A stretch of DNA of 64,000 bases from NCBI GenBank assembly GCA_013215295.1, contig JABSOZ010000014.1:62001-126000 (forward strand). The letters run 5' to 3'. The position numbers and the translations under genes are program-made. Under the pieces are notes generated by a model. That model saw only the letters and a program-made list of their open reading frames with translations. It made no database searches and was not told the DNA's origin. Below are positions 1-64,000 of the stretch, piece by piece. Each line of letters begins with the position of its first letter. The first letter of the stretch is position 1. The stretch is from Colwellia sp. GTDB taxonomy: Bacteria; Pseudomonadota; Gammaproteobacteria; Enterobacterales; Alteromonadaceae.

Positions 1-3000
1 AGATAGGGTAACCATCAGCAGCATAACCATAAACAGGAGAGTGACCCGTGCCATCGTCATTAAAGAGTGTCATTAAACATGATGAAAACATGTGGTGATG
101 ATAATCACCCGATGTTTGAGCGTGGCCTAAACACACATCTAAGTCATAAAGTTCAAATTTAGGTGCGTTATTACTCCATACTTGTTCACCATTAAAGCTT
201 GCGCCATCTGACCAACTATATACGGCCGTACCATTAAGCATATAGCCGATCATGCCTAGTCCACCAGACGTACACACCTCAGAGGCAACTTCTGGCTTAA
301 TGGGTAAACTCTTTACTTTACTTTGATCGCTCGGACAAGCAGGGCCAGAAGGCCAATAGCCTAAGTCGCATCCTTGCCCACGAATTTCAAATCCAATGTC
401 TTCACCAAAGTCGATTGTTTGACCTGCAGTTGCTGTGGTAACACCATTACTGTTTCTAAAATCCGAACTTGCCTGCGGTCTACTGTTTAACGTGTCAATA
501 TCGTCTTGTGTGAGTGTAACTTGATAGTTTGGAATACCACTGGCAGATACTTCTATCATACTTTCATTGTCTGAATTGGTTCGGTCAGTAATTGATTGAA
601 CATTCACTTCGGTACCTATACTTGTGGTGTCATCTAAAATATATAATGATCTTTCTGCATTTGCGTTGGTTTGCCATTGCGCTGCAATAATGTACATAGT
701 ATCGCTATTGCTGTCTTCAGTGCCATCGTTCACCACTAAGCTGAAGGTGTAGTTACCGGCAATATCAGCGGTGAATGTTGGAGAAACAACTGAACTATCG
801 GATAAATTTGCAATACTACCCACGGGGGCATTTTCTATCGCCCAGTTGTAAGTGAGGGTCTCGTTATCTTCGTCAGAACTGTTACTTCCGTCTAAATTAA
901 CTTCGTTATCTAGGTTTATATGAATATTAGTACCGGCATCTGCTATAGGCGTATTGTTTGATGAATTGACGGTAATCGATATGGTTGCGGTGTTGGAGTC
1001 TGCTTCTCCATCATTTGCGTTAAAAGTGAAACTGTCACTGCCGCTAAAGTTCGTCGTAGGAAAGTAATGCACGGTTGCACCGTCATACTCTAATGTACCA
1101 TTACTTGGCTGAGTGACTATGTTATAGGTTAGGTTATCATTCTCAATATCAGTAGCGGTTAAGGTGAATTCAACAGAGTCATTTTCATTTGTGGTGCCAA
1201 CAGCGTCGTAAGCAACAGGTGCATCATTTATCGGTATGATCTCAATAGTAATCTCGCCGATATTCGAGGTGTTATCGCCATCATTGCCAAAATAAGTAAA
1301 ATAACCTGTCTCATTGGTATTTTCTGTCGGCGTAAATGTGACGCTTGAGCCACTGATAAGCACACTACCATTAGTTGGGCCGTTATCAGAGGCCATGGAA
1401 TAAGTTAAACTGCCATCATCATCATTTTCTTCAGACAAATTAATCACTACAGGCACATCTTCAAAAGTAGTTACCGTAATATTTTGAACAACAGGGGCAG
1501 TGTTTATTGCGGTAATAGAAATTGTCACCGTAGCTATGTTTGAATCATCGCTGCCATCATTGGCCATAAAAGTAAAACTATCGTTACCACTATAATTTGT
1601 TTCAGGCGTATAAGTAGCCGTTGTTTCTGTGAGGATTATGCTACCGAAACTTGGCCCCGTAGCAATTGAATAACTGAGTTCATCTCCTTCGGTGTCTTTG
1701 GCTGCAAGAATAATATTGGTGGTGACATTTTCATCCAATTCAACAGTAATATCACTTGCAACGGGTACATCGTTCACTGATTCAACGTAAATAGACACTA
1801 CAGCGATATTTGAATCACCTATGCCATCATTAGCTTTATAAGAAAAACTATCATTGCCTATATAATCAGTGTCTGGCGTGTAAAGGGCTATTGATCCCGT
1901 GAGTGATATATTACCGTTACTGGGAGAAGTCACGAGTGAATAAGTGAGTTCGTGCTCGTCGCTGTCAGTTGCATCGAGATTAATTTCGATAGCCATATCT
2001 TCAGGTGTTGATGTAGTAATGTCCTTCGCTTCAGGCTTATTATTAGCAACAGTCGTTACCATTAATGTTAGGGTTGCCAAATTTGAGTCTGAAGTACCAT
2101 CGTTAGCTTTAAAGGTAAAGCTGTCTTCGCCATTATAGTCAGTCGTTGGTGTATAAGTTACGGCAGAGCCGGTTAAAGTGATATCTCCATGATTAGCTTC
2201 ATTCACGATAAAATAGGTGAGTGCATCAAATTCAGTGTCAGTAGCAGAAATATTGAAACTGACTGCGGCATTTTCAATGGTACTAATACTGTAATCGTGC
2301 GCGATAGGTGCATCGTTAAGTGCTGAAACGGTTAAAGTGATCTTACCGATATTTGAGTCGTCACTGCCATCAAAAGATTTAAAGGTAAAGCTATCCGGAC
2401 CGTTATAATTTCCATTGGGTGTAAATCTTGCAATAGCACCTTCTATGGTGATTTTTCCGTTAAGGGGTTGAGTAACAATGAAATAGGTTAAATCGCCGAT
2501 ACTTTGTTTATTTGATCGACCGGCATTGGCTGTGATAGCGGATAAATCAATCTCTGTGTCGTTGTCTTCACTTGCGACAACGGTGTCGTCATCAACCGTT
2601 GGAGCTATATTTGCCGTATTGTCTGTTTTAATTGTTACCGTCGCTATATTTGATTGTTCCTCACTATCGTGAGCTCGAAAGGTAAAGTTATCGCTACCCG
2701 TATATGAAGTAGTCGGTGTGTAAGTTGCTATGCCTGCATCTAAGGTAACACTGCCGTTAGTGGGTTGGCTGACCAGTGTATAAGTTAGGTTGTCAGAGTC
2801 AGAATCATCACTCCTAAGGGTAATGTCGATAGCGGTATCAGTAATGTTACTCAGGTTATAATCATGTGCAATGGGACTATCATTAACAGGGGTAAGCGTT
2901 AATGTAATGGTTGCCGTGTTTGAATCTTGATTACCGTCATTAACTTTAAAGCTAAAGCTTTCTTCACCCGTTTCATTCGCATAGGGTACGTAATCTACTT

Positions 3001-3922
3001 GATTGCCATTTAACGTTAATTGACCTTTTGTTGGCGCTGTAACAACGTTGTAAATCAGTGTGTCATTTTCAGGGTCTGTCGCACTCAAGGACAGTGATAT
3101 TGGAGTGTCTTCATCTGTGGTTAAACTATCGTTAGCAGCAACAGGGGCGTTGTTGATGGCTAGAGAAGCCATAATAATTATGGTGTCTGCCGCGCTGTCA
3201 GAACTACCATCATTGACAATGAGTTCTACGGTATAATCACCATCAACATCTGCTGTAAAGCTCGTTGATACCTGAGTGCTTTGGTCGAGGGTTGTGCTGC
3301 TGCCGCTAGGCTGTGAAGCTAGTGTCCAAGCATAAGTTAACGTATCGCCATCTTCATCACTACTTTGACTACCGCTGATGGTGACTTGATCACCCGTGGT
3401 TACTTCTTGGTCTGTGCCCGCTTGGGCGACCGGAATAGTATTTGATGGCGTGGCAATGACCAATACGATATCAGCACTACTATCTACTGTACCGTCGTTG
3501 ACCACTAAACTGAATTCAAACTCTCCTGCAACATCAGCAATAAACTTTGGTTTGCTGATGGAATTATCAGATAAAGATATTGTGCTGCCCTCAGGGAGGG
3601 AATTAATCGTCCATTGATAACTTAAGCTATCACCATCAGCATCTGAGCTATTCGCAGCATTTAAGTTGACAAGTTGATTAACCGTAACGGCTAAATCTTG
3701 TCCTGCACTAGCAACTGGGGCTGTATTGGTGATTGTATTAGTATCATTGTTATCATTGTTATCATTGTCGGATGAAGAAGAATTATCACTACCGCCGCCA
3801 CCACAAGCGCTTAGAAAGCTGATGCCGAAGGTAACAAGTGAACATTTAATTATTCGTGATATTGTTTGTTTAGTGGTTTTAGCATGCTTTGGCTTTTGAA
3901 CTAAAAAGTGATGATTGCTCAT
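1..3922 (-). CDS. Giant surface lipoprotein with PKD-like and cadherin-like repeats and a YHYH domain (3' truncated by window edge)
   Basis: The minus-strand frame is open from an ATG at 3922 to base 1, about 1307 residues, and continues beyond the window. The N-terminus is basic, then hydrophobic, and reaches a lipobox (LSACGGGG), so it is a lipoprotein; an Asp/Asn/Ser-rich linker follows. Two PKD-like domains come next (APVASAGQDL, IPVAQAGTDQ), then eight cadherin-like repeats of about 95 residues with ends such as NDAPIAHDY and NDGxxDSNxATxT, then a third PKD-like domain (TPIADAGTN). The segment nearest base 1 has SGDYHHHMFSSC and GHSPVYGYAADGYPI, the signature of the YHYH domain. The repeats probably act as a stalk projecting the YHYH module from the outer membrane. 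The function of YHYH domains is not established. The frame is intact throughout the visible part. Confidence 0.9.
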   Translation of the reverse strand, partial: MSNHHFLVQKPKHAKTTKQTISRIIKCSLVTFGISFLSACGGGGSDNSSSSDNDNNDNNDTNTITNTAPVASAGQDLAVTVNQLVNLNAANSSDADGDSLSYQWTINSLPEGSTISLSDNSISKPKFIADVAGEFEFSLVVNDGTVDSSADIVLVIATPSNTIPVAQAGTDQEVTTGDQVTISGSQSSDEDGDTLTYAWTLASQPSGSSTTLDQSTQVSTSFTADVDGDYTVELIVNDGSSDSAADTIIIMASLAINNAPVAANDSLTTDEDTPISLSLSATDPENDTLIYNVVTAPTKGQLTLNGNQVDYVPYANETGEESFSFKVNDGNQDSNTATITLTLTPVNDSPIAHDYNLSNITDTAIDITLRSDDSDSDNLTYTLVSQPTNGSVTLDAGIATYTPTTSYTGSDNFTFRAHDSEEQSNIATVTIKTDNTANIAPTVDDDTVVASEDNDTEIDLSAITANAGRSNKQSIGDLTYFIVTQPLNGKITIEGAIARFTPNGNYNGPDSFTFKSFDGSDDSNIGKITLTVSALNDAPIAHDYSISTIENAAVSFNISATDTEFDALTYFIVNEANHGDITLTGSAVTYTPTTDYNGEDSFTFKANDGTSDSNLATLTLMVTTVANNKPEAKDITTSTPEDMAIEINLDATDSDEHELTYSLVTSPSNGNISLTGSIALYTPDTDYIGNDSFSYKANDGIGDSNIAVVSIYVESVNDVPVASDITVELDENVTTNIILAAKDTEGDELSYSIATGPSFGSIILTETTATYTPETNYSGNDSFTFMANDGSDDSNIATVTISITAINTAPVVQNITVTTFEDVPVVINLSEENDDDGSLTYSMASDNGPTNGSVLISGSSVTFTPTENTNETGYFTYFGNDGDNTSNIGEITIEIIPINDAPVAYDAVGTTNENDSVEFTLTATDIENDNLTYNIVTQPSNGTLEYDGATVHYFPTTNFSGSDSFTFNANDGEADSNTATISITVNSSNNTPIADAGTNIHINLDNEVNLDGSNSSDEDNETLTYNWAIENAPVGSIANLSDSSVVSPTFTADIAGNYTFSLVVNDGTEDSNSDTMYIIAAQWQTNANAERSLYILDDTTSIGTEVNVQSITDRTNSDNESMIEVSASGIPNYQVTLTQDDIDTLNSRPQASSDFRNSNGVTTATAGQTIDFGEDIGFEIRGQGCDLGYWPSGPACPSDQSKVKSLPIKPEVASEVCTSGGLGMIGYMLNGTAVYSWSDGASFNGEQVWSNNAPKFELYDLDVCLGHAQTSGDYHHHMFSSCLMTLFNDDGTGHSPVYGYAADGYPI

Positions 3923-4147
3923 AATTTTACCCATTATCAATGTATCTCATGATAATAACGTTAAAATGTGAAACAAATAGGGAACTGTCAATTAATGGGT
4001 TTTACAAAAAAGAATTACGGTGTAAATAATAGGTAAAAGGATTATCTGAAATCACTGCACTACTTTGACAGCCTGCTATTATACCTAATAATAACAGGTT
4101 GTTATTCACTGTTTTTAACGCAAGTACGTACAGTTTTTGGTTGACCG

Positions 4148-4606
4148 CTAAATATAACTAACCGGTAATGCTGTGGTATATTTTATTTCTTCCATGGCAA
4201 AACTTGAACTAATATCAGAAAAGCTTGCTTGGCCGATAAGTTTTTTATAAAAAGCATCGTAGGCTTTCATATCCGAAACCACGACACGTAGCAGGTAATC
4301 AACTTCGCCACTCATTCGATAGAATTCGATGATTTCTGGAAATTCTCTTGAGTTGATACTGAAATCATCGAGCCAATCAGGGTTATGCTGATTGGTTTTA
4401 ATCATTACAAAAACCGTTAAACCAACATTTAGCTTTTCAGGATCCGCCAACGCGACTCGACCTCTAATAATGCCATTTTTTTCCATTGTTTGAATACGTC
4501 GCCAACACGGTGTTGTTGAAAGGCCAACTTGAGAGGCAACTTCACTGACAGGTTGAGTGCAGTCGTTTTGTAATATTTTGAGGATTTTTTTGTCGAAGTT
4601 ATCCAT
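4148..4606 (-). CDS. Lrp/AsnC family transcriptional regulator
   Basis: This 152-residue protein has the family's usual length and layout. An N-terminal helix-turn-helix covers about residues 4-60 (DKKILKILQNDCTQPVSEVA then STTPCWRRIQTMEKNGII), with the typical Thr-Pro-Cys-Trp-Arg-Arg recognition helix. The C-terminal half is an alpha-beta RAM effector domain (FYRMSGEVDYLLRVVVSDM). Such proteins are oligomeric DNA-binding regulators that respond to amino acids. It lies 83 bp downstream of the amidohydrolase gene on the same strand, so it may be the last gene of that operon or be transcribed separately. Its target and ligand cannot be read from the sequence. Confidence 0.93.
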   Translation of the reverse strand: MDNFDKKILKILQNDCTQPVSEVASQVGLSTTPCWRRIQTMEKNGIIRGRVALADPEKLNVGLTVFVMIKTNQHNPDWLDDFSINSREFPEIIEFYRMSGEVDYLLRVVVSDMKAYDAFYKKLIGQASFSDISSSFAMEEIKYTTALPVSYI

Positions 4607-4689
4607 TAATTCACCATGAAAAATATAAGATAACGAAATACTATTTTATCCCATAGATAATTGGTAGATTTTTTTGCTTTATTGAAAGG

Positions 4690-5559
4690 TTAACTTGGGA
4701 TTTTATATATGCGTTGAGCATTTTTATAACATAATAATTCAAGGGTTTCGTTTGATAACCCTTTATTTTCTTTATGCGCTAACCAACTTCTTTGATAGCT
4801 GCTTTTAAATAGACACAATGGGAAATTACTCGCTAGCATTGTTTTATTTGATCCGAAAGTTGATAGGCATAGTTCGATAACGCTTTGTTGCCATGTCGCG
4901 GAATACTTTCGGTTAATCATTTCAAAACCAGAACACTTAATGCTGATATTTTCAAAGCAACTTAACGACTGTAAACTCTGTTGCCAATTTTTCCATAAAT
5001 CGCTGTTGACGTTTTTTGGCGGGCAACCGGCGTGATTAATCACTAAGTTAAGTGTCGGTAATTCACCCACCACTTTTACTAATTGCGCTGTTGCTGCAAC
5101 ATCAGTAAAAGGCATCTGGCATTCAAAGATCAGCTGCTGCTTTGAGAGCAATGCTAGGTTTTTTTGAACGAGAGGATTGGATAAATATTCGCAGGCATTG
5201 TCATCAAGAATATCACGAACACCAACAACCGATTTATATTGGCAAAGTTTATCTAATGTTTGTTGAAAATCGTTTGAAGATAAAAGTAAATTAATGCCGG
5301 CGATTGATCTAAAGGGTAGGGAGCAAGTCCTTTCTAACCAAGCAATTTCGCGCCAAGGCTGTTGGTTATCAAATCCTGCTTCAATATGCACAAAGCCCGC
5401 AAGCTTGAAAGGAGATGATAACTGTAAATCTTTTTCAGTAAAACTGTGATTAATGATATTTTTATCTGACCAAAAAGGAGGGCTCTCAGCTTTTAACCAC
5501 TGATAACCCCCTTGTTCAAGATCAAATAAATGTAAATGCGGATCGATTATTTTCATCAT
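4690..5559 (-). CDS. Amidohydrolase family protein (COG3618 lactonase-like)
   Basis: This 289-residue TIM-barrel hydrolase begins with IIDPHLHLFDL, the metal-binding His-x-His motif of the amidohydrolase superfamily. LVINHAGCPP in the middle and MLASNFPLCLF near the end match the later active-site segments of the COG3618 group, where the final motif is usually Gly-Ser-Asp/Asn-Trp-Pro. That group includes L-fuconolactonase and 2-pyrone-4,6-dicarboxylate lactonase. It follows the SDR gene by 24 bp. A lactonase next to an SDR dehydrogenase fits an oxidative sugar or sugar-acid route (dehydrogenase makes a lactone, lactonase opens it). That pairing is an inference and no substrate can be named. 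Confidence 0.85.
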   Translation of the reverse strand: MMKIIDPHLHLFDLEQGGYQWLKAESPPFWSDKNIINHSFTEKDLQLSSPFKLAGFVHIEAGFDNQQPWREIAWLERTCSLPFRSIAGINLLLSSNDFQQTLDKLCQYKSVVGVRDILDDNACEYLSNPLVQKNLALLSKQQLIFECQMPFTDVAATAQLVKVVGELPTLNLVINHAGCPPKNVNSDLWKNWQQSLQSLSCFENISIKCSGFEMINRKYSATWQQSVIELCLSTFGSNKTMLASNFPLCLFKSSYQRSWLAHKENKGLSNETLELLCYKNAQRIYKIPS

Positions 5560-5583
5560 GTACTTTTATTATAAAGGTTAAAG

Positions 5584-6321
5584 CTACTGAGCCGTATAAC
5601 CACCGTCAATCACTTGCAGACTGCCGGTAATAAACTTGGCTTTATCAGACGCTAAAAAATAAACGAGTTCAGCGACTTCTTCGGGTTGTCCTAAACGTCC
5701 TAATGGCTGTAAAGCCGCCTCTTCAGCGTGAACTGCTGCTTTGTCAGCACCAGAACGTTCGCAATAGTTATCAATTGCTTGATGATATAAAGAGGTTTCT
5801 ATCGTCCCTGGGCAAACTGCATTGGCACGAATGTTAAAGCTGGCGTAATCAAGCGCAGTGGTTTTTGCCATTGAAGCAAGTGCCACTTTACTGATGTTAT
5901 AAGCAAAAGAATTTTGCTTAGCAATTAACGCTTGGTCAGATGCCATTAATATAATAGCACCCTTTTTATTCGCTTTCATATTCGGTAATACCGATTTAAC
6001 GGCGGCATAAGCACCTTTAACATTTATGTTAAGAACTTTATCTAAATCGGCTTCTGTCGTGTTTTCAATATTACCTGAAAAGTGAATACCCGCATTCGAG
6101 ACTAAAACATCAATAGTCGTTGTTTTAGCGATATGATTAATAAGTTCACTGACTTGTTCAACATCACTCATATCACATGAAATATCAGAGGAACCCAGCA
6201 CTGAAACATTGCTCGGTTGTATGTCTAAATTAAAAACCTGATATCCTTCTTGGGCAAATAACTGCACTATGCTTAGACCAATGCCAGAACTTCCACCCGT
6301 AACAATACATGTTTTTTTCAT
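5584..6321 (-). CDS. SDR family NAD(P)-dependent oxidoreductase
   Basis: This 245-residue classical short-chain dehydrogenase has the Rossmann nucleotide-binding motif TGGSSGIG near residues 8-15. It also has the NAG motif (VSNAGIHFSG) and the catalytic Tyr-x3-Lys (YNISK) with an upstream Ser (MASDQA). The C-terminus FITGSLQVIDGGYTAQ is typical of the FabG-like branch. An acidic residue at the end of beta strand 2 (NLDIQ) favours NAD over NADP. It is co-oriented with and tightly spaced to the amidohydrolase downstream (24 bp) and the M20 peptidase upstream (34 bp), so the three are probably co-transcribed. Confidence 0.93.
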   Translation of the reverse strand: MKKTCIVTGGSSGIGLSIVQLFAQEGYQVFNLDIQPSNVSVLGSSDISCDMSDVEQVSELINHIAKTTTIDVLVSNAGIHFSGNIENTTEADLDKVLNINVKGAYAAVKSVLPNMKANKKGAIILMASDQALIAKQNSFAYNISKVALASMAKTTALDYASFNIRANAVCPGTIETSLYHQAIDNYCERSGADKAAVHAEEAALQPLGRLGQPEEVAELVYFLASDKAKFITGSLQVIDGGYTAQ

Positions 6322-6355
6322 ACTTTCTCCGATTTTTACGATCTCAATAAAGCGG

Positions 6356-7867
6356 TTACTGAGTTTTAACGGCTGTCATTTCAACTAAAGCTGCCGTATA
6401 CATTTTCAAATTTAACACAAACTGTTTCATGGTAATAAATTCATTCTCAGAATGACCTGTGTATGCAGTATTAGGCATTGAAGGTCCAAAACTAACCGCA
6501 TTAGGAAATAATCGAGAGTTTGTGCCGCCACCAATAGAAATAGGTTTAGCATCTTTTATCCCGGTGAAGTGCGAAAATACAGCAAGTAATGTGTCAATAT
6601 GCGGCGCTTTGTCTTGGACGAAAGGTTCGCCAATAGAATGATCTAATTCGGTAATATTAACGATATTAGTTATTTTCCAAGTGGCAATCGCATGATTAAT
6701 TTCTTCTGTTAATTGTTGAGAAGACTTACCTCGTGGGCGACGAATATTAATGTTTAATTCAATATTATTTTTAAGCTGTTTAATAACGGTTGGTGAAACT
6801 GTCATGGGTCCCATAAAGTCATCACTGTAAGCTATATTGCCGAATTTCTTTCCTTCTAATCCTAAACCAATATTATCATTGATGAAGTTTACTAAGGTGC
6901 CAGCACCATTATTTCTCCAGCGTGTTTGTGACAATAAATCAGCTAAATATGGAATAGCGTTCACGCCATCATGAGGTGTTGATGAATGTGCTGATTTGCC
7001 TAATGCAGTAACCGTTAATTGATTTTCTTTTAGTTCTAAATCAAAACTAACACCTTTATAGCTTCTTGCTTTGTCCATAAGTTTTTGCAGTAAAGCGATA
7101 TCAGCATTCTCAATAACGGCTTTAGCATCTTCAGGTATCTGACTACCAAAAAAACCACCACTAAACTCACTTAGGTAAGTATCAAAACCGGAATAACGTT
7201 CTTTATTAAAGGCGATTTTTATCGTTCCGTAGCCTTTTTCTGCGGTCACAACGGGGTATTCAGCATCAATAGTAATATTGGTTTGTGGAAGTGTATGCGT
7301 TTTAATATATTCTTGGAGTGGACCCCAGTCAGATTCTTCCGCCATATAAACATATAACTCAATACGTTTATTCAGTTTAATCTTTTTGTCTTTGATTGCT
7401 TTCATGGCATAAAGTGCCGTTGATATTGGACCTTTGTCATCTTCTGTACCACGACCAATAAGTTTGCCTGGCTCTGATGTTGTATCAAGTGTAAAAGGAG
7501 ACTTTTTCCATTTTTTTGGGTTAGCGGGTTGCACGTCTCCGTGCGTAATTATGCCGAAACGTTCTTTGTTTTCGCCTAACCCAATGACTACTACATAACC
7601 GTCGTCTTTATAATCAAAGCCTAAGTCTTCAGCTTGCTTTTTAAGCTCAGCTTTAAAAGCAATATGCGCAGGATTATCATTAGCTGAAATGCCTTCAATG
7701 GCTAAAGTATTGTATTTTATCAACTCAGCCAAACTTGCCACCATTGATTTTTGGTAAGTTTGAACGGCGTAATCTGCCGTCTGCTTTGCTATAGGGCTGA
7801 TATCAGCTGAGAATACTGGCAGAGCGATGAAGGTGCATAATGCGAGTGACGCTATTTTTTTGAACAC
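6356..7867 (-). CDS. Secreted M20 family metallopeptidase (dipeptidase-like)
   Basis: This 503-residue protein starts with a clear signal peptide (KKIASLALCTFIALPVFSA), so it acts in the periplasm or outside. The zinc-binding residues of the M20/ArgE/CPG2 family are visible: the His and Asp of ITHGDVQPA, the Asp of GRGTEDDKGP, the Glu pair of YMAEESDWG, and the late His of GHSENEF. A dimerisation insert lies between them (TALGKSAHSSTPHDG). It is probably a dipeptidase or aminoacylase. It is the first gene of a minus-strand set with the SDR and amidohydrolase. The 300 bp upstream separate it from the divergent GNAT gene. Confidence 0.92.
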   Translation of the reverse strand: MFKKIASLALCTFIALPVFSADISPIAKQTADYAVQTYQKSMVASLAELIKYNTLAIEGISANDNPAHIAFKAELKKQAEDLGFDYKDDGYVVVIGLGENKERFGIITHGDVQPANPKKWKKSPFTLDTTSEPGKLIGRGTEDDKGPISTALYAMKAIKDKKIKLNKRIELYVYMAEESDWGPLQEYIKTHTLPQTNITIDAEYPVVTAEKGYGTIKIAFNKERYSGFDTYLSEFSGGFFGSQIPEDAKAVIENADIALLQKLMDKARSYKGVSFDLELKENQLTVTALGKSAHSSTPHDGVNAIPYLADLLSQTRWRNNGAGTLVNFINDNIGLGLEGKKFGNIAYSDDFMGPMTVSPTVIKQLKNNIELNINIRRPRGKSSQQLTEEINHAIATWKITNIVNITELDHSIGEPFVQDKAPHIDTLLAVFSHFTGIKDAKPISIGGGTNSRLFPNAVSFGPSMPNTAYTGHSENEFITMKQFVLNLKMYTAALVEMTAVKTQ

Positions 7868-8167
7868 AGAAGTTTCCTTTTGTTTTTATTAAGATACTTT
7901 ATTTATTGTACTGTAGCGATAAAGAGACATTTAAAACAGATACACATTTTTAAAAATATTACCTGTACAGTTTTGAGTTCGGCTTAAAACTTGTTCATTA
8001 CTCAGTTTGAAAGTTTTACTTATCTATTAGAGGCAATTTTATTTATTGGTTCAATATTGATTTATATTTAAGTTTATATTTTTGCTGTAAAGCATAGGAA
8101 GTGTGAAAATATACTTGTACTATTATCGGATACGAAAAAAATATAACGAATAAAAACAGGAACGTAA
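7868..8167. other. Divergent intergenic region (about 300 bp)
   Basis: This AT-rich spacer lies between the divergent M20 peptidase and GNAT genes and must hold both promoters. The only clear signal is an AGGA ribosome-binding site just before the GNAT ATG. No gene, long repeat or strong hairpin was seen. Confidence 0.6.
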
Positions 8168-8650
8168 ATGTCTGAAATAATTATACGCGAAGCAAGCCTA
8201 AATGATGCAGAACTTTTGTTAACTTTTATTAAAGAATTGGCTATTTATGAAAAAGCAGAACATGAAGTGCATGCCACCGTTGAAACGATAAAAGAGACAA
8301 TGTTTTGTGAAAAAACACAAGTTCACGGTTTGATCTGTGAACTAGATGGGGTTGCTATAGGCTCGGCCATTTATTTTTATAACTATTCAACGTGGTTAGC
8401 AAAGTCTGGTTTATATCTCGAAGACTTGTACGTATCACCTGAACATAGAGGAATAGGTGCGGGTTTAAAATTATTGAAAACGATGGCGAAAATTGCTGTT
8501 GATAAGGATTGCGCTCGCTTTGAATGGAGTTGCTTGGATTGGAATAAACCGTCACGTGACTTTTATCAAGCTATCGGTGCTGTTTCTCAAGATGAATGGG
8601 TAGGCTATCGTATGACGGGCAAAACATTACTTGATTTTGCACAGTCATAA
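8168..8650 (+). CDS. GNAT family N-acetyltransferase
   Basis: This 160-residue protein has the usual GNAT length. The acetyl-CoA binding motif A is present (LYVSPEHRGIGAGLKLLKTM, residues about 86-105). Motif B follows with RFEWSCLDWNKPSRDFYQAIGA, a pattern typical of the spermidine/diamine acetyltransferase-like subgroup. The ATG is preceded by AGGA with suitable spacing. It transfers an acetyl group to an amine, but the substrate is unknown. It ends shortly before the convergent DUF3545 gene, with an imperfect hairpin between them. Confidence 0.92.
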   Translation: MSEIIIREASLNDAELLLTFIKELAIYEKAEHEVHATVETIKETMFCEKTQVHGLICELDGVAIGSAIYFYNYSTWLAKSGLYLEDLYVSPEHRGIGAGLKLLKTMAKIAVDKDCARFEWSCLDWNKPSRDFYQAIGAVSQDEWVGYRMTGKTLLDFAQS

Positions 8651-8658
8651 AGGAAGAT

Positions 8659-8703
8659 ATCACTAGAGCGTGAATTGATTAAACATACTCTCGTTCTAGT
8701 GAT
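8659..8703. terminator. Possible bidirectional hairpin between convergent genes
   Basis: ATCACTAGAGCG at 8659-8670 pairs with CGTTCTAGTGAT at 8692-8703 with one mismatch and a 21-nt loop. It sits between the stop codons of the convergent GNAT and DUF3545 genes. The T-run is poor and the loop long, so this is only a candidate. Confidence 0.35.
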
Positions 8704-8870
8704 CAGTAATCTTGTAAATTATGAAGCTCTTGGCGTAATTGTTTTCTGTCTTTATAACTTTCTATTTGACGCCACTTTCTTTTTCGTGAACGAGGTTCTT
8801 TCTTGTCGACAAGTAAACTGTCGAAAAGGTTAAAAATCTCATCATATTCATCCAAGCTATTCTGTTCCAT
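8703..8870 (-). CDS. DUF3545 family small protein
   Basis: This is a 55-residue reading frame beginning MEQNSLDEYDEIFNLFDSLL. A very basic segment follows (KKEPRSRKRKWRQIE), then a Lys/Arg/Glu-rich helix (KDRKQLRQELHNLQ). The acidic N-terminus followed by the RKWRxIE core and a charged helix is the pattern of the DUF3545 family, short proteins common in Vibrio, Shewanella and relatives. Its function is not known; the basic core could bind nucleic acid. It is convergent with the GNAT gene and divergent from the small gene at 9043. Confidence 0.75.
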   Translation of the reverse strand: MEQNSLDEYDEIFNLFDSLLVDKKEPRSRKRKWRQIESYKDRKQLRQELHNLQDY

Positions 8871-9042
8871 GTGGATCCCTTATTCAGCGTTATTTAGTTG
8901 ACATGATGCACTTTACACTTTGCATATGACTTTTTTCTTACTAAAATATGACGGTTAAAATACCATTAGCTTTATTTACCTTAAGCAAAAAATTAAAGCT
9001 TCGCTATACTTTCCTTTATAGAGACTTTTTATAGGGTTATAC

Positions 9043-9285
9043 ATGACCGACAGTAGCGAAATAATATCCCAATCAGAGTTAGACAACTTGTTGCGTATTA
9101 ATGAGTTTATTGACCAAGTCGATGAAAACTCATTGGTAAACGAGCTAAAGCTAGCAATATTAGACTCTGGAAAACTAGAACTATCACAGTGGAAGGTTTT
9201 AAGAGATCATATTCGTGAAATTGAGGAACTTATTCCTCATATTGATTTGATTATTAAGTTGAAAAAAGAACAGTCTTCGAATTGA
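9043..9285 (+). CDS. Hypothetical small acidic helical protein
   Basis: This 80-residue product has no family that I recognise. It is rich in Glu, Asp, Leu and Ile and looks almost entirely helical (LDNLLRINEFIDQVDENSLV, HIREIEELIPHIDLIIKLKK). It has no signal peptide or membrane segment. An AGGG precedes the ATG by about 7 bases. A strong 15-bp perfect hairpin lies 48 bp after the stop, so this is probably a real monocistronic gene. Confidence 0.65.
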   Translation: MTDSSEIISQSELDNLLRINEFIDQVDENSLVNELKLAILDSGKLELSQWKVLRDHIREIEELIPHIDLIIKLKKEQSSN

Positions 9286-9332
9286 TTTTATTGCCCTCAG
9301 TGTATTGACGTTTTATTATTTCTTCAGTTAAG

Positions 9333-9368
9333 AAAATGCCGATTATTTCTCAATAATCGGCATTTTTA
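9333..9368. terminator. Strong bidirectional rho-independent terminator
   Basis: A perfect 15-bp stem is formed by AAAATGCCGATTATT (9333-9347) and AATAATCGGCATTTT (9352-9366) around a TCTC loop. Its A-rich 5' arm and T-rich 3' arm allow termination in both directions. It sits between the convergent small gene at 9043-9285 and the DUF885 gene at 9406-11166. Confidence 0.9.
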
Positions 9369-9405
9369 TATTTATTTATACGGGGTGTTTTGTGTAAATG
9401 AGTAA

Positions 9406-11166
9406 CTATATAAGTTGTTGTTCAACCCATTTAACCGTTAACTCTTCCAATAAATCCATGGGTAAACTACCATTTTTAAGCATTTGATCGTGAAAATCAC
9501 GTATGTTGAATTTCTCACCCAGCTTTTCTTCTGCCATTGCACGTAACTGGCGAATTTTTATCTCACCAATTTTGTATGAAAGTGCTTGTGCAGGCCAGCT
9601 AATGTAGCGATCAATTTGTGCAATAACATCTGCCATGCTTAGCGCGGTATTTTCCGCTAAGTAATCGATTGCTTGCTGGCGAGACCAACCTTTAGCATGC
9701 ATACCTGTATCTACGACTAAACGACAAGCGCGCCAAGCTTCATAGGTTAAACGACCAAAGTCACTATATGGGTCTTGATAGAAACCAATTTCTTTGCCTA
9801 AACGTTCTGAATATAACCCCCATCCTTCGCCAAACGCTGCGTGATAAAGTGTTTTTCTAAATTCAGGCATATCCACTTCTTGAGCAATTGCACTTTGCAT
9901 ATGATGTCCAGGCTCAGCTTCATGAAAGGTTAATGCTTCTAATGTATATAAAGGCTGACTTTTTAAGTCTTTAGTATCTATGAAATAAGTGCCTGACGTA
10001 GTACCACTGCCATCAGATGCTACGTAATACGCACCGCCATTTGGCGATGCTTTTATATCGAAGGTTGAACGTGGTAGTACTGAAAACCATTTCGGTAATT
10101 GTGCGGCCATTTTTCGAGTAATATAGCTGGCTTTTTCAATTAAATCGCGAGGATCATCGGTATAAAACTGTGGGTCTGTACGTAGATATTGAATAAAGTC
10201 GGTAAAGTCGCCTTTAAAGTTAACTTCCTTAATAATGACATCCATTTCTTGACGGATACGCGCCACTTCCTTTAAGCCTAAATTATGAATCTCATCAGCC
10301 GACATTGATGTGGTGGTATAAAACTCAATAAGGTATTGATAATATGCTTCACCATTTTTTAAAGAGCTAATCCCCACAGTTTTTCGGCAATTAGTCATGT
10401 ACTTTTGCGTGAAAAAATCATAAAACTTTTGATATTCTGGAATCACTTTTTTAGTAATCAACTCAGCGGCTTTCCTCTGATAACTCGCTTTGTCACTTAC
10501 GGTTATTTTCCTCGGCATGTTGAGCAATGGCTGATAAAAAAGGCTCTCATTTACGTCATCAACGATATGTTTGCTGATGCTTTTATCAACGTTCTTAAAA
10601 CTCTCACAGTAATGAGTATGACCTTGAGCAATCGCTTCAGTTAAATTGTCGATATGCTCTTGGTTGTAACGTGGAAAATCGGCAAGGCTGATGAGGTAAT
10701 TGTCGTAATCTTTAATGGTTAAGAAAGACATATTGGCCGGCGCACCAGCAAAGTAACTGTGAAACCCTGAGTAAATATTCATCGGGTAAAATTGGTCTAG
10801 CTGCTGATAACTTTTGGCTTCTGTTTGACGCTCATATTTAAATAAGCGATAAGTGATTTGTTCTTTAGCCGAAAGTGTCGATAGTTCAATCTTATCGAGC
10901 CTGCTAAGTAAAGACTGATTAAAGTTCTCACGCCTTTTTTCTGACTGTTTTGAAAACGATGGAAGTTTACCGTTCATGCGAAAAGCATCAGGATCTTTGC
11001 GGAAAAACACTTGTTCTTTATTGGCATTTTGCCAATGGTCATTTAACAGTTGTTCAAATTTTTGTGATGAGGGATTTTTTGTTTCATCAGCGTGAACTAA
11101 AAAGCTAGCACTTGTCGTCATAGATGAAATGAATAAAAGGGCGAGTGTGAATTTATTTCTTATCAT
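9406..11166 (-). CDS. DUF885 family secreted peptidase-like protein
   Basis: This 586-residue protein has an N-terminal signal peptide (LALLFISSMTTSASFLVHA). The key DUF885 signature is present: ALTFHEAEPGHHMQ, with His-Glu-x2-Pro-Gly-His-His as the likely zinc site, followed by AFGEGWGLYSERLG with a downstream Glu. The length is normal for the family. DUF885 proteins resemble zinc metallopeptidases of the gluzincin type and are often periplasmic lipoproteins or secreted enzymes in marine bacteria. It ends at a shared terminator and is divergent from the DUF1294 gene, 74 bp away. Confidence 0.9.
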   Translation of the reverse strand: MIRNKFTLALLFISSMTTSASFLVHADETKNPSSQKFEQLLNDHWQNANKEQVFFRKDPDAFRMNGKLPSFSKQSEKRRENFNQSLLSRLDKIELSTLSAKEQITYRLFKYERQTEAKSYQQLDQFYPMNIYSGFHSYFAGAPANMSFLTIKDYDNYLISLADFPRYNQEHIDNLTEAIAQGHTHYCESFKNVDKSISKHIVDDVNESLFYQPLLNMPRKITVSDKASYQRKAAELITKKVIPEYQKFYDFFTQKYMTNCRKTVGISSLKNGEAYYQYLIEFYTTTSMSADEIHNLGLKEVARIRQEMDVIIKEVNFKGDFTDFIQYLRTDPQFYTDDPRDLIEKASYITRKMAAQLPKWFSVLPRSTFDIKASPNGGAYYVASDGSGTTSGTYFIDTKDLKSQPLYTLEALTFHEAEPGHHMQSAIAQEVDMPEFRKTLYHAAFGEGWGLYSERLGKEIGFYQDPYSDFGRLTYEAWRACRLVVDTGMHAKGWSRQQAIDYLAENTALSMADVIAQIDRYISWPAQALSYKIGEIKIRQLRAMAEEKLGEKFNIRDFHDQMLKNGSLPMDLLEELTVKWVEQQLI

Positions 11167-11240
11167 TATTTTTATCTTTGTTTGATTTGGAAAGCGAGGT
11201 TAATATAGCAACTGCCGTAATGCTTACAAAGTAAATTAAT

Positions 11241-11588
11241 ATGTTTTCAAAAACTATCGCTATTTTGTTCCTGTTTATATTGGTATTTCTCTTTATTAAT
11301 AAAGGTCTCCATAGACTCATATTAGTGGAATATTTCACGTTAAGTGTTTTTACATTTTTACTTTATGCCATTGATAAAAACAATGCGATTAAAGGACGTA
11401 GACGTATCTCAGAAAAAACACTACAGATATCTGCGGCACTTGGAGGCTGGCCAGGAGCGTTATTAGCTCAACAAGCTTTTCGACATAAAACCCAAAAACG
11501 ATCCTTTATTTGGGTGCTATGGTTGGGGATTTTGATTAATACTGGCGTTTTTGCTTATTTCCTATATTCGGTTGTTTTCGGTCTTTAA
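11241..11588 (+). CDS. DUF1294 domain membrane protein
   Basis: This 115-residue protein has three predicted membrane spans, at about residues 4-20, 27-43 and 92-112. Between them is the DUF1294 core: LYAIDKNNAIKGRRRISEKT, then LGGWPGALLAQQAFRHKTQK. In other bacteria this domain is often fused to a cold-shock domain, which is absent here. Function is unknown. Confidence 0.88.
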   Translation: MFSKTIAILFLFILVFLFINKGLHRLILVEYFTLSVFTFLLYAIDKNNAIKGRRRISEKTLQISAALGGWPGALLAQQAFRHKTQKRSFIWVLWLGILINTGVFAYFLYSVVFGL

Positions 11589-11657
11589 ATTTTAGCAAGG
11601 CGTTTTCGGAGTCTGAGTTTTTTAAAAGGAGCTTTAGCAAAGCGTTATGCAGAAATA

Positions 11658-11684
11658 GTAGATGGAGTAAAATTCCATCTACTT
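11658..11684. terminator. Perfect 10-bp hairpin between convergent genes
   Basis: AGTAGATGGA (11658-11667) pairs with TCCATCTACT (11675-11684) around a 7-nt loop. It lies between the convergent DUF1294 and GH97 genes. T-runs on either side are short, so termination is likely but not certain. Confidence 0.55.
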
Positions 11685-11715
11685 TAAGACTATCTATATT
11701 GAATGGTTTAAGCCG

Positions 11716-13749
11716 TTATAAAGCTTTAAAGCGTATGGCTGCGCCACCACTTGTTGCCAGCGGTAATACTAATTCGTCGTTAGCCGTTACTTGTTTGTTT
11801 TCAATAATCATTTCATATGGGTTGTTAATCCATTCTGCATTTTTACCGTCGCGATAAATTTGCGCTTGATAACGTTTGCTCTTATCAAGAAAGTCTAACT
11901 TCAACGTTAATGTACGCGCCTTCTCATCGGTTAATGCGCCAACGAACCAGTCGTCGCCATCTCTTTCTTGACGAGCAAAAGCAACATATTCACCTACTTC
12001 ACCAGCAATCGCCTTACTTTCATGCCAGTTAGTGGGTACGTCTTTAATAAACTGAAATGCCGCTAAATTTGCTTGATAGTTTTTAGGTAAGTCCGCCGCC
12101 ATTTGAATAGGGCTATAAAGCACCACATATAATGCTAATTGTTTTGCTAGCGTGGTTTGTGGACGATTACTTTTATCACCTAAACCATTAAAGCTCATAT
12201 CGAAAATACCCGGTGTAAAATCCATCGGTCCCGCTAACATTCTCGTGAAAGGTAAAATAGTCGTGTGTTCAGGTGGATTAGGTGGCGTTCCCCAAGCATT
12301 AAATTCTTGGCCGCGGGCGCCTTCTCTTGAAATCCAATTAGGGTAAGTTCTGCGTAAACCGGTATCTTTAATCGGTTCATGGGTATTAATACTGATTTTA
12401 TGTTTAGCAGCTTCCGTTACACTATGTAGGTACTCACTTACCATGAACTGACTGTCGTGCCACTCTTTACGAATAATACCGTTTTCATCTATACGTTTAA
12501 TATCACCACCGTCAGCGACATAACCTGTTTTTACTTGTCGTACACCATGCTTCTCATAAAGCGCGTAAGCATCACTCATTTGATTACGGTAATTAGTGAC
12601 ATTGCCTGATGTTTCATGATGACCAATTAAGCGAACACCTTTTTTCTTACCGTATGCAGATACGGCTTCGATATCAAAGTCTTCATAAGATTTACTGAAG
12701 TTGAATACATCGCCATTGAAAAACCAATCGCCATCCCAACCGACGTTCCACCCTTCAACTAATACACCTGCAAAGCCATGTTCTGCAGCAAAGTCAATGT
12801 AACGCATGGTTTCACTTGTCGTTGCGCCGTGCTTATCGCCGCTTCCCCAAGTGTTAGCATTTATATGCATTCCCCACCAAATACCTATATATTTTGCGGG
12901 TTCTACCCAAGACACATCGCCCAATTTATTCGGTTCGTTAAGGTTTAATATTAAGTCGGAATTGAGTAAACCCACAGCATCTTTGCTGATTTGAATCGTG
13001 CGCCATGGGCTTTTAAAGTCAGTTTTTGTTTTAACTAATATGCCATCAGACCAAGGTGTTAAATCTGCTTTTAAAACACCTGGACGTTTTTGATTAATGG
13101 TCATTGCGGCATAATCAACTAATGCGGCTTCATGAATACTAATGTGAGTACCAGAGTCTAGTTTAAAGGTAAAAGGTGTATGAGCGCGGTCAACCGATGC
13201 AACATCAGTGGTGTTATAAATATATTCATAACGATTCCAACCACGTGCAGGTATCCACCATGCGGTGGCTTTTTTCTCGTCATTTATCGCAAACTCGGTG
13301 AATTCATTAATAATCTCGACTTGATCTAAGTTTTTTTGTTTTGGTACTTCGTAACGAAAACCAACACCGTCATTGAAGAGGCGAAAACGCACGTTGAATT
13401 TTTTAGCATCGGACTTATCACTTGTTGAAAAAGTGACGAATAACTCATTATGATGATCAGTAACATTTTTGCGTTCACCCCAAGGTAATTGCCATACTGA
13501 TTTGGCTGATTTTTCTTTACTTGATGAAAGGGTAAATCCGTCACTAAATGGCATAGTATTTTTAAATGCCAAGCCTAATCGGGAAGGTTTGATAATGCTT
13601 TCACCTGAAAAGCTAATTTTATAACTTGGTTTACCCTCGTCATTAACGCTGAGAACAATTTTTCCGTCTGGAGAACTCACCTCAACAGTTTGTGCAAATA
13701 TACTGTGTGAAAACAACAGTACGCTAAGGCTAAGTATGATTTTTTTCAT
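11716..13749 (-). CDS. Glycoside hydrolase family 97 (alpha-glucosidase, SusB-like)
   Basis: This 677-residue protein has a signal peptide (LSVLLFSHSIFAQ), so it is periplasmic. The N-terminal beta-sandwich (SPDGKIVLSVNDEGKPSYKI) and the central barrel with GFAGVLVEGWNVGWDG, SINTHEPIKDTGLRRTYPN and EGARGQEFNAWG are hallmarks of GH97. The conserved glutamates in HEPIK and EGARGQE are those expected of the inverting alpha-glucosidase branch rather than the retaining galactosidase branch. It would release glucose from maltodextrins entering the periplasm. A LacI-type box lies 64 bp upstream of the ATG, the same box found before the pullulanases. Confidence 0.93.
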   Translation of the reverse strand: MKKIILSLSVLLFSHSIFAQTVEVSSPDGKIVLSVNDEGKPSYKISFSGESIIKPSRLGLAFKNTMPFSDGFTLSSSKEKSAKSVWQLPWGERKNVTDHHNELFVTFSTSDKSDAKKFNVRFRLFNDGVGFRYEVPKQKNLDQVEIINEFTEFAINDEKKATAWWIPARGWNRYEYIYNTTDVASVDRAHTPFTFKLDSGTHISIHEAALVDYAAMTINQKRPGVLKADLTPWSDGILVKTKTDFKSPWRTIQISKDAVGLLNSDLILNLNEPNKLGDVSWVEPAKYIGIWWGMHINANTWGSGDKHGATTSETMRYIDFAAEHGFAGVLVEGWNVGWDGDWFFNGDVFNFSKSYEDFDIEAVSAYGKKKGVRLIGHHETSGNVTNYRNQMSDAYALYEKHGVRQVKTGYVADGGDIKRIDENGIIRKEWHDSQFMVSEYLHSVTEAAKHKISINTHEPIKDTGLRRTYPNWISREGARGQEFNAWGTPPNPPEHTTILPFTRMLAGPMDFTPGIFDMSFNGLGDKSNRPQTTLAKQLALYVVLYSPIQMAADLPKNYQANLAAFQFIKDVPTNWHESKAIAGEVGEYVAFARQERDGDDWFVGALTDEKARTLTLKLDFLDKSKRYQAQIYRDGKNAEWINNPYEMIIENKQVTANDELVLPLATSGGAAIRFKAL

Positions 13750-13812
13750 GAATATTCCCGATGTTTTTTATTACATCAAGCATAAAGGACTTGCGCAAAA
13801 TTACCGCTAACC

Positions 13813-13826
13813 TACATACGTATTCA
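13813..13826 (-). promoter_or_regulatory. LacI-type operator (putative MalR box), copy 1
   Basis: TACATACGTATTCA lies 64 bp upstream of the GH97 start. The same 14-mer occurs upstream of both pullulanase genes. A fully palindromic relative (TGAATACGTATTCA) lies between the binding lipoprotein and the TonB receptor. The central CG and near-dyad symmetry are typical of LacI-family operators. Naming it MalR is inference, as no regulator gene is in the window. Confidence 0.75.
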
Positions 13827-14014
13827 TCCATCTTATGATGAATAATCAAGCTTATTCTATAAAAAAATAGTGTGATTGGCGTTATAAAGCACAAGCAACA
13901 AAAGCTAAAGCAATAAAACGCGTGTTTGTGGAACAAGGGGAGGGGTTTTAATAGAGGCGTAATTCAGGTTTATATAAAAACCAATGAGTTATATTGTAAG
14001 GTTTGTGGGTAATA

Positions 14015-14049
14015 CAAAACGCTATTGATTGATTATCATACCAATAGCG
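14015..14049 (-). terminator. Probable terminator of the acyltransferase gene
   Basis: CGCTATTG (14020-14027) pairs perfectly with CAATAGCG (14042-14049) around a 14-nt loop. On the minus strand it is followed by TTTTGTATT. It lies 20 bp after the acyltransferase stop. Confidence 0.5.
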
Positions 14050-14068
14050 AAATACTTTTTATCACACT

Positions 14069-14968
14069 TTATCCGTTAGGTAAGGCAAACGAATTACCTT
14101 TCGAATACAAATGCAGGTAACAGCCTTTCCCTGCTAGGGTTAATCGGTATGTGATTTCAGCTCTTTCTAGAAAACCTTGCTCAACAAGACCTTTTTCGAT
14201 TAAAAAATCGAACATAGTATTTGATAATTCACCCATTTTTGCTTTTGCGCTTATTTCCATTTTAGTCGCAACCCCTTTAATAGAGTTAATGGCATAAAGC
14301 GCACGAATAATTGCAGCTTCTTTATCACCTATTTTGGGCATGCGACCTTGGTATGGTGGAAATTGTTTAGTTGGATATTTGCCATAAACACTTTTATAAG
14401 AGGCTTGCATCGCTTGAATATCATCGTCTTTATTATGGGTCAGTTTAAAGATATGAAAAACGCCAGTTTCTTTACTGAGGTAATCGACTTTGGCTAAAAA
14501 AATAGGTAATTCACATCCTTGAGCAACATGGTAAAAACCTGTTTTCCATTTTGCTACCCCGCCTCGTGTGCCTTCAGGGGTAAATAAGAAAAATACCCGT
14601 TTACCTTTTTGTGTTTCAATAAACTGCTTAATTTGATCAACCTGACCTAAACCTGCAGCGGATCGATCGATAGGCATAGCGCCAAGAAACATCAGCCAAC
14701 GACCCAAAATTGGTACTCGGCACATACTGTCTTTAATTGAAAAGTATATTTTTATATCTTGTAATATGGCGGCGCCAAGCGCATAAAAAAAATCCCAGTT
14801 TGAGGTGTGCGGCGCTGCGATAGTAATTCCTGCACCTTCTGGCGTTACTTTGCATAGTTTCCAGCCCGCAATTTTAAACCAAAGGTTAAAAAGGAACTTT
14901 AGAATGTATTTACTGAAAATACCGTCAAAGATAGTTTTTTCACGAATACGGAGATTTTTTGTCGACAT
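14069..14968 (-). CDS. PlsC-like acyltransferase fused to a C-terminal winged-helix-like domain
   Basis: The first 180 residues of this 299-residue protein form a lysophospholipid acyltransferase domain. The catalytic His-x4-Asp is in APHTSNWDFF (residues about 53-62), the substrate-binding block in FLGAMPIDRSAAG, and the third motif in FLFTPEGTRGG. The remaining 100 residues are not typical of PlsC. From about residue 215 (KEAAIIRALYAINSIKGVA) through MFDFLIEKGLVEQGFLERAE to the end they read like a winged-helix MarR-like fold. It has no signal peptide, and a short hydrophobic segment is present near residue 25. The natural acceptor lipid is not apparent. Confidence 0.82.
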   Translation of the reverse strand: MSTKNLRIREKTIFDGIFSKYILKFLFNLWFKIAGWKLCKVTPEGAGITIAAPHTSNWDFFYALGAAILQDIKIYFSIKDSMCRVPILGRWLMFLGAMPIDRSAAGLGQVDQIKQFIETQKGKRVFFLFTPEGTRGGVAKWKTGFYHVAQGCELPIFLAKVDYLSKETGVFHIFKLTHNKDDDIQAMQASYKSVYGKYPTKQFPPYQGRMPKIGDKEAAIIRALYAINSIKGVATKMEISAKAKMGELSNTMFDFLIEKGLVEQGFLERAEITYRLTLAGKGCYLHLYSKGNSFALPNG

Positions 14969-15487
14969 AATGAGATTACATAAAGATTAAGGGGTAATGT
15001 TAAATAATAGCATGTTTGTGCTATTTATTTGGCGTGATAAGCAGAACATAGAACCTCAATCATAGATTCGCGCTATTAGCTAATCAAAGCAGTGTTAGGT
15101 TTTTAAATATCAGTGTGAGTAAACTGAGCAATAACTCGTTAGATGACAGCTATTTAAATAAAACTGAGATTCAGCAATAAATATTCACCAGTACTGTATA
15201 AACACAGAACACTAGCGGACAGTTACCCGATAGGTCTTATTTTCACTAAAAATCAGACATTTCTACCGCGGAGAGAATTATTTGCGGGTTCATCAGACAA
15301 ACTAATAAAATAAAAATCGATTGAAGTGCTATCTTTATAATGTATTGAATAGCAATAAATGAACTTGAGAGAACATTAGGGTATCGTTAATATCTAGTTC
15401 TGTAGAAAATATTAGTTTATTAGTTAAGTTCTCATTAAAAATTAAAAATTAAAAATTAAAAATTAAAAAACCGGAAGGACTCATTAA
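14969..15487. other. 519-bp divergent intergenic region
   Basis: This AT-rich region lies between the divergent acyltransferase and hybrid kinase genes. No coding frame could be supported on either strand. Its clear feature is a five-copy heptamer repeat at 15434-15468 directly before the kinase ribosome-binding site (GGAAGGA). Confidence 0.6.
15434..15468 (+). repeat. Five tandem copies of heptamer ATTAAAA
   Basis: Five perfect consecutive ATTAAAA units run from 15434 to 15468. They end 19 bases before the start codon of the MHYT hybrid kinase and immediately before its GGAAGGA ribosome-binding site. Simple repeats at this position can change length by slippage and so alter promoter or translation strength. 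Confidence 0.9.
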
Positions 15488-17914
15488 ATGCTAAGTCTTG
15501 AATTTATTGATAGTAGTGCTGAACTTGTCGGCCAGATGAGCTACACCTACTCATATTGGCTAGTACTATTTTCCTACCTTATTGCTTGGTTGGGGGCCTA
15601 CGCAGGTTTGAACACCGTACCTTCTATAGTAGAGTCCAATAAAATGCTGACCAAATATATTTGGCATTTTTCTGGTGCTATTGCAATGGGAATAGCCGTA
15701 TGGTCTATGCACTTTGTCGGTATGTTAGCCTTTAAGCTCCCGGTGATGATGCACCATGATGTAAGCCTTACTGCAATTTCAATTATTCCCGCTATATTGG
15801 CCAGTTACCTTGCCATTGCCATTTTCATTAAAGACAATGTTGCTAAATATGAATTTATCATCGGCGGCATATTTTTGGGTGCTGGTATAGGGTTAATGCA
15901 CTATATAGGTATGGAGGCAATGTATGGTAATTTCATTTTAAAATATGATATTTTTAACTTTTTATTATCTATTCTTGTTGCGGTTGTCTTAGCAAGTATC
16001 GCTTTATATATTGGCATTAATCAATTCAAACAAAGTAAAGTCGCTCCACAACTAGCCGGATCATCGGCTATCATTGGTGCAGCCATTACTGGAATGCATT
16101 ATATGGGGATGAAAGCGTCTCACTTTTTACCCGCTGAACATGATCATCTTCAAAAGATGGGCTTATCACATGACAACATGATCATTATCATCGTGTCACT
16201 GACCTTGTTTTTATCCTTATTGGCGATCACTTCATCCATCATTCACCATATCATTGTAAACTTGGTTACCGCTAGAAAAGCGGCAGAAATTGCAAGTAAA
16301 GCTAAATCTGAATTTTTGGCTACCATGAGCCATGAAATCAGAACGCCGATGAATGGTGTGATAGGCATGACGAACCTGCTACTTGATACGCCGTTAAATA
16401 AAGAACAGCATAATTTTGCAAAAACAGTAAAATATAGTGCTGAATCTCTGTTGACTGTCATTAATGATATTCTTGATTTTTCTAAAGTTGAATCAGGCAT
16501 GTTAGAGCTTGAACTTCTTGAATTTGATTTAGAATTATTGTTGCATGACGTGGGCAGCAGTATTGCTTTTCAAGCTCATAATAAGAAGCTTGAATTGATT
16601 TGTCCGGCTAACATTGTGCCGAGTCATTTATTCATTGCAGACCCTGGACGTATCCGTCAAATACTCAACAATCTGATTGGTAATGCCATTAAATTCACCG
16701 AACAAGGTGAAGTCTCAGTCTATTGCAAAGTGCAAGAGCAGACTGAGCAAAGTACAAAACTCTGCTTTGAGATTTCTGATACAGGGATCGGTCTTACTGA
16801 TGAACAGCAAGGCAAACTTTTTGAACGTTTCAGTCAAGCCGACGGCTCAACTACTCGAAAATACGGTGGCACAGGATTAGGGTTATCTATAAGTAAACAA
16901 TTAGTGGAATTGATGGATGGTGAAATAGGTATCAGAAGCGTTGAAGGTAAAGGTTCAACATTTTGGTTCACTATTAATGTTGGTAATGCCAAAACTAATA
17001 CCCAGCAGCCAAAGAAAGCTTTTGACAATTTACAGGATCAAAAAATACTGGTGGTTGATGACAATTTAACCAATAGGACCTTGTTAGGCGAACTGTTTAC
17101 TAAATGGCAAGTTGAACATACATTGGTTGAGAGTGGTCAAAAAGCGTTAGCAAAACTCACTGAAGAAAGTGCAAAAGGGCTTCCTTACCATATTGCTATT
17201 CTAGACATGCAAATGCCGCAAATGGATGGTTTTCAGTTGGGGACAAAGATCAAAAGTGAGAATAGCCTTTTTCAAAATACTCGTTTAATGATGCTCACCT
17301 CACAAGGGCAAAGAGGAGATGCTGAGAAGTTAAAAGCCGTAGGTTTTAGCGGATATCTTAATAAACCTATCGACCAAACTGTTCTCTACAATACTTTAAT
17401 GACAATAGCCGGGGAAGATTCCCCAGAACAAAAATTAGTTACGGCATACAGCAATCGTGAACTTCCGCAGTTCAAAGCAAAGGTGCTGGTCGTAGAAGAC
17501 AATGCCGTTAATCAGAAAGTAGCTCAAGGTCTATTGAAAAAATTTGGTTTGCAAGTTGATTTAGCCGCCAATGGAGAAGAAGCGTTAGATACTTTACAGA
17601 ATTTTCCTTTTGATTTAGTACTTATGGATTGTCAAATGCCAGTAATGGATGGGTATGAAGCGACTCAACGAATTCGTCTGCCAGAATCGAAGGTACTTAA
17701 TCGAGAGATACCCATAATAGCCATGACGGCCAATTCAATGGAGGGCGATCGAGATAAGTGTCTAGAAGTAGGCATGAACGACTTTATTTCTAAGCCAATC
17801 AACCCGAATAAGTTACAGGAAGCATTAAAACGCTGGTTACCTAAGTCTGACGCTAAAGTTGAGCAGCCAGTACTGATGGACCACGAAGTTATACCAAGCC
17901 AATTAAGTTCCTGA
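15488..17914 (+). CDS. MHYT-domain hybrid sensor histidine kinase with two receiver domains
   Basis: The N-terminal 245 residues of this 808-residue protein are an MHYT sensor of about seven membrane helices. The Met-His motifs are visible ([29 protein letters not shown]); MHYT domains are proposed to bind copper and sense diatomic gases. The cytoplasmic part has a HisKA domain with the phospho-accepting His in [11 protein letters not shown] (about residue 281). A HATPase domain follows ([37 protein letters not shown]). Two receivers come last (Asp in [11 protein letters not shown] near 572 and in [11 protein letters not shown] near 712). No Hpt domain follows, so a separate phosphotransfer protein is expected. 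Translation is preceded by GGAAGGA. Confidence 0.96.
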
Positions 17915-17940
17915 GTAGGAACTTAATTGGCTTGGTTTTA
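17893..17940 (+). terminator. 20-bp perfect hairpin terminator overlapping the kinase stop codon
   Basis: The arms at 17893-17912 and 17917-17936 pair perfectly over 20 bp around a GAGT loop, and TTTTA follows. The left arm contains the last six codons of the hybrid kinase, and the TGA stop (17912-17914) lies at the loop. Confidence 0.9.
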
Positions 17941-18030
17941 GTCTCTGTTTTATCTATCCGTCAGTTTTGTGGAGACCCTTGGACATCAATCCCAACTGTT
18001 GATTAGCAACCTCAAACATTATGTATAGTA

Positions 18031-20862
18031 CTATCGTTTTTTGATAAAAATACTGGTCGTTAAAGCGGGAATAATAAAATGGTTATTATTGCTGGTACTT
18101 TGTTTAACAATAGTATCGACACCCTTTAGCTGAATAGGATGTAATTGATATTGTTCAGCATTTTTATAGTTTATTGTTTTAGTGGTTGTGCTGGTATTAA
18201 AAATAACCATGATGCCGGAGATCTCAGTATCTAATTGATGAGATTGTGCTGAATCATCAATACTCATTACAATTAAGCCAATTTGTTGCTCTTTGCCTGT
18301 ATTGTGAAACTTCACACGTTTTATTATTTCATCGCTGTTAGTCAGTCGAAATAGCGGTGTACTCATTCGTAAACTAATAAATTCTTTAAAGACTTCAGCA
18401 CTAAATTCAATATCACTTGGGCTGACAATATCTCTGCCTTCATTTTTTGCGAGTAGCTGCTTGATAAGTGGCCAGTTTGCTTGGTCTTTATCTGCTGGCG
18501 GTAAACCGACATTATAGTTATTGGTTTGTTTAGTGAAATCGACTTTATTAAACCAGTCACCGTAGTCATAACTGTCACGTAAGAATGATTTTGAACGTAA
18601 AAACTCTGAACCCATGTGTAAGAATGGAATGCCTTGTGCAAAAATTGGAAAGGCGAGTGACTGCAAGTGAAGTCGAACGCGATCTTTGGTTGATGTACTG
18701 TAAGGTAAGCGATATTGGTTGTTGTCCCACAGTGTTTGATTATCATGCTTTGACACATAATTAATGGTGTCGGCAGGATCTAAAGCATAACCTGTTGGTT
18801 GATCGCCATAAGGAATATCTTTACCGGTTACGTTTTCATCGTTAGCATTTCTAAGTGGAAATTCGGCTAGGTTCCCAGCTAAACCGATACGTAATTGATC
18901 TGCTGAAAGCAGGTATTCCATCCTTGATTTTACCTGGTTTACTAGCTCATTAGGTAATGTGCCTAAACCACTGCCGATACCTTGGCTTTTACGAATGTCA
19001 TTGCCGATGGCGCTAAAAGCACCACCGCGCACCGCGTCGCGTAACCTGTCCGTAAAAGTACCAATTTGTGTTCCGCCAAGTTCTAACTGACTCGCTTGCG
19101 TAAAGCGCTGGTTATTCGCCACCTCGCCGAAATTCCAGCCTTCACCGTAAAAATAGGTGTCGTTATCCACCGTTTGAACCGCTTTTCTGGCTTTTAGCAT
19201 GGATGATTTAGGTTGATGCGCCATAAGGTCAAAGCGGAAACCGTCAATTTTGTAGTCTCTTGCCCAAACGATCAATGAATCGGTCATTAATTTTTCCATC
19301 ATGACGTTTTCTGTAGCGGTATTATCACAGCAGGTTGATTGCGCTATTTTTCCAGTGATAGGGTCAAGGCGGTGATAATAGTTAGGCACAATTTTATCAA
19401 GCACAGCTGTTGGCTCTAAACCAGCTTGATGAGTATGGTTATAGACCACGTCCATTATTACGCGAAAGCCTAAGTTATGAATGCTTTGCACCATTTTTCG
19501 AAACTCTATAATACGTGCCGAGCCTTCAGGTTCCTGTGCATAACTGCCTTCTGGCACCGTGTAATGGAAAGGATCATAGCCCCAATTATAATTATCAATT
19601 TCTCTAATTGAACTGACTATCGCTTGGCGTTGCTCTGTTTCTGCCGGTAGCGACTTTACATATTCGCGTATCGTTATTTGGTGATTGCTTTGACCACAAA
19701 GCTGATGTTCTGCCACGAGTTGGCAAAGTTTACTGATAGGATCATTAAGATCAATCACTTGACTGTCGTTTTCGTTAGCTGTGCCAATATCAAAAGTGGG
19801 CAGCAGATGAATATTGTTAATACCTGCTTTTTGTAAGTCAATTAAGTGTTTAATGCCAGCGCTATTTTTTTCTGTGAAAGCGGCATATTTACCACGCACC
19901 TTAGGAGATGAGAGTTGAGGATCGTGAGCACTAAAGTCACGAATGTGCGTTTCGTAGAAAATATTGTCTTCAGGATTTTCTACTAACACATCCTGTTGTG
20001 ACTCCCATGCTTTAGGTTTGTTTTTTGAATCATTTAAGTCGATAACATGTGAATACTCACTATTTGTCGAAAGGCTCAATGAGTATGGGTCTGTCGTTGT
20101 TAACGTTTCAACTTTATCACTAGCGGGGTGATATGTTTTTATTTGATACTGGTAATACACATCTTGCTGTGTGTTGGCGATTTCACCTGACCAAATACCG
20201 GTATTGGTGTCTTCTTTGAGGGGGAAAATATGTGTCGATTTTTTGTCTTTATTAAACGCTAATAAGGTTATCTGTTTTGCTGTAGGTGACCAGAGTTTAA
20301 ATTGGATATAACTTTCATTGTCATTTTTAACGAACGTTGCACCTAAATCGTTAACTTCATCAGCATCGTTATTTTGCGATGTATACAATACATCTAATAA
20401 TTGCGCTGTTTGTACTTGCGCCATGTGTGTTTGAATTAAATGATCAGATTTAATATTTTCACTTGATGAAGTTACGTAAATTTTACTTTTAAGCCATTTT
20501 TTAATTTTGTCATCAGACAGCTTTACTTCGAATAGGTTGAATGATGCTAAATGTTTGGGGATACGTTCATTATCCATTTTACCGGAAAAAGGAATAAGAG
20601 GTGACTCTTCAATAACTTCACCATTGTTGCTGATGAGTGTATGTTTTTGATGAAGATTACTTTTAGGCAATAAGATGAGTGTCGGGGTTATCCAATGTGC
20701 AGAAAAGTCATGGGTGATCGTATGCTTATCGCTGGCGACCGTAACTAGTTTTTCACTGGCATGAACAGACTCGATATTTTGTTCATGCTGACATGAGCTA
20801 ATGCATGTCGTTGTGATCATGATTAACCCTAGTTTTCGAAAAGAAGGTAAAAAAATAAGCAT
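18031..20862 (-). CDS. GH13 pullulanase-type alpha-1,6-glucosidase, lipoprotein
   Basis: This 943-residue protein has a lipoprotein signal with lipobox ISSC near residue 24, so it is probably anchored at the outer membrane. An N-terminal beta-sandwich/CBM48-like region (about residues 160-270, VKNDNESYIQFKLWSPTAKQ) precedes the GH13 barrel. The barrel motifs are visible: DVVYNH near 469, nucleophile Asp in DGFRFDLMAHQ near 539, acid/base Glu in YFYGEGW near 571, and KHDNQTLWD near 704. A C-terminal DUF3372-like domain follows (FKEFISLRMSTPLFRLTN). It would debranch alpha-1,6 links in pullulan, glycogen or starch. It has its own upstream LacI-type box and is a shorter paralogue of the next gene. 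Confidence 0.94.
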   Translation of the reverse strand: MLIFLPSFRKLGLIMITTTCISSCQHEQNIESVHASEKLVTVASDKHTITHDFSAHWITPTLILLPKSNLHQKHTLISNNGEVIEESPLIPFSGKMDNERIPKHLASFNLFEVKLSDDKIKKWLKSKIYVTSSSENIKSDHLIQTHMAQVQTAQLLDVLYTSQNNDADEVNDLGATFVKNDNESYIQFKLWSPTAKQITLLAFNKDKKSTHIFPLKEDTNTGIWSGEIANTQQDVYYQYQIKTYHPASDKVETLTTTDPYSLSLSTNSEYSHVIDLNDSKNKPKAWESQQDVLVENPEDNIFYETHIRDFSAHDPQLSSPKVRGKYAAFTEKNSAGIKHLIDLQKAGINNIHLLPTFDIGTANENDSQVIDLNDPISKLCQLVAEHQLCGQSNHQITIREYVKSLPAETEQRQAIVSSIREIDNYNWGYDPFHYTVPEGSYAQEPEGSARIIEFRKMVQSIHNLGFRVIMDVVYNHTHQAGLEPTAVLDKIVPNYYHRLDPITGKIAQSTCCDNTATENVMMEKLMTDSLIVWARDYKIDGFRFDLMAHQPKSSMLKARKAVQTVDNDTYFYGEGWNFGEVANNQRFTQASQLELGGTQIGTFTDRLRDAVRGGAFSAIGNDIRKSQGIGSGLGTLPNELVNQVKSRMEYLLSADQLRIGLAGNLAEFPLRNANDENVTGKDIPYGDQPTGYALDPADTINYVSKHDNQTLWDNNQYRLPYSTSTKDRVRLHLQSLAFPIFAQGIPFLHMGSEFLRSKSFLRDSYDYGDWFNKVDFTKQTNNYNVGLPPADKDQANWPLIKQLLAKNEGRDIVSPSDIEFSAEVFKEFISLRMSTPLFRLTNSDEIIKRVKFHNTGKEQQIGLIVMSIDDSAQSHQLDTEISGIMVIFNTSTTTKTINYKNAEQYQLHPIQLKGVDTIVKQSTSNNNHFIIPALTTSIFIKKR

Positions 20863-20941
20863 AATAATGAATAGCAGGGTAAATTTATGATGTTAATAAT
20901 TTACCCATTTATCTGCAATATAAACAGTTTATTCTAACTTT

Positions 20942-20955
20942 TACATACGTATTCA
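20942..20955 (-). promoter_or_regulatory. LacI-type operator (putative MalR box), copy 2
   Basis: TACATACGTATTCA lies 80 bp upstream of the 943-residue pullulanase start. It is identical to copies 1 and 3 and similarly placed relative to the start codon. Confidence 0.75.
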
Positions 20956-20980
20956 CCGTGTTGGATTTCTTTTACTTTAG

Positions 20981-21019
20981 ATAAAAATAAAGCCCTGAAG
21001 GTATTAACGTTCAAGGCTT
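20981..21019 (-). terminator. Terminator of the large pullulanase gene
   Basis: AAGCCCTGAA (20990-20999) and TTCAAGGCTT (21010-21019) form a 10-bp stem with one mismatch. On the minus strand it is followed by TTATTTTTAT. It lies 84 bp past the stop of the 21103-25287 gene and separates it from the next box and gene. Confidence 0.7.
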
Positions 21020-21102
21020 ATAATTCTATCAACTTGTTAGCATGCTAATATTTAACAAACTCACTCAGCTAAAGTTTACGAGTGTTATAACTTTCTTATT
21101 TA

Positions 21103-24100
21103 TTAAGGCTGACATTCCTGTATAGCTAAACTTCCGACATTGAAGCCTTTAGCTGGGTTTGCAGTGTCTAGTGTTAACAAGAAACTATATGAACCAGCCT
21201 CAAGGACAGTATTGTTGTTATCCGTTCCAGCGTCGCTATAAGCGATAGGGTAGTTAATACCTAACGCTAAGTTTGCGCCATCAATATCGTTACTGTCATT
21301 TTCTTGCACCCACAGTTGTGTTGACCAGCTGCCATCGTCTGAAGCAAGTTTGAATTGCATTGCGCCATCAAAATCTGCAACAGCTTGGTATTGATTATTC
21401 CCTTTGTAGTGCATACGGAATTCTTCAGTTGCATCCCAACCTGAGTGATCACCACGAATAAAGAGTTCACCACCACCAGCGATATCAAAAGGTATTGCGT
21501 CACTTGAATCAGCTAAAGCTGAACAATTTATTGAGGTGTTTTTGGTTATTATCGTTAAGCTTGGTGTCGCTCCACTCGCGTCTAAGCTGAAATTGTAGTT
21601 ACCTGCAGCAGTAACAACTATTTCAATATTGCCACTATCATCAGCGACTGCAATAGAATCATCAGTGATGGTTATATCACTAAAACCAAGATTTACATCA
21701 GCCCAATCACTTGAAGCAATCTTAAAGGTGTGTGTCCCTGCAGCTAAAGTAAAATCTAAGATATATTCACCGTTACCTTCATAAATGAACATATCTGTTG
21801 TCGTTAGACCGTCGTCACCCCAATTGTTCATTGAGCCACGAAGGTAAACACTTGTTTCGCCATAAGGAGCTGGGTCTGGTGCATTTAATGTCGCATCGGC
21901 AGCTAAACCTGCGCCTTGCGCCATACCTTGTGGTTTTACAAAAATTGCTGTTGTTAACGCAGGCACTGTAAAAGTACCCTGGTCAGTGTCTGCAACAAAT
22001 GTTGCCATTTGCACGCTAGTATCAGCAGAAGTTTGTTGAACACTGTGCAGTTCAAAGCCGCTTGCCGTTAAAACATGATGAGATTGTCCAGCAGTACTAG
22101 CGTTTATAACAACGACAATGGCATCAACATTTTCATCAAGGTCAGTTAAGCCAGTACCGTCATCAATGCTCATCACGATTAAGCCTTGAGTTTGTGAACT
22201 GCCGGTATTATGAAAACCTAAGCGTGCAATAATATCAGCTTGTGTGGTTAGTCTAAATAATGGGCTTGAAGCTCGAATACTTAAAAACTCTTTGAAAATA
22301 TTTGATGAAAATTCGATGTCACTTGCTTGCGCGGCGGTTTCACTGTTGTTGATGAGTGCGCCCATTGCGGTCCATTTGCTTTCGTTGTCTTGGGCAAGAG
22401 GTAAACCGACATTCCAGTTATTAGTGGTTTTAGTGAAATCAACTTTATTGAACCAATCGCCTGCATCATAGGTATTTCTGTCCATTGATTTTGAACGAAG
22501 TAAATCGCCACCAAATTGAAAGAATGGAATACCTTGGCTGATTAATGGCAATGTACCGGCAATATTTTGTATACGTACACGATCATCGATGGTGACATCT
22601 GTTTCAATACCATATTGCAGTTGATCCCATAAGGTTTCATTATCGTGCTTAGAGACATAATTGATAATGTCAGCAGGGTCTTTTCCGTAAGAAGGTTTAC
22701 TGAAAGTACTAGCTGATTTGATGTTGTCGCTTTTATCTTGTAACTGATAATCGTTTTGCGTACCCGCTAAACCTAAACGAATAATGTCTTGGTCATTTAA
22801 ACTACCAGAGCTTTTAAACAGAGATGCACTGCGAATAATATCGCGGGGTCTATCGTTAAAAGTACCAATTTGAGTGCCCGCCATATTATTTTGATCCGCT
22901 TGGTCATAACCTTTATCAGCACGTGTCCAACCTTCACCATAGAAGTAACTGTCACTGTCTAGCGCTTGAACAGCGGTACGTGCTGCTAAAATAGACGCTT
23001 TTGAATTGTTACTCATAATGTCAAAACGGAAACCGTCAAACTTATAGGCTTGAGACCAAGTTACTAATGAGTCTTGCATGAGCTTGTCCATCATTTCATG
23101 TTCGGGAGCCGTGTCTTGACAGCAAGTTGCTGTTTCAACATTACCTGAGGTGAGATCGCGGCGATGGTAGTAACCTGGAACGACTTTATCAAGTACTGAG
23201 TTTCCCCATAAACCTGATGAGCTTGTGTGATTGTACACAACATCTAATATTACACGTAAACCCATCATGTGAAGTGCTTGGTTCATTGCACGCATTTCTG
23301 TTATACGCGCTACGCCGTCAGGGTTAGAAGAATAACTGCCGTCTGGGGTAGTGAAATGTTCTGGATCATAACCCCAGTTGAAGCTGTCTAAACCTCTTAA
23401 AGATTGTGCTAAGGCTTGGGCATCAGTTGAAGTAGGATCGTAACTCGCAAATACATCAGCTAATATATCACTGCCACTTTCAACACCACATACTGGTGCG
23501 TCACTTTTCTTGGCACATAATTCATCAACGGTATTATTGAGGTTGATACGATTAGCGTTATCTTCATCAATACTGGCGATGTCGTTTGCAGGTAACATTT
23601 GAAAATGGGTTAAACCTGCATCAGCAAGTGATTGTAGATGCATAACAGGAGTAGAAGCTTCTTCGGTGAACGCTAAGTAGTTACCACGGTTTGCTTCGCT
23701 GGTACTTGCATCTAAAACACTAAAGTCACGAATATGTCCTTCATAAATAACACTATCTTCAGCGTTGACGACTTCAGGGATAGCGTGGTCGTCCCAACCC
23801 GTTGGTTTTAAATCGCTATCCGCTAAATTGACAAACTGTGAATAGTCACCGTTTGTTGATAAAGAAATTGAATAGGGGTCAGTGGCTTCAAGGGTTTCAA
23901 TACGTTGATTTTGTTGATGGTAAACAGTTAACTCATAACGGTAAAATAAACGGTCTACTGAGCTTGGCGCTGTAAATGACCAAATGCCTGTCTCGTCATT
24001 AATCGTCATTTCATGGCTCGATGCTAATGCTTTACTCGCTGTGTAAACCTTAAGCGTTACTTGTTGAGCTGTTGGCGCCCAAACGTTAGCGCTTATCTCA

Positions 24101-25287
24101 TCATTGTTATAGAGAATACCTAAATCTGCTTCGTTGGCATCATCACTAGATGAGGTATATAAAGCGTCTAAAATCCGAGGTGTCTGCACATAAGTCGCCG
24201 CAATAAGTGCATCGTCACTTGCATAAGCAACCGCGAGTAATTTTCCGGTGAGCATAGACTTTGCTTTTGCTTGAGAAGCGGATGTTGCAGTGTAAGCCGC
24301 TAAATCTGCGTAACGCGGCATGTTAAGTGTCGTTGCGGGGTTTTCGCTGCCCGAAACAGGAAGGTATTCAAGGTAGTTGTCACCTGAAATGCCTGTTTCC
24401 CCATCAAAACCTAGGTCGTCAGTTGCTGAACTGTAAACACGTATTTTAGCAACATTACTGCCTGCGTTCCAAAAAACGGTGTTTTCATTCGCCCAATGTG
24501 CAGCTACATTGTTTATTAAGATGCCTGCTGGGAAAAGTGTCGGTTCAGTGTATAAATCGCTGATCCCAGAAAGTGTCCATATCATACGTTCGCCGCTTAA
24601 ATCAGCTTGGTGATCTATGCCGCCTAAATCTTTATCGTCACCTTTGTGCACGATGAAGTTGGCGCAGTCGTCATGGCCCGCTTTTAAATCAATAACCCAA
24701 TAAGCACCATAGTTTGGATCAATACCGGTTTGTGCTTGTCCTGTTGCCCAGTCTGTATCTGCATTAACGTAAGCATCACAGGTATCGTTGTTCCATAAAT
24801 GGACGATCCAATCACTGTAAGTTGCGTCAGCGCGGTTGTAAAATATTACTAACTCATTGTCACCTGCAGTAATAATTGGCGCAGGCAAGCCTGGTTCTGC
24901 AATATCAAAAGTTAGATCATCAGATACGCTGGCACTACTTGGATCGGTAACGGTTAGACTTGCTTGATAGCTTCCTGCACCCGAAGAGGTGACGGTCGTA
25001 CTCACCGTGTTTGCACAATCAGCAATAGTGACCGCAGCTAGACCATTACCCGGTGAAAGGGTACATGAAAGCGTATCGCCATCACTATCTGCAACTGACC
25101 ATGAATAGACAATTTGTTCAGGTGACGATGTTGATAATTGATGGCTGAAGCTTGCAATCGTTGGGGCACTATTCACATCAACAGGTACTTTAGGGGTATC
25201 ACTGCCACCACCTCCGCCGCCACAGGCTGTTAATGCCGATGTGACCGTTGCGATTAAGGCAACCTTTTTAAATTGAATTATTGTCAT
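21103..25287 (-). CDS. Large multidomain GH13 pullulanase lipoprotein with starch-binding modules
   Basis: I chose the ATG at 25287 because it gives a clean lipoprotein signal (FKKVALIATVTSALTACGGGG). An in-frame upstream ATG at 25326 adds 13 residues that do not fit. The product has 1394 residues. In order it has an Ig-like domain (APTIASFSHQL), a CBM41/PUD module (NELVIFYNRAD to NFIVHKGDD), and N-terminal pullulanase domains. Next is a GH13 barrel with DVVYNH near 680, DGFRFDIMS near 749, YFYGEGW near 784 and KHDNETLWD near 877, then a DUF3372-like domain. Two C-terminal beta-sandwich modules (YLRGSMNNWG, LFIRGDHSGWD) resemble those of the neighbouring binding lipoprotein. It is a cell-surface debranching enzyme with its own box and terminator. 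Confidence 0.94.
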   Translation of the reverse strand: MTIIQFKKVALIATVTSALTACGGGGGGSDTPKVPVDVNSAPTIASFSHQLSTSSPEQIVYSWSVADSDGDTLSCTLSPGNGLAAVTIADCANTVSTTVTSSGAGSYQASLTVTDPSSASVSDDLTFDIAEPGLPAPIITAGDNELVIFYNRADATYSDWIVHLWNNDTCDAYVNADTDWATGQAQTGIDPNYGAYWVIDLKAGHDDCANFIVHKGDDKDLGGIDHQADLSGERMIWTLSGISDLYTEPTLFPAGILINNVAAHWANENTVFWNAGSNVAKIRVYSSATDDLGFDGETGISGDNYLEYLPVSGSENPATTLNMPRYADLAAYTATSASQAKAKSMLTGKLLAVAYASDDALIAATYVQTPRILDALYTSSSDDANEADLGILYNNDEISANVWAPTAQQVTLKVYTASKALASSHEMTINDETGIWSFTAPSSVDRLFYRYELTVYHQQNQRIETLEATDPYSISLSTNGDYSQFVNLADSDLKPTGWDDHAIPEVVNAEDSVIYEGHIRDFSVLDASTSEANRGNYLAFTEEASTPVMHLQSLADAGLTHFQMLPANDIASIDEDNANRINLNNTVDELCAKKSDAPVCGVESGSDILADVFASYDPTSTDAQALAQSLRGLDSFNWGYDPEHFTTPDGSYSSNPDGVARITEMRAMNQALHMMGLRVILDVVYNHTSSSGLWGNSVLDKVVPGYYHRRDLTSGNVETATCCQDTAPEHEMMDKLMQDSLVTWSQAYKFDGFRFDIMSNNSKASILAARTAVQALDSDSYFYGEGWTRADKGYDQADQNNMAGTQIGTFNDRPRDIIRSASLFKSSGSLNDQDIIRLGLAGTQNDYQLQDKSDNIKSASTFSKPSYGKDPADIINYVSKHDNETLWDQLQYGIETDVTIDDRVRIQNIAGTLPLISQGIPFFQFGGDLLRSKSMDRNTYDAGDWFNKVDFTKTTNNWNVGLPLAQDNESKWTAMGALINNSETAAQASDIEFSSNIFKEFLSIRASSPLFRLTTQADIIARLGFHNTGSSQTQGLIVMSIDDGTGLTDLDENVDAIVVVINASTAGQSHHVLTASGFELHSVQQTSADTSVQMATFVADTDQGTFTVPALTTAIFVKPQGMAQGAGLAADATLNAPDPAPYGETSVYLRGSMNNWGDDGLTTTDMFIYEGNGEYILDFTLAAGTHTFKIASSDWADVNLGFSDITITDDSIAVADDSGNIEIVVTAAGNYNFSLDASGATPSLTIITKNTSINCSALADSSDAIPFDIAGGGELFIRGDHSGWDATEEFRMHYKGNNQYQAVADFDGAMQFKLASDDGSWSTQLWVQENDSNDIDGANLALGINYPIAYSDAGTDNNNTVLEAGSYSFLLTLDTANPAKGFNVGSLAIQECQP

Positions 25288-25403
25288 GGTTATCACTCTT
25301 ATGTTTATGCAATTTTTCTGTTGCACATTAAACTTGTGCCAGATAAATATTATTTTTAGTTATCCCTTCATACTAAAGAGTCGATTGATTAATGAATAGC
25401 CGT

Positions 25404-25417
25404 TACATACGTATTCA
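25404..25417 (-). promoter_or_regulatory. LacI-type operator (putative MalR box), copy 3
   Basis: TACATACGTATTCA lies about 117 bp upstream of the chosen pullulanase start (78 bp from the alternative start). It is identical to copies 1 and 2. Confidence 0.75.
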
Positions 25418-25480
25418 AACTAGATTTATTCGGTGAAAGTTGTTTTATATTTAGATTTTTTTACAGATAAATAGGCATAA

Positions 25481-25506
25481 AAAAACCGTGATAAATCACG
25501 GTTTTT
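25481..25506 (-). terminator. Perfect terminator after the starch-binding lipoprotein gene
   Basis: AAAAACCGTGA (25481-25491) and TCACGGTTTTT (25496-25506) form a perfect 11-bp stem around TAAA. A T-run continues on the minus strand. It lies 45 bp past the stop of the upstream lipoprotein gene and isolates it from the pullulanase promoter. Confidence 0.88.
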
Positions 25507-25550
25507 ACTGCTAACTTTTATGCTATTCAAACATCATATTTGCTATTCGA

Positions 25551-27689
25551 TTAGTTAGTTTTTTCAGTAATCGTTAGCATAGGTCTTGATGGGTTAATCG
25601 CATTTAATGTAAAGATATAAGTCGCTTCAGTCGTTACATCAAAAGTAATATTATCACCAGGTAATGTTAATGTTTTAGCTTCACCGGCGGTTAGAATATT
25701 GTCATCGGCAATACCACCCACTGTTGAATCATCTTCCCAGTCAGCAGAAGCGATTTTGAAGTTGTAGCTACTAACAGGCAATAACGTTTCTATGGTATAA
25801 ATACCTGCGGCATAGGTGAAGATATAAGCATCATCTGTTGCCCAGCCATTCATGTCACCTTTAAGGTACATTGTACGTTCTTGATATGGTACCGGCGCTT
25901 CAGTAACGGTTAGTTTTGGTGCTGTAAAGTTTGTAGCATCCATCGTAAACGTTAAGATTTTAGCTTCAGTAACTTCGATAGCAATATTATCTTCACCTGG
26001 TAAGGTTAATAATTTTTCTTCACCGATAACAACATCACCTTCGCCAGAGAATGCACCCATTGTCGAGTCATCTTCCCAACCTTCTGATGCTATTTTGAAA
26101 TTATACTTTTGCGCTGTATCAATTAAAGCGTTCACGGTATAAATAGTATCCGTTAGTACTAAATCAAACCCAGGCGCTACAGACCAACCATTCATGTCAC
26201 CTTTCAAGTACATCGTACGACCTGAGTATGGAACAGCATTTTCAATAGTTAACACTGGCGCATCTTTAATTGTTGCATCAAGTATAAAGCGGTAGGTACC
26301 TGCCGTAGCAACAGTGAAATTGATATTTTGCGCAACACCTTCACCAAAAACTAAAGTGGTTGGCGTATTAAGTGCAACAATTTCACCTTCAGTCGCAATA
26401 CCGAAGTTAGTTGCTTCAGTCCAGTTAGCATCTGCAACTTTAAACGCGTAGTCTTGAACTTCTAATGCATAGATAGAAGTGTAGATATTCTCACTTGTAT
26501 ATTCCATTGGCAGCGTATTTGACCATTCATTCATTTCGCCTTTAACATAGAGTACTTTGTCGTAAGCCACTTCAATAACAGTTAAAGAGGGAGCTTCAAC
26601 ATTTGAAACATTAAGAATGAATTGGTAGTTACCGTCAGTAGGAATAGTGATACTGATATTTTTGCCAAGCTCTTCATCAGCAATAAGTGTTTTTCCTTCG
26701 CCAAGTACCACGGCTTCTTCGCCTTCACTTGCGCCAAAAGCATTAACGGTATTCCAATCTGCGTCAGCAACTTTGAAGTTATATACTTCAGCAGAACCAG
26801 TGATCGCTAAGGCCATAGTGTAAACACCTTCCGAGTATACAAACTTGTTTGTATCGTCTGTAGTATCCCAGTCAATAATGCCGCGTAGATAAAGCTCTGC
26901 TTCACCATCAGCAATCGTCGGCACTGCATTTGGGTCAGTAATACATTCATCGCCAGCTTCATTTAAAATCAGTGGCGCTTCACATACTAACGGTTCAGGT
27001 GTTGAGCCACCCGGAACAACCAATGAGTCAAATGTACGTGGGAAAGGAAATATTGTTGCTTCATTTTCAAGTAAAAATAATGCCCCGGTATTTACTTCGC
27101 TAATATCGACAAGAATATCATCTTCACCTGAATACTTAACAGAGCCAATAGCATCATAAACAATAAAATTGACACAGTTTGGTGGGTCGATAGTATTCAT
27201 TACCCAATAAGCACCGAAATTATCATCAAGGCCTGTCCAGGCTAATGATGAACCCCAAGGTGTTGTACCTTCAGGGCGGTCATAGTCTGAGTAAGAGTTA
27301 CAATCTGCATTATTCCATGCGTGCAAGCCGGCAAGATTATAATCTATGGCACTGCCATCTTCAGGGGTTTCAAATTGAAAGTAGATAACTAACTCATTTG
27401 CGCCTGGTGTGTAAGCAGGTACTGGCATAGTGATGCCATTTGAACCGTCAATCCATGCGTCTTTGCTCATTTCACAAAGTTGAGTTTCAGCGTTCGCGAC
27501 TTCAGGGTAATTACAAGGCGTGATAACTAATTCACACGCACTGCCTGCTTCGTTAATTGTTTCCGGTGATTTACACCAAAGAGGGGATTCAGTAACAGCA
27601 TTGTTCTCATCACTTCCTCCACAGCCTGCTAAAACACTAACCAATACGGCTAACGTAGCAAACGATATTTGTTTCATGTAACCAGTCAT
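25551..27689 (-). CDS. Non-catalytic starch-binding lipoprotein (CBM41/PUD plus four repeat modules)
   Basis: I chose the ATG at 27689 because GGAG lies 9 bp upstream; a GTG at 27704 is possible. The signal peptide ends at LVSVLAGCGG, so this is a lipoprotein of about 712 residues. A CBM41/PUD-like domain (NELVIYFQFE to NFIVYDAIG) matches that of the adjacent pullulanase. Four tandem modules of about 105-115 residues follow, each with a start like MYLKGDMNGW and a core like YNFKIASxxWEDDS. The same module occurs twice at the pullulanase C-terminus. No GH catalytic motif is present. It probably binds starch at the cell surface, like SusE/SusF in Bacteroidetes, although unrelated in sequence. 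Confidence 0.85.
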   Translation of the reverse strand: MTGYMKQISFATLAVLVSVLAGCGGSDENNAVTESPLWCKSPETINEAGSACELVITPCNYPEVANAETQLCEMSKDAWIDGSNGITMPVPAYTPGANELVIYFQFETPEDGSAIDYNLAGLHAWNNADCNSYSDYDRPEGTTPWGSSLAWTGLDDNFGAYWVMNTIDPPNCVNFIVYDAIGSVKYSGEDDILVDISEVNTGALFLLENEATIFPFPRTFDSLVVPGGSTPEPLVCEAPLILNEAGDECITDPNAVPTIADGEAELYLRGIIDWDTTDDTNKFVYSEGVYTMALAITGSAEVYNFKVADADWNTVNAFGASEGEEAVVLGEGKTLIADEELGKNISITIPTDGNYQFILNVSNVEAPSLTVIEVAYDKVLYVKGEMNEWSNTLPMEYTSENIYTSIYALEVQDYAFKVADANWTEATNFGIATEGEIVALNTPTTLVFGEGVAQNINFTVATAGTYRFILDATIKDAPVLTIENAVPYSGRTMYLKGDMNGWSVAPGFDLVLTDTIYTVNALIDTAQKYNFKIASEGWEDDSTMGAFSGEGDVVIGEEKLLTLPGEDNIAIEVTEAKILTFTMDATNFTAPKLTVTEAPVPYQERTMYLKGDMNGWATDDAYIFTYAAGIYTIETLLPVSSYNFKIASADWEDDSTVGGIADDNILTAGEAKTLTLPGDNITFDVTTEATYIFTLNAINPSRPMLTITEKTN

Positions 27690-27704
27690 AAATGACATCT
27701 CCAC

Positions 27705-28239
27705 TTAAATGTTGATAAGGTGCTAAGCGGGATGATTCCCCCAAACTTAGTACGTTGTTTTTATTTTAATAATTTTTTTACTTGGTATTGTTACTGTCAC
27801 GTAATCAAAAAACGGTCTTAATCATCCATTAAAAAGTAGCTTCAAGTTATGTTGAATGTATTTTCATCATCCTTCCACTGGGGACCGATGTTATGCCTCG
27901 TTAGCTATAAAATCTAATGATGATGTTATGAATACGTATTCAAAGGTGGGCACTAACTAGGTTATAATCAACCCATAATCGCCCATACCTTTGTAATGAT
28001 TGAATATTTTTTTGTTTGCTGCTTATGAAAAGCCATTTTACATCAAAAGTCATTCAGCTGTAATCAGTTGTAACTGAGCAAAAAATGATTACTATGAAGC
28101 CGTCACCGTAAATCTTGAAACAAAAATACGATAGGGAATATCAAACAAAAATTTGACTCTAATTCGCTGTGCATTATAAAAACAAACACAGAGCGAGTAG
28201 GGGCTTCTCAATAATAAATATTATTAGGAATATGAAACA
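27705..28239. other. 535-bp divergent control region (binding lipoprotein / TonB receptor)
   Basis: No coding frame is supported. The only recognised element is the perfect palindromic box at 27929-27942. The receptor transcript probably has a long leader, but I could not identify a riboswitch or attenuator. Confidence 0.55.
27929..27942. promoter_or_regulatory. LacI-type operator (putative MalR box), perfect palindrome, copy 4
   Basis: TGAATACGTATTCA is a perfect 14-bp dyad. It lies about 240 bp upstream of the binding lipoprotein and 298 bp upstream of the TonB receptor, between divergent genes, so it could control both. Confidence 0.8.
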
Positions 28240-31200
28240 ATGAACACATTCAAGCCAAATATATTAACACTCAGCTTAATTGCTGCGGGTTTATCATTTG
28301 CTACTGTTCCCAGTTTTGCTCAAGATGCTCAAGATGAAGTAAAAACGCAAACTGGTAACAAAGTAAAAACACTTAAAGAAAAAGAAGATGCAGTAGAAGT
28401 TATTGAAGTAAGAGGTTTTAGAGGCAGTATAATTAAGTCTTTAAACACTAAACGCTTTTCAGATACCGTTGTTGATGCAATATCAGCAGATGATATTGGG
28501 GGATTACCTGACGTATCAATTGCCGATTCATTGACACGTTTACCGGGTGTTACTTCAGTACGTATTGATGGTCAATCAAGTGAACTGAACATTCGTGGTT
28601 TGTCTGGTGGTTTTGTCTTTTCGACATTAAATGGCCGTGAACAAGTTTCAACAGCCGGCGGTCGTTCAGTACAGTTTGATCAGTTTCCTTCAGAGTTAAT
28701 TAAGCAAGCACAAGTTTATAAATCGCAGAAAGCTTCTCTTATAGAGGGTGGTATTGCCGGTACGATTGAACTTGAAACCGCTAGTGCGTTGGATAATGAA
28801 AAAGAAACGAGCTTTCGTTTTTCTGCTCATGGTAATTGGAATGATGCGGCAGCTGACAATGAAGACTCAGATGCTTTTGGTCGTCGTTTAACCGCTTCTT
28901 ATCAAGCTAAGTTTTTAGATGATACTTTAGGTCTTTCATTAGGTTATGCGGGGATGTTTCAGCCAACCGTTTCAAGCCGATTTGTAAATTATCAGTTTGA
29001 TGAACGAGACTTATCAAAGACTTATGATGGCGGTCCAGAAAGTATACTTGTATCTTCGGGCTTTGAAGTAAATGAACGTGGCGGTGAAGATGCTCGTGAT
29101 GCCTTTGTTTTAGCTTTGAACTGGGAGCCGCGTGATGATTTACGTTTCCAATTTGACGCCTTTCATTCAAAATTTGATTCAGAAAAATGGGATCGTGGTC
29201 TACGGATATCAGGCTTAAACAATATTGCAAACGAAGGTTCTGCATTATTGTTAACGAACCCGATAATTTCGAATGGCGCACTTATTGGCGGAACATTTTC
29301 TCGTAACCCTAACGGTGATGCAATTGCTCCACCATATAAAGGCTCAGAGCGTAGTTTGAATATTCAAACGCAAGCTGATGATAATACGACTAACAGTGAA
29401 CTCACTTCATTCGGTTTAAAAGGTGAATGGGAGATCCATGATGATTTATTAATGACCGTTGATTTTTCTCACTCTGAAGGTAAAGAGACCGGTAAAGATC
29501 AGGTTATGCGTATGGCTTATTTTGAAGACTCAAGCGCAGAAACCCCCATTATTGATAACGACATTATCTTTAGTTACCAACTTAATGGTTTAAACAACCC
29601 TGATGTAGCGTTTAATCAAGACTTCACTGATACCAATCATATGATGGTAACGAGTGCGGAGTCTTACCCAAGTATAGAGTCTAATGAATCTAATGCGATT
29701 CGTATTGATTTTGCTTATCAACTAGAAAGTGACGTGTTTACTTCTGTTGAATTTGGTGCACGTTTATCAGAACGTGAATATGAACTAGGGCGAGGTCGTT
29801 TCTTATACGGTACAACCGACGCTAATATGCGTAATGGTCAATACATTACTTATTCAGGTACCGATGAAGATGGTAATCCTATTGAAACAGAGCGTTTTGC
29901 TCCATTTCAATTAAATGACTCAAATTCAACCGTGACGAATATTAATGGTGGCTTACCGGGCATGCCGAGTTTCTTAGCGGTAAATAACAATGCCATACTC
30001 AATGCTTGGATCCCAAATGTAGATCGTACTCCAGTACGCGACTGGAATCATAGCTGGACGATGACACAAAACAATATCGTTGAAGAAGAAGTCACCGCAG
30101 CTTACGTGCAACTAAATCTTGATACTGAACTTTTTGGTTTACCCTTAAGTGGTAATCTTGGTCTTCGTTATGTTGGCTCTAAACAAAGCAGTACAGGTTT
30201 AGTGAATGTTGGCGCTGGCAATGGAGATGTTATTTATGATGACGTAGATGGTACCAGTGACGAATTTCGTCGTGAAACTGTCAGTGAAACCTACAATGAT
30301 TTATTACCATCATTGAACTTAAATATTCAGTTATCTGAAAATGATCAATTACGTTTCGCCTACGCTAAAGTAATGTCACGTAACGATATGCCGAGAATGG
30401 CAAATAGCGGTAACTTTAGATTTAATTCTGCTGAGGATGGCAGAAACTATATTGATTTAGATAGTTCGACGAGCCCAGCAATACGTCCTTTCTATGCGGA
30501 TCAAATTGATATTTCTTATGAGCATTATTTCTCAGAAACCGATGGTGCATTTATTTTCGCTATTTGGAACAAAGATATTGAAAATATGCCAGGAACAACC
30601 ACCAATAAGAATTTTGATTATGAAGCTAATGGCATTGAAGTGCCGCCAATTCCTGAAGATAAACAATATGCAGATTACGATGCAGTAACGGGTGAACCTA
30701 TTGGTGACCCACTTGTCTGGGAGAATGGTACTTATTCTCGAGCTTCTAATAATGCCGAAGCTGGTTATATTCGAGGTATTGAAATTGGTTATACGCAAAC
30801 GTTTAACTTTTTACCTGATTTGTGGAAGGGCTTAGGCGCGAACATCAACTTTTCTTATACTGAAAGTGAAATTCAGCGTCCGTCAAATGTACCAGGTGAA
30901 GATGGTGCATTAGCGCCAATGGAAGGTTTGTCGCCACGCGTATTCAGTGCAACTATTTTCTATGATTATGAAGATTTGTTTACTGCTCGTGTAAGTGCTC
31001 GTCATCGTTCGGAATACTTAAGTCGTCAAATTGCGATTGGTGATTCACAGTCAGCCTATTTCCAAGAAGAGACTATTGTTTCTGCACAAATGTCGTATAA
31101 CTTTACTGAGAATTTACAAGCGGTTGTTTCTGTTGATAATTTAACAGATGAACCCAATGTATCTTACTTTGGTGATGCTTCGCGCACCGGTACTATTCAG

Positions 31201-31245
31201 TACTTTGGTCGCACTGTTTACTTTGGTATTAACTACTCGATGTAA
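28240..31245 (+). CDS. TonB-dependent receptor (maltodextrin-type)
   Basis: This 1001-residue outer-membrane protein has a signal peptide (LSLIAAGLSFATVPSFAQ). A plug domain follows (GGLPDVSIADSLTRLPGVTS, then NIRGLSGGFVFSTLNGREQV). A long 22-strand-type barrel ends in the aromatic motif YFGRTVYFGINYSM. The sequence EVRGFRGSIIKSLNTKR is typical of the large marine and Caulobacter carbohydrate receptors, whose best-known member takes up maltodextrins. Its placement opposite a starch-binding lipoprotein and near pullulanases supports that substrate. A strong hairpin follows the stop codon. Confidence 0.93.
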   Translation: MNTFKPNILTLSLIAAGLSFATVPSFAQDAQDEVKTQTGNKVKTLKEKEDAVEVIEVRGFRGSIIKSLNTKRFSDTVVDAISADDIGGLPDVSIADSLTRLPGVTSVRIDGQSSELNIRGLSGGFVFSTLNGREQVSTAGGRSVQFDQFPSELIKQAQVYKSQKASLIEGGIAGTIELETASALDNEKETSFRFSAHGNWNDAAADNEDSDAFGRRLTASYQAKFLDDTLGLSLGYAGMFQPTVSSRFVNYQFDERDLSKTYDGGPESILVSSGFEVNERGGEDARDAFVLALNWEPRDDLRFQFDAFHSKFDSEKWDRGLRISGLNNIANEGSALLLTNPIISNGALIGGTFSRNPNGDAIAPPYKGSERSLNIQTQADDNTTNSELTSFGLKGEWEIHDDLLMTVDFSHSEGKETGKDQVMRMAYFEDSSAETPIIDNDIIFSYQLNGLNNPDVAFNQDFTDTNHMMVTSAESYPSIESNESNAIRIDFAYQLESDVFTSVEFGARLSEREYELGRGRFLYGTTDANMRNGQYITYSGTDEDGNPIETERFAPFQLNDSNSTVTNINGGLPGMPSFLAVNNNAILNAWIPNVDRTPVRDWNHSWTMTQNNIVEEEVTAAYVQLNLDTELFGLPLSGNLGLRYVGSKQSSTGLVNVGAGNGDVIYDDVDGTSDEFRRETVSETYNDLLPSLNLNIQLSENDQLRFAYAKVMSRNDMPRMANSGNFRFNSAEDGRNYIDLDSSTSPAIRPFYADQIDISYEHYFSETDGAFIFAIWNKDIENMPGTTTNKNFDYEANGIEVPPIPEDKQYADYDAVTGEPIGDPLVWENGTYSRASNNAEAGYIRGIEIGYTQTFNFLPDLWKGLGANINFSYTESEIQRPSNVPGEDGALAPMEGLSPRVFSATIFYDYEDLFTARVSARHRSEYLSRQIAIGDSQSAYFQEETIVSAQMSYNFTENLQAVVSVDNLTDEPNVSYFGDASRTGTIQYFGRTVYFGINYSM

Positions 31246-31252
31246 GCTGAAA

Positions 31253-31285
31253 AATAAAGGTGCGGGTTATAGCCGCACCTTTATT
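31253..31285 (+). terminator. Hairpin terminator after the TonB receptor
   Basis: AATAAAGGTGCGG (31253-31265) pairs perfectly over 13 bp with CCGCACCTTTATT (31273-31285) around a 7-nt loop. It lies 7 bp after the stop. It probably lowers transcription into the halogenase gene rather than abolishing it. Confidence 0.8.
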
Positions 31286-31327
31286 ATTAAAGGTATTAAT
31301 CGTAAATTTTTTAAGTAGTAAAAGTTA

Positions 31328-32899
31328 ATGATAAATTCAACCCACTCAGAAAGTAAACACCCAAAAAAACGTAATATTGTGATATTAGGGGGTGGAACCG
31401 CGGGTTGGATGACGGCGAATTTAATGGCCGAAAAATGGAAAAATCACAATATCTCGATAACCTTGATTGAATCTCCTTCGATAGGTGTTATTGGTGTTGG
31501 TGAAGGTTCAACACCGCAATTAAAAACCTTTTTTGATAAAATAGGCGTAACAGAAAAACAGTGGATGCCCCAGTGCAATGCCACTTATAAAAATGGTATA
31601 TTATTCAAAAATTGGTCTACACGTCCAGGTTTTGAAAGTTACTTTCATCCCTTCACTTCATTAATTGACGCCCACACAGCACCTGCTTTTGTTTATAACA
31701 CGCAATATCGCCGCAAGGGCTTTGACGTTGACTGTAAGCCTGACCGTTTTTTTCTTTCTGCACAATTAGCCAAGCAACAAAAATCGCCTATTGGTGAATT
31801 TAACTTTCCCTTTGATATTGGCTATGGCTATCACTTCGATGCAGTTTTGTTGGGTAAATATTTAGGTACTGTTGCAACAGAAAAAGGTGTTAAGCATATT
31901 TCAGCACAAGTAACCGCAGTGAACTTGAATGATGACGGTGATATTCAATCGTTAAGTCTTGATGATGAACGCGTTATTGAAGGTGACTTTTTTGTTGATT
32001 GTTCAGGGTTTAACAGCGTACTTTTACAAAAAAAATTGAAAGTGCCCTTTATCAGTTTTAAAGAAAATCTCTTCAATGATAGTGCCGTAACCATATCAGT
32101 ACCGAGAAAATCTCAGCAACAAGTCAATTCACAAACTATTTCTACCGCCATGAAGTGTGGCTGGGCGTGGGATATACCTTTAACTAATCGTACTGGTAAC
32201 GGTTATGTTTATAGCTCTGAATATTGCAGTGCTGAACAAGCAGAATTTGAATTACGTGAAAAGCTTTCACTCATTGGTGAAGATGTTGACGTTCGTCATT
32301 TAACAATGAAAGTTGGGCGAGTTGCAAAGCATTGGCATAAAAACTGTGTGGCCATTGGCTTGTCGCAAGGCTTTATTGAGCCGCTTGAAGCGACCGCTTT
32401 ACATTTTGTGCAAGAAAGTATTGAAGGTTTCATTGATAGTTATACGGCTGGAAGTTTTAGTAACAGTAATCAAACGCAGTTCAATGAAAAAATGAACAGT
32501 CGTTTTGATGGCATCAGAGATTATATTGTTGCCCATTATCGTTTGAGTTCACGTGAAGATACTGAGTATTGGCGCAAAAATAGTGCAAACCCAAATATCT
32601 CTAACAATTTAAAGAAAATAGTGCAGTGCTGGGTAGCAGGTGATGATTTAAACAAAGCACTCGTTCAACCAGGCATGGTCAGTTTTTATCCGCCAGTTTC
32701 GTGGCATGCAATGCTTGCTGGTTACGGTGTGTTTCCGGAATTAACCGCGCAAAATCTATTAACTGAAAAATTCGGTCATAGCGCAATTGATGCCGCACAG
32801 AAATATGACTTAGCGCATATTGACCAATTTATTCAACGCTGTTCAGTTAACTTCGCTGATCATCAACAATTTATTGATGAAAACCTCATTAATAAATAA
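31328..32899 (+). CDS. Flavin-dependent tryptophan halogenase family protein
   Basis: This 523-residue cytoplasmic protein has the FAD-binding motif GGGTAGWMTAN near residue 21. It also has the WxWxIP motif that blocks monooxygenation (GWAWDIPLTNR, about residue 277). The lysine corresponding to the catalytic residue appears to be kept in NATYKNGILFKNW. The family adds chlorine or bromine to aromatic rings with FADH2. Members sitting beside TonB receptors are common in marine and Caulobacter-type bacteria, but their real substrate is unknown. No tryptophan or natural-product pathway is nearby. It is 82 bp after the TonB receptor and 19 bp before the CRTAC1 gene. Confidence 0.9.
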   Translation: MINSTHSESKHPKKRNIVILGGGTAGWMTANLMAEKWKNHNISITLIESPSIGVIGVGEGSTPQLKTFFDKIGVTEKQWMPQCNATYKNGILFKNWSTRPGFESYFHPFTSLIDAHTAPAFVYNTQYRRKGFDVDCKPDRFFLSAQLAKQQKSPIGEFNFPFDIGYGYHFDAVLLGKYLGTVATEKGVKHISAQVTAVNLNDDGDIQSLSLDDERVIEGDFFVDCSGFNSVLLQKKLKVPFISFKENLFNDSAVTISVPRKSQQQVNSQTISTAMKCGWAWDIPLTNRTGNGYVYSSEYCSAEQAEFELREKLSLIGEDVDVRHLTMKVGRVAKHWHKNCVAIGLSQGFIEPLEATALHFVQESIEGFIDSYTAGSFSNSNQTQFNEKMNSRFDGIRDYIVAHYRLSSREDTEYWRKNSANPNISNNLKKIVQCWVAGDDLNKALVQPGMVSFYPPVSWHAMLAGYGVFPELTAQNLLTEKFGHSAIDAAQKYDLAHIDQFIQRCSVNFADHQQFIDENLINK

Positions 32900-32918
32900 A
32901 GCTGCTTTAGGTATTCAC

Positions 32919-34640
32919 ATGAAAAATAACAACTCATCTTCGTACTCTTTCCCATTAATTTTATCTTTTAGTTTAGCGCTTATTGCAATCACCAGTTGTG
33001 GAGGAGGTTCGGAAAGTAAAGCACCCGCTGAAAAAATAGTTGTTGAAGCGCCTGTTTTAATCGGCCCACAAGTTTCAGGTATACCTGCAAAAATAACCGT
33101 AGAAGCGCCGATTGGCAGCGATAGTCATCAATGCCATAGCGTGGAAACCAATGAGCAGTCATTACAATTTACCGATATTACAGAGCAGGCAGGACTTACC
33201 TTCAGTCATGAGATGCCAAATGGTGATGGTGTTTTAGGTATGTCGGGTGGTGTGGCTGCCGGTGATTTTGATAATGACGGCTGGGTAGATTTATACGCGA
33301 TTGGCGGTGAAGGCCAAGCGAATGTATTGATGAAGAATCAAGGTGATGGCACCTTTACTGATATGGCGAACTTTTCGGGTGTTGATCAGCAAAACAAAGG
33401 CAGTGGTCCAGCATTTGGTGATTTTAATGGCGATGGCCTTTTAGATTTATTTGTTGGTGGCGTCGGTGGTGATGCCGCAAAACTTTATGTCAATCAAGGT
33501 AACGACAAATACTTAGATATAACTGAAAGTTCAGGCCTTGTGCTCCCGGGCAACAATTTTTCAGGCACCTGGACTGATTACGATAAAGACGGAGATTTAG
33601 ACTTATTTGTCACCCATTGGACAGAAGAACGTAGTGGCTACTTTGCTTATTTCTGGAAAAACAATGGTGATTCAACTTTTTCAGATGTCACCTTTGAAAC
33701 GGGTATTAAAAACACCAGTAATGCCGACAAAACGTTAACCGCAACCTTCTCTGACATTAATAACGACGGTTGGGTCGATTTATTATTAGTCACAGATTAT
33801 GCCCAAACTCGCCTTTATCAAAATAACAAAGACGGCACGTTTAAAGATATCACTGACCATGACGTGATCACTGACAACACAGGTATGGGTTCTGCCGTCG
33901 CAGATTACGATAATGATGGCGACTTAGACTGGTTTGTTACCGCCATATCTTTTCGAGATGAGCCTGCAACATTAGGTTGGCTGTCACCGGGAAATCGTTT
34001 TTATCAAAATCAGGGCGACGGCACGTTTCTCGATAAAACGGATGAACTGGGTGTTCGTCATAGCTCTTGGGCATGGGCAACCTGTTTCAGTGATTTCAAT
34101 AATGATGGGTTACAAGATTTATTCGTGGTTAACGGTATGTATGGTGAAAATATTGATGAGATGTTTTTAGACGACCCTTCTCGACTCTTTCTGGCAAATG
34201 GCGATGGTACGTTTAAAGAATCTTCAATTGATGTGGGCATTGATGACACATCAATGGGCCGTGGCTTAGTGTGCTTCGATTATGACAAAGATGGCGATCA
34301 AGATATTTACATTGCTAACTATGATGAAGCACCAAAATTGTTTTGTAACAATGGCGGTAGTGCGTCAGGTCAGAATAATTTTATCAATATCAAGTTAATC
34401 GATTCAACGAGTAACACGCAAGCTTTGGGTGCAAGGATATATGTGCAAAGTGCTGATGTTCGTCAAATGCGGGAATTAACATCGGGCAATAATTATGTTT
34501 CGCAAAACCCTGTTGAGGCACATTTTGGATTAAGTAAAGCATCAGAAATTACCAGTATTCGTATTGTATGGCCTGATGGTGAAGAGTCAATTGTTACCCA
34601 GGTCGACATCAATCAATTCGTGACTATCGAACGTATTTAG
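32919..34640 (+). CDS. CRTAC1 family lipoprotein (FG-GAP/VCBS repeats plus ASPIC/UnbV domain)
   Basis: I chose the ATG at 32919 because it gives a proper lipoprotein signal ending in ALIAITSCGGG; an upstream in-frame start at 32820 would overlap the halogenase. The product has 573 residues. Seven calcium-binding FG-GAP-like repeats are visible (for example DFDNDGWVDL, DFNGDGLLDL, DYDKDGDLDL, DINNDGWVDL). The C-terminus has an ASPIC/UnbV domain (LGARIYVQS to IRIVWPDGEES). These form a calcium-stabilised beta-propeller of unknown role. It follows the halogenase by 19 bp and precedes the haloperoxidase-like gene by 62 bp. Confidence 0.92.
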   Translation: MKNNNSSSYSFPLILSFSLALIAITSCGGGSESKAPAEKIVVEAPVLIGPQVSGIPAKITVEAPIGSDSHQCHSVETNEQSLQFTDITEQAGLTFSHEMPNGDGVLGMSGGVAAGDFDNDGWVDLYAIGGEGQANVLMKNQGDGTFTDMANFSGVDQQNKGSGPAFGDFNGDGLLDLFVGGVGGDAAKLYVNQGNDKYLDITESSGLVLPGNNFSGTWTDYDKDGDLDLFVTHWTEERSGYFAYFWKNNGDSTFSDVTFETGIKNTSNADKTLTATFSDINNDGWVDLLLVTDYAQTRLYQNNKDGTFKDITDHDVITDNTGMGSAVADYDNDGDLDWFVTAISFRDEPATLGWLSPGNRFYQNQGDGTFLDKTDELGVRHSSWAWATCFSDFNNDGLQDLFVVNGMYGENIDEMFLDDPSRLFLANGDGTFKESSIDVGIDDTSMGRGLVCFDYDKDGDQDIYIANYDEAPKLFCNNGGSASGQNNFINIKLIDSTSNTQALGARIYVQSADVRQMRELTSGNNYVSQNPVEAHFGLSKASEITSIRIVWPDGEESIVTQVDINQFVTIERI

Positions 34641-34702
34641 CATTTTGTGACGAAAATTTAATAACTAACAATTAGAAAGTATAAAAATAATAAGAAGATT
34701 TT

Positions 34703-36700
34703 ATGATGAAACAGCGCAGAATAAACAAATTTAAAAAAATGCTAGTACCATTAATATTGGGACCTTTGTTCTTAACAGCGTGTGGTGGTTCAAGTTCAGA
34801 TAACAAAACTGAGGTGGTCGTTGAAGCACCGATAAAAATAACAGCTGAACGCAGTGGTCAATCCATTGCAAGACAGTGGAATGAAGTGTTACTGCATGCC
34901 ATACGAAATGATTATGCTCGCCCAACCATACATGCGCGTAATTTATTCCATATCTCATCAGCAATGTTTGACGCTTGGTCGGTTTATAGTGCACAAGCAA
35001 CTCCTTTTCTATGGGGTAATAATGTTGCTGGTTTTGATTGTACGGCTGAAGCGATTAATGTTCCCGCTGATACTTTACCTTTGCAAGAACAAGCGATAAG
35101 TTTCGCTAGTTATAGAATGATCAAACATCGCTTTCGTTTATCTCCCGGTGCTGACGATATTATTGCCACGGCTGATGCATTGATGGCTACGTTAGGTTTT
35201 GATATTGAAAATACCTCTGTTGATTATTCTCAAGGCTCTTCGGCGGCATTAGGTAATGCCATTGCCGCTTGTTATATCGATTTTGGCTTGCAAGATGGTG
35301 CTAATGAAACACAATTTTATAGTAATACGAGTTATCAGCCAGTAAACCCTGCCTTAGTTTTAGGTGAGGGGCTTTCGGGCAACCCAACTATTGTCGACTT
35401 GAATCGCTGGCAGCCGCTTTCTATTGAAGGTTATATTGACCAAGCGGGTAACCCTGTTGATGATGCCCCTGAATTTTTAGGACCCGAATGGGGACAAGTT
35501 GTCCCCTTCTCATTATCAGATAATGACAAAACAGTTTTTTCGCGTGATGGTTTTGACTACCAAGTTTATCACGACCCAGGTATGCCACCGTTAATCGGCA
35601 CTGATACGTCTGACTTATATAAGTGGGGCTTTTCGTTAGTCGCGATATGGTCAGCGCATTTAGATGAAAATGACGGTGTTTTATGGGATATTTCACCCAA
35701 AAGTCTAGGTAACATTCATACCTTTCCGACAACCTTTTCTCAATACAGTGAATTTTATAACCAACTCGAAGGTGGAGATACCAGTACAGGTTATGCAGTA
35801 AATCCTGTGACTGACCAACCTTATCAAGAGCAACTTGTTCCTCGTGGCGATTATGGCCGTGTGCTTGCTGAGTTTTGGGCTGATGGACCTGATTCAGAAA
35901 CACCCCCAGGGCATTGGTTTGTGATTCTCAATACCGTTAGCGACCATAATCTACTTGAGAAACGTTGGGCAGGTGAGGGTGAACTTCTTGGGAATTTAGA
36001 ATGGGACATTAAAACTTATTTTGCGATGGGCGGCACAATGCATGATTCAGCAATTACTGCTTGGGGAATTAAAGGCCGTTATGATTATATTCGTCCTGTT
36101 TCAGCCATTCGAGCAATGGCTGATTTAGGGCAAAGCAGTGATGCGCAATTACCTTCTTATCATGTTAACGGCATTTTACTTGTTGATGATTATATTGAGC
36201 TGGTGTCGAATGGAGATGCTTTAGCCGGTGAAAATAACGAACATGTTGGCAAAATTAAAATTTACGGTTGGAAAGGTCCTAAATATATTGTTGACCCTGC
36301 CACCGATAAAGCAGGTGTTGATTGGATCCTAGCTGAAAACTGGTGGCCTTATCAGCGACCTTCGTTTGTAACTCCCCCTTTTGCGGGTTACGTTTCAGGA
36401 CACTCTACTTATTCAAGAGCCGCAGCAGAACTAATGACAGCGATGACGGGGTCTTCATACTTTCCCGGAGGTATGAGTGAATTTGAAGTTGTTGCTAATG
36501 ATTTTCTCGTTTTTGAACAAGGACCAAGTGTCAACATGACGCTGCAGTGGGCAACGTATCAAGATGCTTCTGATCAATGTAGTTTATCGCGTATATGGGG
36601 TGGCATTCATCCACCAGCAGATGATATTCCTGGCCGCTTAATTGGCGAAAAAATTGGAAAAAATAGTTTTGAATTTGTGCAAGGTTATTTAAGTAAATAA
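34703..36700 (+). CDS. Vanadium-dependent haloperoxidase / PAP2-like lipoprotein
   Basis: This 665-residue protein has a lipoprotein signal ending in LFLTACGGSSS. The three vanadate/phosphate-binding motifs of the haloperoxidase/PAP2 superfamily are present in order: KGRYDYIRP (about residue 456), YVSGHSTYSR (about 563) and SRIWGGIH (about 628). The catalytic His is in SGHS and the vanadate-bonding His in GGIH. Bacterial proteins of this type, often next to CRTAC1 proteins, are annotated as haloperoxidases, but a phosphatase activity is equally possible. It would act in the periplasm or at the cell surface. It is transcribed with the CRTAC1 and MFS genes. Confidence 0.88.
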   Translation: MMKQRRINKFKKMLVPLILGPLFLTACGGSSSDNKTEVVVEAPIKITAERSGQSIARQWNEVLLHAIRNDYARPTIHARNLFHISSAMFDAWSVYSAQATPFLWGNNVAGFDCTAEAINVPADTLPLQEQAISFASYRMIKHRFRLSPGADDIIATADALMATLGFDIENTSVDYSQGSSAALGNAIAACYIDFGLQDGANETQFYSNTSYQPVNPALVLGEGLSGNPTIVDLNRWQPLSIEGYIDQAGNPVDDAPEFLGPEWGQVVPFSLSDNDKTVFSRDGFDYQVYHDPGMPPLIGTDTSDLYKWGFSLVAIWSAHLDENDGVLWDISPKSLGNIHTFPTTFSQYSEFYNQLEGGDTSTGYAVNPVTDQPYQEQLVPRGDYGRVLAEFWADGPDSETPPGHWFVILNTVSDHNLLEKRWAGEGELLGNLEWDIKTYFAMGGTMHDSAITAWGIKGRYDYIRPVSAIRAMADLGQSSDAQLPSYHVNGILLVDDYIELVSNGDALAGENNEHVGKIKIYGWKGPKYIVDPATDKAGVDWILAENWWPYQRPSFVTPPFAGYVSGHSTYSRAAAELMTAMTGSSYFPGGMSEFEVVANDFLVFEQGPSVNMTLQWATYQDASDQCSLSRIWGGIHPPADDIPGRLIGEKIGKNSFEFVQGYLSK

Positions 36701-36772
36701 GCGCTGGTTCGAATTTGAGATCTCGTCGTTTTTTCGTTCACATTAAAATAATAAAAAAGAGAATAATGATAA

Positions 36773-38185
36773 ATGTTAGCTATTCAAAAAAATCTCAGTA
36801 AATCTTTTTATATGCTTTTGAGCTTGCCCGCGACAGCGATGGGTTTTGCTTTATCTGTACAAATATCAGCCCTCAGCTGGATTTTAACCACACAATACGG
36901 CTTAGATATTCATGAAGTCGGTCTCGTTTGGGCAGCAGGGCCTATCGCCGGGATTTTAGGGCAAGTTATTGTCGGTATCATCAGTGATAATGTTTGGTTC
37001 TGGAATGGCCGTCGTCGTCCATTCATTCTCATTGGTGGCGTGTTAGCGGGCATGATGCTGTTGGCGCTACCAAATATCGATATCGTTTCTTCAACGTTAG
37101 GCATATCTGGATTACTCGGTGTTGCTATTGCCGTTGCATTGACCTTAGATTTATCCATTAATATTAGCTTTAATCCAACACGTGCGATTATCGCTGATGT
37201 AACGCCTGAAGGTGAAGCTCGTACTAAAGGTTATACTTGGATGCAAACAATCTCAGGTTCTTTTGGTGTTGTAGCTTATGCCGTTGGTGCTACTTGGGGA
37301 AATTTTGTGCTTATATATTTAGGCGCAGGTCTCGTGTTTTTTCTATCAATATTTTCGCCTTTTTTTATTACAGAACCCAAAAAATTGATGGTAAGCCAAA
37401 CCGATACTGCTCAAGAGAAAGTATCGTTCAAAATGGTATTGATGAATATAAAACCATTATGGGGTTTTATTGCTTACGATATATATGCGATGGGTTTACA
37501 AATCTCTGGCATAAAAATCGATCATTATTGGGCCGAAATCATTGCAGCAGTCATCACTTTTTATTTTGTAATTATTACTTTGTTTGCGAAAGAAAATAGC
37601 ACGGATAATAGTATCGGCTTTAGAAAAGTATTAGCCGCCCATTCTTTTAGCTGGATTGGTGTACAGACCATGTTTGTCTTCATCATCGCTTTTCTTCAAG
37701 ACAAAATGCCAAGCCTGTCAGATGATGATTTAGGTAAGGTTATTGCGATGAGTTTTTTAATTCTCAGTGCAGTTTCAGCTTTATTACCTGCATTGCTACT
37801 TGAACCTATCGCTAAAAAAATTGGTCGAGTAAAAACCCATACTTATTGTATTGCCAGTATGGCTCTTGGCTATGGATTAGTTTCGGCATTTGGTGATGTC
37901 AAAGAAATACTTTACTTACTTATGGCGCTATTAGGCATTGGTTGGTCTGCAATTATTAGTTTACCGTTTGCTATTATGTCTGAGAAAGTAGAACAATCGC
38001 GTATGGGGCTATATATGGGGTTGTTTAACTTGTCAGTCGTTTTACCGCAATTATTAGTAAGTTTAGCCATTGGACTATTTATCAGTAAAGTTGCAGATAA
38101 AAGCTTAGTCTTTCAAATAAGTGCTGTAGCGCTTGCTATTTCTGCACTGGCTTGGACGAAAGTTCAGGAACATTCAAAAGCCTAA
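36773..38185 (+). CDS. MFS sugar transporter, MalT/SLC45-like
   Basis: This 470-residue protein has about twelve hydrophobic helices. The motif FWNGRRRPFILIGG after helix 2 matches the signature of the glycoside-cation symporter/SLC45-like branch, which includes bacterial MalT/MalY maltose transporters. The early WILTTQYGLDIHEVGLVWAAGPIAG is also typical. It would carry maltose or maltodextrins across the inner membrane, completing the receptor-glucosidase-transporter chain. It is 72 bp after the haloperoxidase-like gene, with a hairpin 18 bp after its stop. Confidence 0.88.
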   Translation: MLAIQKNLSKSFYMLLSLPATAMGFALSVQISALSWILTTQYGLDIHEVGLVWAAGPIAGILGQVIVGIISDNVWFWNGRRRPFILIGGVLAGMMLLALPNIDIVSSTLGISGLLGVAIAVALTLDLSINISFNPTRAIIADVTPEGEARTKGYTWMQTISGSFGVVAYAVGATWGNFVLIYLGAGLVFFLSIFSPFFITEPKKLMVSQTDTAQEKVSFKMVLMNIKPLWGFIAYDIYAMGLQISGIKIDHYWAEIIAAVITFYFVIITLFAKENSTDNSIGFRKVLAAHSFSWIGVQTMFVFIIAFLQDKMPSLSDDDLGKVIAMSFLILSAVSALLPALLLEPIAKKIGRVKTHTYCIASMALGYGLVSAFGDVKEILYLLMALLGIGWSAIISLPFAIMSEKVEQSRMGLYMGLFNLSVVLPQLLVSLAIGLFISKVADKSLVFQISAVALAISALAWTKVQEHSKA

Positions 38186-38202
38186 CTGCCCCCGAAAAAA
38201 GA

Positions 38203-38237
38203 AAAAAGGTGAGTCATAAAACGGCTTATCTTTTTTG
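38203..38237 (+). terminator. Terminator closing the receptor-to-transporter gene group
   Basis: AAAAAAGGTGAG (38203-38214) pairs with CTTATCTTTTTT (38226-38237) over 12 bp with two G-U pairs. The stem ends in a run of six T. It follows the MFS stop codon closely. Confidence 0.75.
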
Positions 38238-38355
38238 CTTGTATTGATTTGATAACACTATCGATGTTTTATTTTTGTTTAATTATTTACTTCCTATAGA
38301 CAAGTCGCCTCACTTTAAATTATAAAATGTGCAACATTATATTTTAGGAATTTAC

Positions 38356-39891
38356 ATGAAGGTTCTTCAACAACTCGCGTTACTTTTTTTATTGTTTTCT
38401 GTGGCTTTAAATAGCCAAGCTGAAGTTAATGAAAATACCACCATTAACGATATCCATCAACAAATGCAAAGTAAACAATTAACCAGCGAACAATTAGTGC
38501 AATTCTATTTACAGCGTATTGCCGAGTTTGATGATAAAGGCATGACGTTAAATTCAGTTGTTCAGCTAAATAAAAATGCATTGAAGCAAGCAAAAGCACT
38601 TGACCGGTATTTTCTTACACATGGTTTAAAAGGCAGTTTGCATGGTATCCCCATTCTTTTAAAAGATAATATCGACACCATTGACGGTATGGCAAATACA
38701 GCCGGTTCAGTAGCGTTAGCAAACAACTTTCCAGATGATGATGCTTTTTTGGTTAAGCAACTAAAAGAGGCTGGCGCTATTATTTTAGGGAAAACAAACT
38801 TAAGTGAATGGGCAAATTTTCGTTCAACAGCTTCATCAAGTGGTTGGAGCGGTTTATATGGTCAAAGTAAAAATCCTTACGATATTACCACAAGTCCTTG
38901 TGGCTCTAGTTCTGGCTCAGGAATTGCGGCATCAGCAAATTTTGCTACCTTGACTATAGGTACTGAAACTGATGGTTCTGTGACTTGTCCTGCTGCCATC
39001 AACGGTGTTGTCGGCATTAAGCCGACACTAGGTACGGTAAGTCGTGACGGGATTATCCCTATTGCCCACAGTCAAGACACGGCTGGTCCAATGGCTAGGA
39101 ATGTTACGGATGCGGTTATTCTTTTATCGGCAATGGTAAAAGCAGACAAAAATGACCATGACTTCGTATCTTCAAATATTAAGTATTTATCGCACCTAAA
39201 ACTTGATGGTGTAAAAGGTAAGCGTATTGGTATTGCTCGCAACCTAATGGGGTACCATAAAGGGGGGGATAACGTTTTCAGCCAAGCAGTACGAGACCTT
39301 AAAGAGCTGGGAGCAGTAATCGTTGAGGATGTTAATTTTGAAAACAAAGACCAATGGGGTGATGCTGAATTTGAAATATTACTTTATGAATTTAAAGATG
39401 AGCTTAATAAATATCTCTCGAAAACGGCTGATGGCATACCCAAATCACTGAACGAAATGATTGAATTCAACAAAAGAAATGCAGATGTTGAAATGAAATA
39501 TTTTGGGCAAGAGATATTTTTGATGGCACAAGCTAAGGGCAGTATTACCGATAAAATTTACCTTGAAGCACTTGCTAAAGCGAAACGATTGACGCAAGAA
39601 GAAGGTATTGATGCGTTACTTGAAAAACATAAATTAGATTTAATTATTGCGCCAACAACAGGCCCCGCATGGAAAACAGATTGGGTGAATGGTGACCATT
39701 ACTTAGGATCAGCATCATCTGCTGCTGCTATTTCTGGTTATCCTCATATTACGGTACCCATGGGGTATGTTCATGGGTTACCTGTTGGTTTATCGCTGTT
39801 TTCTGGCAAGTTACAAGAAGGTGTTTTAATTGAGGCTGCTTTTGGTTATGAACAAGCGACTAAACATCGAGTTGCACCCAAATTGTACTAG
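38356..39891 (+). CDS. Secreted amidase (amidase signature family)
   Basis: I chose the ATG at 38356, preceded by TTTAGGAA, because it starts a clean signal peptide (VLQQLALLFLLFSVALNSQA); a GTG at 38329 is an unlikely alternative. The product has 511 residues. The amidase catalytic triad is visible: Lys in ILLKDNIDT, the cis-Ser in GSSSGSGIAAS, and the nucleophile Ser in TETDGSVTCPA. It resembles periplasmic or secreted amidases related to GatA. Its substrate is unknown. It is not clearly part of the starch region, since a terminator separates them. Confidence 0.92.
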   Translation: MKVLQQLALLFLLFSVALNSQAEVNENTTINDIHQQMQSKQLTSEQLVQFYLQRIAEFDDKGMTLNSVVQLNKNALKQAKALDRYFLTHGLKGSLHGIPILLKDNIDTIDGMANTAGSVALANNFPDDDAFLVKQLKEAGAIILGKTNLSEWANFRSTASSSGWSGLYGQSKNPYDITTSPCGSSSGSGIAASANFATLTIGTETDGSVTCPAAINGVVGIKPTLGTVSRDGIIPIAHSQDTAGPMARNVTDAVILLSAMVKADKNDHDFVSSNIKYLSHLKLDGVKGKRIGIARNLMGYHKGGDNVFSQAVRDLKELGAVIVEDVNFENKDQWGDAEFEILLYEFKDELNKYLSKTADGIPKSLNEMIEFNKRNADVEMKYFGQEIFLMAQAKGSITDKIYLEALAKAKRLTQEEGIDALLEKHKLDLIIAPTTGPAWKTDWVNGDHYLGSASSAAAISGYPHITVPMGYVHGLPVGLSLFSGKLQEGVLIEAAFGYEQATKHRVAPKLY

Positions 39892-39997
39892 TTATAACTC
39901 GCTAAATTTATTGGGATCAGTTGAATTAAATCATATGAAAGCACGGTCTTTAAAATCTTAGTGCCTCATTATATTTAAACAAGAGTAAAAAATTCAG

Positions 39998-40585
39998 ATG
40001 AACCATGTAACAAAATCAATATGCGTAACAGCAGTTATTGCAATATTACTATCACTGACATTCTTTAGTATTGCTTCGGTTGCAAAGTCGGTTTCAATTG
40101 ATGTTGGTCCAACGTTAGGAGATAAAGCACCTTCGTTAACGGTGATAGATAAAAATAAAGCAACAGTGAGTATTGATGACTTAACCGCAGAAAACGGTTT
40201 GATTATATTGTTTTTTCGTTCTGCTGACTGGTGTCCATTTTGTAAAAAACATTTAATAGAATTGCAGGGAGTTGCCGATAAATTTAAAGCACTCGGTTAT
40301 GGTGTGGCAGCAATATCTTATGACGATACCGAAGTGCTGAAAAGTTTCACCCTAAAGCATAGCCTTACTTATCCATTGTTATCAGACCAATCGGCAGCAA
40401 CGGTAAAAGCTTACGCAGTGCTTAACAAAGATTCTAAAATGGGTGATGACAACTACGGTATACCTTATCCTGGCGTTGTAATTATCAACCCTGCAGGAAA
40501 AGTTGTTCACAAATACTTCTTTAAAGGCTACCGTAAACGTGTAATGTTTGTTGAGTTATATGAGCAGTTAAGCGCAGTTAAATAA
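39998..40585 (+). CDS. Exported AhpC/TSA-type redoxin (peroxiredoxin-like)
   Basis: The N-terminus of this 195-residue protein is a signal sequence or membrane anchor (VTAVIAILLSLTFFSIASVAKS). The thioredoxin fold starts with LGDKAPSLTVIDKNKA. The redox site is FFRSADWCPFCKKHLIELQ, with a Cys-x2-Cys pair. This fits the AhpC/TSA redoxin group that attacks peroxides or disulfides in the periplasm. It follows the amidase by 106 bp. Confidence 0.88.
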   Translation: MNHVTKSICVTAVIAILLSLTFFSIASVAKSVSIDVGPTLGDKAPSLTVIDKNKATVSIDDLTAENGLIILFFRSADWCPFCKKHLIELQGVADKFKALGYGVAAISYDDTEVLKSFTLKHSLTYPLLSDQSAATVKAYAVLNKDSKMGDDNYGIPYPGVVIINPAGKVVHKYFFKGYRKRVMFVELYEQLSAVK

Positions 40586-40988
40586 GTTAAATGGCTAAAT
40601 GGTTTTGACCTAAGACCATTATTTGCGTTTTAAAGAAAACATTGAATAATCGATGTTTTCTGTAAATTAATGGTGATTTGATATAACTTGACGAATTAGT
40701 CAGGATATTTCAATAAAAGAGTTTACTTTCGTATTTTACCTGTATATAGTTGTTTGGTTATTTATTCTCCTCTCGTTTATTTAACCGGTTGTCTTTTGAG
40801 ATAATCAATGTTTTGTCTTTCCCTTTCACAGTCAGTCATCACTCAAATTATTAAGCCAAAATTGTTGTCTGAGTTTATCAAGATTATTTTATCCTCTTGA
40901 TAAGATATTTATAAATATCTAAACGTTTTCACACAGTAATATGGCTTTTATTATTCATGCGCTCAAGCGCAAATTAAAGAGTTTTATT
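40586..40988. other. 403-bp intergenic region
   Basis: No gene is supported. It contains a hairpin at 40634-40661 after the redoxin gene. The rest is AT-rich with no recognised element. Confidence 0.55.
40634..40661 (+). terminator. Possible terminator after the redoxin gene
   Basis: AGAAAACAT (40634-40642) pairs perfectly with ATGTTTTCT (40653-40661) around a 10-nt loop. It lies 49 bp past the stop; only a weak T tract follows. Confidence 0.45.
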
Positions 40989-41156
40989 ATGTCTTATACA
41001 TATAAAGGAACGGTTTATTCAATTAAATCACCGATCAATTCCATTTCAGTTAACAAACACAATGTTGTTGTTAACGACCAAAATGGTTCAAAGTTAATCA
41101 AATTTAACAATGTAACCGATTCTAAATGTTTTTTAGAGTGGGTATATCAAGTTTAA
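40989..41156 (+). CDS. Hypothetical 55-residue protein
   Basis: I chose the ATG at 40989 because AAGAG lies 9 bases upstream; an upstream ATG at 40941 adds residues that look non-coding. The product (MSYTYKGTVYSIKSPINSIS...) is probably a small beta-rich cytoplasmic protein ending in CFLEWVYQV. No family is recognised. An imperfect hairpin (41174-41202) follows the stop, which mildly supports a real gene. Confidence 0.45.
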   Translation: MSYTYKGTVYSIKSPINSISVNKHNVVVNDQNGSKLIKFNNVTDSKCFLEWVYQV

Positions 41157-41527
41157 TTAGTAGCAACGCTAGCCCCTCAACTAAGTAAATATTAGCTGAG
41201 GGAATGTTTTCAAAAGGTATTTCTTATGCCTATACACATCAGTTAAGTCTATTTTCATTTTACTTAACGAGCAACCCATTTACACAGCTTCATCATTCAT
41301 CATTCATCATATATCCACTCGTTGCAATTCGTTCTTTGTTTGTGCCACACGAATCGCTAAAAATGGCTTGCCTCGTTTTAGTCATGAAGTTCGATACCAA
41401 CTGAAAATAACCACACATTCCAATCCAATAATTATTCAGCAATTCTGAACCTGATTTTAGAAACCTATAAGCAAGTTGATAAATCAGGCATAATGTTTAC
41501 TATCAAATATACTCATTGCGACGTCAT
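41157..41527. other. 371-bp intergenic region
   Basis: No gene is supported. It holds an imperfect hairpin (CCCTCAACTA at 41174-41183 with TAGCTGAGGG at 41193-41202) and three tandem TTCATCA heptamers at 41289-41309. Nothing else was recognised. Confidence 0.5.
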
Positions 41528-42082
41528 ATGAATTATCCAAAAGTTATAGCAATTAGTGGAGCATCTGGTTCAGGAAAAACCACCATAATTAAACAATTAG
41601 CGAAAGACTTTAATTGTCCATTTTTGCTGTTTGATGACCATACAAGTAAAGATACTTACCCTCAAAACATGAAGGTTTGGTTTGAAAATGGTGCTGATGT
41701 ATCTCTCATAAAAACACCTGATTTTGTAATTTCTTTAACGGCATTAATTTCAAGCAGTACCCGTCGTTATATTTTTATCGAAGAGCCGTTTGGCAAAGAG
41801 CGTGATTCTATGTCTGCTTTAATCGATTATGTGGTGTTGTTGGACCAACCATTGGAGCTTTGCTTAACGCGTATTATCAAAAGGCATGTTGATAAACCGC
41901 AGTCGAATTCATTAAATCATATCGCTAGTTTTTTAGATAAATATGAGGAATATTTGAGAGATATTTATATATTAGCGGTTGAACAAGTGAAAAATAATAG
42001 TGACTTAATCGTTGATGAGGTGCTTTCAATTAAAGAGACCACATGGAATATTAGTCAATGGTTAAAACTCACAAATAAATAG
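41528..42082 (+). CDS. P-loop kinase-like ATPase
   Basis: I chose the ATG at 41528; a TTG at 41516 is in frame but adds only four residues. The product has 184 residues. A Walker A motif (GASGSGKTTI, residues about 10-19) is followed by FLLFDDHTS, with the acid pair typical of nucleoside or uridine kinases. FIEEPFGKERD comes in the middle and LTRIIKRHV resembles a lid with arginines. It probably phosphorylates a small molecule, but no substrate can be named. A ClbS/DfsB gene follows by 54 bp. Confidence 0.75.
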   Translation: MNYPKVIAISGASGSGKTTIIKQLAKDFNCPFLLFDDHTSKDTYPQNMKVWFENGADVSLIKTPDFVISLTALISSSTRRYIFIEEPFGKERDSMSALIDYVVLLDQPLELCLTRIIKRHVDKPQSNSLNHIASFLDKYEEYLRDIYILAVEQVKNNSDLIVDEVLSIKETTWNISQWLKLTNK

Positions 42083-42136
42083 TTTCATCAATTTATCTGA
42101 AATAGTTCAAATGTTATTAAGTGAAAGGAGCCTTAA

Positions 42137-42652
42137 ATGTCTTTAGTACCTAAAAATAAAACCGAGTTACAAAAAGCAATCACGGTGGCCTTTGATAAAA
42201 TATTAGTCGATTACTCAACGATCCCTATTGAATTTTCACGTGAAATAGGTGTGGTAGGAAATATTAAAGGTACAGAAATCAGTGTGAGTGATACGCTTGC
42301 TTACCTTATTGGTTGGGGGAAACTCGTGCTTAAATGGTATGTCTTAAAATCCAATAATCAAGCTGTTGATTTTCCTGAAACGGGTTATAAGTGGAATGAA
42401 CTGGGTAAATTAGCGCAATGCTTTCATTTGCAATATCACGATTGGCCATACGTTAAGCTGATTGATGAATTTACATTAACCATAGGTAATATTTTGGTCT
42501 TAGTTGAGTCTTTAGATAATCAAAAACTTTATGGCGAAGATTGGTTTGAGAAATACACCTTAGGGAAAATGATTCAATTTAATACCTCTTCACCTATGAT
42601 GAATATGCGCACTAAAATACGGAAGTTTAAAAAGTTAAACGGTATTAAATAA
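42137..42652 (+). CDS. ClbS/DfsB family four-helix bundle protein
   Basis: This 171-residue protein is preceded by AAAGGAG. It has the family layout (formerly DUF1706): an early helix (NKTELQKAITVAFDKI), SVSDTLAYLIGWGKLVLKWY as the central motif, and a helix with FPETGYKWNELGKLAQCFH. ClbS in colibactin-producing E. coli protects DNA by opening a cyclopropane in the toxin. Most family members have unknown roles and no colibactin-like cluster is seen here. Length is normal for the family. Confidence 0.87.
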   Translation: MSLVPKNKTELQKAITVAFDKILVDYSTIPIEFSREIGVVGNIKGTEISVSDTLAYLIGWGKLVLKWYVLKSNNQAVDFPETGYKWNELGKLAQCFHLQYHDWPYVKLIDEFTLTIGNILVLVESLDNQKLYGEDWFEKYTLGKMIQFNTSSPMMNMRTKIRKFKKLNGIK

Positions 42653-42688
42653 AGCGCTTATGTGTTTTTCGGTGTATATTTTGTAATA

Positions 42689-42727
42689 TTTAATAAGATC
42701 AGTAGAAATATATCTGACCTTATTAAA
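42689..42727 (-). terminator. Possible terminator between convergent ClbS and DUF3297 genes
   Basis: Arms at 42689-42702 and 42714-42727 form a 14-bp stem around an 11-nt loop. One pair is mismatched on the plus strand but becomes G-U in minus-strand RNA, so it favours termination of the DUF3297 gene. Confidence 0.45.
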
Positions 42728-42737
42728 ATATGTCATT

Positions 42738-42769
42738 GATACGCTTTAAAGGTGATACGCTTTAAAGGT
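42738..42769. repeat. Tandem 16-bp duplication across the DUF3297 stop codon
   Basis: GATACGCTTTAAAGGT occurs at 42738-42753 and again at 42754-42769, followed by a partial third copy (ATACGCTT). The second copy contains the DUF3297 stop codon, so its last codons are duplicated downstream. Confidence 0.9.
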
Positions 42770-43016
42770 AATACGCTTCAACAGTACCTTTTTTCGTCAT
42801 TAAAAGTGGTTGTCCACGGCGATCTAAGGCTTTATGCATTGGAACTTTTACCCAACCTTCACTGATGCAATATTCTTCAACATCTGTGCGTTCTTTGCCG
42901 TTGAGACGAATACCAATGTTATGTTCGAAAATAGCTTCTACATGATGTGGGCTGCGTGGGTTACCCGAAAGGCGATCTGGTAGTTCTGGCTTTGATGTAG
43001 TGTCGTTCATGTTCAT
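42762..43016 (-). CDS. DUF3297 family protein
   Basis: This 84-residue cytoplasmic protein matches the DUF3297 pattern: PELPDRLSGNPRSPHHVEAI, then IGIRLNGKERTDVEEYCISE and WVKVPMHKALDRRGQPL. The family is small, conserved and functionally unknown. The initiator could also be the second ATG at 43010. Its 3' end carries a 16-bp tandem duplication. Confidence 0.88.
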   Translation of the reverse strand: MNMNDTTSKPELPDRLSGNPRSPHHVEAIFEHNIGIRLNGKERTDVEEYCISEGWVKVPMHKALDRRGQPLLMTKKGTVEAYYL

Positions 43017-43138
43017 GACCTGTAGTAAATAAATATTGCGCTATTGTAGGCAATATAGACACCTCCCTCAATAACTATAATAATAAATGTTCTTCCTCAG
43101 TATTGGGATAGTGGTAAATTCTTAACTGACCAATCAAC

Positions 43139-44395
43139 TTAGCAGCGTATTTTAGGTATGTCTCGCCAATTACTGGTGTACTGAGGGCTTAAAAAATGGC
43201 GTTTCATTTCCCATGAATCTGATTTCCCTTCAGCGGCTAATGTTAATGTGCCTTGTCCATAGCGGTTATTAATAGTATCAAGGCAATTCATTAAGATAGG
43301 ATTGGAATTGTCGGGTAAAAATAAGTCGGGTTGCTGGTAACGCCTACTTTCTAATGCTATGGCACCGACACCACATCGGTAAAAACGTACACCTTGAATA
43401 AAAATATCAGCAAGTACTAGGCTCACTGCTTTAGCAATATCGCAGCTATTATCTGTTGCAACAGGAAACTTATACACCATTGCTTGTTTGTAATAATTAT
43501 CATCATGAGGTGAGCTTGACGCAAATATCAGCAGCTTTTTGATGAGTGAAGACTGTCGCCTCACTTTTTTAGCAACAATCGCACTATGTGTGGTTAAAGC
43601 TGCATGTAAAGAATGAATATCAACTATACGTTGTCCAAAACTACGGGTAGAGAATATTTCATGCTTAGGCGCTTTGACATCATCCCAGGTTAAACAACTC
43701 ACACCATTGAGTTCATTAACGGTACGTTCAGTTATCACACTAAACTGTTTACGCATAACTTTAGGGCACTGCATGGATAATTCATGAGCGGTATTAATAT
43801 TTTGCTGTTTTAGTCGTTGAGAAATTTTAGCGCCTATCCCCCAAACTTCATTCACGTCCATTTTTTCTAATATCTCTTGAGCACTTTGCGCATTATCAAT
43901 AATCGCAACACCATTGTAACCTGTAAGTTTTTTTGCAGCGTGGTTAGCTGCTTTCGCTAAGGTAGAGGTTGTGCCAAAACCTACGCCAACCGGTAAACGA
44001 GTTTCTTTCCAAATAGCACGTCTAATTTCGTGTCCGTATTGATGCCAGTCTTTAATAACGCCACTATAATTTTTAAACTGTAAAAATGATTCGTCAATCG
44101 AGTAAATATATTGGTTGTCACAATACCTTGCGATAACGTTCATCATTCTTTCACTTAAGTCGGCGTACAACTCATAGTTGGAAGAGCGAACCACTACGCC
44201 ATGTTTCTGTAATAATGCCTTTATTTGAAAGTAGGGCTTAAATTTGGGAATACCGAGTCTTCGAGCAATCGGGCAAACCGCACAAATGCAGCCGTCGTTA
44301 TTGGTTAAAACAACGACAGGTTTATTTCTAATACTTGGGTCGAATACCTTTTCAGCACTGGCATAAAAAGATACCGCATCAACTAGTGCATACAT
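43139..44395 (-). CDS. umuC: DNA polymerase V catalytic subunit UmuC
   Basis: This 418-residue Y-family polymerase has the catalytic motifs YALVDAVSFYASAEKVFDP at the N-terminus and YSIDESFLQF near residue 100. A helix-hairpin-helix-like thumb follows (VWGIGAKISQRLKQQNINT), then the little finger domain. The C-terminal part (YRCGVGAIALESRRYQQPDL) matches UmuC. Its start overlaps the umuD stop by 13 bp, so translation is coupled. It performs error-prone lesion bypass with UmuD' under SOS control. Confidence 0.96.
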   Translation of the reverse strand: MYALVDAVSFYASAEKVFDPSIRNKPVVVLTNNDGCICAVCPIARRLGIPKFKPYFQIKALLQKHGVVVRSSNYELYADLSERMMNVIARYCDNQYIYSIDESFLQFKNYSGVIKDWHQYGHEIRRAIWKETRLPVGVGFGTTSTLAKAANHAAKKLTGYNGVAIIDNAQSAQEILEKMDVNEVWGIGAKISQRLKQQNINTAHELSMQCPKVMRKQFSVITERTVNELNGVSCLTWDDVKAPKHEIFSTRSFGQRIVDIHSLHAALTTHSAIVAKKVRRQSSLIKKLLIFASSSPHDDNYYKQAMVYKFPVATDNSCDIAKAVSLVLADIFIQGVRFYRCGVGAIALESRRYQQPDLFLPDNSNPILMNCLDTINNRYGQGTLTLAAEGKSDSWEMKRHFLSPQYTSNWRDIPKIRC

Positions 44396-44796
44396 GCGGT
44401 TAATTCAGGTGCTTGATGGTGAAGTCGAATTGACCGAGTGACGATGCCCTCTAATTGAAAGTCATCTTCGGGTTTAATGCTAACAGGTGCAAAATCTTTA
44501 GACGCTGATAACAGCCGAGCTTGTTTTTTATCTATCAACTTACACACAAAGCAACCGTTGTAATTTGCCACGATTACATCACCATTTCTGGCCGTTAGCG
44601 ATCTATCAACAATCAGTAAGTCACCATCAAAAATACCAACCCCTTGCATAGACTCTCCTGATGCTTGTCCAATAAATGTTGCATTGGGGTGCCTAACAAG
44701 CAGTTTATCTAACGATAAGCCCAGTTCTTTATATTCGGCAGCGGGTGATTCAAATCCTGAAATACCTGCCTCAATGTAAATAGGAATAACTTTCAT
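44383..44796 (-). CDS. umuD: UmuD, autoproteolytic subunit of DNA polymerase V
   Basis: This 137-residue S24 peptidase has the catalytic Ser in ASGESMQGVG and Lys in GCFVCKLI. The N-terminal arm is short. The position equivalent to the usual Cys-Gly cleavage bond before FxSPAA is Ser13-Gly14 here, with an Ala-Gly three residues earlier (EAGISGFESPAAEY). An SOS box lies 15 bp upstream of the ATG. After RecA-stimulated self-cleavage it forms UmuD'2C with the overlapping umuC product. Confidence 0.95.
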   Translation of the reverse strand: MKVIPIYIEAGISGFESPAAEYKELGLSLDKLLVRHPNATFIGQASGESMQGVGIFDGDLLIVDRSLTARNGDVIVANYNGCFVCKLIDKKQARLLSASKDFAPVSIKPEDDFQLEGIVTRSIRLHHQAPELTACMH

Positions 44797-44801
44797 TACT
44801 T

Positions 44802-44837
44802 AAAACCTATACTGTACAAAAACACAGTATAGGTTTT
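44802..44837. promoter_or_regulatory. LexA-binding SOS box within an extended dyad
   Basis: CTGT-N8-ACAG (CTGTACAAAAACACAG, 44812-44827) matches the gammaproteobacterial SOS consensus. The symmetry extends: AAAACCTATACTGT (44802-44815) is the exact inverse of ACAGTATAGGTTTT (44824-44837), 14 bp per arm with an 8-nt spacer. It lies just before umuD and 110 bp before the divergent exonuclease gene. Confidence 0.93.
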
Positions 44838-44947
44838 AAATTGAATTTTTAAAAGGATAATTTAGAGATATTAGTAATAATGATTACTTTCATTTTGAAA
44901 TAGAGCCGTTAAAATCAGCCTAGTTATAATTTACAGGGTTAACTTAC

Positions 44948-45562
44948 ATGCATGAGAATGCGAACTCGTTAGTGGTACTTGATTTTGAAACCACAGGATT
45001 GTCACCAGCCCAAGGTGATAGAGCAATAGAAATAGGCGCGGTCAGAATTGAAAATGGCCAAGTTACCGATAAATTTCAAGCATTGATGAACCCAGGTTTT
45101 CGTATCAGTAGTTTTATTGAACAATATACGGGGATCACTAATCAGATGCTTGCTAAGGCAGACTCTTGTGATGAAGTCATGGATCAATTTGCCAACTTTA
45201 TTGGCGACGATAACCTGCTTGCTCACAATGCATCATTCGATAAAAAATTTCTTGATGCAGAACTTAGTCGCATTGGTCGAGAATACTCAGGGCAATTTAT
45301 TTGCTCGTTACTGGTCTCGCGCAGAATTAACCTAGATGCACCTAATCATAAATTAGGTACACTCATTCGCTATAAAAATATTCCATCAGACGGAGCATTT
45401 CACCGGGCATTGTTTGATGCCGAGATGACGGCAAAATTATGGTTAGCAATGCTTAATGATATGGAAGAAACCATTGACCATAAGTTTGTATCTTTTGAAT
45501 TAATACAAAAGTTATCAAAAACAACAAAAAGCAATGTCAGTAAGCTTTTAGCTAAGTGGTAA
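44948..45562 (+). CDS. DnaQ-like 3'-5' exonuclease
   Basis: This 204-residue DEDDh exonuclease has Exo [21 protein letters not shown] (Asp and Glu ligands), Exo [19 protein letters not shown] (Asp), and Exo III with [15 protein letters not shown] (His and Asp). This is the proofreading fold of DNA polymerase III epsilon or PolC. The extra C-terminal 40 residues are not recognised. It is divergent from umuDC with a 151-bp intergenic region containing one SOS box, so shared damage control is possible. Confidence 0.92.
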
Positions 45563-45589
45563 TGTGTTTGCATTCATATTTTTAGTTTG

Positions 45590-46792
45590 TTATTTGTCGA
45601 CACGTTTTATGAGAGGAATTTCTCTTAAATATTTTAGAGCGGTTTCCTGACCATATCTATCATCACCTTCGGCTAAATTAAACGTTAAGCCACTTATTTT
45701 AGAGCTATCATTTTTCACAAATGTGATGGTTCTCATTGGCGAGCTCCATCCAAATTCAAAGGTGTCTGGCGAGTTCATTGTTAATAAGTAATAAAAAGCG
45801 CCTTCGCTCTTAGCAAATAAGTTTCCATCTTCTAAAAAAACGTCAATGATCTGATTATTGGGTAAGTTATATTGCCCAGTGTACTTCACCAATAACTCGT
45901 TATTATTTTTTTTATTTGCTAATTTTATGCCGTATAACGCGGCTCTTACATTATGAGAAAGATCTTTTCCGTATTCAGGGTAACGCTCATAGTTCACTTT
46001 GAATAATTCGTTGATTTCACTGTCGATACTCATATCGGCGACCGACATATTTTGTTCGTGTAAAATCTTTACCCGTGAAACAAATGTTTTCCTCAGTTCT
46101 ATTTCTTTTAAAATTTGATTTTGTTTAACATATACACTGGAACTTGTGTTGCCAGGTATAAACTTTGTCTTTAAATCAGCAAGTTTTAATGCAGATCTTA
46201 GTCCCTTAATATGACCTTGATAACCGAAAGGTCCCGGTGTTGTCATCCACTGGTCTCGGTAGCTGTCAGACATAAACATAATGTTTGCTTTTTCAAAAAA
46301 TATATTGATATGACCCATTGAATGACCATGGCTTCTATAGGCTATTATTTTGTCTGTGCCAATATCGAGTGTTAACTTTTCATCAAACAAAAGTTGTGTA
46401 CTTGTATTAGCGAAGTATTGAATGTTTTTATGCGCAACTATTGTTGCTCCCTGTTTTTTAAGGGCCATATTGGCTTCAGTATTATGGAAATCCCAATTAC
46501 TATTAAATACATACTGAATGGGTTTATTTGAAATCTTTTTTATTTCAGCAAGTAGTGCTTCCAGCTCGCCTTCAAACATAACATTAACCAATGTTATTCC
46601 GTCATCTCCAACAACTACGCCAATATTATTTCTGAATTTACCGACATCATCCCAATTTCTTGTAATAACATAAGCATGTTCAGACAGTTTGCTTGTCTGA
46701 TAAATAATGCTATTTTGCTCTGCTTGAACGGTATTAAAAACGCTTACCAGTGTAAAAAATGAAATAATAAAAATGAGCTTCTGCAATGTCAT
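45590..46792 (-). CDS. Exported MBL-fold protein with degenerate metal site
   Basis: This 400-residue protein has a signal peptide (FIISFFTLVSVFNTVQA). The metallo-beta-lactamase fold is clear (GDDGITLVNVMFEGELEALL, HGHSMGHINIFFEK). However, the canonical His-x-His-x-Asp-His motif is replaced by NWDFHN, and the last His (PGH in the neighbour) is PGN. The His of GH and the Asp of MSDS remain. It is a paralogue of the upstream canonical protein at 46980. It may be a non-enzymatic binding partner, or it may use an altered metal site. An AAGGA site precedes the ATG. Confidence 0.85.
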   Translation of the reverse strand: MTLQKLIFIISFFTLVSVFNTVQAEQNSIIYQTSKLSEHAYVITRNWDDVGKFRNNIGVVVGDDGITLVNVMFEGELEALLAEIKKISNKPIQYVFNSNWDFHNTEANMALKKQGATIVAHKNIQYFANTSTQLLFDEKLTLDIGTDKIIAYRSHGHSMGHINIFFEKANIMFMSDSYRDQWMTTPGPFGYQGHIKGLRSALKLADLKTKFIPGNTSSSVYVKQNQILKEIELRKTFVSRVKILHEQNMSVADMSIDSEINELFKVNYERYPEYGKDLSHNVRAALYGIKLANKKNNNELLVKYTGQYNLPNNQIIDVFLEDGNLFAKSEGAFYYLLTMNSPDTFEFGWSSPMRTITFVKNDSSKISGLTFNLAEGDDRYGQETALKYLREIPLIKRVDK

Positions 46793-46979
46793 GTTAGTTC
46801 CTTTGTTTAACTTTATTAGCTTTCCTGCAATATCAAGCGCAAAATAATCTCAGGGCTATTGATATATACAGCAATGTTGAAAACTGTGTAGATGTTTAAT
46901 TTGACGCAGCCAATTAATTGTTGTTAGCGCCATGTCTTGCAATCATTTTTTAGGTTATTTAGTGGGGAAACCGAACCCT

Positions 46980-48122
46980 TTACAGAATTTTTTTGCTTTC
47001 TCCTTCGACAATCCAACTATTGAGCACAAACCTGTTAGGGATCTGCAACAGCATTTTATCTACCTGTTTATTTTTACTAAATGTAAAGCTCACCTGTTCC
47101 TCCTGAACAAAAGGAAATCCAACTAAATCAAAACGATTTTTCGATAGGGGCTTTAACTCAATAACAAAGCTTCCTGCGCGGCGCATCTGTAACTTGCCAT
47201 CTATCAATGTTATCTGGGTGAACAGTCCATCCGCTCCTAGATATCGCCCGGAAAATTGCGCTAACCAATTCAGCGGCAATGAAGCCTTTTTAACAAAGTT
47301 AGCTTCTATCATGTCAGGTATTAAGCGGTGTCCATAAAACTTGGTAAAGTCACTAATTAAAGCTTTAGTTGTTTTGTCTTGAAAAATGCTTTCCATACTC
47401 CAGCCCTGAGCATAAAGTACGCCCAATCTTTTTCGATAAATATCGCGGGTTTTATGGGATTTGATCAGATCTCGAATGTTACTCACCACACCATGTCCGG
47501 GTACTATAGTGCTATTATCGTTAGTCAACGACAGTACCTTTTTCATCAGCTTATCGTAACCATTTTTACCTCCAGCACCTTCATAGGTAATCATCTCAGT
47601 ACTAAAACTGTCTCCCATCAATAAAATATTATTATTAACCAAGTGCACTATCGATGAGTCCAATGTATGACCAGGTGTGTGGTAGATATTAACTTCTTCC
47701 CCAGCGAAGTTTAATGTCATTTTCTTGTTGAATGTTATGTGATGAAGGCTTGGTGAATATTTAATATATTTCTGACCAATGATGGTTGCGCCTAAATTGG
47801 CGAAAAACTGATTTCCACCACTATGATCAAAATGATAATGGGTGTTAATAACATATTGGATCTTTTTGTCAGATATTGAGCGAATACCTGCATATAAAGA
47901 TTCGGCTGTGCCAGCACGTCGAGAGCCGGTATCTATCAACAATATACTCTGCTCAGCGACTAACATAGTGACATTAGCCCCTGAATTGTTGGTCGTTACA
48001 TAAACATTATCGGCAATTTTTTCAAAAAACACTTCAGTTTTATCATCTACAGAACTTTGGGCCATACTGTTATTCACTACGAGCGCGATTAACAATGCGC
48101 TTATCATTTTGAGCATTTTCAT
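46980..48122 (-). CDS. Exported MBL-fold metallo-hydrolase (canonical metal site)
   Basis: I chose the ATG at 48122 because AAGGAAAG lies at proper spacing and it starts a signal peptide (MISALLIALVVNNSMAQ); upstream starts to 48152 would add 10 residues. The product has 380 residues. Metal ligands are complete: INTHYHFDHSGGN, TPGHT, LLMGDSFS and VPGHGV. It resembles subclass B3-like or quinoprotein-relay-type periplasmic hydrolases. The C-terminal 100 residues form an added beta domain also found in the paralogue. It is divergent from the CadC-like regulator, with an inverted repeat between them. Confidence 0.9.
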   Translation of the reverse strand: MKMLKMISALLIALVVNNSMAQSSVDDKTEVFFEKIADNVYVTTNNSGANVTMLVAEQSILLIDTGSRRAGTAESLYAGIRSISDKKIQYVINTHYHFDHSGGNQFFANLGATIIGQKYIKYSPSLHHITFNKKMTLNFAGEEVNIYHTPGHTLDSSIVHLVNNNILLMGDSFSTEMITYEGAGGKNGYDKLMKKVLSLTNDNSTIVPGHGVVSNIRDLIKSHKTRDIYRKRLGVLYAQGWSMESIFQDKTTKALISDFTKFYGHRLIPDMIEANFVKKASLPLNWLAQFSGRYLGADGLFTQITLIDGKLQMRRAGSFVIELKPLSKNRFDLVGFPFVQEEQVSFTFSKNKQVDKMLLQIPNRFVLNSWIVEGESKKIL

Positions 48123-48165
48123 AACTTCAACTTTCCTTAACATCGGTACCATTAATTTTATTAAC

Positions 48166-48213
48166 GGCGTAAATTCACATGATTTAATGCTTTACATAGT
48201 AATGATTTACGCC
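48166..48213. promoter_or_regulatory. 9-bp inverted repeat between the MBL gene and CadC-like regulator
   Basis: GGCGTAAAT (48166-48174) and ATTTACGCC (48205-48213) are perfect inverted copies 30 bp apart. ATGATTTA also occurs twice in this interval. It lies just upstream of the MBL gene and is a candidate operator for the membrane regulator. Confidence 0.5.
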
Positions 48214-48367
48214 AAAAAGACATGACGTTAAGGTGACTTATGACTGACTTGTTGCTGATTTCATTAGTTTTTTTGCAAATTTTTGATATTAGCTGTTTAA
48301 ATGCTGCGTTTGACAAAGACAATCGAGTAAACTGAACAAATTGAAAGAGCGATAACCAAGGTTTAAG

Positions 48368-50461
48368 ATGAGTGCCATAAAGCAGCAATACTGGGTTAAT
48401 CAGTATTTTGTTGATCTTACGCGAAACCAGATCCACCAAAACGATGATATTCAGCTAATGCCCCCCAAGGCACTTGCCGTTCTAACTTACCTAGCCGAGC
48501 ATCAGGGAAAAGTGGTCAGCCATGAAGCACTGATGGATAAAGTCTGGCAGGGTAGTATTGTTTCATCCAATACTTTGCAACGCAGTATCGTTCAATTACG
48601 TAAGGCTCTTGGTGATGACAGTAAGTCACAGTCAGTCATCAAAACTCACGCCAAACAAGGTTATAGTCTAGAGGCAAAAGTAGATTGGCGTGCGGAAACT
48701 CCCCCTACGCTCAATTCAGTAATCGAGGGCAGGGTTAACCGACGCAAACATTTCGCAATTTTTGTCACTATTGCTTTGGTCGCGTTTGTCACCTTGTTTT
48801 CTTTGCAACAGCTCAATTCACCGATTGAGCGGTTTGACCATCTGGCATCAGTGACCTTCAGCGATGAAAAAGAATTTATGGCGACTTACTCAAATGACGG
48901 TCGCTATGTATTATTTCACCGTTATTTGGGTATGTGTCAAAATAATATCTGGGCCAAAGATTTAGCCACTCAACAGCAGCATCAATTAACCAAAGAATAC
49001 GGTATATATGATCGGCATAGTCTCTCAGCCGATGGGGAAAACTTAGTGTTTATGGGAGGGCAGGCATGCGACAAAAACATTCAACCGAAAGCTTGTTTGG
49101 ATTTGATGACGTTAGACCTGAACCTGGCGCTAATCAATCCACAAGCTCCCAATATAAGGTTGGACTGTAAAAACGCTGAGCTGACCATGCCCAACTGGCT
49201 AAATGATGGCAGCATTGTCGCGCTGAAAAAAAGCCCTCGGCAGTGGAGTTTGGTAAAGTTACCAGCAGGAAGCGAGCAACTTATTGAGCTATACGCTCCA
49301 GCAAACAAGAAAATCTACAGTTTGACATATTCACCCTTTAATGACCTTATGGCGGTGATTAGCATCAATATTGCCAACCAACATTTGCTTGAAATTTTCG
49401 ACAATCAAGGAACAATTATATCGAGTGCGATCATAACGCGCCCGAAAACTATGTCACCCGTGCAGCGTATCTATCCAAGTTTTGACCCTAAGCAGAACAG
49501 GCTTGTTTTTAGCAGTGGTAAACAGTTATTTTCAATGTCTTTTGAAGGTGACATTAGTCAGATATCAATCCCTACCCAACATAATATTTATCATCCAAGT
49601 CTGCATCCGCAGGAAAACAAACTACTGGTCACCCATGGTGTGTTTGATAACGATATTGCACAAATTCAACTTGGACAGCCCAATAAAAGCAAACAGGTCG
49701 CGGCCTTTAATGAGGTATTTCAACCCTACCCAAGTATCGCACGTTCAATTTTCTCCGATCGACAAGGCCGTTATGCTCCATCGGGCAAGGCAATCGCCTT
49801 TATTTCAGAGCGCTCAGGTACCGCTCAGTTATGGCTGAGCCAAGATGATCAACTCAGGCAATTGACTCAATTTGAGACTGACACACAAATTAGCGGTCTG
49901 GCTTGGTCTGAATCGGGTGACACTATAATGACTGCAGCCAATGGTGAACTGTTTACTGTAACCACTGGCGCAAAAGTCAGCCCAGTTGCTACAGAACTTG
50001 CTATTACTCAGTTATTTCAATGGCACGGCGACGAGCTTTTGCTCAAGGTCGATGTTTCAGGCGATACCAAGTTGGTTAGTTATGATCTGTTGAAAGGTAC
50101 GATACAGGAGTTGTTTAATGGCGATGTAAAATGGGCAGCAGGCACGCCAACAGAGAAGTTAATTTATCTTGATACGCAAAATAATTACTGGCAAATGTCA
50201 TCCAACGGGACAGTTGTCATTAGTCAATTGGCGGACAAGAGCAGCACGGGGTATTTTTTACTTAAAAATGACAATCTTTACAATATTAATAACGAGGGGC
50301 AACTCTGGTTATACAATACAATAAATGGTCAGTTTCAGATAATACAAAACTTACACAGCGGTATATCTTACCTCAATGATATACAAGGAGATCGCTTGCT
50401 GTTTACGCAAAAAATATCAGCGCGCAAAGAGATTGTTGAATTAAGTGTAAGTAGTGACTAA
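48368..50461 (+). CDS. CadC/ToxR-type membrane transcriptional regulator with periplasmic beta-propeller
   Basis: Residues about 8-100 of this 697-residue protein are an OmpR/PhoB-type winged helix (QLMPPKALAVLTYLAEHQGK, SSNTLQRSIVQLRKALGDDS, KTHAKQGYSLEA). A single membrane span follows at about 122-143 (FAIFVTIALVAFVTLFSLQQ). The remaining 550 residues look like a TolB/WD40-type beta-propeller (SNDGRYVLFHR, SADGENLVFMGG, SERSGTAQLWLSQDDQ) in the periplasm. Such one-component regulators sense envelope signals and bind DNA directly. It is divergent from the MBL pair, its likely target. Confidence 0.9.
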   Translation: MSAIKQQYWVNQYFVDLTRNQIHQNDDIQLMPPKALAVLTYLAEHQGKVVSHEALMDKVWQGSIVSSNTLQRSIVQLRKALGDDSKSQSVIKTHAKQGYSLEAKVDWRAETPPTLNSVIEGRVNRRKHFAIFVTIALVAFVTLFSLQQLNSPIERFDHLASVTFSDEKEFMATYSNDGRYVLFHRYLGMCQNNIWAKDLATQQQHQLTKEYGIYDRHSLSADGENLVFMGGQACDKNIQPKACLDLMTLDLNLALINPQAPNIRLDCKNAELTMPNWLNDGSIVALKKSPRQWSLVKLPAGSEQLIELYAPANKKIYSLTYSPFNDLMAVISINIANQHLLEIFDNQGTIISSAIITRPKTMSPVQRIYPSFDPKQNRLVFSSGKQLFSMSFEGDISQISIPTQHNIYHPSLHPQENKLLVTHGVFDNDIAQIQLGQPNKSKQVAAFNEVFQPYPSIARSIFSDRQGRYAPSGKAIAFISERSGTAQLWLSQDDQLRQLTQFETDTQISGLAWSESGDTIMTAANGELFTVTTGAKVSPVATELAITQLFQWHGDELLLKVDVSGDTKLVSYDLLKGTIQELFNGDVKWAAGTPTEKLIYLDTQNNYWQMSSNGTVVISQLADKSSTGYFLLKNDNLYNINNEGQLWLYNTINGQFQIIQNLHSGISYLNDIQGDRLLFTQKISARKEIVELSVSSD

Positions 50462-50694
50462 CAATGGATTGACTCATGTTATGGGCTGAAGTGTTTCAGT
50501 GAATAAGCGTAAGAGCTATTTTTAATTAGCGCTTCAATAGGTTCATTTTCTTTATCTTGGTCTAAAATAATAGAAGATTGTTTTTTCAAAAAAGCTGTAA
50601 CCTGTTTAATTGGGCTACATCAACGTTGATAAGTTAACGAAAAATTAATCGAAACTCATTATTTAATTATTCAATCATTTTTTAGTCAACTTTT

Positions 50695-50700
50695 GGAAGG
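50695..50700 (+). promoter_or_regulatory. Strong ribosome-binding site that sets a TTG start
   Basis: GGAAGG ends 8 bases before TTG at 50709. The first in-frame ATG is 28 codons further in, so the TTG is the likely start of the DoxX gene. Confidence 0.75.
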
Positions 50701-50708
50701 CCCAAACA

Positions 50709-51329
50709 TTGAAAAATTCTTTAATCAAAATTCACTCTCTGCTCAATAAAACGCGAAAAATTGATTTTTTAGCCCCTTTATTATTGAGAATGTATTTAGT
50801 CCCGGTGTTTTGGATGGCAGGTACTAAAAAGGTAGAAGGTTTTGAGGGAATTGTTGAATGGTTTGGTAACACTGAATGGGGATTAGGATTACCTTTTCCA
50901 TTTTTAATGGCCTTTTTAGCGACAGCTACTGAGTTTCTTGGTGCAATAGCACTTTTCTTTGGCGTTGCCGTAAGGTGGTTTTCACTGCCGTTAATGTTTA
51001 CGATGGTTGTCGCAGCAGGAGCTGTGCATTGGGACAATGGCTGGCAAGCAATAACAGACCCAAGTGCACCTTTTGCTAATGAAAGAGTTATAGAGGCATC
51101 TAATAAGTTAGGGATCATAAAAGAAGTACTGCAAGAAAATACTGATTACGATTATTTAACGTCAAGCGGCAGTGTTGTGATGCTAAACAATGGCATTGAA
51201 TTTTCTGTAACCTACTTTATTATGTTATTAGCTTTATTATTTATCGGGGCTGGTCGTTATATAAGCGTTGATTATTGGGTTGAGCGAGCTCTATATAAAG
51301 AACAAAGAGCATTGTCTTCCACTTCATAA
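50709..51329 (+). CDS. DoxX family membrane protein, HvfX-like
   Basis: This 206-residue protein has about four hydrophobic helices. The conserved LLRMYLVPVFWMAGTKKVEG and VEWFGNTEWGLGLPFPFLMA match the HvfX-type DoxX proteins linked to copper-binding RiPP maturation (HvfA/B/C/X). GAVHWDNGWQAI is also typical. No HvfA precursor, HvfB or HvfC gene is near, so it is an orphan here. Start is TTG with GGAAGG 8 bp upstream. Confidence 0.85.
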   Translation: MKNSLIKIHSLLNKTRKIDFLAPLLLRMYLVPVFWMAGTKKVEGFEGIVEWFGNTEWGLGLPFPFLMAFLATATEFLGAIALFFGVAVRWFSLPLMFTMVVAAGAVHWDNGWQAITDPSAPFANERVIEASNKLGIIKEVLQENTDYDYLTSSGSVVMLNNGIEFSVTYFIMLLALLFIGAGRYISVDYWVERALYKEQRALSSTS

Positions 51330-51760
51330 AGAGTTCATCGGTACTTATCTTAGCTCTTCAGTGTTATCTTTCCAATAGTTAAAATTGAGGTTTGTCATCG
51401 CTGTGCAAGGGGAGTCGAGAGTGCCAGCATATACTGAACCTCCTGATTGTATGCATGTGCTAAATACTTTATATAGTCATTTTCCCCTTTATATTAATTT
51501 TCAACGGTTAACTTTATGTCGCACATATATTCTTCATCGATTGCGACAAAACCCACTACATTCATTAACTTTATGAATTGATGTAAGGTATTAATAAATA
51601 CAGTTATTTGCTTGTAATATTATGTTGTCGTTAAATATTTCGAAAATGCCACATTCAGTTTAATGACCACTTGGTTTGATTAGTTTTAATGAAGACAAAA
51701 AGTAGACTTTTCCTGTATAACAACTACTCTATAATCATAAGAAATTAAAGAGTTTTGTTA
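51330..51760. other. 431-bp intergenic region
   Basis: AT-rich. I see no supported gene, strong hairpin or repeat. AAAGAG at 51747-51752 is the likely ribosome-binding site of the next gene. Confidence 0.5.
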
Positions 51761-52984
51761 ATGGAAATAATGTCTGATACATTTATAGCAAGGCAAGCAA
51801 TTTTAGATATAAACCTTAAAACGATTGGCTATGAACTTCTGTTTAGGGACAGTTTAGAAAATGTATTTAGAGAGTCATTACCTGAAAAAGCAACGTCAAA
51901 AGTTATTCTTCAAAATTATATTTTAGGTAATTTAGCTGATGTTTGTGGGGGAAAGTTAGCCTTTATTAATTTTGACGAATTCACATTATTGCAAAACTCA
52001 CCATTGTTATTTAACCCAAAAAATATTGTCGTTGAAATAATAGAAACAATAAACATTTCAGATGAGCTTGTTTTTAATGTTTCTCAAATTCATAAAAAAG
52101 GTTATACAATAGCGTTGGATGATTATGACTTTTCGAGTAAATGGGATATATTTTTTCCGTACATATCTATTATTAAAGTAGATGTTGAGCAAGTTTCTTA
52201 CCATCAAATCGAGGAACTTAAAAAACGATTGTTATCGACCCAGAGTAAAATAAAAATTGTTGCTGAACGTGTTGAAACGAATGAGCAATTTCAAAAGTTA
52301 AAAACGATTGAGATTGATTACTACCAAGGGTACTTTTTTCATAAACCCGAGATAAAGTCTGGAACATGTGTATCACCGCTCAAAGTGAATTTAATTCAAC
52401 TTTTCTTAGAAGCCTATAAACCTCATTTAGATTTTGATCAATTGACTAAAATCATTAGTCGTGACGTTACTTTAGTGAGTGGAATATTAAAACTGGTAAA
52501 CAGTGCTGCTGAGTGCGGCAATATTGAAATTATCTCTATTAAGCAGGCTATTACTTATTTGGGCACCAATAAAATAAAGCAATATGTTGCGATAATATCT
52601 ATGTCAACGTTGTCATCTGACCGTCCGTCAGAGCTTTTTTCAGAGTCATTAGTTCGCGCTAAAATGATGGAACTGATAGCAGAAGAAGCACCCTTTAATC
52701 ATATCAAAGAAAAAGCATTTTTAACGGGAATACTCAGTAACCTAGACGCGATACTAAATTTACCTATGCAAAAAATCATGATGGATTATACTTTTTCACA
52801 AGATATTAAGCTTGCACTCTCTAAGCAACAAGGCGCACTCTCTGAACTCCTAGAAATGGCTAAGAATTATGAAGTTTCTGATACGGGTAATGTCGCTAAT
52901 TTGGTTAATACTCATGACATAGCAGAGTCGACGCTGCTAAATTGCTATTGCGAATCATTAAAATGGACAGTGAACGTAATCTAG
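51761..52984 (+). CDS. EAL and HDOD domain protein (YuxH family, EAL probably inactive)
   Basis: I chose the ATG at 51761 because of an AAAGAG site 8 bases upstream; an in-frame TTG at 51755 is possible. The product has 407 residues. The N-terminal EAL domain starts FIARQAILDINLKTIGYELLFRDS, where the catalytic EAL reads ELL, as in YuxH proteins that do not hydrolyse c-di-GMP. ALDDYDF, IIKVDVE and VAERVETNEQF are kept in altered form. The C-terminal HDOD domain covers about residues 205-400 (ISRDVTLVSGILKLVNSA, ITYLGTNKIKQYVAIISMS). A signalling scaffold role is likely. Confidence 0.9.
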   Translation: MEIMSDTFIARQAILDINLKTIGYELLFRDSLENVFRESLPEKATSKVILQNYILGNLADVCGGKLAFINFDEFTLLQNSPLLFNPKNIVVEIIETINISDELVFNVSQIHKKGYTIALDDYDFSSKWDIFFPYISIIKVDVEQVSYHQIEELKKRLLSTQSKIKIVAERVETNEQFQKLKTIEIDYYQGYFFHKPEIKSGTCVSPLKVNLIQLFLEAYKPHLDFDQLTKIISRDVTLVSGILKLVNSAAECGNIEIISIKQAITYLGTNKIKQYVAIISMSTLSSDRPSELFSESLVRAKMMELIAEEAPFNHIKEKAFLTGILSNLDAILNLPMQKIMMDYTFSQDIKLALSKQQGALSELLEMAKNYEVSDTGNVANLVNTHDIAESTLLNCYCESLKWTVNVI

Positions 52985-53045
52985 TTCTTTTACACTCATC
53001 GATATTGTTTTAATTTTTGGTTGCTTATTCCATCTGTGCTAGTGG

Positions 53046-53366
53046 TCATGCTACATGTATCAATTTACCTTCGTTATTATCTTTAAACCGTTGAAATGAA
53101 CGCGTACCGTAATGAAATTCGCTACTTTCGTTTATTGAGTGATACGAAAACCAAACTACAGCGATATTTTTTTTAGTCAGTAATGGTGGTTCGCCTATTC
53201 GTTTTACACTAAGACCGACGCTTCCTTTTCTGACGTGAATGCAATGGTTGTCATACGCTTTATTAATGCTTTGTCATCAGCGTTTATTGCAGTTATAAAG
53301 CTTCTCCACGTGCTAATGCGGATTGCTTTTGCTCCAAATGGATGACGTTTCCCTCTAAGACATTAT
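53046..53366 (-). pseudogene. Possible decayed coding region (frameshifted remnant)
   Basis: On the minus strand one frame reads RGKRHPFGAKAIRISTWRSF then ITAINADDKALIKRM and stops. A second frame continues with YDNHCIHVRKGSVGLSVKRI then IAVVWFSYHSINESSEFHYG and stops at 53046. Both are richer in protein-like composition than expected from spacer DNA, neither has a usable start, and one frameshift would join them. I recognise no family, so this is a tentative remnant. Confidence 0.3.
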
Positions 53367-53495
53367 CTGAAATATCTTTTACTATATAGGGAGCTACGCA
53401 ACCTGTTCAATTAACTGAAATTACTATATATTGACTCGTTAAGAAGTAAATTCATCCTGTTTAATCAACTAATTACAAGGTGAACAGTTAATCTC

Positions 53496-53554
53496 TACAT
53501 TTTGTTACAAACGATGGATCTTGTTACGTCATTAATATTGAGTCTCCATATAAT
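53496..53554 (+). promoter_or_regulatory. 35-bp regulatory element with -10 box upstream of MipA (copy 1)
   Basis: The element at 53496-53530 has two TTGTTAC repeats (53502-53508 and 53521-53527, 19 bp apart) flanking ACGATGGATC. TATAAT at 53549-53554 lies 28 bp after the second repeat and lacks a good -35, which fits an activator-dependent promoter. A near-identical copy lies upstream of the serine hydrolase gene at 57068. Confidence 0.8.
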
Positions 53555-53589
53555 GACTATATACTTAACCATCAGGAATCGTAAAACAC

Positions 53590-54426
53590 ATGACTTCATC
53601 ACAAAACATACCTAAATCAATCATTGGCGGCTTGCTGGCGCTGTTCGTTTCTACTTCTGTTTTTTCTGCAGATATTACCCATGCTTTACGTAATAATACA
53701 CAAGATAAGGCAACCACCGAAAACTACTTTGAGCTAGGTCTTGGGGCAGGCATTGGTAGAGCTCCGAGTTTAACTGACGACGATGCCACGTGGGCTGCAC
53801 CTTATTGGGTTATTAATGGCAGTTATAATTGGAACGGTTTGTTTGTTGAAAAATATGGAGAAAGTAGCGACCCTATTTTACTGGGCTACAACGCGTATGA
53901 GAGTGAGGATTGGTCGTTAGATATAATTATTGGGCCAAATTTTAGCGGCCTGCATTTTGATGATAAATTTGAAGACCTTGATGACAGAAATTCAAGTACC
54001 ATGTTTGGTGGTCGCCTAACAGGTTACTTAGGAGATAACGTCGTACAGTTTTCAGTTAAACATGATATCAGTGGTAACAGTCATGGTACTTCAGCATCGG
54101 CTTTAGTGGGACGGAATTGGCAGGTTAGAAATTGGAATTTTCATAGCTTAATCGGGTTGCAGTTTTTTGATAGTCGTATTAATGATTATTATCACGGAAT
54201 TAACGATGCAGAAGCATCACGTACAGAGTTTACGCGATACAATCCGGGGTCAAACTTTAATGCTACTGCAGAGGTTGGGGTTACTTATCCAGTAACTGAA
54301 AACTGGGTCTTTCGCAGCACAGCACGATTTAGCACCGTATCAGATGCTGACATGGACAGTCCAATATTTGAAACTACAAGTTCAACGAGAACATCATTAC
54401 GTACGAGCATCACCTACGTTTTTTAA
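53590..54426 (+). CDS. MipA/OmpV family outer-membrane protein
   Basis: This 278-residue protein has a signal peptide (IIGGLLALFVSTSVFSA). A beta-barrel follows, with alternating hydrophobic strands such as YFELGLGAGIGRAPS, WSLDIIIGPNFSG and TMFGGRLTGYLG, and an aromatic C-terminus (SLRTSITYVF). MipA in E. coli links MltA and PBP1B in murein synthesis. It is the first gene of a set with DUF3019 (18 bp later), a response regulator and a sensor kinase, with the 35-bp element upstream. MipA paired with a two-component system and DUF3019 recurs in related genera. Confidence 0.93.
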   Translation: MTSSQNIPKSIIGGLLALFVSTSVFSADITHALRNNTQDKATTENYFELGLGAGIGRAPSLTDDDATWAAPYWVINGSYNWNGLFVEKYGESSDPILLGYNAYESEDWSLDIIIGPNFSGLHFDDKFEDLDDRNSSTMFGGRLTGYLGDNVVQFSVKHDISGNSHGTSASALVGRNWQVRNWNFHSLIGLQFFDSRINDYYHGINDAEASRTEFTRYNPGSNFNATAEVGVTYPVTENWVFRSTARFSTVSDADMDSPIFETTSSTRTSLRTSITYVF

Positions 54427-54444
54427 TAAAGTAAGGAGTAAATT

Positions 54445-54900
54445 ATGCTTACTTTATTGCGCATAAAAAAAATAAAAATAAGTTTATTGGTAGGGTATCT
54501 GATAACAACGTTGTGTTTAATAATGGCGAGTAATGTATATGCTTCATCGGCTGATACTACCAATACTACCAATACTAACGATGTTGCACATCTTGAGGTA
54601 TCACCAGAACAATGTATTGCCTTACGTAAGGGGCAAAAATGCTATCTAGAAGTAACCTTTAGCTGGCGACACCCACAAGTACGAGATTATTGTTTGGTAA
54701 ATATAACAACAAATAAAACAATTAAATGTTGGGATCGTCAAACTAAAGGTGAGTTCAATTTTGACTTTCAATCGACGTTAAGTCATGACTTTGCTCTACG
54801 TGTTAAAGGGGCAACTGTAGATTTAGCACATGCACGCATTCCCGTCGCTTGGGTATATAAATCGTCTAAGCGCGCAAAATCAACTTGGAGATTGTTTTGA
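54445..54900 (+). CDS. DUF3019 family exported protein
   Basis: This 151-residue protein has an N-terminal signal or anchor (SLLVGYLITTLCLIMASNVYA). The core HLEVSPEQCIALRKGQKCYL and WRHPQVRDYCLVNITTNKTI, with three or four Cys, matches DUF3019, a small periplasmic family of unknown role that usually sits between MipA and a two-component system. Its TGA overlaps the next gene's TTG. Confidence 0.9.
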   Translation: MLTLLRIKKIKISLLVGYLITTLCLIMASNVYASSADTTNTTNTNDVAHLEVSPEQCIALRKGQKCYLEVTFSWRHPQVRDYCLVNITTNKTIKCWDRQTKGEFNFDFQSTLSHDFALRVKGATVDLAHARIPVAWVYKSSKRAKSTWRLF

Positions 54901-55631
54901 AAAAAACAGTTTTGAAAGAAACCATTCAATGTAAGCATATTATGTTGGTAGAAGACGATATGTCCTTAGCTGAATGGTTTTGTGATTATCTAACCGAGCA
55001 TGGTTATTTGGTGACCATTTCAAATCGTGGTGACACTGCCATTGAGTTGATTGAATCAGATCAGCCAGACTTGGTGATATTAGACATTATGTTACCTGTA
55101 AAAGATGGCTTTGAAGTCTGTCAGGCAATTCGTCCTTTTTATCATGGGCCAATACTCATGATGACGGCACGCGATCATGAAACCGATGAAGTACTTGGGT
55201 TAGAACTTGGCGCCGACGACTATGTTGTGAAACCCGTTAAGCCGAGAGTATTGTTATCACGCATCAAAGCGCTTTTTCGTCGTGTATCTCTGCCAAAAGC
55301 TGAAACTGAAGAGAATCTAAATAGATTAACTTTTGGCAAATTATGTATCGATGCAAATTCTAGAACAACAACGCTTTTAGGTGATAAAGTTGCGATTTCG
55401 TCGAACGAGTTTGATGTGCTTTGGCAACTCGCTGAAGCGGCTGATAACGTTGTTAGTCGAAAAGATTTGGTGGTTCAACGCAGAGGCATTGAATACGATG
55501 GCTTTGATCGGTCAATCGATATTCTTATTTCTAGGATACGCAAAAAATTAGGCGATGATGCAAGTAATCCATATCGAATTAAAACGGTATGGGGCAAAGG
55601 GTATTTATTTGTTAAAGACGCTTGGGAGTAA
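54897..55631 (+). CDS. OmpR/PhoB-family response regulator
   Basis: I chose TTG at 54897. GGAG lies 6 bases upstream and the start overlaps the DUF3019 stop (TTGA), implying coupled translation; a TTG at 54885 is also in frame. The product has 244 residues. The receiver has IMLVEDDMSLAEWF, the phospho-Asp in VILDIMLPVKDG, and Lys in DDYVVKPVKPR. The C-terminal winged helix has SSNEFDVLWQLAEAADNVVS and RIKTVWGKGYLFV. It is paired with the kinase 3 bp downstream. It probably binds the shared 35-bp element. Confidence 0.94.
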   Translation: MKKTVLKETIQCKHIMLVEDDMSLAEWFCDYLTEHGYLVTISNRGDTAIELIESDQPDLVILDIMLPVKDGFEVCQAIRPFYHGPILMMTARDHETDEVLGLELGADDYVVKPVKPRVLLSRIKALFRRVSLPKAETEENLNRLTFGKLCIDANSRTTTLLGDKVAISSNEFDVLWQLAEAADNVVSRKDLVVQRRGIEYDGFDRSIDILISRIRKKLGDDASNPYRIKTVWGKGYLFVKDAWE

Positions 55632-55634
55632 GAG

Positions 55635-56921
55635 ATGCAAAAATTAACCTTATCTCTACTTGTAGTGATCTTAATTGCCGTGATCGGAATAGGTGGGGTT
55701 TTAGATAACTTATTTAGCCAATATAAAACCCAACCTATTAATAACTCTGATGAGTTGTCGCCGTATCGCCAATTGGGAAATTCTCTTGCTGCTTCATTGG
55801 ATAAACAACTAAACCCCGAAAAACTTATTGAAAACTGGCCGTATCAAGCTGATCTTTCTGTTGATTTAGCTCCGTTAGACCGCTTTGTTTTACCCGATTC
55901 ATTACAAGAATCGTTTTATGCAGGAGAGCCTTTAACATTAGAAACTGAGCTCAGAATATCAATGCATTTTATTTTACCTTCACAGCAAAAAGTACTGGTT
56001 TTCAATATTTCCCCTATGGATAAGAAAAACGAAAATAGCTCATTACAACTGCTTTTAACGGGGGTGTTTTATATTAGCATTATAGTTGTCGTACTTATTT
56101 GGCTTTATCCATTGATAAAGCAATTGAGAAGTTTAAGGCTTACAACTAAAGCATTTGGTGAGGGAAAATTTCAACAGCGCATTCAATCGAAATCAATTTC
56201 TTATATCGCAGATATTGAAAATGAATTTAACCGTATGGCCCAGCGAATTGAAACTTTGATCAGTGATAATAGACTACTTAGTGATGCTGTTTCACATGAT
56301 CTTCGCACACCATTAGCGAGATTACGTTTTGGCATTGAAGCTTTGCAAGAAACAGAGAACCCTCAATTAAGAGAAAAATACCAAGCACATCTTTGTCGTG
56401 ATATTGATGAAATGGAGCGATTGGTCTCGGTACTGCTTAATTATGCGCGAATAGAACAATCAATGATTGCGGTGGAAAAGCAAGATGTCGATCTGAACGA
56501 AATTATCAGTCACTGTATTCAGTCGTTTACTCATAATACAAATGAAAACGAAAAAGTCATTCATTGGCATGCTCAAGGCGTTTCTATAATCAAAGGTGAC
56601 ATTAATTACCTCAACATGCTGATCAATAATTTACTCGGGAATGCCCAGCAATATGCCAGTAATGAGATTAAATTAAGTGTTATAAAAAAGGATGCTCAGT
56701 TATCTTTCATTATTAGCGATGATGGACCTGGTATTGCGAAAGAAAAACGCAGCGAATTAATGAAACCCTTTATGCGGGGTGAACAAGCACATGAAAGTCC
56801 GGGTTATGGCATGGGCTTAGCAATAGTCGCTAGAATTGCACAATTACACGATGCGACATTTCTTATAAATGACTCTGTTGAATTAGGTGGTGCCGAATTT
56901 CGCGTGACCTTTAACCAATAA
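55635..56921 (+). CDS. Sensor histidine kinase (RstB/EnvZ-like layout)
   Basis: This 428-residue protein has membrane spans at about residues 4-20 (LSLLVVILIAVIGIGGVL) and 140-160 (LLLTGVFYISIIVVVLIWLY) bracketing a periplasmic sensor of about 115 residues. A HAMP-like segment (LRLTTKAFGEGKFQQRI) and HisKA with His in VSHDLRTPLARLRFG follow. The ATPase has NLLGNAQQYA, SDDGPGIAKEKR and GYGMGLAIVARIAQLH. It starts 3 bp after the response regulator. The input is unknown; the MipA partner suggests a cell-envelope signal. Confidence 0.94.
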   Translation: MQKLTLSLLVVILIAVIGIGGVLDNLFSQYKTQPINNSDELSPYRQLGNSLAASLDKQLNPEKLIENWPYQADLSVDLAPLDRFVLPDSLQESFYAGEPLTLETELRISMHFILPSQQKVLVFNISPMDKKNENSSLQLLLTGVFYISIIVVVLIWLYPLIKQLRSLRLTTKAFGEGKFQQRIQSKSISYIADIENEFNRMAQRIETLISDNRLLSDAVSHDLRTPLARLRFGIEALQETENPQLREKYQAHLCRDIDEMERLVSVLLNYARIEQSMIAVEKQDVDLNEIISHCIQSFTHNTNENEKVIHWHAQGVSIIKGDINYLNMLINNLLGNAQQYASNEIKLSVIKKDAQLSFIISDDGPGIAKEKRSELMKPFMRGEQAHESPGYGMGLAIVARIAQLHDATFLINDSVELGGAEFRVTFNQ

Positions 56922-56977
56922 CGTTTGGTGAGTAATTAAGATCGGTTAAGCGGATAAAATTCAACATGAGAATTTCG

Positions 56978-57037
56978 TACATTTTGTTACAGACGATGGA
57001 TCTTGTTACGTCTAATATTCCAACTTTTACTTATAGT
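56978..57037 (+). promoter_or_regulatory. 35-bp regulatory element with -10 box upstream of serine hydrolase (copy 2)
   Basis: The element at 56978-57012 matches copy 1 at 34 of 35 bases, including both TTGTTAC repeats and the ACGATGGATC core. A TATAGT at 57032-57037 is 29 bp after the second repeat, close to the 28 bp seen in copy 1. This spacing supports a shared activator. Confidence 0.8.
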
Positions 57038-57067
57038 TAATTCCTCAAAAACACCTAAGGAATAAAC

Positions 57068-58225
57068 ATGTACCCGTTAAATCAGCTAAAGCCGAAACTT
57101 TTATGTAGTTCAATTATTTTAATGTTAGTTGCCTGTGGCAGTGATTCTGAAGTGAATAAAACGCCCAACATTGAAATACCTCCAGCGGTCACCATCGATT
57201 ACCAGAAAATGATAGATGAAACAGTCTCTGATACGATCCCAGGTGTGATACTTTTAGTAGAAACGCCAGAGCAGCGATTTATCGGCAGTGCGGGATTAGC
57301 CGATATAGAAAGCCAAGAAGCAATGCAGACTTACCATATAATGCCAAATGGCAGTGCGGGCAAGAAACTGACGGCTTTATTAGTTGCGATGTTAGAAGAA
57401 GATGGCATGCTGAATATTGATAATACCCTCGATACTTGGCTACCTGAAACGTTGTTGATTCAAATTGCTCACAGTGACCAAATGACCTTGCGACAGTTAT
57501 TAAATCACACTTCAGGTGTTTACGATTATCTCGATGATAGTGATTTTAATGACGCGGTATTGTTAGATCCTTCCTCTTTGAAAACGGATCACTACGCTCT
57601 CCAATTTGCATTGAATAAACCGGCGTCTTTTGAACCGGGCCAAGGGTGGGACTACTCCAATACCGGCTATTTATTAGCGGGCCTTATTATGGATGAAGTC
57701 TTAGGTGAGCATCATTCAAGTGAAATACGCAACAGAATATTAGATCCATTAGCCATGAATTCTAGCCACTATGGTGGAGTAGAAAAAGAACACGGTGCTA
57801 TTATTTCTGGTTATTATAAATATGAGGATGGTGAAGTTCTCAATACCAAACCTTTCTATGAAAATATTGGTGTTGCAGACGCACCGTTAGTTGCTAGTAT
57901 CGAAGATATGGCTCTGCTCCTTAAAACAATTATAAATGACGACATATTTGTTAGCGACCATGCTAAAGGCGCGTTATTTGGTGAAGATAATCTGCAACCA
58001 ATGGGAGACGGAAGTTATTACGGGCAGGGGATAATAAAAGGAACAATCAATGGCACGTCCTTTTATCATCATGGTGGTGAGGAAAGTGGCTATTCAACCA
58101 CTAACATATATATTCCACAGACTGATACCAGTATTACTGCATTTTTTAATTGCGGAAACTTTGATATGTGTGAATTTGAAACCAATGCATTGATTGAAAA
58201 AGTATTGCTTAATGAACTAAAATAA
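57068..58225 (+). CDS. Serine hydrolase (beta-lactamase class C/PBP-like) lipoprotein
   Basis: This 385-residue protein has a lipoprotein signal ending in LMLVACGSDS. The catalytic motifs of the class C beta-lactamase/D,D-peptidase/esterase fold are present: Ser-x-x-Lys in NGSAGKKLTALL, Tyr-x-Asn in WDYSNTGYLLAG, and His-x-Gly in HHGGEESGYST. It is anchored in the envelope and may be a peptidase, esterase or weak beta-lactamase. It lies just downstream of the two-component system but has its own copy of the 35-bp element, so it is probably part of the same regulon. Confidence 0.9.
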   Translation: MYPLNQLKPKLLCSSIILMLVACGSDSEVNKTPNIEIPPAVTIDYQKMIDETVSDTIPGVILLVETPEQRFIGSAGLADIESQEAMQTYHIMPNGSAGKKLTALLVAMLEEDGMLNIDNTLDTWLPETLLIQIAHSDQMTLRQLLNHTSGVYDYLDDSDFNDAVLLDPSSLKTDHYALQFALNKPASFEPGQGWDYSNTGYLLAGLIMDEVLGEHHSSEIRNRILDPLAMNSSHYGGVEKEHGAIISGYYKYEDGEVLNTKPFYENIGVADAPLVASIEDMALLLKTIINDDIFVSDHAKGALFGEDNLQPMGDGSYYGQGIIKGTINGTSFYHHGGEESGYSTTNIYIPQTDTSITAFFNCGNFDMCEFETNALIEKVLLNELK

Positions 58226-58247
58226 ATGGGCTTTTGATTATAATGTT

Positions 58248-58272
58248 AGGCGTGATGATTAATATCACGCCT
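58248..58272 (+). terminator. Hairpin after the serine hydrolase gene
   Basis: AGGCGTGAT (58248-58256) pairs perfectly with ATCACGCCT (58264-58272) around a 7-nt loop, 22 bp past the stop. No T-run follows, so the call is tentative. Confidence 0.45.
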
Positions 58273-58345
58273 GATACATTGCTATAGCATTATTGTCGTC
58301 GTTAAATGCCAAGGTCATCTTCATCAAACACTTCGGTGCTATTAT

Positions 58346-58390
58346 CTTTAGTTCTGTCAGTTTTAGTTCTGGCAGCTTTAGTTCTGCCGC
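58346..58390. repeat. Three tandem imperfect 15-bp repeats
   Basis: Three copies of a 15-mer containing TTTAGTTCTG occur at 58346-58360, 58361-58375 and 58376-58390. The copies differ at a few bases. They lie between the serine hydrolase and the convergent S9 peptidase and keep frame on both strands, but no gene is supported there. Confidence 0.8.
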
Positions 58391-58413
58391 TTTATATTGA
58401 GCACATTCTTATT

Positions 58414-60330
58414 TTATAACGCTTGTTTTTTGGATAAATATTTTTCTAAAAAACTGAATACTTTATTATAAAAAATTGTTGCCGAATGACCTGATCCAAA
58501 ACCATGACCAACTCCATTTAATAACAAAAATTCATGTTCAATTTTCTTTTTTGTTAATAGTAATGAAAGGCGCTCTGAATGTTCAGACGTTACAATAGGG
58601 TCATCTGTTCCATGCACTAATAAAAGCGGTGTAAGCAGTTCCTTATATCTATAAACAGGCGAGTTGTGTCGTTGATATTCACTGTCTTTTATTGGATCTC
58701 CTACAATATCTATCATTGCTTGCTTATAAGCATCAACTTTCATTCTCGTATCTTGAGCGAACATGAGAGGTATATCTGTAACACCAGCAAAAGAAATGGC
58801 ACATTTGAATTTTTTTGGATACTTAATCACACTCATAAGTGCTGAGTAGCCGCCATAACTTGAACCAAATATGCAAATACGGGACTGATCAATAAGATCG
58901 AGCTTAATAATGTTATTTAAGGCATTGTTAATATCGTTTTCTATATTTAATCCCCATTGTTTTTGCCCGGCAAACATGAACTTTTTACCGTAACCTGAAG
59001 AGCCTCGATAATTAACTTTTAATGTTGCATAACCTCTGGACGCAAGTAATTGGCTATGAGGATCAAAATATATTGTGTCTTGTACACCAATAGGCCCGCC
59101 ATGAGGCATAACAATAAGAGGAGGGTTAATAACGTTATTGGGCAAGGTTAAATATGACTCAATTTCAAAACCATCACTTGTCGGTATTTTATGATGAATG
59201 ATCCTACTTTTATTGGAAGAAACATCATAAGTAGGGTTATTTGAACCGATGAGCATTGTTTTATTATTGCGCTTATCTAAGTGAAAATATTTACCCCTAT
59301 TTTCATGATTTAGGGTCAGTACTGTTTGTTGAGTTCTTGCTGAATTTGAGCTAACGACAATAGCGTGTTGATTAGGAAAAACGTCTTTTAGTGTATTGTT
59401 TTTTAATTCGGCCGCATCATTAAAGTAATGATTTTTTAAAACACCATTTTCAAGGTAGTTTGCTGATGCTAGTGCACTGTAGTTTGAATTTAGTGAAATG
59501 CTTTTTATATCAATTCCTTTCTTTTCAAATATAACTTTACCGAATTTTTTATTAATTAGATCAAATTCTTGTAGCGCAATCTCATCCCTATTATGGTTGT
59601 GCAGCACTAATATTGTCTGACTTTTGTCCGTAATCAAAATAGGTATAAATGTTTCTTTTGTATTTTTAGATTTTCTTACAATCGCCCAATCTTCTTCGTT
59701 CGTTTCACGATACCAAACAATATGTTCATTTTCGACAACTCCCCAAGCAACTTTAATTTCGTCGTTAATATCCATTAGCCAGCGACTCGCTTGCCTTAAG
59801 TCTTCATTCAATCTATCCGATCTTTTTTCAGAATCGATATCAACATAATAAACATCTGCCCCATTATGACGGTTTCTTTGGGTTACAATCAGTTTACGGT
59901 CATAATATCTAGAAGGTCTTACTAAGTGACCGCTAAATGATAACTTTTTGCGTTTAATTGATAATGTACCGTCACTGTTATGGCTAAACGTCATTAAATG
60001 GTCTTCATAAGAACCGTCATCGAGTAATAATAACGCCAATATTTCAGTGTCACTCACCCATGTAACGTTAAGGATGTTATCAAAAACTTCGTTATCATCC
60101 CCAGCCTGTTTGGGTTCATAAAATAATACGTTTTGTTGTTTGGTTTTTAACTGGTAAAGCATTAATAGATAATTATTTTTATGCCTTATTTTAATTAAAA
60201 TTTCATCACCGGAGGGATTTATAATTGCACGTTTTATTTTAGGTGAGTTGAAAAACTCAGCAATAATAGGTAACGATGTTGCAAATGAAACTTGAGTATA
60301 AAAAAGAATAAAACAAACAAGTAGCTTCAT
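58414..60330 (-). CDS. S9 family peptidase (prolyl oligopeptidase-like), exported
   Basis: This 638-residue protein has a signal peptide (LLVCFILFYTQVSFA). Residues about 20-370 look like a beta-propeller. The C-terminal alpha/beta hydrolase domain has the nucleophile in FGSSYGGYSALMS, Asp in VHGTDDPIV and His in GVGHGFG, the Ser-Asp-His triad of the acylaminoacyl/dipeptidyl peptidase group. An AGGAA site precedes the ATG. It follows a small hypothetical gene by only 9 bp, so the two form an operon. Confidence 0.93.
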   Translation of the reverse strand: MKLLVCFILFYTQVSFATSLPIIAEFFNSPKIKRAIINPSGDEILIKIRHKNNYLLMLYQLKTKQQNVLFYEPKQAGDDNEVFDNILNVTWVSDTEILALLLLDDGSYEDHLMTFSHNSDGTLSIKRKKLSFSGHLVRPSRYYDRKLIVTQRNRHNGADVYYVDIDSEKRSDRLNEDLRQASRWLMDINDEIKVAWGVVENEHIVWYRETNEEDWAIVRKSKNTKETFIPILITDKSQTILVLHNHNRDEIALQEFDLINKKFGKVIFEKKGIDIKSISLNSNYSALASANYLENGVLKNHYFNDAAELKNNTLKDVFPNQHAIVVSSNSARTQQTVLTLNHENRGKYFHLDKRNNKTMLIGSNNPTYDVSSNKSRIIHHKIPTSDGFEIESYLTLPNNVINPPLIVMPHGGPIGVQDTIYFDPHSQLLASRGYATLKVNYRGSSGYGKKFMFAGQKQWGLNIENDINNALNNIIKLDLIDQSRICIFGSSYGGYSALMSVIKYPKKFKCAISFAGVTDIPLMFAQDTRMKVDAYKQAMIDIVGDPIKDSEYQRHNSPVYRYKELLTPLLLVHGTDDPIVTSEHSERLSLLLTKKKIEHEFLLLNGVGHGFGSGHSATIFYNKVFSFLEKYLSKKQAL

Positions 60331-60339
60331 GAATTATTC

Positions 60340-60861
60340 CTATTGGTTAAAGTAAAAGTTCATAAAATTATCTACGCCAAGACCAGAGTATATGATTTTG
60401 CGTTTATCCATTAACTTAGGGTGATTTTCTTGTAACCATAAATAGGTTTTGGATATATGGTTGACGACTTTTGAACTAACTGATTCGTTATAATGGTGAT
60501 ATTCAAACTGTAAATCGCCAGCATAATTTACTTTTCCTGCCGTTACCGTAAATAAGAGTTCCCGACTAGCAAGTTTATAATACCCGGCATGTTTTGCTAA
60601 TTTTAAGCGAGAATACATATATTCCCCTTCGTCCAAGACAATAACTCTGTAACCTTTTTTTAATTTGAAATCAGACAGGTCTTCTTGAGATTTAAAAATA
60701 GTGTCATTTGAAACTATAGATAAATGGTACGGTGGGTAATTACCAGAATAGGAAACAACAAAGTACCCTTGGTTATTTTTCAACTTTGGTAGCTTTTCAT
60801 ATGTTTCTGACTGAGAGAAAAAACTCACTATGAAGATTGAAAATATTAAAAATACTCTCAT
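60340..60861 (-). CDS. Hypothetical exported protein
   Basis: The N-terminus of this 173-residue protein is a signal peptide (VFLIFSIFIVSFFSQSET). The mature part has alternating hydrophobic and polar stretches suggesting a beta-rich fold (GYFVVSYSGNYPPYHLSIVS, KAGKVNYAGDLQFEY-like) and a helical end (HISKTYLWLQENHPKLMDKR). No family is recognised. AAAGGA precedes the ATG. Co-transcribed with the S9 peptidase. Confidence 0.7.
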   Translation of the reverse strand: MRVFLIFSIFIVSFFSQSETYEKLPKLKNNQGYFVVSYSGNYPPYHLSIVSNDTIFKSQEDLSDFKLKKGYRVIVLDEGEYMYSRLKLAKHAGYYKLASRELLFTVTAGKVNYAGDLQFEYHHYNESVSSKVVNHISKTYLWLQENHPKLMDKRKIIYSGLGVDNFMNFYFNQ

Positions 60862-61101
60862 TTAATTTCATCCTTTGAAAAAAAAGTGTTTGATAATATA
60901 CATTAACATACTGAAAATAAATATAAAATATAGTTTATTTGAACTTTATAAATCAATGGTGTTATATAATTGTTGAAAGCTTTAATTGCTAGAGTCAACG
61001 GAATATAAATACTCACTTACATTTTAAGTGGTACTTAATCGTTGCAGAGGTTGTCTTAATTTTGCATAGTTATTTTATCATTTATATCCGCAGTAAATCA
61101 T

Positions 61102-61713
61102 TTGCTAATATTAAACAATGTCTCAAAGTTTTATCAAAAAAATGCAGTGCTCAACGATGTCACTTATCATTTTGATTGTCTGAAATACTGTATTGTTGGT
61201 CCTAACGGAATAGGGAAAACCACTCTGTTAATGTTGGCTGCAGGCTTAGAAGATTTAAATTGTGGTGAGATTGTTTTTAATGACGAGTCAGTTTATTTAA
61301 CTGAAACCAAACGACATTTAGGCATCTCATCTGATAAAATAAAGTTACCCGACTTTTTAACTGCACAGCAGTTATTAGAATTTCATTGCTCACAACATGA
61401 TTGTCCATTTCCCAATATATTAATTGACCGTTTAGGGTTTCGTGCTCAGTTAACCACTCAAGTCTCTGCTTTATCATTGGGTAGTTTAAAAAAAGCATCA
61501 CTACTTTTGGCATTAGCACATCAACCAAAATGCTTGCTTCTCGATGAGCCAACGACAGGATTAGACCATAATAGTCGTGAATGGTTACTTGATTTTCTTC
61601 ATCAATATCAGGGACAAGTGATCGTGACCAGTCATGAAACAATTTTTACAGAAAACGCTCATTATAAACTTGTTGAGTTTGATCACCTCAATAAATTCAG
61701 CGAAACTATTTAA
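61102..61713 (+). CDS. ABC transporter ATP-binding protein
   Basis: This 203-residue protein starts at a probable TTG (61102); no ATG is available nearby upstream. Walker A is GPNGIGKTTLL (about residues 33-43). A degenerate signature (LSLGSLKKASLLLALA) replaces the usual LSGGQ. Walker B is CLLLDEPTTGLD, and the switch His is in IVTSHE. The C-terminus is short, typical of small exporters. It overlaps the next gene by one base (TAATG), forming a two-gene ABC unit. Confidence 0.9.
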   Translation: MLILNNVSKFYQKNAVLNDVTYHFDCLKYCIVGPNGIGKTTLLMLAAGLEDLNCGEIVFNDESVYLTETKRHLGISSDKIKLPDFLTAQQLLEFHCSQHDCPFPNILIDRLGFRAQLTTQVSALSLGSLKKASLLLALAHQPKCLLLDEPTTGLDHNSREWLLDFLHQYQGQVIVTSHETIFTENAHYKLVEFDHLNKFSETI

Positions 61714-62816
61714 TGTATAAGTATTCCCTAGTCAGAGGGAAAATTTATTACCATGAACTAAAGCAATTATTACCCTCTGTTGCTAACTTGTTAGCCTTTT
61801 TATTATCAATACTCTATTTAGCCATTTCCGCTTCAATACTGACGGCACTCATCTCATTAAGTGTTATAGCTGATATAAATACTTCGATAGAACAGCGCAT
61901 TATTTATCAGCTTGGATACTCTGTTTTGCTGTATTTTTTAATTCGAATTCAAAAAAGTGCAATATTAGGTCTGAATTATGAACATTACTTAGCGAGTTTA
62001 CCTGCGCCTAAAATATTAAAGCATACGAATACAGTAATATTGACAGTCGTTGCAGGCAACTTACCGCTATTAGCTCCTTTGTTTTTATTAATGTTTACCC
62101 CAAGTTTGTCAATTTTCATCAACCAATTACACTTTCCAATATTTGCTTTATCAATATTAATTGTTGCTTTGATCAGCCTTAAAAACAAAACATTCCCTTG
62201 GTTAAGTTTCGTCTTTACTCCATTGGTGTTTGTGTTTTGCGTTGAAGAAGGTTCAGTCAGCCCCATGAGTATTAATAGCATATGGTTATTCATTATGGTG
62301 GTTGAAGCTTATTATGAGCCACTCTCTTTCATTACTGATAAATCATTGAGAATAAAGCGCTATTGGCAAATTCGCTGGATAGCTATAATAAAAAAACCTG
62401 CAAGTATACTTACCCGTATTTTTTTGTCTGGCTTGTTTATTGGCATGGCTGCTTATGTTCAAAATAAAATGGGGCAGGTCGCTAACGATTATTTACAAGT
62501 ATTATTTATTTGGGTTTTGTCGATTTTGATAGGTTCTTATCAATTTGATAATGAAAAATTTTATCTTCATTATCAATATTACCTAAATGGCTTACTCAAC
62601 CGAGCCGGCCTACGTTATTGTTTAGATATTTCACCGGCAATCTGTATCACGTTAATCTCTTGTATAGCATTATATTTATGGTTACATTTTTCTCTGAACC
62701 TAATCGTTTTATTACCATTAGAAGTCTTAGTTACCATAATATGTGTCAGTAAATTTCATCGTAATTTTTTTATTATTCCTAGCCTGCTCAGTGGTTTTTT
62801 GCTGTACATACAGTAG
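61713..62816 (+). CDS. ABC-type membrane permease-like protein
   Basis: This 367-residue protein has about eight to ten hydrophobic helices and no catalytic motif. Its ATG overlaps the stop of the ATP-binding gene by one base, so it is the likely membrane partner. It does not clearly match a named permease family. The substrate is unknown. Confidence 0.75.
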   Translation: MYKYSLVRGKIYYHELKQLLPSVANLLAFLLSILYLAISASILTALISLSVIADINTSIEQRIIYQLGYSVLLYFLIRIQKSAILGLNYEHYLASLPAPKILKHTNTVILTVVAGNLPLLAPLFLLMFTPSLSIFINQLHFPIFALSILIVALISLKNKTFPWLSFVFTPLVFVFCVEEGSVSPMSINSIWLFIMVVEAYYEPLSFITDKSLRIKRYWQIRWIAIIKKPASILTRIFLSGLFIGMAAYVQNKMGQVANDYLQVLFIWVLSILIGSYQFDNEKFYLHYQYYLNGLLNRAGLRYCLDISPAICITLISCIALYLWLHFSLNLIVLLPLEVLVTIICVSKFHRNFFIIPSLLSGFLLYIQ

Positions 62817-62949
62817 TTATAAAAGAACACATTGATACTTGAACAATTTATACGTTGATCACAGTTCTTACGAGGCTGTATCTCTGAATGGAAAAGAAAG
62901 CTCGCCTTTAAGTTTGATCTTAGGCGCTTAATAAGGACAAGGAGTTATT

Positions 62950-64000
62950 TTGAATATTAGTATTTTAGGTGGAGGCATCGGAGGATTAAGTACAGCCATT
63001 GCATTAAAACAAGAAGGCTTCGATGTATCTGTTTATGAACGACATAGTAAACCCACCACAGTAGGAGCAGGTATTGTATGTTGGCCTAATGCTTCATTCG
63101 TTTTGGCACAACTGGGGATTTTGGATGAGGTTGCTAAAGTTTCAGGTTCGATAAAATATATGAATCGTTATTCTAATACGGGAGAATCTATTGGTTCATT
63201 AGATATTAGTGAGCTTAATAGATTAATGAAATATCCTAGTTATTCTATTTTACGTAAAGATTTAATTAATGCTTTGATTCAACGGACTATAGCGTTAGGT
63301 ATTGATATATATTACCAACATGATGTTACCCATTTTTCTGATAAAAACGGCAAGACATCTGTTAAATTTAGTAATGGTAAAAGTATTGAATCGGATATCA
63401 TTATTGGCTCAGATGGTCGGATGAAGTCACTTTCTAGGGCTTACGTAAATGGTGATAATACACCTATTTATCAAGGCTTTATTAATTGGGTTGGCGTCTT
63501 TGAAGATAAGTCTGTTAATTTTTCGGATTTGTCCGTTGCTGATTATTGGGGCACGGGTAAGCGTTTTGGTATTGTTCCAGTATCAAAAAATAAAGCTTAC
63601 TGGGCTGGTGGTGCTGTTGCTGAGACAATAATGGCAGTAAATTCGAATAAGTATAAATCAGAACTTAACTCTCTATTTAGTGACTGGCCAGATTTAATGA
63701 CTAAAATCATCAATGGAACACCTGAGTCGAGCATTAACAAAATTTACGTACACGATCATGATCCAATAGATAAATGGCATAAAAATAATGTCATATTATT
63801 AGGTGATTCGGCCCATTCCCCTTTACCTACATCGGGTCAAGGAGCGTGTCAGGCTTTGGAAGATGCATGGCATTTTACTCGATGCTTAAAAGAAAATATC
63901 AACAACATAGCTAATGCTTTTGTACAATTTACTGAATTGAGAAAAGATAAAACATCAGGTATCACAATGGGAGGGCGCCAATTGGCATCATCTATTTTTA
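62950..64000 (+). CDS. FAD-dependent monooxygenase (3' truncated by window edge)
   Basis: Translation starts at TTG (62950), supported by AAGGAG 5 bases upstream; no ATG is suitably placed. The frame is open to the window end, about 350 residues. The dinucleotide-binding motif ISILGGGIGGLSTAIALKQE is at the N-terminus. SDGRMKSLSR gives the DG motif, and NNVILLGDSAHSPLPTSGQG is the GD motif with the FAD ribityl contact. This is the PHBH/UbiH/salicylate-hydroxylase-type flavoprotein hydroxylase fold. The substrate is unknown. Confidence 0.9.
   Translation, partial: MNISILGGGIGGLSTAIALKQEGFDVSVYERHSKPTTVGAGIVCWPNASFVLAQLGILDEVAKVSGSIKYMNRYSNTGESIGSLDISELNRLMKYPSYSILRKDLINALIQRTIALGIDIYYQHDVTHFSDKNGKTSVKFSNGKSIESDIIIGSDGRMKSLSRAYVNGDNTPIYQGFINWVGVFEDKSVNFSDLSVADYWGTGKRFGIVPVSKNKAYWAGGAVAETIMAVNSNKYKSELNSLFSDWPDLMTKIINGTPESSINKIYVHDHDPIDKWHKNNVILLGDSAHSPLPTSGQGACQALEDAWHFTRCLKENINNIANAFVQFTELRKDKTSGITMGGRQLASSIF

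Follow-up and report, generated by a model that had tools for sequence, protein, structure and literature searches.

Two non-coding stretches of the Colwellia sp. DNA analysed here (64,000 nucleotides, hereafter the window) are almost identical, one in front of a gene for an outer-membrane barrel and the other in front of a gene for a serine hydrolase, with a two-component system between them. What do these stretches do, and which protein, if any, reads them?

Two repeated elements in a five-gene locus

The locus lies entirely on the forward strand. It opens with mipA (53590..54426), encoding a MipA/OmpV-family outer-membrane barrel (PF06629, 129.7 bits against a cut-off of 24.2), followed by a gene for a DUF3019 protein (54445..54900; PF11456, 92.3 bits against a cut-off of 25), predicted from its N terminus to be secreted. 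Next come an RstA/CarR-like response regulator of the OmpR family (54885..55631; homology begins near 54909 and the start codon is uncertain), an RstB-like sensor histidine kinase (55635..56921) and an S12/PF00144 serine hydrolase, a predicted lipoprotein (57068..58225; PF00144, 150.3 bits). This gene order, with one element before mipA and one before the hydrolase gene, is as the first-pass annotation had described it.

The hydrolase is 385 residues long, with PF00144 spanning residues 55–377, a lipobox LVAC identified by reading, and the motifs SAGK, YSN and HHGG. Its best PDB matches are named D-alanyl-D-alanine carboxypeptidase and alkaline D-peptidase; a class C beta-lactamase was considered and rejected, the NCBIfam class C model scoring 45.8 bits against a cut-off of 415. 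Homologues of the DUF3019 protein conserve four invariant cysteines and a C-terminal WRLF. The family profile found no match in the PDB up to E = 10, and a search of the open-access literature turned up no paper on the family. The link between MipA and murein comes from the family name only.

The elements (53496..53530 and 56978..57012, both on the + strand) agree at 34 of 35 positions, as first noted, and the identity stops abruptly on either flank. They form the best direct 35-mer pair with a common 11-base seed in the window, the next independent pair reaching 31/35. Each contains two TTGTTAC repeats with a start-to-start spacing of 19 bp; TTGTTAC-N(8–16)-TTGTTAC occurs twice in the window against 0.02 expected, and two or more occurrences were seen in none of 100 shuffles. 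The second repeat starts 28 bp before a putative −10 hexamer, TATAAT (53549..53554, +), upstream of mipA and 29 bp before TATAGT (57032..57037, +) upstream of the hydrolase gene, which reproduces the spacings reported earlier. The full unit extends beyond the TTGTTAC pair: it is an array of RstA-type half-sites, TACA-N6-TACA-N15-TACGTC, which also takes in a TACA ten bases before that of the first TTACA; the −10 hexamers lie 18 and 19 bp past the end of TACGTC, respectively. Each element begins with a perfect match to the E. coli RstA box, TACATNTNGTTACA; no other perfect match occurs in the 5.77-Mb genome. The strict array pattern has six matches in the genome, five of them at modules (reversed control, four). 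A simple promoter scan listed 21 promoters where shuffles gave 20.0 on average, no excess, and neither of those proposed here with TACGTC as the −35 was among them.

Conservation of the element in relatives

The first-pass annotation named absence of the element from relatives as a refuting outcome and suggested a search near these genes in related genomes, which found it there. Across 395 family genomes it occurs at 26 places in 20 genomes, 21 before MipA genes, 5 before hydrolase genes and none elsewhere, with no hits for the reversed-pattern control. Among the matches listed, MipA, DUF3019, regulator and kinase occur together in 78 of 82 family modules, in that order in all 78; tblastn overlooks some MipA genes (the second module of locus L084 has a MipA by Pfam and was scored as lacking one). 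Among named loci, regulator and kinase are linked to a MipA/OmpV barrel in 41 of 42, including Shewanella, Ferrimonas and two Vibrio species. The regions compared (n = 80) comprised the window's own and same-genus places and then the best E-values among the matches listed. Some contigs were counted twice (for example L117/L177, L111/L183 and L216/the window) and other pairs are alike or near-identical (L143/L182, L180/L181, L179/L195), so the sequence counts exceed the number of independent lineages.

Predicted operator 1, before mipA, is conserved in all 19 named relatives for which the MipA upstream sequence was at hand (20 relatives, regulator identity at least 63%). A second copy is present in each of the six named relatives in which a hydrolase gene follows the kinase gene and in none of the other 14. 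At the same identity threshold, 14 of 15 family modules among the matches listed, window included, carry the element before MipA; in the fifteenth, L125, the box precedes the second of two tandem MipA genes. Predicted operator 2 is likewise conserved before module-linked hydrolase homologues: at 30 hydrolase loci, an array matching at 11 or more of 12 positions precedes 14 of 14 genes adjoining a module and 2 of 16 others (Fisher p = 8e-7, ignoring shared ancestry). The linkage classes were assigned by hand from tblastn matches within about 1.5 kb, and three of the 16 unlinked loci have a weak regulator or kinase match nearby (31–38%); counted as linked, these change the figures to 14/17 and 2/13.

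Mean column identity is 0.81–0.98 in the element against 0.42–0.60 in the 40 bases upstream, and the −10 and ribosome-site regions 3′ of it are likewise conserved (up to 0.87). The best −10-like hexamer (at least 4/6 match, gaps of 14–23 searched) falls at a gap of 18–19 in 17 of 20 MipA-upstream sequences. The +20 half-site is weak within the window's own clade. A MAFFT alignment of the MipA upstream regions of 21 loci from Shewanella, Ferrimonas, Vibrio, Gilvimarinus and Granulosicoccaceae revealed, by alignment alone, no common element; we therefore claim conservation of the operator only for the family sample and the named close relatives.

The regulator and its probable sites

RstA is the top NCBIfam model for the regulator (258.9 bits, under the cut-off of 330). 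A tree rooted on PhoB places the module regulators with E. coli RstA and separates them from seven other E. coli regulators, with a node support of only 0.296. The window regulator is 44% identical to E. coli RstA, with a nearly identical recognition helix, and the reported base-specifying residues of K. pneumoniae RstA, R200, S201, V204 and R208, correspond to R201, S202, I205 and R209, three identical and one conservatively replaced (for the other protomer, the K. pneumoniae paper gives contact numbers lower by one). Among the matches listed, TACA-N6-TACA-N15/16-TACG occurs in 28 of 51 modules with Ser or Thr at RstA position 201 and in none of 26 with Arg or Trp, the remaining 23 Ser/Thr-class modules having no match to the strict array at 450 bp or less from MipA. 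Conversely, TACA-N5-TAACA was found in 8 of 25 modules with Arg at that position and in none of 52 others, again among the matches listed. Array type follows a DNA-contacting residue of the regulator, in an association that ignores shared ancestry and includes several duplicate loci.

Both elements are very probably operators of the RstA/CarR-like regulator encoded between them, which would activate both promoters. The earlier proposal that the regulator controls its own operon and the hydrolase gene is supported by the conservation of the element, by its context in relatives and by the pairing of an RstA-like regulator with an RstA box. Each operator would consist of direct TACA-type half-sites, the exact RstA box followed by a further TACG(TC) half-site that would take the place of a −35 hexamer, 18–19 bp before the −10. 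On stimulation of the RstB-like kinase, phosphorylated regulator would sit head-to-tail on the array and activate the mipA–DUF3019–regulator–kinase operon, a positive autoregulation, together with the hydrolase gene. Through this element the regulator probably controls these two promoters alone. Sites, conservation, context and regulator kinship were computed; we infer from them binding by the regulator and the direction of regulation and, much less securely, the signal.

Other readings of the elements account for parts of these data. They could be sites of another regulator that co-controls MipA and the hydrolase, with the adjacent two-component system a bystander; one-mismatch RstA boxes are indeed not enriched across the genome (33 in all against 54 in the reversed control), but the element contains an RstA box beside an RstA-like regulator, the array tracks hydrolase genes adjoining the module, and array type goes with the recognition-helix residue of the neighbouring regulator, and we consider this explanation improbable. 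The 34/35 identity at a distance of 3.5 kb might instead mean that one promoter was recently duplicated locally, or that the element is a small dispersed repeat, in either case with no conserved regulatory meaning. Against this, each copy is separately conserved across genera, the hydrolase copies have features of their own (a variant start, TACACTTTG, in 8 of 10 upstream sequences and a TATAGT −10, at a gap of 19, in 8 of 10), the genome holds only two copies even at three mismatches (reversed control, two) and paralogous modules carry diverged arrays at the same places. Family-wide placement, copy number and separate conservation led us to reject this origin, which seems highly unlikely. An equally slim chance attaches to a function in RNA, as a leader or attenuator, which the position of the element near both genes might suggest: Rfam gives no match at the gathering threshold, folding is no better than that of shuffles (z = 0.03 and 0.59), results on which an RNA element was rejected, and the element lies upstream of the putative −10 and so would not be transcribed from that promoter.

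With the elements read as operators of the neighbouring regulator, the controlled products would be an outer-membrane barrel, a small secreted four-cysteine protein and a lipoprotein of the penicillin-binding/beta-lactamase family, whose most likely role, by analogy, would be to sense or buffer an agent that acts on the envelope, for example a cationic peptide. More tentatively, and with the odds against it, MipA, DUF3019 and the hydrolase may act together as a single envelope co-sensor of the RstB-like kinase, in which DUF3019 would be the fixed and unstudied connection from barrel to kinase. The whole cassette would then have been duplicated repeatedly, giving several insulated copies per genome (five here), each operator type matched to the recognition helix of its regulator, with a serine-peptidase-family lipoprotein recruited in some and its catalytic residues, judged by motifs, lost in at least one. 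Such paralogous cassettes would offer a natural series on the insulation of duplicated two-component systems.

Comparison with known systems

As in the window, the RstA/RstB system of E. coli and K. pneumoniae combines an RstA box, TACATNTNGTTACA with tandem TACA sites (PMC4117788, from the part consulted), with a near-identical recognition helix; unlike in the window, neither a mipA nor a DUF3019 gene neighbours rstAB in the 6 kb of E. coli sequence read. In K. pneumoniae, the classic box is missing from the homologues of genes that RstA targets in E. coli.

The envelope or antimicrobial signal is suggested by analogy with V. cholerae CarRS–OmpV, P. aeruginosa ParRS–MipBA and B. thailandensis BesRS, here compared through excerpts of the reports. 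In V. cholerae, carRS lies upstream of ompV, a MipA/OmpV-family gene, in one operon, and CarR ChIP includes vc1318 (ompV) (PMC9178039, PMC10433830, PMC13413815). V. vulnificus CarR footprints GACA-N6-TACA, autoregulates and confers polymyxin resistance (PMC10433830). The Vibrio system shares with the window an RstA/RstB-type regulator–kinase pair (for V. cholerae, by description) but differs in its order, carRS–ompV–virK, and in its reported targets, which include LPS-modification genes; the excerpts mention neither DUF3019 nor a hydrolase lipoprotein. At tcpP, V. cholerae CarR has a site, TAATGAGAATTACT, that bears little resemblance to the RstA box. Not all published results are easily reconciled with an envelope or antimicrobial signal. 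In V. mimicus, polymyxin raises ompV without a significant rise in carRS, and the study's authors are sceptical of a functional link; in P. damselae, an rstB mutant had the same sensitivity to polymyxin as before.

P. aeruginosa ParRS, in the sections of the report used here, controls a MipA barrel and MipB, a lipoprotein with a beta-lactamase fold; MipA binds polymyxins, MipA and MipB are proposed as co-sensors, and parRS is not induced by polymyxin (PMC10936184). Like the window, it joins a two-component system, a MipA barrel and a beta-lactamase-family lipoprotein, although those sections do not mention DUF3019 (PMC10936184). The window hydrolase may be a counterpart of MipB: it has a PF00144 match and a predicted operator shared with mipA, the lipobox being assigned by reading and the fold by sequence family only. 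MipB, as described, has no SxxK and carries two additional barrels at its C terminus, whereas the window protein has SAGK, YSN and HHGG within its 385 residues. BesRS, according to the portions of its report cited here, is RstAB-like (45% to RstA), responds to envelope disturbance and may autoregulate; its regulon includes both a MipA/OmpV gene and a beta-lactamase gene, and its cis element has been compared to the RstA box (PMC9426598). It resembles the window as an RstAB-like system tied to genes of these two families, and differs in its wide regulon, its class A beta-lactamase and its TGCG/TGCA repeats (PMC9426598).

ParRS–MipBA and BesRS already provide examples of this kind, in which a two-component system is linked to a MipA barrel and a protein of the beta-lactamase family. 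What is new here is that DUF3019 is a constant partner, that the regulon apparently comprises two promoters and that the MipB-like hydrolase has its catalytic motifs intact. DUF3019 is now linked to a defined regulator, a predicted operator and a partner set across marine Gammaproteobacteria, and this further case beside ParRS–MipBA and BesRS allows the hypothesis of a barrel-based envelope co-sensor to be tested in harmless marine bacteria.

A probable RstA-type operator array before MipA and hydrolase genes

The 35-bp element lies at 53496-53530, before the MipA gene, and again at 56978-57012, before a serine hydrolase lipoprotein gene (57068..58225, + strand). The near-identity of these stretches asserted by the first-pass annotation was confirmed, with 34 of 35 positions agreeing. 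On pairwise comparison in the window, identity of both copies stops sharply on either flank and, among pairs with a common 11-base seed, this is the closest direct 35-mer pair, the runner-up matching at 31. Elsewhere in the window, direct repeats (28-29 of 35) at 18499-19258 and 22399-23050, about 3.8-3.9 kb apart, suggest by their sequence two related genes. The paired TTGTTAC repeats claimed by the annotation are present (2 occurrences of the pattern in the window against 0.02 expected) but are only parts of a larger array of half-sites, not the whole unit. Its gene identities also held: the MipA gene encodes a MipA/OmpV barrel and is accompanied by genes for a DUF3019 protein, a regulator of the OmpR family, a histidine kinase and a serine hydrolase (PF00144), the last with an N-terminal lipoprotein signal in the sequence read by eye.

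Each element starts with TACATTTTGTTACA, in exact agreement with the E. coli RstA box TACATNTNGTTACA, described as tandem TACA in the excerpted source (PMC4117788). RstA and RstB are the top NCBIfam models for the regulator and kinase, both scoring under the cut-off; the regulator is 44% identical to E. coli RstA, and the kinase aligns with RstB at 31%. Exact RstA boxes occur twice in the 5.77-Mb genome, both inside the window's two elements. With at most one mismatch, the whole genome holds 33 boxes versus 54 in the reversed control, so single-mismatch boxes carry no signal, and the fuller element pattern with 3 mismatches permitted returns the same 2 places (reversed control, 2). The window array has TACA at +0 and +10 and TACG(TC) at +29; several paralogous modules have TACG at +30 after TACA at +0 and +10, and the loci L085 and L096 carry an additional TACA at +20. 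The looser array TACA-N6-TACA-N15/16-TACG has 6 genome matches, of which 5 fall at MipA/DUF3019 modules and one lies elsewhere (reversed control, 4). A -10-like hexamer, sought at gaps of 14-23 and counted without a shuffled control, lies 18-19 bp beyond the TACGTC end in 17/20 MipA-upstream sequences, and TATAGT lies 19 bp beyond it in 8/10 hydrolase-upstream sequences, a spacing that would suit an activated promoter whose -35 is weak.

Conservation of the module and its element

DUF3019 was found in 148 of 196 family genomes. The 80 regions fetched (own and same-genus places, then the best by E-value among the matches listed, some contigs present twice) yielded 82 modules, of which 78 contain MipA, DUF3019, regulator and kinase, in that order in all 78. 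Scanning named genomes turned up 42 DUF3019 loci, spanning Colwellia, Thalassotalea, Glaciecola, Pseudoalteromonas, Shewanella, Ferrimonas, Vibrio halioticoli, V. ezurae, Gilvimarinus and others; MipA, regulator and kinase surround DUF3019 in 41, and L210 has just MipA and DUF3019. The window's genome has seven MipA genes and five DUF3019 places (one on contig C6, two each on C23 and C3), which are a set of paralogous sensor cassettes; upstream sequences differ among these DUF3019/MipA places. DUF3019 proteins (window 54445-54900; L063-L142) have four invariant cysteines, and end in Phe in 80/81 sequences and with WR[LIMV]F in 75/81, an ending that resembles the C-terminal aromatic signature of outer-membrane proteins and is puzzling in a protein this size. 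No mention of DUF3019 turned up in the open-licence papers searched.

The element recurs near MipA in relatives, as predicted. At regulator identity of at least 63%, it precedes MipA in 14 of 15 modules (window counted), the fifteenth (L125) having a box before a second, tandem MipA, and in 19/19 judgeable named loci; the twentieth, L173, was left out because the locus begins too near MipA. A copy likewise precedes the hydrolase in all six of these 20 loci that have a hydrolase after the kinase, and the remaining 14 have no second copy. Across 395 family genomes, TACANNTTGTTACA-N11-TTGTTACG occurs at 26 places in 20 genomes, 21 before MipA and 5 before the hydrolase, with none in the reversed control. 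Mean column identity is 0.81-0.98 in the element versus 0.42-0.60 in the preceding 40 bases; downstream of the element, conservation extends to the -10 and ribosome-site stretches (up to 0.87).

Some loci have further features. In Shewanella and Vibrio (L191-L193, L196, L198-L205, L207-L209, L211), a second, weak MipA-like match lies on the opposite strand, at most about 2.5 kb past the kinase; in Ferrimonas (L197, L206), a second match sits before the module. L091 (genome G101) and L109 (G048), of different assigned genera, have equal module match scores and identical element sequence, and may reflect a misbinned contig.

Regulator residues and the linked hydrolase

At the places aligned to the base-specifying residues R200, S201, V204 and R208 of K. 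pneumoniae RstA (PMC4117788, in excerpt), the window regulator has R, S, I and R. With Ser/Thr at position 201, TACA-N6-TACA-N15/16-TACG occurs within 450 bp of MipA in 28/51 modules, versus 0/26 with Arg/Trp; TACA-N5-TAACA occurs in 8/25 modules with Arg and 0/52 others (Fisher p 4e-7 and 5e-5, respectively, shared ancestry ignored). In a 98-regulator tree, the 18 regulators assigned to the TTGTTAC-type element, including that of L125, form one exclusive clade (support 0.935).

At E-values of 1e-40 or better, hydrolase homologues are present in 50 of 395 family genomes. Among 30 loci fetched, an array with at least 11/12 half-site bases lies within 220 bp upstream in all 14 that adjoin module genes and in 2 of the 16 others (L217, L245); L219, L221 and L244, also among the 16, have no array, with weak regulator or kinase matches (31-38%) lying nearby. 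Where the hydrolase stands between DUF3019 and the regulator (L074, L075, L085, L096), it is still preceded by its own array. The hydrolase upstream regions of L218 and L219, with no recognised module adjoining, have TACA-type repeats at 11-bp, not 10-bp, pitch.

SxxK and YxN are both kept in 34/36 hydrolase sequences read (window counted twice); L176 has YSS at YxN. By name, the best PDB matches are a D-alanyl-D-alanine carboxypeptidase and an alkaline D-peptidase, and the class C beta-lactamase model scored far under its cut-off, so that identity was rejected. Peptidoglycan cleavage, peptide cleavage and sensing are all candidate roles. The module-linked homologue in L134 (G013:C1:6425500-6436000) reads VAGQ, FTD and YSNG, all three catalytic motifs being lost, a loss also described in part for MipB of P. 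aeruginosa. The match in L076 (5735-6888) is split into two pieces overlapping by a few bases, so this homologue may be broken or misassembled.

Proposed circuit and known two-component systems

In the proposed circuit, the kinase probably senses an envelope signal and phosphorylates the regulator, which would then bind both arrays head-to-tail and activate both the hydrolase gene and the operon that encodes the regulator itself. An envelope signal is suggested by analogy with characterised systems, here as described in excerpts of the cited papers. V. cholerae CarSR senses a human defensin, and CarR ChIP includes ompV (PMC9178039); V. vulnificus CarR regulates itself, binds GACA-N6-TACA and confers polymyxin resistance (PMC10433830). 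In P. aeruginosa, MipA is a polymyxin-binding protein, proposed to serve ParS as co-sensor together with MipB, a lipoprotein of beta-lactamase fold (PMC10936184). B. thailandensis has the RstAB-like BesRS, which responds to envelope damage and whose regulon includes a MipA/OmpV gene as well as a beta-lactamase (PMC9426598). Other excerpted observations give no simple fit: in V. mimicus, polymyxin increased ompV with no significant rise in carRS, and ompV also went up under other antibiotics (PMC13413815); polymyxin sensitivity was unchanged in a P. damselae rstB mutant (PMC5385354); and the CarR site at V. cholerae tcpP is unlike the RstA box (PMC9178039). Among the matches listed in open-licence MipA/RstAB/ParRS/CarRS/OmpV literature, no title or abstract start described the operator pair or the MipA-DUF3019-regulator-kinase cassette. 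RstA/CarR systems with OmpV are already known, so the operator pair and cassette described here are a new variant of them.
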